Of a DNA stretch of 21,869 nt, positions 1 through 21,869 are shown piece after piece. Source of the DNA: a virus; IMG/VR virus record IMGVR_UViG_3300021371_000115, positions 1 through 21,869 of that record; one strand, 5' to 3'. The number at the start of each line of letters is the position of its first letter. Within the stretch, counting starts at the first letter, position 1. Below the pieces are notes generated by a model. It was not told where the DNA came from and searched no databases. It saw only the letters and a list, made by a program, of their open reading frames with translations. The position numbers were made by a program, and so were the translations under genes.

Positions 1-124
1 GTGCTATTCTAGTTCCAGTACTTGCTCTTGAAAAAGTAAAGTCTCCTACTCCATCTGATGGGAGTACAGAATAAAACTTGTCTCCTTGTGCTGCTGGTAT
101 TAATGCTAATTTTGGTTTTGCCAT
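1..124 (-). CDS. Virion structural/adhesin-type protein, N-terminal fragment
   Basis: Only the first 41 codons are in the window; the gene runs off the low-coordinate end. Translation from the ATG at 124-122 gives MAKPKLALIPAAQGDKF, then YSVLPSDGVGDF and SRASTGTRI. From memory, openings of this kind (two short blocks ending in an S/R/T-rich stretch with TRI) are common in marine and flavobacterial phage structural proteins that carry carbohydrate-binding or concanavalin-like domains. That makes a tail-tip or fibre adhesin the best guess. The gene lies 11 nt downstream of the preceding gene and is last in the visible structural array, where receptor-binding proteins are often found. Family assignment is inference, because no catalytic or fold-defining part is visible. 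Confidence 0.6.
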   Translation of the reverse strand, partial: MAKPKLALIPAAQGDKFYSVLPSDGVGDFTFSRASTGTRIA

Positions 125-135
125 TGTTTAATTTT

Positions 136-324
136 TTATACGTCTAATATTTGTGTTTCGTGAATCCAGTCAGCTATGCATTTTACTGCTTCTACTTCTT
201 GTCTTTCATTCATAGCAAATTGACTTCCAAAAAAGTCTGGTTTACCAATAACTGAAGGAGCAGTTTGTATAGCGTTTCCCCACCAAGTATAATTGTAATA
301 TAATCCCCAAGTTCCAGTATTCAT
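136..324 (-). CDS. Small hypothetical protein, 62 aa
   Basis: A 62-residue protein that I do not recognise. The N-terminal half is rich in aromatics (WGLYYNYTWWGN), and the C-terminal half is charged and helix-like (NERQEVEAVKCIADWIHE). There is no signal peptide or membrane span. The ATG at 324-322 shares its A with a TAA stop of a tiny upstream frame (324-386), giving a TAATG junction like many others in this phage. It lies between the head-tail connector gene and the adhesin-type gene, so a small structural or tail-accessory role is plausible but not shown. Confidence 0.6.
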   Translation of the reverse strand: MNTGTWGLYYNYTWWGNAIQTAPSVIGKPDFFGSQFAMNERQEVEAVKCIADWIHETQILDV

Positions 325-386
325 TACTTCTTTGTTTTATAGTTATAATTTATTTCTATGTCTAGTGTGTTCGTTTGTGTCCACAT
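324..386 (-). CDS. Possible leader peptide, 20 aa
   Basis: This short frame starts at the ATG at 386-384 and ends with a TAA that overlaps the next start codon as TAATG. The peptide begins MWTQTNTLDIEI and ends NYKTKK. The only support is the stop/start coupling, which is the rule in this genome. It could be a real micro-gene, a translational-coupling leader for the 62-aa gene, or chance. It lies just downstream of a 9-bp inverted repeat at 399-423. Confidence 0.25.
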   Translation of the reverse strand: MWTQTNTLDIEINYNYKTKK

Positions 387-398
387 ATTTCTTTTTTA

Positions 399-423
399 AA
401 TATTGTACTAACTTTACAATATT
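399..423. repeat. Perfect 9-bp inverted repeat in intergenic gap
   Basis: The arms AATATTGTA (399-407) and TACAATATT (415-423) are perfectly complementary around a 7-nt loop. The site lies in the 119-nt gap between the connector gene (ends 444) and the next start. On the minus strand the hairpin is not followed by a U-tract. On the plus strand it is followed by a T-rich run, but no plus-strand gene lies upstream. It may be an RNA processing hairpin or an operator-like palindrome. It is AT-rich and the stem is weak. Confidence 0.4.
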
Positions 424-443
424 CTCTTTTTTTTGTTTATATC

Positions 444-959
444 TTATAATACCCATCCACCGAAATCTGCGTTAGCTGTATCTGGATAAGTATCATCTTG
501 TGTGTTAGCGTTGTACTCTGGATACGTATTTTGATTATATATCATAAAGTCTATAAAGTTATTAGTGTAAAATTGTGCTATGTCTCTATATTTTTCTACT
601 AAATAATCAACTTCTTCTTTATCTACTGTTACACTGCTTTCACTTGTGTGTTTATATACGCCACCATTAGCTACTGTGTAAGCAGCAAAAGGCATATAGC
701 ATACTAAAGCCCAATAAATAGTCATAGGCTTCACATACGTTTCTAAAAGCGTTTTATAATCAGCGTTTGCTGGGTCGTTTATAGTTCCAGCTATAATTAA
801 AGCTTGTAGCTTCTCTAAAAGTTTAGTTCCTAAATAATTTTGTACTTCTGTGTCTTGTGCAATCTCTACCATATAGATAAACTTGTCTGGGTCTACATTT
901 CCAGAAAGTACAGAATACCTTTTAATGTCTTTAGTTGTTATAAATAATGCTTTTGCCAT
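444..959 (-). CDS. Head-tail connector-like protein (DUF6712 type)
   Basis: A 171-residue protein. The pattern LFITTKDIKRYSVLSGNVD, the helical stretch around IAQDTEVQNYLGTKL, and the block WALVCYMPFAAYTVANGGVY match my memory of DUF6712, a family of Bacteroidota phage virion proteins. In phages of this type it sits next to portal and capsid genes and probably plays the role of an HK97 gp6-like adaptor that joins the portal to the tail. It starts at the ATG at 959-957, 8 nt after the portal stop codon, consistent with co-translation. The C-terminal part is acidic and Asn/Asp/Tyr rich and looks flexible. DUF6712 membership is fairly confident; the connector role is inferred from context. Confidence 0.75.
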   Translation of the reverse strand: MAKALFITTKDIKRYSVLSGNVDPDKFIYMVEIAQDTEVQNYLGTKLLEKLQALIIAGTINDPANADYKTLLETYVKPMTIYWALVCYMPFAAYTVANGGVYKHTSESSVTVDKEEVDYLVEKYRDIAQFYTNNFIDFMIYNQNTYPEYNANTQDDTYPDTANADFGGWVL

Positions 960-967
960 TTCTTATC

Positions 968-2893
968 TTATTTAGGGTATGCACCTCTATTAGGCATATT
1001 CTCTGGCGCAATTCCAGCTTGTTTAGAACCTCTTGGGTTTTTCATATAACTTTTAGGAATAGTTCTTGTCTTTTTATAGTTTCCTAAATTCTCTGAAGGC
1101 TCTGTATTGCTTTCTAGCCTATATAAGACCTTTTTCCATTTGTGTCTACAGTAAATCCCTCCTTTGAATTTAAATAAGTCGTAAGACCTACCTTTATGAC
1201 CTAGTTCTCTATTAACACCTTGTCTTGATGCTCTGTCTATGTCCTCTATTGTCCATACAGTACCAGCACTTGCCATATTCATCATATTTCTACAAAAGTC
1301 TCTTTGTGAACTACTTGCTTTTGATGAACCTATAGCGTAAGTGTATCTTATTTTATATAATCCGTTTTTAGAATCTAAATAACTAAAAGAACTTCCTTTT
1401 TTCTTGGAATCTATTTCATCTTTTAAACCTAATAGTCCTTTAACTTTAGATAGTGTGCTTTTCTTCTCTTTTATTAAGTAATTTGCCCAATCTTCGTTGT
1501 CTATGTCGCTATCTTGGTCAATCTCATCAACAAATACATATTCTTCTGACATTTGTTCTCCACTCTCTGCTAAATGACCTAATACGTTTTTAGATTCTTC
1601 ATCTGATAGGCTTGCTTTCTCGTGAGACTTACAAGGCATATAATAAACAACACCATCTTCTTCGTGTTCGTGATATCCTTCGCAACCTTGCTCTAAAGCT
1701 TTAGCTTCTGCTTCTTCTATAGTGTTATAAGCTTCAATTCCATCTATTTTCTTTAAATTTAACTCATAACCAGTTTCTTCTTCTATAATTTCTTTGTTTA
1801 CTATGTCAATATCACTAAAATCAAGAGGTTTAAGAGTCTTAAAGTATAAGTCTAATGCTATATCATTAATTGATAGTATTGCATCAATACACTCTATTAC
1901 TTGGTCTTGAAAGCATTGTATAACTATGTTGTCAAATAGTTGTGTAGCGTTCTTAATTTCTTCTGCATTGTTTCCTAGTCCATCGTTTCCTTCACGAATT
2001 CCTAGAAGCATTGGAGATGTAACCCTATGACCAACGATTAGTTTTCTAAAGCACTCATCAGCTAAATACTGATAATGTTGAGGTGCATCGTTTAAAGGAA
2101 TGTCATCTATTGTAGTTTTAGATTCAGAGTTGTTATTAAAAGCTACTATTACTTTTTCTCCTCTGCTTCCAGTTAGTTTTCCTAATACATCGCTCTTAAT
2201 AGCTTGCATTTTTTCTGGGTCTGGTACTCCGTTATTGAAATTAACGACTTTAGTGCCACTAAAACCATTTATACAGTCATTTATAAGGTAATCTCCTATT
2301 TCATCCTCTAACACAGCGTAAGGCATCGCAGAAGACCAGTCTGGACTACTATAATAGTACTTTCCAGCTTCATATGGCTTTAAAACGTACATTTCAACTC
2401 CATTTGCTTTACCAAACCCAAATGCTGGTATTCTTTCTGGTTTTTCTGTAGGTTTCAAGTTATCCCAATGATTAGAGTAGTACCAACCTTCTATTTCCCC
2501 TTCATCGTTGCATTTTTCTGCTCTTAATGTTTCCATTGGAAAGTGATGTACTTCTTTTACTCTACCATCTTGATAAACTAATTGAAATGCAGCCATTCCT
2601 AATACTTTGTAGTCATTTATGAATTTTCTTAAATCAGACTTCTTAAATAATGACATCATTTGAGCATATTGCTCTGGTCTTTTGTCTGCATCGTGTGCTG
2701 CAAGACCTTTACCATAAATCATATTAGAAATACCTATAGTAATTGCTCTACAAGTCGTTGAGTTATTGTTTACATCAATTATGTAATTGAAATAGTTGTT
2801 ATCTATTCCGTATTGTACCCAATCTTTATTCTTTAACTCTACAACTTCTGGAGCTGTGTATGCTGCAAGTTTTGTTACGAAAAATTCGCTCAT
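968..2893 (-). CDS. Portal protein with extra C-terminal domains
   Basis: A 641-residue protein. Residues about 1-355 look like a phage portal: YGIDNNYFNYIIDVNNNS, then GKGL, then the HRVTSPMLLGI block (289-299) followed by an Asn/Glu-rich stretch with NNAEEIKNATQLF, as in Bacteroidota portal proteins. The portal forms the dodecameric ring through which DNA enters and leaves the capsid. The remaining part is unusual. There is a Cys/His segment (C404, H408, H410, C421, H424), a stretch resembling the scaffold N-terminus (TLSKVKGLLGL, 480-490), and a domain at about 525-592 with RDFCRNMMNMAS, RQGVNRELG and GGIYCRHKWKKVLY, a pattern I associate with minor head/morphogenesis proteins. A portal fused to a head-morphogenesis-type domain is the best reading. 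The ATG at 2893 overlaps the preceding stop as ATGA. Confidence 0.8.
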   Translation of the reverse strand: MSEFFVTKLAAYTAPEVVELKNKDWVQYGIDNNYFNYIIDVNNNSTTCRAITIGISNMIYGKGLAAHDADKRPEQYAQMMSLFKKSDLRKFINDYKVLGMAAFQLVYQDGRVKEVHHFPMETLRAEKCNDEGEIEGWYYSNHWDNLKPTEKPERIPAFGFGKANGVEMYVLKPYEAGKYYYSSPDWSSAMPYAVLEDEIGDYLINDCINGFSGTKVVNFNNGVPDPEKMQAIKSDVLGKLTGSRGEKVIVAFNNNSESKTTIDDIPLNDAPQHYQYLADECFRKLIVGHRVTSPMLLGIREGNDGLGNNAEEIKNATQLFDNIVIQCFQDQVIECIDAILSINDIALDLYFKTLKPLDFSDIDIVNKEIIEEETGYELNLKKIDGIEAYNTIEEAEAKALEQGCEGYHEHEEDGVVYYMPCKSHEKASLSDEESKNVLGHLAESGEQMSEEYVFVDEIDQDSDIDNEDWANYLIKEKKSTLSKVKGLLGLKDEIDSKKKGSSFSYLDSKNGLYKIRYTYAIGSSKASSSQRDFCRNMMNMASAGTVWTIEDIDRASRQGVNRELGHKGRSYDLFKFKGGIYCRHKWKKVLYRLESNTEPSENLGNYKKTRTIPKSYMKNPRGSKQAGIAPENMPNRGAYPK

Positions 2894-3225
2894 ATTACTA
2901 CGTATTCGTTAGTTGTTGCGTGTTCTGTATATACATCTTTATTAATACTATAAGTACTAATGGTTTGGTCTGTACAGAATATATTGTCTTTATAAACTAC
3001 GCTTGTTCCATTTAAAACAGATAGTGTATAAAATGTTCCTTCTTTTAAAGCTGGACTAAACGTTACATTGCCTTGTAAATAGTATTTATTTGTAGCAAAT
3101 GTTAAACCAGAGTATGTTATTGGTGTGTTTGTGTCTTGGTCTGTAATAATAATACCATCAGCAGAATATTCTCTAGGAATAAACTTTAATTGTTGTGCGC
3201 TTGCACTTGTAGTTAGTATTATCAT
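2890..3225 (-). CDS. Virion-associated hypothetical protein, 111 aa
   Basis: The protein is beta-rich, with blocks FIPREYSADGIIITDQ, KYYLQGNVTFSPALKEGTF and VVYKDNIFCTDQ. I recall similar small proteins beside portal genes in flavobacterial and marine phages, with no known function. The ATG at 3225-3223 is chosen. An in-frame TTG at 3258-3256 would add 11 residues and create a signal-peptide-like N-terminus (two Lys, a short hydrophobic run, then SASAQQ), but Sec export of a virion protein would be odd. The gene follows the terminator hairpin at 3277-3300 and its stop overlaps the portal ATG, so it is probably translated together with the portal gene. Confidence 0.65.
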   Translation of the reverse strand: MIILTTSASAQQLKFIPREYSADGIIITDQDTNTPITYSGLTFATNKYYLQGNVTFSPALKEGTFYTLSVLNGTSVVYKDNIFCTDQTISTYSINKDVYTEHATTNEYVVI

Positions 3226-3276
3226 TAAAAGCTTTTTTAAATAACAAAAAAAGGGCAAAAGTGTTTTATATAAAAA

Positions 3277-3300
3277 AAGGGTACTCCGAAGAATACCCTT
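3277..3300 (-). terminator. Intrinsic terminator with cUUCGg tetraloop
   Basis: Read on the minus strand, a stem of about 10 bp (AAGGGTATTC pairing with GAGTACCCTT, one G-U wobble) closes a TTCG loop flanked by C and G, the hyperstable cUUCGg tetraloop. The T-run extends to 3272. It lies between the 176-aa structural gene (ends 3324) and the 111-aa gene. Only about 50 nt separate it from the next ATG, so it probably lowers, rather than ends, transcription of the portal segment. Confidence 0.8.
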
Positions 3301-3323
3301 AATTTAAGAAAAATGTATAAAAA

Positions 3324-3854
3324 TTAAGTTCCTACAACAACAACAGTATTAGTAGTATCTCCAATAATTGCAGAGTCTACAAAAAATGCTGGTGCTTTTT
3401 CAGTTCCAGTAAAAGTTATATTATAGCCATTTAAATCTCCCATAGCTGCTCCAGTAGCTGTATTAACAGCACATTCACATCCATTTTCAATTCCAGCTAA
3501 AAAGTAATTCCCATTGTAATCTTGTACGATTACTTGAGGTCTACCATAACTTAATAATTTTAATTCTTTACGAGTTGCAAGGTCTTGTTTCTTTAAAACT
3601 ATCGTTCCAGTTTGTGTCCAGAAAGATGTTCCATTGTCCCTTGAGTTCTCGTTTGTTTGTTCGAAAGAGTTAGCTCCTTTTAAGTCGTATTTGTAAAAAG
3701 TTAAAGGAGATGCAAAAGCAGTAATTTCATCATCAGTTCCAAATGTAGCAGTTCCTAATAAACCACTAGTGTAATTTGAGATGTAGATTGCTATTATCCC
3801 TCCAACCGAGTCTTTACAAGGCTCTAATCTTCCAGCAGTAATATCACAAGACAT
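3324..3854 (-). CDS. Phage structural protein (possible tail tube or head protein)
   Basis: A 176-residue protein. MSCDITAGRLEPCKDSVGG at the start and MGDLNGYNITFTGTEKAPA near the end match a family I recall beside major capsid genes in Bacteroidota phages. The fold looks beta-rich. The C-terminal G..M.DL.GY.ITFTGTEK pattern resembles tail-tube-type proteins, but its position right after the capsid gene would also fit a head decoration protein. It contains several cysteines (C3, C13 and a CEC in NGCECAV). It is flanked by terminator hairpins on both sides, so its expression is probably set separately. Structural role likely; exact role uncertain. Confidence 0.7.
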   Translation of the reverse strand: MSCDITAGRLEPCKDSVGGIIAIYISNYTSGLLGTATFGTDDEITAFASPLTFYKYDLKGANSFEQTNENSRDNGTSFWTQTGTIVLKKQDLATRKELKLLSYGRPQVIVQDYNGNYFLAGIENGCECAVNTATGAAMGDLNGYNITFTGTEKAPAFFVDSAIIGDTTNTVVVVGT

Positions 3855-3880
3855 ATATTTAAGTTTTTTGAGTTAATAAT

Positions 3881-3904
3881 ATAAAGGGAGGTTTTACCCT
3901 CCCC
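3881..3904 (-). terminator. Intrinsic terminator after the major capsid gene
   Basis: On the minus strand GGGAGG and CCTCCC form a perfect 6-bp GC-rich stem (positions 3898-3903 with 3886-3891) around a 6-nt loop, followed by TTTATAT. The U-tract is modest. It lies 14 nt after the capsid stop codon and about 30 nt before the next ATG, with no room for a separate promoter. A partial terminator that keeps capsid mRNA above downstream levels fits this position. Confidence 0.75.
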
Positions 3905-3917
3905 TTATTTAGTTTAA

Positions 3918-4880
3918 TTATCCAGCGTAGTAAACTACGTCAGCACCTACTCCTATTGCAGCAGCAGCAGTAAATCTCATTACAAGTCTTACGTTTTGAC
4001 TTCCATCAATTGGAGTCATATCAATTACTCTTACTTCGTTGTAATCGTTAAGTAATCCAGTTGCAAAGAAAAGGTTACTAGATTGAGCAGCTATCATTGT
4101 GTCATCTGACATTCCTCTACCTACAAAGATTGGAATACCTCCAAAAGATAAACTTCCGTTGTTATACCATTGTGTTCCTTTGTTATCAGAACCAGCGTTT
4201 GATGTTGCAGCTACAGCAAATCCTCCTAATGCTCTAATGTATAATTTAGCAGCTTTGTTAGATACATATAACTTTAAATCTTCTTTTCCGTAAAGTGAAT
4301 TTGGAATTAAATCCACAACTCTTTGCATTTCATCGATAATGTTAGCAGCAGTTAAAGCAATTGGGTTAGCTACATCTAATACTGTTCCATCAGCAGCAGC
4401 AAGAGTTTCTAATCCATCGTATTCTCCAGCTTGTGCGCCACCTAAATTACCAGTCCAGATATTAGTTTCGTTAGCAGCAGCAACTTTAGATGCTACGTGT
4501 CCAACTAAATAATCAGCGAATGATGTAGGTAATCCGTTTGGATTGAATGCAGAATATCCCATTTGGATAGATTCCCAAGTGTTGATAAAGTCAGACTTAC
4601 ATAATTGTAAGTTTACTTGGAATTCTTCTGGTTGGATAACTACTTCAGTTAAATTCACATTTGAAGAAGCAGTAAAATCACAAGTTCCATCTGCGATTAA
4701 ACTACCAGTTTCAATTCTTTGAATAACTGATTTAAATTTTACGTTTGGCATTACTTCAACACCACCATCTTCGATTGTACTTGCACTTAAAAGTGCTGCC
4801 GAGATGTACTTTCCAGCAAATTCTCCAGCATAAGTGCTAGTGATGTTTACTGTTGTTGCTAGGTCTATTTTATTTGACAT
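3918..4880 (-). CDS. Major capsid protein
   Basis: A 320-residue protein that forms the icosahedral shell. The blocks TSTYAGEFAGKYISAALLSA near the N-terminus, CDFTASSNVNLTEVVIQPEE with FQVNLQLCKSDF, and GYSAF followed by SFADYLVGHVASKVAAANE resemble the HK97-fold capsid family of flavobacterial phages. The C-terminal half carries NLFFATGLLNDYNEVRVID and VRLVMRFTAAAAIGVGADVV, typical of the late beta strands of that family. It lies 18 nt after the scaffold gene and is followed directly by a terminator hairpin, the usual scaffold-capsid pair. No long N-terminal scaffolding extension is present, consistent with a separate scaffold protein. The ATG is at 4880-4878. Confidence 0.88.
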   Translation of the reverse strand: MSNKIDLATTVNITSTYAGEFAGKYISAALLSASTIEDGGVEVMPNVKFKSVIQRIETGSLIADGTCDFTASSNVNLTEVVIQPEEFQVNLQLCKSDFINTWESIQMGYSAFNPNGLPTSFADYLVGHVASKVAAANETNIWTGNLGGAQAGEYDGLETLAAADGTVLDVANPIALTAANIIDEMQRVVDLIPNSLYGKEDLKLYVSNKAAKLYIRALGGFAVAATSNAGSDNKGTQWYNNGSLSFGGIPIFVGRGMSDDTMIAAQSSNLFFATGLLNDYNEVRVIDMTPIDGSQNVRLVMRFTAAAAIGVGADVVYYAG

Positions 4881-4898
4881 AATTTTGGTTTTTGATTT

Positions 4899-5459
4899 TT
4901 AGTTTTTAAATAATTTAGCAAATACTCTATCTTGAGTACTCATTGGTTTGTTTTGAGCATAAAGGTTCATTTCTAATTCTCCTTTAGACTCTGGATTGTG
5001 TTTAATTGGTTTAGCAATTTCTTGTGTAGATAATTCTACTTCTTCAGAACTTAAGTCTTCTTTGTCTGCTAATTTGGATTTTAATTCTTCCATAGCATCT
5101 TCAAGATATTTCATTCTTTCTTCCATCTTACTCATATCCACTACTTCGTCTTCTTCAGCAGCTTCAACTTCTTCCACAACTGGTGCTTCTACAACTTCTT
5201 CTACTTCTTCTTCGACTGCTTCTTTAACTTCAGAGATAATACCATCTTCTTCAACGATAACTGTAAAGCCATCATCTAAAAGGTATTCTCCCTTTGGTAC
5301 TGCAATTCTTTCATCTTCATCTGTTATGATAAAGATTTCTTTACCAGCTTCAAAAGAATCAGCTTCAAAGCGAGTTCCGTTTTCCAACTTTCTCTCCTCT
5401 AACTGAACTTCTAAACCTAGTAATGTCTTAACTTTGTTAAGGGTTTCTTTAGAGTTCAT
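4899..5459 (-). CDS. Capsid scaffold-like protein
   Basis: A 186-residue, strongly acidic protein directly upstream of the capsid gene. In order: an N-terminal segment KETLNKVKTLLGL (4-16); a small beta domain (about 28-78, with GTRFEADSFEAG and VPKGEYLLDDG); a Glu/Val-rich stretch (70-108) that looks disordered; a coiled coil (110-135); and a basic C-terminal helix ending DRVFAKLFKN, the sort of tail that binds capsid subunits in scaffolds. From memory, similar proteins precede the capsid gene in Bacteroidota phages. The XkdF-like protease upstream would be expected to remove it during head maturation. The role is inferred from composition and position. Confidence 0.7.
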   Translation of the reverse strand: MNSKETLNKVKTLLGLEVQLEERKLENGTRFEADSFEAGKEIFIITDEDERIAVPKGEYLLDDGFTVIVEEDGIISEVKEAVEEEVEEVVEAPVVEEVEAAEEDEVVDMSKMEERMKYLEDAMEELKSKLADKEDLSSEEVELSTQEIAKPIKHNPESKGELEMNLYAQNKPMSTQDRVFAKLFKN

Positions 5460-5527
5460 ATATATTAATTTTAAGTATTTACTTTTTTATTAAACAACTT
5501 TAGTTATTTGTTGTTGTAAATTCGTTA

Positions 5528-5977
5528 TTATGCTTTCTTTTGTATAATAAACCATTCAACTCCATCTGACCATACTTGTATGCCTTCAAATGCTTTGTTT
5601 ATTACATAAGCAGCAGTACCACCATCTAATTCATCTCCACCAATAGGAGTTAATTCTACTCTTGTTGCAGTTGCAAATCCTCCATTAGATAAAAATCTCA
5701 TTACTCTATTTTCATTACTTGCAGCACTAGGTAAATTTAAAGTCATTGTACCATTAGCACCAGACCAAGTAAGTCTAATTAGTTCGCTTGTTGCATAAGT
5801 AGAATCTGAAAGGTTAACAGTTTGTCCACTTGATACTGTAACAGATGTAGGTACAATATAATTTAGTATGTGTTGTACTGTTGATTGTTTAGTTGTGTTG
5901 CTTTGTACTACTACAATAGCTTCATCGCCTTGTAAAGCTGTTGATACTGGTAGTTGTGATATTTTTAAATTTGCCAT
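5528..5977 (-). CDS. Head-fibre/decoration-type protein
   Basis: A 149-residue protein. The N-terminus MANLKISQLPVSTALQGDE then VVVQSNTTKQSTVQHIL is a motif seen at the start of many Bacteroidota phage fibre or decoration proteins (KIS.L...L.G.E...VVQ...T...T). The C-terminal half is beta-rich and ends with INKAFEGIQVWSDGVEWFII, a small beta domain. It lies between the protease/Cys-rich pair and the scaffold-capsid pair, which suggests a head-associated fibre rather than a tail fibre. The start overlaps the previous stop as TAATG. The family resemblance is from memory; the exact site on the virion is not known. Confidence 0.6.
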   Translation of the reverse strand: MANLKISQLPVSTALQGDEAIVVVQSNTTKQSTVQHILNYIVPTSVTVSSGQTVNLSDSTYATSELIRLTWSGANGTMTLNLPSAASNENRVMRFLSNGGFATATRVELTPIGGDELDGGTAAYVINKAFEGIQVWSDGVEWFIIQKKA

Positions 5978-6201
5978 TATGTTATTATATTAGAATTATT
6001 TTCTTGTAAAATTAAACTTTCGTTTTCTTGTGCTAAAAATTCTACTATCTCTGAACCTCCAGATAAATTTCCAATTCCTTGATTTTGTAAATCTCCGTTA
6101 CAACATTTAGAGTTGTAAGTATTGTCTTTACATAAACATCCTCTTTTACCTCCTTGTGGAGAAGTTCTACTTTTTGTTGGTCTCTGATTCCTTGAGTACA
6201 T
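5977..6201 (-). CDS. Small Cys-rich head-module protein, 74 aa
   Basis: A 74-residue protein. The first half is basic (Arg/Lys/Ser/Thr-rich, with PQGGKRG), followed by a cysteine cluster GCLCKDNTYNSKCCNGD and then LQNQGIG; the C-terminal half is acidic and flexible. Four cysteines within 13 residues could bind a metal or form disulfides. I recall similar short proteins with the C.C...Y...CC.G.LQ.QGIG pattern next to the protease and capsid genes in flavobacterial phages, with no assigned function. The gene overlaps the 3' end of the protease gene by 35 nt and shares TAATG with the next gene, so it is tightly coupled to head expression. Confidence 0.6.
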   Translation of the reverse strand: MYSRNQRPTKSRTSPQGGKRGCLCKDNTYNSKCCNGDLQNQGIGNLSGGSEIVEFLAQENESLILQENNSNIIT

Positions 6202-6784
6202 CTATTATTTCGTTTAGTAGTTTATCGTCTTCGCTTAATTGGTCTTGTTGTTTATCTTGTGGTCTGTTAAGTTTGTCAGCAAAGTAGCCTTCTATTGAAA
6301 AACCTTTTACTTTACCTTCTTTTACATAGTTGTTCCAAATATCATCGTTATCAACTTTCATTGCAACCATCCAAGTACCTATTGGCATATCTAAACCATA
6401 CTTACGAGATTTATCGTGTACATCATCTTCTATAAGCCAAGATTCAACTATAGTCATTCCAGATAGTTTTTCTTCTGTGTGTTCTAATGTTGCTTGTCCT
6501 TGATTACCAGCTTTTAAAAACATTTGTGATGCTTTAGCTACTGTATCTTTAGAAAAGTATATATAAAACTCGTGGTCTCCAGATTTTCTATATATAGGCT
6601 TCTCTGGAATAAGAGCTGCACCCATTAATAAGCGTTTTTCTTTACTTACTTCTGCAAGTCTTATTTGCTCTTGGTTTTTAAGTGCTATAAAATCTTCTTC
6701 TATTGCTGGAGATTCAACTACTGATATAGCTTCTATTCCAGATAGTTCTTCGTTCTCGTCTATTACTAATTCTATTATTTCCAT
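6167..6784 (-). CDS. Prohead protease, XkdF-like (peptidase S78_2 type)
   Basis: A 205-residue protein. The order SGIEAISVVESPAIEEDF at the N-terminus, MGAALIPEKPIYRK, FYIYFSKDTVAKASQMFLK, then LEHTEEKLSGMTIVESWLIED and GTWMVAMKVDNDDIW with KVKGFSIEGYF matches the XkdF family of phage proteins. In that family the H in LEHT and the S in GFSIEG are likely catalytic residues. Such proteases cleave scaffold and capsid N-termini during head maturation. The C-terminal 35 residues are polar and probably disordered. It opens the head module, 41 nt after the tape-measure gene. The family call is firm; the catalytic residue assignment is by analogy. Confidence 0.8.
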   Translation of the reverse strand: MEIIELVIDENEELSGIEAISVVESPAIEEDFIALKNQEQIRLAEVSKEKRLLMGAALIPEKPIYRKSGDHEFYIYFSKDTVAKASQMFLKAGNQGQATLEHTEEKLSGMTIVESWLIEDDVHDKSRKYGLDMPIGTWMVAMKVDNDDIWNNYVKEGKVKGFSIEGYFADKLNRPQDKQQDQLSEDDKLLNEIIDVLKESETNKK

Positions 6785-6825
6785 AATTCTTTTTTTATAA
6801 ACAATAAATTTTGGTTTTTGTTATA

Positions 6826-8658
6826 TTATCCTAGTGATGCTCCTTGTATTATATTGTTTTGTAAGCTTTGTGCAGATGTAACATCTTGACTTACAACAAA
6901 TGCTTGTACTGGTGCTTGTTGTCCTAATGCTTGCGCTAATTGGTTTGTACCACTTGTACCTAATATGTCAAACGATGGTGTTTGTGCTGGTGTAGATGGA
7001 GCTGCTGCTCCAGAAGGTGTTGTTACTGTACTACTAACTGCTCCTACATCTGCACTAGGTGTAATTGATTTTATAGATTTTACTGCACCAAAACCAGTTG
7101 CAAGTACTCCAGCAATACTTGATATCTTTTGTATTGTACCAAATGGCTCTGGAATAGTTGTGTCATTAGATAAAACTTCTGTAACACCTAAATAAGTATT
7201 TGTTAATGCTTGAGCTATACCAAAGGCTTTTGCAGCTTTAGAATTCTGTTTCATTATTCCAGCAAGAGTTCCAAATGTACTTGCTACTATTTGTAGTTTT
7301 TGCTTTTGTAATTCTTTTTCTATATTAGTTTTTAATTGAGCATCTTTTTTCTCTGCATCAAGAACTACCTTTTGCCAATATAATATAGTTGCTGCCTTTT
7401 GTTCTTCAGTTGCATTTAATAAGTCTAATTCAGCTAAAGCTCTTTCTTGTGCTAAAACAGCTTTTTCTTCAAACGTTATTGCTTCCTCATCTTTTTTTAA
7501 TTGCTCTAATTCTTTTTGTTTAGCTTCAATAGATGCTTGACGTTCATCTTCTATTCTATCTCTTTCTAATTCATCTGCAACCTTTTGGTCTTCTATAATT
7601 TTAAGTGCTGCTGCTTCTTCAGCCTTTAAAGCAATTGTTTGACTTGTAACTTCTTTTTGTTTTGTAAGTCTTGCAGTTTCTAATTGTATTACTTGTGCTT
7701 TTAATCTTGCTTCTTCTTCTAAATCTTCTTTAGTAGAACCAGCCAATGCGTTTTCAGCTTGTTTAGCTTCAAGCCTTATTTTAGCTGCTTGTATTTCTTT
7801 GTTAGTAATATCTTCTTCAAGTTTACCAGCTTCTTCTAAAAAACCTATTCTTTGTTCTACTGTAAATTGTTCTCTATCTACTGCTTGTTCTAATAACTCT
7901 GCTCTTTGTCTATCTGCTTCTGCTCTATCTACTATTAATTGTCTTTCTAACTTATCTGCCTTTGCTCTTTGGTCTGCAATATCAGCAGCTATTTTACCTT
8001 CCTTAATTATTTCTTCCCCAAGCTCTTTAACTGCTTCAGTTGTTTTACCTATTGTATCTTCAATGCCAGTTAAGGTATCTATATAAGAACTACCAGCAGA
8101 TTTAGCATCATCCATTGCACCAACAAAGTCTCCACTAAATACCTTTTTAATTGCACTACCTAAAAAGCCAATTGTGTCTATTGCAGCTTCAAATCTGTTT
8201 GTAATATTTTCAACTATAAAGTCTTTAAACTTTTCAATAGCATCTAAAGGATTTGTAAAAGCATCTATAATTGCATCTCCTAAACTAGCAAGTATGTCTA
8301 CCAAATTACCAGTAACAGAACTTATAACAAGCATTATTTTATTAAACTTGTTTTGCCCTTCCTCTGTGTTTGTAAACGCAGCTCCTAATGCACTAACAGC
8401 TAAAACTAATGCGCCAATACCAGTAGCAATTATTGCCACTCTCATAGACTTAAAACCAGTTATAACATTTTTTAGACCTTGCTTTAAACCTTTGAATTTA
8501 GTTATTAATCCTCCAGATGCTTGGTCTAAACCACCAAGTGAATTATCTAAATCTTGAGTGTCCTTTGTAGTTTCTTTTATAGAATCATCTAACTTATCTA
8601 CGCTTTTAACTGCTTTAGAAGTGTTAGCTTCAAAATTTAAGATATACTTTTCTGCCAT
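6826..8658 (-). CDS. Tail tape measure protein
   Basis: A 610-residue protein. A short N-terminal segment is followed by a hydrophobic Gly/Ala-rich stretch (about 74-95, VAIIATGIGALVLAVSALG) and further amphipathic segments (VISSVTGNLVDILASLG, FTNPLDAIEKFKDF). A long Glu/Lys/Ala-rich coiled coil spans roughly 195-450, and a low-complexity Pro/Ala/Thr/Gln tail ends the protein. This is the layout of tape-measure proteins, which set tail length and are ejected with the DNA. At about 0.15 nm per residue it would suggest a tail near 90 nm. Its start lies inside the 3' end of a 50-aa gene (22-nt overlap). Unusually, it follows the baseplate-type genes and precedes the head module. Confidence 0.8.
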   Translation of the reverse strand: MAEKYILNFEANTSKAVKSVDKLDDSIKETTKDTQDLDNSLGGLDQASGGLITKFKGLKQGLKNVITGFKSMRVAIIATGIGALVLAVSALGAAFTNTEEGQNKFNKIMLVISSVTGNLVDILASLGDAIIDAFTNPLDAIEKFKDFIVENITNRFEAAIDTIGFLGSAIKKVFSGDFVGAMDDAKSAGSSYIDTLTGIEDTIGKTTEAVKELGEEIIKEGKIAADIADQRAKADKLERQLIVDRAEADRQRAELLEQAVDREQFTVEQRIGFLEEAGKLEEDITNKEIQAAKIRLEAKQAENALAGSTKEDLEEEARLKAQVIQLETARLTKQKEVTSQTIALKAEEAAALKIIEDQKVADELERDRIEDERQASIEAKQKELEQLKKDEEAITFEEKAVLAQERALAELDLLNATEEQKAATILYWQKVVLDAEKKDAQLKTNIEKELQKQKLQIVASTFGTLAGIMKQNSKAAKAFGIAQALTNTYLGVTEVLSNDTTIPEPFGTIQKISSIAGVLATGFGAVKSIKSITPSADVGAVSSTVTTPSGAAAPSTPAQTPSFDILGTSGTNQLAQALGQQAPVQAFVVSQDVTSAQSLQNNIIQGASLG

Positions 8659-8789
8659 TTTATTTGTCTTTTAATTTGTTTGAATCCTTCTTTAAATGTT
8701 TCTGGCATTTTGTTTTTGCCTTTTGCTATTTCTATAGTTTCACTAACTCCGTAAAACTCATCTATGTTTAATAATTTTAATACTATCAT
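8637..8789 (-). CDS. Small protein before the tape measure, 50 aa
   Basis: This gene fills what would otherwise be an empty 130-nt gap. Starting at the ATG at 8789-8787 it reads MIVLKLLNIDEFYGVSETIE, then a Lys-rich C-terminal half including MPETFKEGFKQIKRQIK. The start shares its A with the preceding TAA (TAATG), and the end overlaps the tape-measure start by 22 nt. That is the spacing expected of a translated gene in this operon. The C-terminus is basic and helical. No family is recognised; by position it could be a tail-assembly accessory protein. Confidence 0.55.
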   Translation of the reverse strand: MIVLKLLNIDEFYGVSETIEIAKGKNKMPETFKEGFKQIKRQIKWQKSIS

Positions 8790-10858
8790 TATGTTAATAC
8801 GCTTGGTGTGTAAGCACTTTGTTTAGTTATTAATTCTAATTCGCTTTTGTTAGTTAGTAAATTAGTTCTTATGCTATTTATATAATACTCTTGTCCGTTT
8901 ACAATAAACACATCATTTAGTTCATAATTTAAAACTATTGATGAAGGTAATTGCGCAGTAAACTTTACAACCCTTGCTTGTTCTTCAAAAAGCTTAACTA
9001 TGTATTGAGAATAAAATCTATTAAACAAACTATTCTCATTTACATTACCAGTATATTCGTTATACTCTATTCCAAAGTTTAAAGTATGATTTCTATCTGG
9101 ACTAACATTAGAAGGCGCATTGTATTCTTCTATTACAAGAGAAGTAACTGGGTAATCTGCTACATCAATTAAATCATTAAAAAACATATACGGACTACCT
9201 AATGTAGTTTTACTTTCTGCATCTACCCACCAACCATAAACAACCCCAGTCAAATCATCGTTCTCATCAATTATGTTTATTAATTGGCTACGTTGTCCAT
9301 CTACTTGTATATCATAGCTTTGACCATCATATTTTTCTGGTGCTGAATAGTTAAGATTTCCGAATTGTTGGCTAAACTGATTTAAGTATCTTAAAGATGT
9401 TTGCGTAACAGATGGAGAATAATTAAAGTTTATTCTTGAATATGGAACTGGTCTGTCTATTGTGTTTTTATCTACAACTATGTATTTAGAAATATCGTGA
9501 GTGTTTCCAGTAGACATAAAGTCATCAAATGTTTCTACATATATTTTACTTGAACCTCTTTTAGTATAAGCAGTTAGATTAAACATCTTAAAAAGTGTAG
9601 TCATAAAGTCAAGCACTTTCATATTAGGTATATAGTCTTGTATAAATATATTTTGCTCTAAATTAAAAGCATTATAAGAATAATTGCCAGAATCTACTGG
9701 CGTGCCATCTTTTAGTGTTCGTGTTATAAGCATTGTTTCTGCATCAAATACTCCTACAGTTGGAGTATTAAATCTAAACTCTATATCATAAGTTCTAGAT
9801 GACAAAGTACCACTATCTAAATCTCTTAACGTTACATTATAATTACTAGCTGGTGTTATTCTTGTTTGATAATCTAACAATTCGTTTGTAAGTTTATCTA
9901 TTGAAATAATTTCTAGCTCAACTCCAGCATTGCTATCTAAAACTAATCTTATAGAATAATTATACTCATCGCTTACTACTAAATTACCTCCACTTAAAAA
10001 ATCAGTTCCAGAAACAAATGTAAAATCTGCAAAAGTTAATTTTCTTGACCTTTGTTGTAAATCAATACCAAATAAAGGAACAGTAGTTTCTGGGTTTGTT
10101 ATAGGTGTTTTCTCTCTATGCAACCATAAATACAATTCATCAAATACATCACTATCAAAAAAACTTGTTATACCAGTTTCATCTGCCATATTAAACTCTA
10201 TATTGTATTGAGTCTGTATTGCTTCTATAATACGTTTGCATTTTATTGCTGGTTTTAATTCTCTTTGTAATAGATTCCAATTTATATTATGTAGGTTAGG
10301 CGTAGTTATTGTGTTTGTAGAGTCATAACTATAATAGTTTTGTAAAGTGATTAAAGGTAAAGTAATGTTTCTGTTAGCAGTAGAAGTAGCTTTTACACCA
10401 GTACTTTGTAAACCATCTTTAAAAGCATTTAAAACATCACTATTATTATATTTTATGTCATAAGCATTTAAAGGATTTAAAGCACTTAATGTTTCATCTC
10501 CAAATATATCTTTAAGACTTGAAGTATTACCAAAGAACACTACTTTATAAGCGTGTGCTTTGTTGTCTTTCATAGATACAGAATCTAATCTAATCTTACC
10601 TACTTTAAAATCTGCTCCATCTAGTTTTATAATAGCATCTACTCTAAACCTTGCATCATAACCATTTATAATATCATTGTTATAATAGTGTTTAAATATC
10701 TTGTTGTTAGTAGAGGATGCTGGTAAATTAAACTGTTGACTAAAAGGAGTAAACACTAAAGCAATATCACGAATGTTTTGTTGAGTGTCAGTAAGAGTAA
10801 TTGCTTCATCTTTAAATAAATCAACTCTAACATTATCTATATATAATTCTAAATTCAT
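8789..10858 (-). CDS. Large tail/baseplate-type protein, 689 aa
   Basis: A 689-residue protein. The N-terminus (MNLELYIDNVRVDLF, then FTPFSQQFNLPASSTNNKIF) and the mid part with NMKVLDFMTTLFKMFNLTAY are features I associate with Bacteroidota phage tail proteins placed between the distal tail and the tape measure. The VLDFMTTLFKMFN block and the C-terminal stretch VIVNGQEYYINSIRTNLLTN resemble tail-hub proteins (gp27/gp44-like role). It is beta-rich throughout with no membrane span. The ATG directly follows the upstream TAA with no gap, so translation is coupled. A tail-tip hub is likely, but I cannot separate hub from other baseplate roles by eye. Confidence 0.65.
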   Translation of the reverse strand: MNLELYIDNVRVDLFKDEAITLTDTQQNIRDIALVFTPFSQQFNLPASSTNNKIFKHYYNNDIINGYDARFRVDAIIKLDGADFKVGKIRLDSVSMKDNKAHAYKVVFFGNTSSLKDIFGDETLSALNPLNAYDIKYNNSDVLNAFKDGLQSTGVKATSTANRNITLPLITLQNYYSYDSTNTITTPNLHNINWNLLQRELKPAIKCKRIIEAIQTQYNIEFNMADETGITSFFDSDVFDELYLWLHREKTPITNPETTVPLFGIDLQQRSRKLTFADFTFVSGTDFLSGGNLVVSDEYNYSIRLVLDSNAGVELEIISIDKLTNELLDYQTRITPASNYNVTLRDLDSGTLSSRTYDIEFRFNTPTVGVFDAETMLITRTLKDGTPVDSGNYSYNAFNLEQNIFIQDYIPNMKVLDFMTTLFKMFNLTAYTKRGSSKIYVETFDDFMSTGNTHDISKYIVVDKNTIDRPVPYSRINFNYSPSVTQTSLRYLNQFSQQFGNLNYSAPEKYDGQSYDIQVDGQRSQLINIIDENDDLTGVVYGWWVDAESKTTLGSPYMFFNDLIDVADYPVTSLVIEEYNAPSNVSPDRNHTLNFGIEYNEYTGNVNENSLFNRFYSQYIVKLFEEQARVVKFTAQLPSSIVLNYELNDVFIVNGQEYYINSIRTNLLTNKSELELITKQSAYTPSVLT

Positions 10859-12001
10859 TTATCTTATGTTGTTTATAGTATCAAATGCAAAGCTTACATC
10901 TATTGTGTAGTTTATTAAACTATCAGTAAGGCTTGTTTTATAGTTTATATTGTTATTCTCTATATTTACAGCTAGTGTTTTGTCTTTGTATTCTATCCAT
11001 ACTTTATCACTTAAAAATAGTTGTCTAAATATTTCGTTATTGCTTTCTGGATAATAACCACTATTTAATGTAAGTCTTTGATTTGCGTTTTTAGATAGTA
11101 GTCTAACTTGCGCGTTATATGTTTCGTATGTTCCGTTGTTTAGTATGTTAGATTTGTATTTGTCAGTTTCAGTAGTCATTGCAAGTTTAGAATTCTTAAA
11201 CATCCAAATATCTTGATATGCTCCAAACTTATTTATAAATGTTAGTTTATAAGGCGTATATTTACATTCATCTATATTATCTACTTGAATTACAGTCAAT
11301 CCTTCAACTCCACTAACATAAACCTCATCAACTGGAAATAACTCAAAGTCATCTTCAAATTGGTCAATACAAGCATTATCCTCAAATGTACCTCCATCTA
11401 ACTCTACTCTTTCTTCAAAGCTATCTGCTCCATTAACGCCATTACTTACATAAACAATCTGGTCTTGTATTTTAAGACCAACGCTAGGAAGCCAAGAATA
11501 TACTTGTTGTCCTTTATATAAGAAAGCAACAGAGTTTGTGTTTTCATTATCTACTGGTATTCTTATAGGAGCATCGTGTAACTTTAATATTGTTGTGTTT
11601 GATTGTAAGTAGCCTTGTAATAGTTGAGGGTTTGCACCTTCTTCAAAATATCCATAACCATAAAAAGCTCTTAACCCTAATGTATCAACTGGTGTTTGCG
11701 CTCCAGTATTTAATGTTTCTGTAACTCTATAATCTACATACATTGTAGTATAATCTTCTGTAGCATCTAAATCATTTGGATATACTCCATTAAATGCTGC
11801 TGGTATGTAGTCTTTTATTAACTCTGCTATTTCAAAGTTTACTTTTTCGTTTATAGCTGTTGAGGTTAATGTATATTGCGGACTGCCTAGCCAAGTAGTT
11901 TCTGCTGCTCCTACATATATTCTTATTTCAAGCTTTGCGCTTACCAAGTTAGTAGTTGATAGGTTTACGAAGTAAGGGCTTCTTACGTTAATTTTACTCA
12001 T
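10859..12001 (-). CDS. Tail protein (distal-tail/baseplate type), 380 aa
   Basis: A 380-residue beta-rich protein beginning MSKINVRSPYFVNLSTTNLV and ending TIDVSFAFDTINNIR. Proteins starting with a VRSPYF/Y motif and a following KLEIRIYVG strand are common in the tail modules of flavobacterial phages, usually called minor tail or structural proteins. The mid region has a run of acidic residues (DQFEDDFELFPVDE). It overlaps the HK97-gp10-like gene by 8 nt and abuts the 689-aa tail gene, so the two large tail proteins are probably made together. Structural role fairly sure; position in the tail inferred. Confidence 0.6.
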   Translation of the reverse strand: MSKINVRSPYFVNLSTTNLVSAKLEIRIYVGAAETTWLGSPQYTLTSTAINEKVNFEIAELIKDYIPAAFNGVYPNDLDATEDYTTMYVDYRVTETLNTGAQTPVDTLGLRAFYGYGYFEEGANPQLLQGYLQSNTTILKLHDAPIRIPVDNENTNSVAFLYKGQQVYSWLPSVGLKIQDQIVYVSNGVNGADSFEERVELDGGTFEDNACIDQFEDDFELFPVDEVYVSGVEGLTVIQVDNIDECKYTPYKLTFINKFGAYQDIWMFKNSKLAMTTETDKYKSNILNNGTYETYNAQVRLLSKNANQRLTLNSGYYPESNNEIFRQLFLSDKVWIEYKDKTLAVNIENNNINYKTSLTDSLINYTIDVSFAFDTINNIR

Positions 12002-12527
12002 TGTTGTTGTTTTTTAATATGTCTATTATGTCTTTTGCAAATGCTTTACTTAATAATTCTGGATACCTATCAAAGGCTGCTAAAAATGGTTTAGTAAAAA
12101 ACATACTAGGTTTTATACCTTGTGCAAATATGCTTCTTTGTAATATGAATCCTATTGTTCTATAATTACCTTTTTTAAATTTCCCTTCTTTATCTCTTAA
12201 TCTTATGTTTCTTTTTTTAGCCCAATCAGCTATAGGTTGCATAGGTGGTCTTTTATTTCTAAAACTATAAGGACTGTTACCTCCTTTTTGTTTACCACCT
12301 TTAACTAAACTAGGATTAGCACCTTTAACACCTTTATCTAAAAATGTTCCGTACTCATCCATTATAAAAGCTAAATCAAAGTTGCCATTCTTTTCGTCTA
12401 ATTTGTAATGAATACTATTATATAAGTCTTTACTTACATTGTGTTTTTGTTTTGTAAGATTAGACCTTGATTGTTGTACTACATACTTACCAAAAGATTG
12501 TAACTCTGTTTGCAAGTTCTTTAACAT
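11994..12527 (-). CDS. HK97 gp10-like tail completion protein
   Basis: A 177-residue protein. The N-terminal helix with FGKYVVQQSRSNLT, the following VSKDLYNSIHYKL, and MDEYGTFLDKGVKG match the HK97 gp10 pattern (a helix, then L..SI...., then a beta strand and Y..F.e.G), a neck/tail completion family. The middle carries a Lys/Arg/Gly-rich stretch (KGGKQKGG, then FRNKRPPMQPIADWAKKR), and FILQRSIFAQGIKPSMFF is typical of flavobacterial versions. In siphoviruses this family sits between the head-tail adaptor and the tail terminator. Here it overlaps the preceding gene by 7 nt and the next by 8 nt. Confidence 0.72.
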   Translation of the reverse strand: MLKNLQTELQSFGKYVVQQSRSNLTKQKHNVSKDLYNSIHYKLDEKNGNFDLAFIMDEYGTFLDKGVKGANPSLVKGGKQKGGNSPYSFRNKRPPMQPIADWAKKRNIRLRDKEGKFKKGNYRTIGFILQRSIFAQGIKPSMFFTKPFLAAFDRYPELLSKAFAKDIIDILKNNNNE

Positions 12528-12985
12528 ATAGTCATATCATTAGGTATTAGTACATCAAATGTAACAGTCCATCCAGCTAACTTGTTTTCAAACCTATCTA
12601 CAAAAGGTTCTAATGTAGGGTCTCCGTTTAATTGGTATTTGTCTACATAGAGTTGTCCTCTTAATAATAACTCTAGTAATCTATTAGCTACTGCAAGTTG
12701 TGTATTAAATACATCTTGCTCATTATTGTTACCTCTAAACTCTTGTGGTATTCCCTCTGCAAAGTCTTTACTATCATCTACTATATCCATACATAATAGA
12801 GATATATTAAAGTTCCATACGTTACTTTGCATTGTTGCACTATTTACCATAAAGTGTGATAATGGAAATATAGTCTGTTTGTTTAAGTCTACATCGTATA
12901 TGTCTCCATAGGTAACTGTGTTTACAAAGTCATCTAATTGTAGTGTTTGTCTTATCTTTTCGGATAGATTATAAAATCCTTGCAT
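12521..12985 (-). CDS. Tail terminator/completion-like protein
   Basis: A 154-residue protein that I recall as a conserved neighbour of the gp10-like gene in Bacteroidota phages. Characteristic blocks are VNTVTYGDIYDVDLNKQTIF, PLSHFMVNSATMQ, and the C-terminal LAGWTVTFDVLIPNDMTIC. By position (next to gp10-like and chaperone genes) and length, the tail terminator role is the best guess; it would cap the tail tube and join it to the head. The start ATG at 12985-12983 lies one base after the stop codon of the -1 frame of the chaperone gene, which supports that frame being real. Confidence 0.65.
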   Translation of the reverse strand: MQGFYNLSEKIRQTLQLDDFVNTVTYGDIYDVDLNKQTIFPLSHFMVNSATMQSNVWNFNISLLCMDIVDDSKDFAEGIPQEFRGNNNEQDVFNTQLAVANRLLELLLRGQLYVDKYQLNGDPTLEPFVDRFENKLAGWTVTFDVLIPNDMTIC

Positions 12986-12986
12986 A

Positions 12987-13248
12987 TTATTGTGATTTAC
13001 GTTTTATCATTCTTGTTTCTAATTCTGCTTTTTCTTTTTCAAATGCCAAGTACATTAAACATTGGTGTAACGGAAGTCTTGCAACTTCTTTAAATCTTGT
13101 AATGTCTCCTTGAGCAAGTGTATATAACTCTGAATAGCTACCCCATTTTCTTGAGAAATTTGACCTTGCATCTGTTCCTTCGCTACTTCCTTCTGTAAAT
13201 AGTTCGGTATATAGTTCAGCAATTCGTTGGTTAAATTGTAAAAAAAAA
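12987..13248 (-). CDS. Frameshifted C-terminal extension of the tail assembly chaperone
   Basis: This is the -1 frame relative to the chaperone gene. It opens upstream of a T9 run (13240-13248) and runs without stops to the TAA at 12987-12989. It has no ATG until codon 22 from its end, so it must be reached by a frameshift. The translation is protein-like: FNQRIAELYTELFTEGSSEG, then FSRKWGSYSELYTLAQGDI, then RFKEVARLPLHQCLMYLAFE and a Lys/Glu-rich end. From memory, an ...LAQGD.TKF......LPLH.C...LAFEKEK pattern is a recurrent C-terminal piece beside chaperone genes in flavobacterial phages. The fused product would be about 241 residues, against 218 for the unshifted one. The layout matches lambda G and GT. 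Confidence 0.75.
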
Positions 13249-13711
13249 CCATAGCACCTAATACAACACTTAATGGCATCTGTTTCATTACCTCGCTGTA
13301 CTTGTGGCTTCCTTCATATTCTTCTATTAAATACTTGTGTCCTTGCTTTTGTTTAAGTGGTCTAAATAACACAGCCATTGCTTTATGCATATTACCCCAT
13401 TCATTTATATAGCTTGTAACGTCTTTATTTTCTCCATAGGTAATTTCATCAAGGTTTGGTATAAAACCATAAGCAACACCATTTAAATTAAACGTAGGGA
13501 TAAACTTGTGTTCTTGTTCAAATAGTTTATTAATGTGATTGATTAAGTAATCTACATCTTTGTCTTTAATCTTACCTAACTCTTTTGTGTTTATGTTGAG
13601 GATGCATTTAAGTAAATCATCATTACTTGGATTCTCTATAAGTAAGAAATCTTGATAGTCTTTTAACTTGACTTCCTTTAGTGTACTTGGTATAGAAACT
13701 TCTAATTGCAT
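13055..13711 (-). CDS. Tail assembly chaperone (unshifted product)
   Basis: A 218-residue protein starting at the ATG at 13711-13709. A longer TTG start at 13732 is unlikely because it would sit at the foot of a terminator hairpin. The N-terminus MQLEVSIPSTLKEVKLKDYQ and the middle WGNMHKAMAVLFRPLKQK with YLIEEYEGSHKYSEVMKQMP fit a Bacteroidota tail-chaperone family. In siphoviruses such proteins coat the tape measure until the tail tube polymerises, and are made as a short and a frameshifted long form. The T9 run falls after residue 157 in this frame (GTT TTT TTT TAC). The 0-frame C-terminus after it, ENGVAIQSYIHLLKETLQDL, also looks like a conserved helix, so both ends seem to be used. Confidence 0.75.
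   Translation of the reverse strand: MQLEVSIPSTLKEVKLKDYQDFLLIENPSNDDLLKCILNINTKELGKIKDKDVDYLINHINKLFEQEHKFIPTFNLNGVAYGFIPNLDEITYGENKDVTSYINEWGNMHKAMAVLFRPLKQKQGHKYLIEEYEGSHKYSEVMKQMPLSVVLGAMVFFYNLTNELLNYIPNYLQKEVAKEQMQGQISQENGVAIQSYIHLLKETLQDLKKLQDFRYTNV
13240..13248 (-). promoter_or_regulatory. Probable -1 ribosomal frameshift site (T9)
   Basis: Nine consecutive T's on the minus strand read GTT TTT TTT TAC in the chaperone frame. Two adjacent Phe codons preceded by T form a T TTT TTT slippery heptamer, on which both tRNAs can re-pair after a one-base slip back. The downstream -1 frame is open for about 84 further codons. I did not find a clear stimulatory pseudoknot or SD-like element by eye. 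Slippage during transcription on T9 is an equally possible mechanism. Confidence 0.7.
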
Positions 13712-13730
13712 AAAGTGTTTTTTATAAAAC

Positions 13731-13761
13731 AAAAAAAGGATTACTTTGTATAAAGCAACCC
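13731..13761 (-). terminator. Intrinsic terminator before the tail module
   Basis: On the minus strand GGGTTGCTTT pairs with AAAGTAATCC (10 bp, two G-U wobbles) around a 4-nt loop, followed by seven T's. The wobble pairs work only in minus-strand RNA, which confirms orientation. It lies 26 nt after the stop of the 71-aa gene and about 20 nt before the chaperone ATG, so tail genes must be transcribed through it. It probably acts as an attenuator. Confidence 0.82.
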
Positions 13762-13787
13762 TCTTTTATCTAACTATCAACTAAAAA

Positions 13788-14003
13788 TTATCTTAATGTC
13801 TTATATAGGTATAAGTATAACTCTTGTATCTTATCTCCTAACTTTTTGTCTTGTCTGTATGTTTCTTTTCCGATTTGTATTCTTCCTTCTCTATGTATCT
13901 CTAATTTAACGTCTGGTCTTCTTGTTTTAGCTAATGGTTTTACTATTACTTTGATATCATTCTTTAAACACCAACTCATAGCATCTCTTACATTTCTTGT
14001 CAT
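13788..14003 (-). CDS. Small conserved phage hypothetical, 71 aa
   Basis: A 71-residue basic protein: VRDAMSWCLKNDIKVIVKPL, then RRPDVKLEIHREGRIQIG and a C-terminal helix DKIQELYLYLYKTLR. I recall similar short proteins with an AM.WC..NDIK.....R.D.K.E......G pattern in Bacteroidota phages, with no known function. The ATG at 14003-14001 overlaps the preceding stop as ATGA. It is followed by a strong terminator. No metal site, membrane span or HTH is evident. Confidence 0.6.
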   Translation of the reverse strand: MTRNVRDAMSWCLKNDIKVIVKPLAKTRRPDVKLEIHREGRIQIGKETYRQDKKLGDKIQELYLYLYKTLR

Positions 14004-14179
14004 TTAAACAAGTTAATCATTATTGCTGGAATAAACATAGTAGCTAAAATACAAATTATTTGATATATTCTTGTATATAGTTTTCTATAGTAAATAGTAT
14101 CTGTGTATTCTTTTAGTGTATATACTTTTGTTGTGTTGTTTTTATATACTGTTACCTTGCCTTGTTTTACCTCTATCAT
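14000..14179 (-). CDS. Small membrane protein, 59 aa
   Basis: This gene was found by reading the 360-nt gap between the terminase and the 71-aa gene. From the ATG at 14179-14177 it reads MIEVKQGKVTVYKNNTTKVY, a basic middle with RKLYTRIYQ, and a hydrophobic C-terminal span IICILATMFIPAIMINLF. It looks like a C-tail-anchored inner membrane protein with a cytosolic N-terminus. The stop overlaps the next ATG as ATGA, and the start lies 2 nt after the stop of another tiny membrane protein, so the two form a pair. A lysis (holin-like) or superinfection-related role is possible, but nothing in the sequence decides it. Confidence 0.6.
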   Translation of the reverse strand: MIEVKQGKVTVYKNNTTKVYTLKEYTDTIYYRKLYTRIYQIICILATMFIPAIMINLFK

Positions 14180-14181
14180 AT

Positions 14182-14292
14182 CTAAAATATTAAGTTATGT
14201 ATAATAGATTCAAGCGATAATAATACTACACTTGCTATTAATAATACAAATGAGAATAATGATAATGTTAAGTAGTGTTTTAGTTTTTTCAT
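14182..14292 (-). CDS. Tiny single-span membrane protein, 36 aa
   Basis: From the ATG at 14292-14290 the peptide starts MKKLKHYLTLSLFSFVLL, continues as a hydrophobic run IASVVLLSLES and ends IIHNLIF. It is one membrane span with a positive N-terminus. It sits 70 nt after the terminase stop with a possible promoter in between, and 2 nt before the next tiny membrane protein. Small phage proteins of this shape include holins, antiholins and exclusion proteins, but none can be assigned here. Confidence 0.5.
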   Translation of the reverse strand: MKKLKHYLTLSLFSFVLLIASVVLLSLESIIHNLIF

Positions 14293-14314
14293 TGTTTTGT
14301 TGTTTAATTATACT

Positions 14315-14345
14315 GCAATATATAACTAATTATTTAATTAACAAA
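14315..14345 (-). promoter_or_regulatory. Weak candidate promoter before the small membrane genes
   Basis: In the 70-nt gap after the large terminase gene, TTTG (14342-14345) is followed after 19 nt by TATATTGC (14315-14322). This is an imperfect match to the Bacteroidota TTTG-N19-21-TAnnTTTG consensus. It is placed suitably (about 20 nt before the ATG at 14292). The region is very AT-rich, so the match may be chance. Confidence 0.3.
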
Positions 14346-14362
14346 ATTATTGATAACTTTTA

Positions 14363-15526
14363 TTAGTAAATGTAATATTGACCCTTATTAGGATTCTCTA
14401 ATTGTGAAGTGATAGCATACCTCATCGCATCTATACAATGGTTAAAAGCATCTATTGGTTTGTTAAGTGTTTCGCCTTCTTTGTTCTTTAACCAAATGTA
14501 GTTCTGAAGTTCTTTGATTAAGTTATGACTTCTATTAGTTATGTAGATTTCATTTTGATTGATGAGGTTGATACCATACACTATTGAGTCTTTACCTTTT
14601 TTTACTGGCATTATTAAATGACCATAGCTTGATAACTCTGCAATACTTTTAGGTTCTGCTGAATCTGCATATATGATTTCTTTTGCTTGGTGTGTTTTAA
14701 GTAAGTTACTTATCTGACTATTTAGTAATCCTTTTTGATAGATGACCTCATCAAAGATATATGAGTTGTTGTATTTGTATAAAGAAATTAAAGCACTTGG
14801 ATGATTGGAGTAGCCAAAATCAAGTCCGTAACAAAGTAGCCTTGCTTCGTCTGGTAAGTCAATAGGCTTCCAGTCTTTTATACAAGCACCTTCTAAACTT
14901 CCTATCTCTCCTAGTCCATATACATTCCACCAGTTATTCCAATAGGTAGATGTCTTTGCTTTGTCTTTAGCTTTCTCTATGTCTTTTATTATTGTGTCTG
15001 GTAATGCTTCGTTGTCTAAATACGTTAGCTTTATAAAGTCAGCATCATCTTTACCTTGTAGTTCTGTATGCGCCCAGAATGATGAGGTTGGATTAAAGTC
15101 AATCCATATCTCTCCAGATGTTCTTATTGCTAATTGGTTGTATGCTTCATAAGGTATGTTGTTAGCTTCGTTTACATATAAGGTGTGTCTTCTTGCTCCT
15201 CTTAACTTGTCTGCTGATTCAACACTAAAGAACTCAATGTAACTTCCGTTTGCAAACTTATACTTCAGCATTGACTTATTATATTGCATATCATTATAAC
15301 GATTAGTCATCATCATAATCTTTAAGAAGTCTTTTAAAGCACCTCTACGCAAATGTGGTATGCTTTCACTAACTACGCTTATTTCTACGTTAGGAGTCTT
15401 TATAGCCCTATCTATGAGGATAGGTAGTATGCCAAACGTTTTACCAGCAGATGTTCCACCTTGAACTATCTTTTTACGTTTCTTTAGTTTAAGAAGTTTT
15501 TTAATTGCAGTTGTTACTACAAACAT
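14363..15526 (-). CDS. terL: Terminase large subunit
   Basis: A 387-residue motor that packages DNA into the prohead. The ATPase domain has Walker A GGTSAGKT (23-30), a Walker B-like TLYVNEANN (115-123) with the acidic residue at 120, and the coupling-type IWIDFNPTSSFW (140-151). The nuclease domain has YGLDFGYSNHPSAL (Asp at 236), IIYADSAEPKSIAEL (Asp at 288) and a C-terminal DAFNHCIDAMRYA (Asp at 359 and 365), the usual RNase H-like carboxylate set. The length is close to that of the PBSX/SPP1-type family. The start overlaps the small terminase stop as TAATG, so the two are co-translated. Confidence 0.93.
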   Translation of the reverse strand: MFVVTTAIKKLLKLKKRKKIVQGGTSAGKTFGILPILIDRAIKTPNVEISVVSESIPHLRRGALKDFLKIMMMTNRYNDMQYNKSMLKYKFANGSYIEFFSVESADKLRGARRHTLYVNEANNIPYEAYNQLAIRTSGEIWIDFNPTSSFWAHTELQGKDDADFIKLTYLDNEALPDTIIKDIEKAKDKAKTSTYWNNWWNVYGLGEIGSLEGACIKDWKPIDLPDEARLLCYGLDFGYSNHPSALISLYKYNNSYIFDEVIYQKGLLNSQISNLLKTHQAKEIIYADSAEPKSIAELSSYGHLIMPVKKGKDSIVYGINLINQNEIYITNRSHNLIKELQNYIWLKNKEGETLNKPIDAFNHCIDAMRYAITSQLENPNKGQYYIY

Positions 15527-15771
15527 TAATCAATAATATTAAATAAAGGTTGCTCGGTGTTTAAAGTAATGTCTTTTGTTTCTCTTGGTTTACCAGCATA
15601 GTAATGATAGAACATTTGTATAAACTTAAACTCTCCAGATTCTATTCCTTTTTTTAGAGCTGCATATGCTTGTGGCTCAAGTGGTGTTAGTCTTTCAATT
15701 AGCTTTACTTCTTCGGCTTTAGGCTTTCTACCAGCAGTTGTATGTCCTCCGTTGTTTTTTCTTTTATCCAT
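15526..15771 (-). CDS. terS: Terminase small subunit-like protein
   Basis: An 81-residue protein. NGGHTTAGRKPKAEEVKLIE at the N-terminus and ALKKGIESGEFKFIQMFYHY near the middle fit the small-terminase proteins that precede terL in Bacteroidota phages. It would recognise the packaging site and regulate the large subunit. It is shorter than typical small terminases (100 to 180 residues). The charged N-terminus looks like a DNA-contacting tail; a clear HTH is not visible. It is coupled to terL by TAATG and preceded by the best promoter candidate in the window. Confidence 0.75.
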   Translation of the reverse strand: MDKRKNNGGHTTAGRKPKAEEVKLIERLTPLEPQAYAALKKGIESGEFKFIQMFYHYYAGKPRETKDITLNTEQPLFNIID

Positions 15772-15808
15772 AATTAAAAAAGATTATTATTAATTATTTT
15801 TTATATAA

Positions 15809-15841
15809 CAAATATATTGTGTTTTTGTTATTTAGCCCAAT
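15809..15841 (-). promoter_or_regulatory. Bacteroidota-type promoter before the terminase genes
   Basis: In the 56-nt gap between the HNH and small-terminase genes the minus strand carries TATATTTG (15809-15816), an exact TAnnTTTG -7 element. It is preceded after 21 nt by ATTG (15838-15841), 3 of 4 matches to the -33 TTTG. The start of transcription would be near 15802, giving a leader of about 30 nt. This is the likely promoter of the packaging and structural genes. The same octamer occurs inside a gene at 10501-10508, so the octamer alone is not decisive. Confidence 0.55.
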
Positions 15842-16319
15842 TTAATTTACTTCTTTTAGTCATATTATCTTTTCTCCATAATGGTTGTATGTTAGTATGA
15901 TGAAATAAATTATGTACGTCTTTAATAGTCTTTGCTTCATTTAAAGGAATTATATGGTCAAATTGCCAGTTTCCTTTTTGACTTCCGTAGTTATCTAGTG
16001 TCATAGATTTATCAAATTTAGTTTTAATATATTCTATAAAGTATTCTTTATTAGGCACACATAAGGCTTTCATTATTCTATTATCTTTCCAATACTTATA
16101 ATTCCTCCAAGCATCATTTAGATGTCTTCTTAATATTACTATCTCTCTATATACTGGGTCATTATCATATCTTTGTTTTCTTACTTGATTTTGTCTTATT
16201 TTTCTTTGTGGGTTATTGTGGTAGTCTTCTCTTTTGCATTGTTTACAAAAAGTATAACCTTTTGAATATTCCTCAATTAATTTTGTTTTTCTACATCTGC
16301 TGCAAGTTTTGTTTTCCAT
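15828..16319 (-). CDS. HNH endonuclease with N-terminal zinc ribbon
   Basis: A 163-residue protein from the ATG at 16319-16317; an upstream in-frame TTG at 16334 is less likely. An N-terminal CSRC...CKQC set (C6, C9, C25, C28) looks like a zinc ribbon, followed by an Arg/Lys/Asn-rich linker. The HNH core is WQFDHIIPLNEA (Asp-121, His-122), then HHTNIQPLWRKDNMTKRSK with N143 and N152. The enzyme would nick or cut double-stranded DNA with a metal ion at His-122. It lies directly before the terminase pair; in many cos-type phages an HNH protein next to the terminase helps packaging cleavage. A selfish homing nuclease is the alternative. Confidence 0.85.
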   Translation of the reverse strand: MENKTCSRCRKTKLIEEYSKGYTFCKQCKREDYHNNPQRKIRQNQVRKQRYDNDPVYREIVILRRHLNDAWRNYKYWKDNRIMKALCVPNKEYFIEYIKTKFDKSMTLDNYGSQKGNWQFDHIIPLNEAKTIKDVHNLFHHTNIQPLWRKDNMTKRSKLNWAK

Positions 16320-16323
16320 ATTG

Positions 16324-16800
16324 TTATTCTTCAAATTCTTTTAATCTATTAATAACTCTTTTTATTCTATATTCTGCTACTGGGAATTGTTCTTCTGGTA
16401 TGTCTTGTATTGTTTCTAATATAGGTCTTAACTTTGGGTCTATTTTTATTTTTTTTAAGAACTTAAATCTTGTTTCTAGTTTTCTATGTTCTTCTTGTAG
16501 TGTTTTTAGTTTTTGGTGTTTAGGTATGTATTCTTCTGTTGCTATTATTCTATTGTATATTTCCATATATTTAGGATTATACATTTCGAATGTAGGGAAT
16601 ATATTGTTTATACAGTGTAGTACTGTAGCGTGGTCAAGGTTTAGTGTTTCTCCTATTTTCTTTAGTGATAGGTTTGTTCTGTCTTTACATATTCTAAAGT
16701 ATATAGCTCTGCCATAGACTATGTCTCTTTTTCTTGAGTTTACATTTATTCTATATCCTAACTCGCCTTCTACTAATTCTTTAATCTCTTTCGTTGTCAT
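16324..16800 (-). CDS. DnaA domain IV-like DNA-binding protein
   Basis: A 158-residue protein. Residues 22-70 match the C-terminal DNA-binding domain of DnaA: SRKRDIVYGRAIYFRICKD, then LSLKKIGETLNLDHATVLH with the DHATVLH signature at 56-62 that contacts the DnaA box. No AAA+ ATPase part exists. The rest (about 95-158) is a charged coiled coil (KLKTLQEEHRKLETRFKFLK) ending in a helix. It could bind DnaA-box-like sites in the phage or host origin, either to steer replication to phage DNA or as a transcription regulator. The first codons overlap the preceding gene by 20 nt. Confidence 0.75.
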   Translation of the reverse strand: MTTKEIKELVEGELGYRINVNSRKRDIVYGRAIYFRICKDRTNLSLKKIGETLNLDHATVLHCINNIFPTFEMYNPKYMEIYNRIIATEEYIPKHQKLKTLQEEHRKLETRFKFLKKIKIDPKLRPILETIQDIPEEQFPVAEYRIKRVINRLKEFEE

Positions 16801-17005
16801 CTATTATATTTTGTATTAATTGTGTAAATTCTATTTTTTCTATTGCTAATTTAATTCCTTCACATTCCAAGTACATCTCTTTGTCTTCATAGTCGTATAA
16901 GATAATTCTTAATTCGTCTAATTCAGTTCCTTTCTCGTAGTCGTATAATGTGATGTAGTAAAATTGATATATTATATCATTCTTGAGTCCTTGTGTTTCG
17001 TACAT
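16781..17005 (-). CDS. Small acidic hypothetical protein
   Basis: The start ATG at 17005-17003 gives MYETQGLKNDIIYQFYYITL, and the protein ends QLIQNIIDDNERD. It is about 74 residues and acidic, with a probable beta-rich middle (ELRIILYDYEDKEMYLE). I do not recognise it. An upstream in-frame TTG at 17011 would only add two residues. It overlaps the DUF3310 gene at its 5' end and the DnaA-like gene at its 3' end, so it is part of the coupled early cluster. Confidence 0.5.
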   Translation of the reverse strand: MYETQGLKNDIIYQFYYITLYDYEKGTELDELRIILYDYEDKEMYLECEGIKLAIEKIEFTQLIQNIIDDNERD

Positions 17006-17189
17006 ATTCAATCTCTCTTTCGAGATAGTCTTTAGCTTTTAGTAAATCCATTAGTTCGTGGTCTTTCTTGTCTGCTCTGCTTATGTACTTTATTATGTTT
17101 CCTCTATTGAAGTTTAAGTTATAGTCTTTGATGAAATCTATAACATCATATCCTTTTCCGTTTTCATAGTGTGGTTGGCTTGCTCTCAT
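16977..17189 (-). CDS. DUF3310 protein
   Basis: A 70-residue protein. The pattern PHYENGKGYDVIDFIKDYN, then NFNRGNIIKYISRADKK and DLLKAKDYLEREIEY is the DUF3310 signature (HY....d.iDfi....l.f..GN.iKYi.R...K...DL.KA..YL). These small proteins are frequent in phages of many hosts, often near nucleotide metabolism or replication genes; their function is not known. The start overlaps the methyltransferase stop as TAATG. Confidence 0.85.
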   Translation of the reverse strand: MRASQPHYENGKGYDVIDFIKDYNLNFNRGNIIKYISRADKKDHELMDLLKAKDYLEREIEYVRNTRTQE

Positions 17190-17797
17190 TAAAATAATCG
17201 TGTTTGTTGTTTATGTTGTTCTATTCTTTTTGTTGCTGCTTCAAAGTATTCTTTGTCTATTTCGTAACCAGTTAAGTCAAATCCTAAATTATGACAAGCT
17301 ATAGCTATAGAGCCACTTCCTAAATGTGTATCTAATATCTTATCTCCTTCTTTAGCATAATTCATTAATAGCCATTCATATAATTTTACTGGTTTTTGTG
17401 TTGGGTGTATTTTATTTGTATGATTATGTTTATGTATTGAATATTCAAATATCTTTGCTGGTTTTTTTAAACCTATACTTACCCAAGCATATTCAGCAGT
17501 AGCAAAATTATCTACTGTTTGTTTTTTATTCCAAATACAAAAATATTCTGTCGGAGGTAAAACAAAATTGTTTGCACCCCAAATAATTTGATTTTTAGAT
17601 ATTCTAAATAATTCAAACCAATAATGTTTATTTGGTTTTATATCCCAATATTTAGTTTTATTACCCCATTTGCCTCTTGCGTGTGGTTGAGAGTTTTGAA
17701 ATCTTTCTATACCATAAGGAGGGTCTACTATAGCCAAGTCAAATTGATTGTCTGACATTTCTTTCATTGCTTGCATACAATCTTGGTTGTATATCAT
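17189..17797 (-). CDS. DNA adenine methyltransferase (DPPY type)
   Basis: A 202-residue enzyme that would transfer a methyl group from SAM to adenine in DNA. Motif IV is DPPY (25-28), indicating an amino-methyltransferase, most often N6-adenine. HPTQKP is at 131-136 and the SAM-binding motif is LDTHLGSGS at 155-163, with GYEID following. Catalytic motif before SAM motif is the beta-group order. The usual DPFxGSG is replaced by DTHLGSGS, which I recall from other phage enzymes. At 202 residues it is compact, with little room for a target-recognition domain (about 29-125). No restriction enzyme lies beside it, so protection of phage DNA from host restriction is likely. It overlaps the exonuclease gene as ATGA. 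Confidence 0.88.
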   Translation of the reverse strand: MIYNQDCMQAMKEMSDNQFDLAIVDPPYGIERFQNSQPHARGKWGNKTKYWDIKPNKHYWFELFRISKNQIIWGANNFVLPPTEYFCIWNKKQTVDNFATAEYAWVSIGLKKPAKIFEYSIHKHNHTNKIHPTQKPVKLYEWLLMNYAKEGDKILDTHLGSGSIAIACHNLGFDLTGYEIDKEYFEAATKRIEQHKQQTRLF

Positions 17798-18480
17798 TCT
17801 GTCCTTAATTTAAGCAAGTTATAACATTGTATATATTTTAACTTTGCTTTTGATTTGTATATTGTTTTAAATAATTCGTATGTCTTTTTTGTAAATTGAT
17901 AATGTGTCTTGCAACCTTTAAACAATCTCTTTGCATACGCCTTACCATACCCTTTGCAGTAGTTTACATTGTCTGCACTATCTCCCACTATCATTTGTTC
18001 ATAGAAATTATATAAAGCATCATAAGGACTTATATCTATTATCTCTTGGTGTTTGTAGTGATAGTTATACATAAGGCAAGGTAGTTGCTTATAATCCTTA
18101 TCTAGTGATACTATTATTACATTGTTGTGTCCTAATTCGTCTGTTAGTGTTTTCCAATACGTTGCTACTAAATCATCTGTCTCTACACCATAAGAGTTTT
18201 TAGTAGAGTATATCTCTGCTATGTGTTCGTGCATCTCAAATAGTAATTTAGGATGTTCTTGTTTTTTTCTGTTTGCTTTGTAGTTAGGGTCTAGTAGTTT
18301 TCTAAAATTACCTTTGCTATTGTTAAAAGTAATTACCCTTTCTATTTGGTAGGTTTCTTCTAGTCTATTTACAATTGACATAAATATCTCATCAAACTTT
18401 CCTATAGCTTCATCTAGTATGTCATCAACACCACAGCAAGAAGAATAAACTAAACTATCTGCATCAAATAAAACTACCAT
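17794..18480 (-). CDS. 5'-3' exonuclease/flap endonuclease (FEN/PIN family)
   Basis: A 228-residue protein. The acidic metal-binding set of the family is present: VLFDADSL (D6, D8), an FRKLLDPNYKANRK helical-arch segment (R60, K61), GVETDDLVA (E100, D102, D103), VSLDKDYKQLP (D127, D129) and IVGDSADNV (D167, D170) followed by GYGKAYAKRLF, the helix-hairpin-helix that grips DNA. It resembles the T5 D15 type and the PolA N-terminal domain. It probably removes RNA primers or flaps, or degrades DNA during phage replication. It overlaps its neighbours by 4 to 7 nt on either side. Confidence 0.9.
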   Translation of the reverse strand: MVVLFDADSLVYSSCCGVDDILDEAIGKFDEIFMSIVNRLEETYQIERVITFNNSKGNFRKLLDPNYKANRKKQEHPKLLFEMHEHIAEIYSTKNSYGVETDDLVATYWKTLTDELGHNNVIIVSLDKDYKQLPCLMYNYHYKHQEIIDISPYDALYNFYEQMIVGDSADNVNYCKGYGKAYAKRLFKGCKTHYQFTKKTYELFKTIYKSKAKLKYIQCYNLLKLRTE

Positions 18481-18695
18481 TTTTCTTCAATTATTTCTAT
18501 GGCTTGATTTTCTAACTCATCAATTACTTCTTGTTCTAGTATGTCTATAATGTCTTGTCCTCCACATAGCACTTTAAAACAATTAAAATCACTACTGAAA
18601 TCTGGATACATATAACTACCATCTTGTCCTTTTTGATATTCTCCTACAACAACTAAAGCTATGTTATCATATTCTACTGTTATTTCTTTTTTCAT
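18474..18695 (-). CDS. Small acidic hypothetical protein, 73 aa
   Basis: A 73-residue acidic protein: MKKEITVEYDNIALVVVGEY, a Gly/Asp-rich turn region, then LCGGQDIIDILEQEVIDELE near the end. A short beta sheet plus a C-terminal helix is likely. I do not recognise the family. The ATG at 18695 lies about 11 nt downstream of a predicted transcription start from the TATATTTG at 18712-18719, and the 3' end overlaps the exonuclease gene by 7 nt. Confidence 0.5.
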   Translation of the reverse strand: MKKEITVEYDNIALVVVGEYQKGQDGSYMYPDFSSDFNCFKVLCGGQDIIDILEQEVIDELENQAIEIIEEKW

Positions 18696-18711
18696 TTTGT
18701 TTTGTTTTGTG

Positions 18712-18719
18712 CAAATATA
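18712..18719 (-). promoter_or_regulatory. Candidate -7 element TATATTTG
   Basis: The octamer TATATTTG (minus strand) is identical to the -7 element before the terminase genes and lies in a 42-nt gap. Transcription would begin near 18706, about 11 nt before the next ATG, with an A/C-rich leader as in Bacteroidota. I see no TTTG at the -33 distance, so confidence is low. Confidence 0.35.
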
Positions 18720-18737
18720 AACAATTTTGTTTATAAA

Positions 18738-19127
18738 TTATATCTTTTTACATAATTTTTCTTCTAAAATATAAGAGTATTTTGTAATAATCTTATCGTT
18801 CTTAAACTTTGTTGTTGCTTCACAAGATATAGGTATTAATTTTTTGTTTATTATTTCTTCTATGTTTTTGCTGATATTAAAAACATAAACTCCTTTTTCA
18901 TCTGTAACTAAATACAAGAAATCTTTATCTTTTATTTGTGCTTTATTATAATTAGCAAATAACTTATTAGCTTCTATTAATTTTTCTTTATAGTACTTTC
19001 TTCTGTTTTTAATTTCTATTATATAATCTTTGCATTCTGCATCATAAGAACTAAACTCATCTTTTACTAAATAAGCATTCAAGTTATATTCATTATTAAT
19101 ATATTCTAATGTAAGTTTTTCATTCAT
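18738..19127 (-). CDS. Possible PD-(D/E)XK-type nuclease, 129 aa
   Basis: A 129-residue protein. The stretch YDAECKDYIIEIKNRR contains Asp-29 and E38-I-K40, which fits the second and third strands of the PD-(D/E)XK nuclease fold (D, a spacer, then ExK). A long Lys-rich helix follows (KEKLIEANKLF), then FLYLVTDEKGVYVFNISK, a strand-turn-strand that is also usual. If correct, it would be a small DNA nuclease or Holliday-junction-type enzyme in the replication module. The evidence is a short motif only; a structural protein is an alternative. It overlaps the preceding 50-aa gene by 8 nt. Confidence 0.45.
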   Translation of the reverse strand: MNEKLTLEYINNEYNLNAYLVKDEFSSYDAECKDYIIEIKNRRKYYKEKLIEANKLFANYNKAQIKDKDFLYLVTDEKGVYVFNISKNIEEIINKKLIPISCEATTKFKNDKIITKYSYILEEKLCKKI

Positions 19128-19272
19128 CTTTATAATCTTTAGTCGCTTTAGTTAGAAATTTATCTATCACATCTATTTTTTTTGATTGCTTTTCTATTGC
19201 TACATATAAAGTAGCTACTGTTGATTCAAGTATCTTAAATCTTTCTTTTGTTGTGTATTTTTTATTTTTCAT
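19120..19272 (-). CDS. Small basic protein, 50 aa
   Basis: Read from the 140-nt gap. The ATG at 19272-19270 overlaps the phosphoesterase stop as ATGA, and the 3' end overlaps the next ATG by 8 nt. The protein begins MKNKKYTTKERFKILESTVA and continues TLYVAIEKQSKKIDVIDKFL before a charged end. It looks like a single amphipathic helix or short coiled coil. The coupling at both ends supports it as real; no function is visible. Confidence 0.55.
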   Translation of the reverse strand: MKNKKYTTKERFKILESTVATLYVAIEKQSKKIDVIDKFLTKATKDYKDE

Positions 19273-19979
19273 AATTCCATTAGTTCATTGATTACTGTAT
19301 GTCCTCCTAACACTACTGCACAAGCAATAGCTGGTTTCTTACCTCTTTTAGCATATGCCATAGCATAAGCAGTTGCATCTATGCCACATCCTACTTGACT
19401 ACCAAAGACTTTAAAGTTTTGACCTACATACCATTCGGTGTAACATTGTGTGTGTAAGTGTCCTTGTATTGTGCTTTGCATATCAGCTCTACATTTAGTT
19501 CTTGCAGTCCCAGCTTCTCCGTGTATATATTGTACACCATCAATTACAACTCTATCTACAAATTTCCATTGTGGTACTTCTAATACATCTTTGTAAGCTT
19601 TAATCCATTTCTTTGGTACTGCGCTTGTTTGTGCTTTACGCATTATAAGTCTATCGTGATTACCTATTGTTACGTGTGCTTTAGGAAATGCATTGTACCA
19701 GTTAGCTATTTTACTTATTGCAAGTTCTAACTCTTGACCTCCTCCAAGACCATCAGCATCTGATTCGTGGTAACTACTATAATGGTTGTCTATTACATCT
19801 CCTATAAAAACAACTCTATTACAATTGTATTTAGCATAAGTTTCTTGACAATGTTCTAAATATCCATCTAAACAGAATGGCTCGTGTAAGTCTCCTATAA
19901 CAAGTACTCTTGTTTCTTTCTTGGTTATGTTCTCGTAAGCTACTTTTTTGTTCCCGTTAATGCGTGGTCTAATTTCCAT
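19269..19979 (-). CDS. Calcineurin-like metallophosphoesterase
   Basis: A 236-residue enzyme. The metallophosphoesterase motifs are in order: VIGDLHEPF (D30, H32), VFIGDVIDNH (D61), TIGNHDR (N107, H108), YIHGE (H153) and GHLHTQ (H174, H176). Together these bind two divalent metals and hydrolyse phosphoesters. Phage members of this family may act on DNA ends, cyclic nucleotides or RNA. The gene follows the sigma-factor-like and Cys-motif genes and overlaps both neighbours (11 nt with the Cys-motif gene, ATGA with the 50-aa gene). The substrate is unknown. Confidence 0.88.
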   Translation of the reverse strand: MEIRPRINGNKKVAYENITKKETRVLVIGDLHEPFCLDGYLEHCQETYAKYNCNRVVFIGDVIDNHYSSYHESDADGLGGGQELELAISKIANWYNAFPKAHVTIGNHDRLIMRKAQTSAVPKKWIKAYKDVLEVPQWKFVDRVVIDGVQYIHGEAGTARTKCRADMQSTIQGHLHTQCYTEWYVGQNFKVFGSQVGCGIDATAYAMAYAKRGKKPAIACAVVLGGHTVINELMEL

Positions 19980-20379
19980 AAGTTTTATATAAAGAGTTTA
20001 ATTCATTAGTTATAGTTCTTATACAACTCCCACAAGATGTCATTACTTTTTTATCATTAAATACTCTGTTGTATATTTTTAATAATTGTTTTTGTTCTGA
20101 TGGATTTACTCTTGTTCTGTTTAGAGCAAACCATTCTTTTAAATAAACATATTCGTTTTCTAATAAACACTTTGGTCTTTTGTATCTGAATGCCTTGTTA
20201 AGAGCTATTTGTCTTTCATCACAGCCACAATCTTCTCCAGCTATAAACTTAACAGCTTTATCTATTCCAGTAGCTTTAGTAATCTTGGCAATGGTATCTC
20301 CTAACCCTTTTGATTGTTTGTCGTAATTTGCTTTCCATTCTTTGTACTCTTTAGTACGTTTGTCTTTTGGTGGTTTCAT
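19969..20379 (-). CDS. Conserved phage protein with CGC and CxxC motifs
   Basis: A 136-residue protein. A basic N-terminus (KDKRTKEYKEWKANY), then GLGDTIAKITKATGIDKAVK leading into a CGCDER motif (C51, C53), a further Cys at 71, an aromatic helix (YVYLKEWFALNRTRV, then SEQKQLLKIYNRVF) and a C-terminal CGSC (C116, C119). I recall this layout (GDTI..IT.ATGI...V....G.DCGCDER, ending C..C) in other Bacteroidota and marine phages, with no known function. Two cysteine pairs could make a metal site. The gene overlaps the sigma-like gene by ATGA. Confidence 0.65.
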   Translation of the reverse strand: MKPPKDKRTKEYKEWKANYDKQSKGLGDTIAKITKATGIDKAVKFIAGEDCGCDERQIALNKAFRYKRPKCLLENEYVYLKEWFALNRTRVNPSEQKQLLKIYNRVFNDKKVMTSCGSCIRTITNELNSLYKTYGN

Positions 20380-20948
20380 ATTAAATTATAATCTTCGTTT
20401 TTAAAATCTTCGTAGTCTTCACTAAACTTATCTCTTATTTTATCTTTCCCTTTTTTTAGTGTATGAAATATATTTACTGGACTTATTTTAGTTTCAGTTG
20501 ATAAACCTCTAATGCTTAAATCTGTATCTCTGTATAATTCATAAATACTTTTATCGTACCAATGCCACTTATCTAACTCATTGTCCATCTTCTCACATAA
20601 TCTCCAAAACGCTTCTTCTTTTTTTATTTCATCAGTAGCTGTAAACTTATGCATATCTTTTTCTGGAATCTCGTTAAAGTCTTTGTCTTTGTAAAATTCT
20701 TCTATTTGTATTTTATGCACTTTGTTTTTTAATTTGATATAATTTATAAATACACTTCTAATTGTGAAATACATATAAGCTTTAGAATATTTACCATTGC
20801 TATATACATTTTTGTTGTCTGCATATTTAATAATCTTTAAATAGCTTTCTTGTACTATGTCTTCTGCATAGTCCTTCGCTCCTAAATTTTTTGCTATTTG
20901 TACCCACTCTTTATGATTCTTACCTAACGCTACTAAAAATTCTGTCAT
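20376..20948 (-). CDS. Phage RNA polymerase sigma factor-like protein
   Basis: A 190-residue protein. Region 2 covers about 10-73: a helix with AKDYAEDIVQESYLKIIKYA (the AEDIVQE.. core that binds RNA polymerase) followed by AYMYFTIRSVFINYIKLK, matching the promoter-melting part of ECF sigma factors. Region 4 is about 133-174, with LYRDTDLSIRGLSTETKI and SPVNIFHTLKKGKDKIR, a helix-turn-helix for the -35-type element. No region 3 is present, as in ECF factors. It would redirect host RNA polymerase to phage promoters. It lies 1 nt after the ATPase stop. Confidence 0.75.
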   Translation of the reverse strand: MTEFLVALGKNHKEWVQIAKNLGAKDYAEDIVQESYLKIIKYADNKNVYSNGKYSKAYMYFTIRSVFINYIKLKNKVHKIQIEEFYKDKDFNEIPEKDMHKFTATDEIKKEEAFWRLCEKMDNELDKWHWYDKSIYELYRDTDLSIRGLSTETKISPVNIFHTLKKGKDKIRDKFSEDYEDFKNEDYNLI

Positions 20949-20949
20949 A

Positions 20950-21792
20950 CTAAAAACTTACACCTTTTAAGGGATTATATAAATCTCCAACTATTTCTGG
21001 TAGACCTATGTCATTAACTTTAAAGCTAAATGTTTCAAATGCATAACCTCTGCTCCGTTTACATTTAACTGTTATCCAATCCTTGTTTACTGTGTTTGTT
21101 TCTAATTGTATTTGTGTTTCTGTTTTCTTTTCTAAAAAACTTCCTAAATGTCCAGTTGGTTTATCTGTTCCAAAATTACTATGTATTACAGTAATAATAT
21201 GGCAATTAAACTTCTGCGACCATTCCATTAGTTTTTGTGCGATGTGGTTACTTTGTTCTAAATTATTTACATCTGCTACTAAATCAGCTATTCCATCTAT
21301 AACTACTAATCCTACTTTACCTTCTTCTATTTTTTCTTTTAAATAGTATTCTATAAATTCTACTCTTTGTTTAAATCCTACTGTTCTTAAACCAAAAGTG
21401 TGATAGCAACCTAAATCTTGTTCTTGGTTCATATCTACAACTCTACGGAATACTCTTTGAGCGTGAAACTTACCTTGTTCTGTATCGAAGTGTATAAGAC
21501 ATTTATTGTTTCTGTGTCCTCTTAACTCTCCACCGAATTTGTTTTTGTTTCCTAAATATACAGAAGCTAATAAACTAATAAAGAAAGTCTTTTTAGTTTT
21601 AGGAGGTGCTTGTACAAAACTAAAGTTACCATAAGTACCTAAAGGTATTGGTAAGGTCTTTGAGCCTTTTAGTGTTTGTATAGTTGTTTCTCCCATAGAT
21701 ATTGCTACTGGTGGGTATTCTACTATGTCATTTGTATTTATTACACACTCATCTTCCAAGAGTTGCATAAACATTTTCTGTTCTTCGGTCAT
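20950..21792 (-). CDS. RepA/RecA-like ATPase (AAA_25 type)
   Basis: A 280-residue protein from the ATG at 21792-21790 (MTEEQKMFMQLLEDE). A start at 21822 would lie inside a terminator hairpin and is rejected. The Walker A-like motif is APPKTKKTF (62-70), the acidic post-strand element HFDTEQGK is at 101-108, Walker B is GLVVIDGIADL (161-171), and a sensor-like TVIHSN is at 201-206, followed by Gly/Lys-rich GHLGSFLEKKTETQIQ. This is the layout of hexameric RecA-fold helicases of the RepA type, common in Bacteroidota mobile elements, probably unwinding or loading proteins onto DNA at the phage origin. No zinc or primase domain is attached. Confidence 0.8.
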   Translation of the reverse strand: MTEEQKMFMQLLEDECVINTNDIVEYPPVAISMGETTIQTLKGSKTLPIPLGTYGNFSFVQAPPKTKKTFFISLLASVYLGNKNKFGGELRGHRNNKCLIHFDTEQGKFHAQRVFRRVVDMNQEQDLGCYHTFGLRTVGFKQRVEFIEYYLKEKIEEGKVGLVVIDGIADLVADVNNLEQSNHIAQKLMEWSQKFNCHIITVIHSNFGTDKPTGHLGSFLEKKTETQIQLETNTVNKDWITVKCKRSRGYAFETFSFKVNDIGLPEIVGDLYNPLKGVSF

Positions 21793-21819
21793 AAAAAAAG
21801 GAGGGCTTTTACACCCTCC
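21793..21819 (-). terminator. Intrinsic terminator between SSB and the ATPase gene
   Basis: On the minus strand GGAGGG (21814-21819) pairs with CCCTCC (21800-21805), a 6-bp GC-rich stem with an 8-nt loop, and is followed directly by seven T's that run into the ATG of the ATPase gene. There is no space for another promoter after it, so ATPase transcription must pass through it. It may lower helicase expression below SSB. Confidence 0.85.
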
Positions 21820-21825
21820 CAAATA

Positions 21826-21869
21826 TTAAAATGGTAAATCTACATTGTTGTCGTTGTCTTGTGGTTGAG
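21826..21869 (-). CDS. ssb: Single-stranded DNA-binding protein, C-terminal end
   Basis: Only the last 13 codons are in the window; the gene begins beyond the high-coordinate end. In the -1 strand frame they read QPQDNDNNVDLPF and stop. A Pro/Gln/Asn/Asp-rich linker ending in an acidic-hydrophobic DLPF tip is the hallmark of SSB proteins, whose tail recruits replication and repair partners. The stop lies just before the terminator that precedes the ATPase gene, as expected for an early replication cluster. Support is the tail alone, so another protein with a similar tail cannot be ruled out. Confidence 0.6.
   Translation of the reverse strand, partial: QPQDNDNNVDLPF

Follow-up and report, generated by a model that had tools for sequence, protein, structure and literature searches.

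The window, the whole stretch of DNA that was analysed, is the record of an uncultured virus and has 21,869 bases, 30.9% of them G+C. Its large recognisable genes are on the minus strand, and those recognised encode terminase, portal, an XkdF-like head protease and tape measure. The gene considered here (13055..13711, minus strand), which we call the frame-switch gene, encodes 218 amino acids followed by a stop. Upstream of it, and separated from it by one small gene, lies the gene for the terminase large subunit (terL; 14363..15526, minus strand), which marks the phage context. The next gene downstream (12521..12985, minus strand) encodes a protein of 154 amino acids that belongs to phrog_30964, a family of unknown function, and is a conserved neighbour. 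The tape measure gene (6826..8658, minus strand) was recognised by matches to phrog_3336 and phrog_1538 (E about 1e-8).

The frame-switch gene contains a run of nine T's (T9; 13240..13248, minus strand) in the context GTT TTT TTT TAC. The run starts at the second position of codon 155, ends at the first position of codon 158, and holds an in-phase U_UUU_UUU at 13247-13241. Read in the -1 frame from 13247, the sequence begins FFLQFNQR and ends KRKSQ before a stop at 12989-12987, leaving a single base (12986) between that stop and the ATG of the next gene at 12985. This -1 extension (12987..13241, minus strand) comprises 84 codons after the slip and carries a helical domain with the pattern FxxKWGxY...LPLHxCLxYLAFEKEK; its first ATG comes only 22 codons before its end. 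Codons 1-157 are common to the two predicted products, of which the longer would have 157 plus 84, or 241, residues. The short product ends in a 0-frame tail of about 61 codons that lies over the -1 extension, making 13058..13240 (minus strand) a stretch that is read in two frames. A preliminary description of this DNA had placed the T9 157 codons into the gene, with a -1 frame of about 84 codons ending one base before the next ATG, and all of these coordinates hold.

Taken alone, the run is unremarkable. It is the sole run of nine in the window, and dinucleotide shuffles of the sequence yield about 6 such runs. What lifts the site far above chance is homology, together with codon statistics and frozen wobble positions.

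Conservation of the site and of both frames

Homologues were sought in IMG/VR, which was queried with both the 0-frame protein and the -1 peptide and with profiles built from each of them, and also in GTDB genomes and cultured phages, giving a total of 439 distinct genes with both domains. The GTDB genome collections yielded five loci and a few more prophage or metagenome-assembled genome (MAG) loci in profile searches, and no homologue when searched with a single sequence. The second domain lies in the -1 frame in every one of the 439 genes, and a one-frame fusion of the two domains was found in none of them, IMG/VR relatives included. At the junction there is a run of nine or ten T's in 426 genes, and never of 7, 8 or 11. 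The other 13 genes form one clade with the canonical heptamer A_AAU_UUU, which sits one codon before the usual position (consensus [GA]TA AAT TTT AT[AT] TAC); in a quick tree this clade has a single origin (SH-aLRT 99) and is nested within the T9/T10 genes. In the same clade (L447, L484-L496) the 0-frame tail is longer, at about 81 codons. Part of the searches used peptide patterns spanning the junction, a bias that favours the run; retrieval by three N-domain patterns that exclude the junction had the same outcome, with 170 T9/T10 and 12 A_AAU_UUU genes out of 182. The preliminary description had held that its reading should fall if homologues lacked the run or the frame, and these counts do not refute it.

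Among cultured phages, Nonlabens phages P12024L and P12024S carry the same two domains (genes _40/_41 and _38/_39) directly after terL, with the junction CTT TTT TTT TAT and about 25% identity in the N-domain. They differ from the window in that the domains are deposited as two separate hypothetical proteins and the 0-frame tail has only 27 codons. One homologue (L228, about 1955-1964) reads TAT AAT in place of TAC AAT, creating a TAA in the -1 frame right after the T9; it is the sole homologue with a -1 stop directly after the run, and this may be either a sequencing error or a true loss. Flavobacterium phage 6H (L572; fold match R9VW65) is a remote homologue with no clean -1 switch and was set aside. 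Its frames appear to be broken twice around 10352-10380, with the C-terminal domain in a further frame.

The pattern of substitution points to constraint on the site and on both frames. Wobble diversity is 0.00 at the site codons V, F and F, against a mean of 0.57 upstream. In the N-domain, which is read in the 0 frame only, differences at codon positions 1, 2 and 3 are 0.24, 0.16 and 0.47, the third position being the most variable, and the same is true in the -1 phase past the 0-frame stop (0.21, 0.16 and 0.37). In the overlap the values are 0.18, 0.30 and 0.28, so that no position is free and both frames are held. These rates show that both frames are constrained across about 60 codons, which also bears out the earlier remark that the 0-frame C-terminus looked conserved. 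When codons were randomly recoded with the -1 protein fixed, the 0 frame stayed open as far as is observed in about 3.6% of recodings (0.036) per representative; with the 0-frame tail fixed, the -1 frame was open in about 0.35% (0.0035) per representative. Directly after the run, Tyr is encoded by TAC when A or G follows and by TAT when C follows (55:1 versus 3:31; Fisher 1.4e-19, uncorrected for relatedness), a bias that is nearly absent from the other Tyr codons of the gene (the N-domain control is weak, p 0.03). This choice avoids TAA and TAG in the -1 frame, which places the beginning of -1 reading at the run.

Could the -1 domain instead be translated on its own, through re-initiation at a start codon within the overlap, as the GenBank annotation of P12024L_41 implies? 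The 0-frame stop does overlap an ATG (TAATG) in Nonlabens and in the window. However, just 26 of 132 representatives have TAATG or TGATG where the 0 frame ends, 32 have no ATG at all in the -1 frame, and in most of the others the first comes after codon 57 (of about 86). The -1 frame is moreover conserved from the run onward, far ahead of any start codon. Since -1 ATGs are few, late or absent, separate initiation cannot make the -1 domain, and on this survey of start codons it was rejected as very improbable. Still less credible is that the run reflects an error of sequencing or assembly, or that the gene has decayed through a frameshift mutation in the homopolymer. Homopolymers are indeed error-prone, but the same run and frame recur in 426 distinct genes, in two complete cultured phage genomes and in prophage and MAG loci, and there is selection on both frames; error was rejected on this conservation.

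Comparison of the homologues thus shows, as far as sequence can, that selection acts on where the switch occurs, on the -1 frame and on each of the two alternative C-termini. Because the -1 frame and the site are conserved, the wobble positions are frozen, both frames are constrained and the Tyr codon avoids -1 stops, the T9 is almost certainly a programmed -1 switch that would give products of 218 and 241 residues. The two products predicted in the preliminary description are thereby supported by homologue conservation and codon statistics.

Ribosomal or polymerase slippage as possible routes

Standard reading of the gene would yield the 218-residue product, and a fraction of reading would switch to -1 inside the T9 to give the 241-residue product from the same start. 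On the ribosomal route, two tRNA-Phe on U_UUU_UUU (GUU UUU UUU UAC) would step back one base, reading would continue UUU UUU UUA CAA, and the slip would take place without a downstream RNA structure. Alternatively, RNA polymerase could slip on the T9 and add one U, so that a transcript with 10 U's would place the downstream codons in the -1 frame and ordinary translation would follow; the A_AAU_UUU clade would then have changed later to ribosomal slippage. We favour ribosomal slippage as the main route with modest confidence. Slippage of the polymerase is a serious, though less likely, competitor, and that both operate together seems improbable. The preliminary description had this phage doing the same as lambda G/GT; the -1 switch itself is upheld, and the ribosomal route is less secure, since a T9 is also a classical site of RNA-polymerase slippage.

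An in-phase X_XXY_YYZ heptamer is found throughout, U_UUU_UUU in all T9/T10 genes and A_AAU_UUU in the one clade. For the T genes this is a weak criterion, because any run of nine contains one. A_AAU_UUU is a two-tRNA heptamer without a long homopolymer, and ribosomal slippage is evidently available to these genes. The nested clade keeps the shift with AAATTTT, which is not a known polymerase-slippage run, and this counts against the polymerase, as does the fact that all published tail-chaperone switches that we found are described as ribosomal. On the other hand, U_UUU_UUU is reported to cause little shifting in E. coli (PMC5009743). An RNA stimulator, a non-obligatory feature of -1 ribosomal frameshifting, was not found, which suits polymerase slippage: downstream folding resembles that found elsewhere in the gene (mean z -0.24; windows over 45 representatives), Rfam gave no stimulator match, and no upstream synonymous constraint of the kind expected of an SD-like element was seen.

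The length of the run also argues for the polymerase. A run of at least nine A/T is present at the switch, with the 13-gene A_AAU_UUU clade as the exception, and both polymerase slippage in bacteria and selection against such runs begin at a length of nine (PMC1088944; PMC5009743). In the 426 genes the run is never shorter than nine, though seven would serve two tRNAs. In a few genes the run has slid against the codons and its length is still exactly nine: AAT TTT TTT TTG (L530), GGT TTT TTT TTG (L570) and TTT TTT TTT CTG (L396, L592, L617 and L626). Against this, the outer two T's are mostly explained by the encoded amino acids (V/L/I/F in the 0 frame and Leu in the -1 frame). In 306 neighbouring genes from the 132 representative loci, longer A/T runs are avoided more strongly (A>=9, observed/expected 0.15; T>=9, 0 observed against 3.6 expected), and avoidance of T7 is independent of phase (0.31 in phase, 0.34 out of phase). 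Avoidance of runs regardless of phase would be expected under polymerase slippage, although it fits replication slippage too. Runs of about nine T or A at which an extra base gives an alternative frame are known from Shigella mxiE and Thermus dnaX (PMC1088944; PMC5009743). Those are cellular genes of other function, and in them slippage has been shown in the laboratory.

It is conceivable, then, though we would not press it, that in a large family of Bacteroidota phage assembly genes polymerase slippage at a T9/T10 kept for its length and not its phase sets the ratio of the products, and that one clade switched to ribosomal slippage at A_AAU_UUU. If true, this would be a natural case of a phage gene exchanging transcriptional for translational recoding at a single spot. 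The strict run length and the clade with the changed site offer a ready comparison of the two kinds of slippage within one gene.

Predicted structure and function

The N-domain and the -1 domain of the 241-residue product were modelled separately. The AlphaFold model of the N-domain (58 homologues) has pLDDT mostly above 90 for residues 1-160. A long helix (147-181) contains the run, and past about residue 178 the model of the 0-frame tail is of low confidence. The model of the -1 domain is helical. A fold search of the PDB with the models gave no match; elsewhere the matches were to many uncharacterised phage proteins, those of Nonlabens included, and weakly to BFVD entry A0A8S5V8Z8, named 'Tail assembly chaperone protein' (E 0.076, probability 0.84). 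With Foldseek, several single-chain viral proteins of 226-268 amino acids match both the N-domain and the -1 domain models (in BFVD these include A0A516L611, A0A516L5A8, A0A6J5N0W0 and A0A6J7WJY4), which suggests that in other phages the two domains may form one protein as a one-frame fusion.

We consider that the frame-switch gene probably encodes a tail assembly chaperone, as the preliminary description had named it. Beyond the one weak fold match above, Pfam, PHROG functions and the PDB gave no functional match for the gene, and sequence-profile searches of the PDB and Pfam found no named chaperone. The assignment draws on architecture, by analogy with lambda G/GT and SPP1 17.5/17.5*, and on the tail-gene neighbourhood, which together make it likely. 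A short and a long product with a shared N-terminus, as in known tail chaperones, would on the comparative evidence be made here by the -1 switch. Position directly before the tape measure gene is usual for such genes, not obligatory, and here four genes lie between the two. Among loci of sufficient length, the gene is in most cases syntenic with terL (85/124) and with the two genes that come after it (77/118 and 85/104).

The resemblance to the known systems is partial. The slip site of lambda is G_GGA_AAG, near the end of G. Lambda differs from the window in the short 0-frame tail after its slip and in that the gene adjoins the tape measure gene. It is alike in that a -1 shift gives a short and a long product from one start; G and GT are absent from virions, and their ratio matters (PMC5009743). 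In SPP1 17.5/17.5* the -1 switch likewise takes place at a U-rich heptamer (UUUUUUC) and a long 0-frame tail follows it, gp17.5 having 173 amino acids of which 112 are shared, leaving 61 residues (PMC6316719). The SPP1 gene has no T9, its -1 extension has 185 residues and it lies directly before the tape measure gene; general sequence searches found no similarity to it. By analogy with these systems, the shared N-domain could bind the tape measure and the -1 domain the tail tube protein, with a set proportion between the short and the long product guiding tail assembly. If the gene is a tail chaperone, the tape measure protein of the window is presumably its client.

The two C-termini might instead belong to a protein with some other part in structure or morphogenesis, such as a head-tail or baseplate assembly factor, an alternative that concerns function and leaves the frame switch as it is. 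Such a role would fit the absence of functional matches and a position near terL and four genes from the tape measure gene. It is rather unlikely in view of the two-product -1 architecture with a helical extension, as in lambda and SPP1, the tail genes around, and the one weak fold match to a protein named as a tail assembly chaperone.

Two-product frame-switch genes are already known from lambda, SPP1, P2 and others, and their occurrence in Bacteroidota phages is apparently unreported, as the open-access papers searched hold no published case in this group. The gene spans a broad, mostly uncultured group of these phages, in which it has been deposited as unrelated hypothetical proteins, two cultured phages included. 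What sets it apart is how strictly the length of the run is kept, that a stretch of 60 codons is read in two frames, and that a single clade has altered the site.

The order of genes at 968-15526 of the window is terL, the frame-switch gene, tail genes, tape measure, head protease, scaffold-like, capsid-like and portal; the tail genes precede the head genes, reversing the usual order. The portal protein (968-2893, 641 amino acids) has a long C-terminal extension past the portal profile and a DUF3721 match at residues 389-424.
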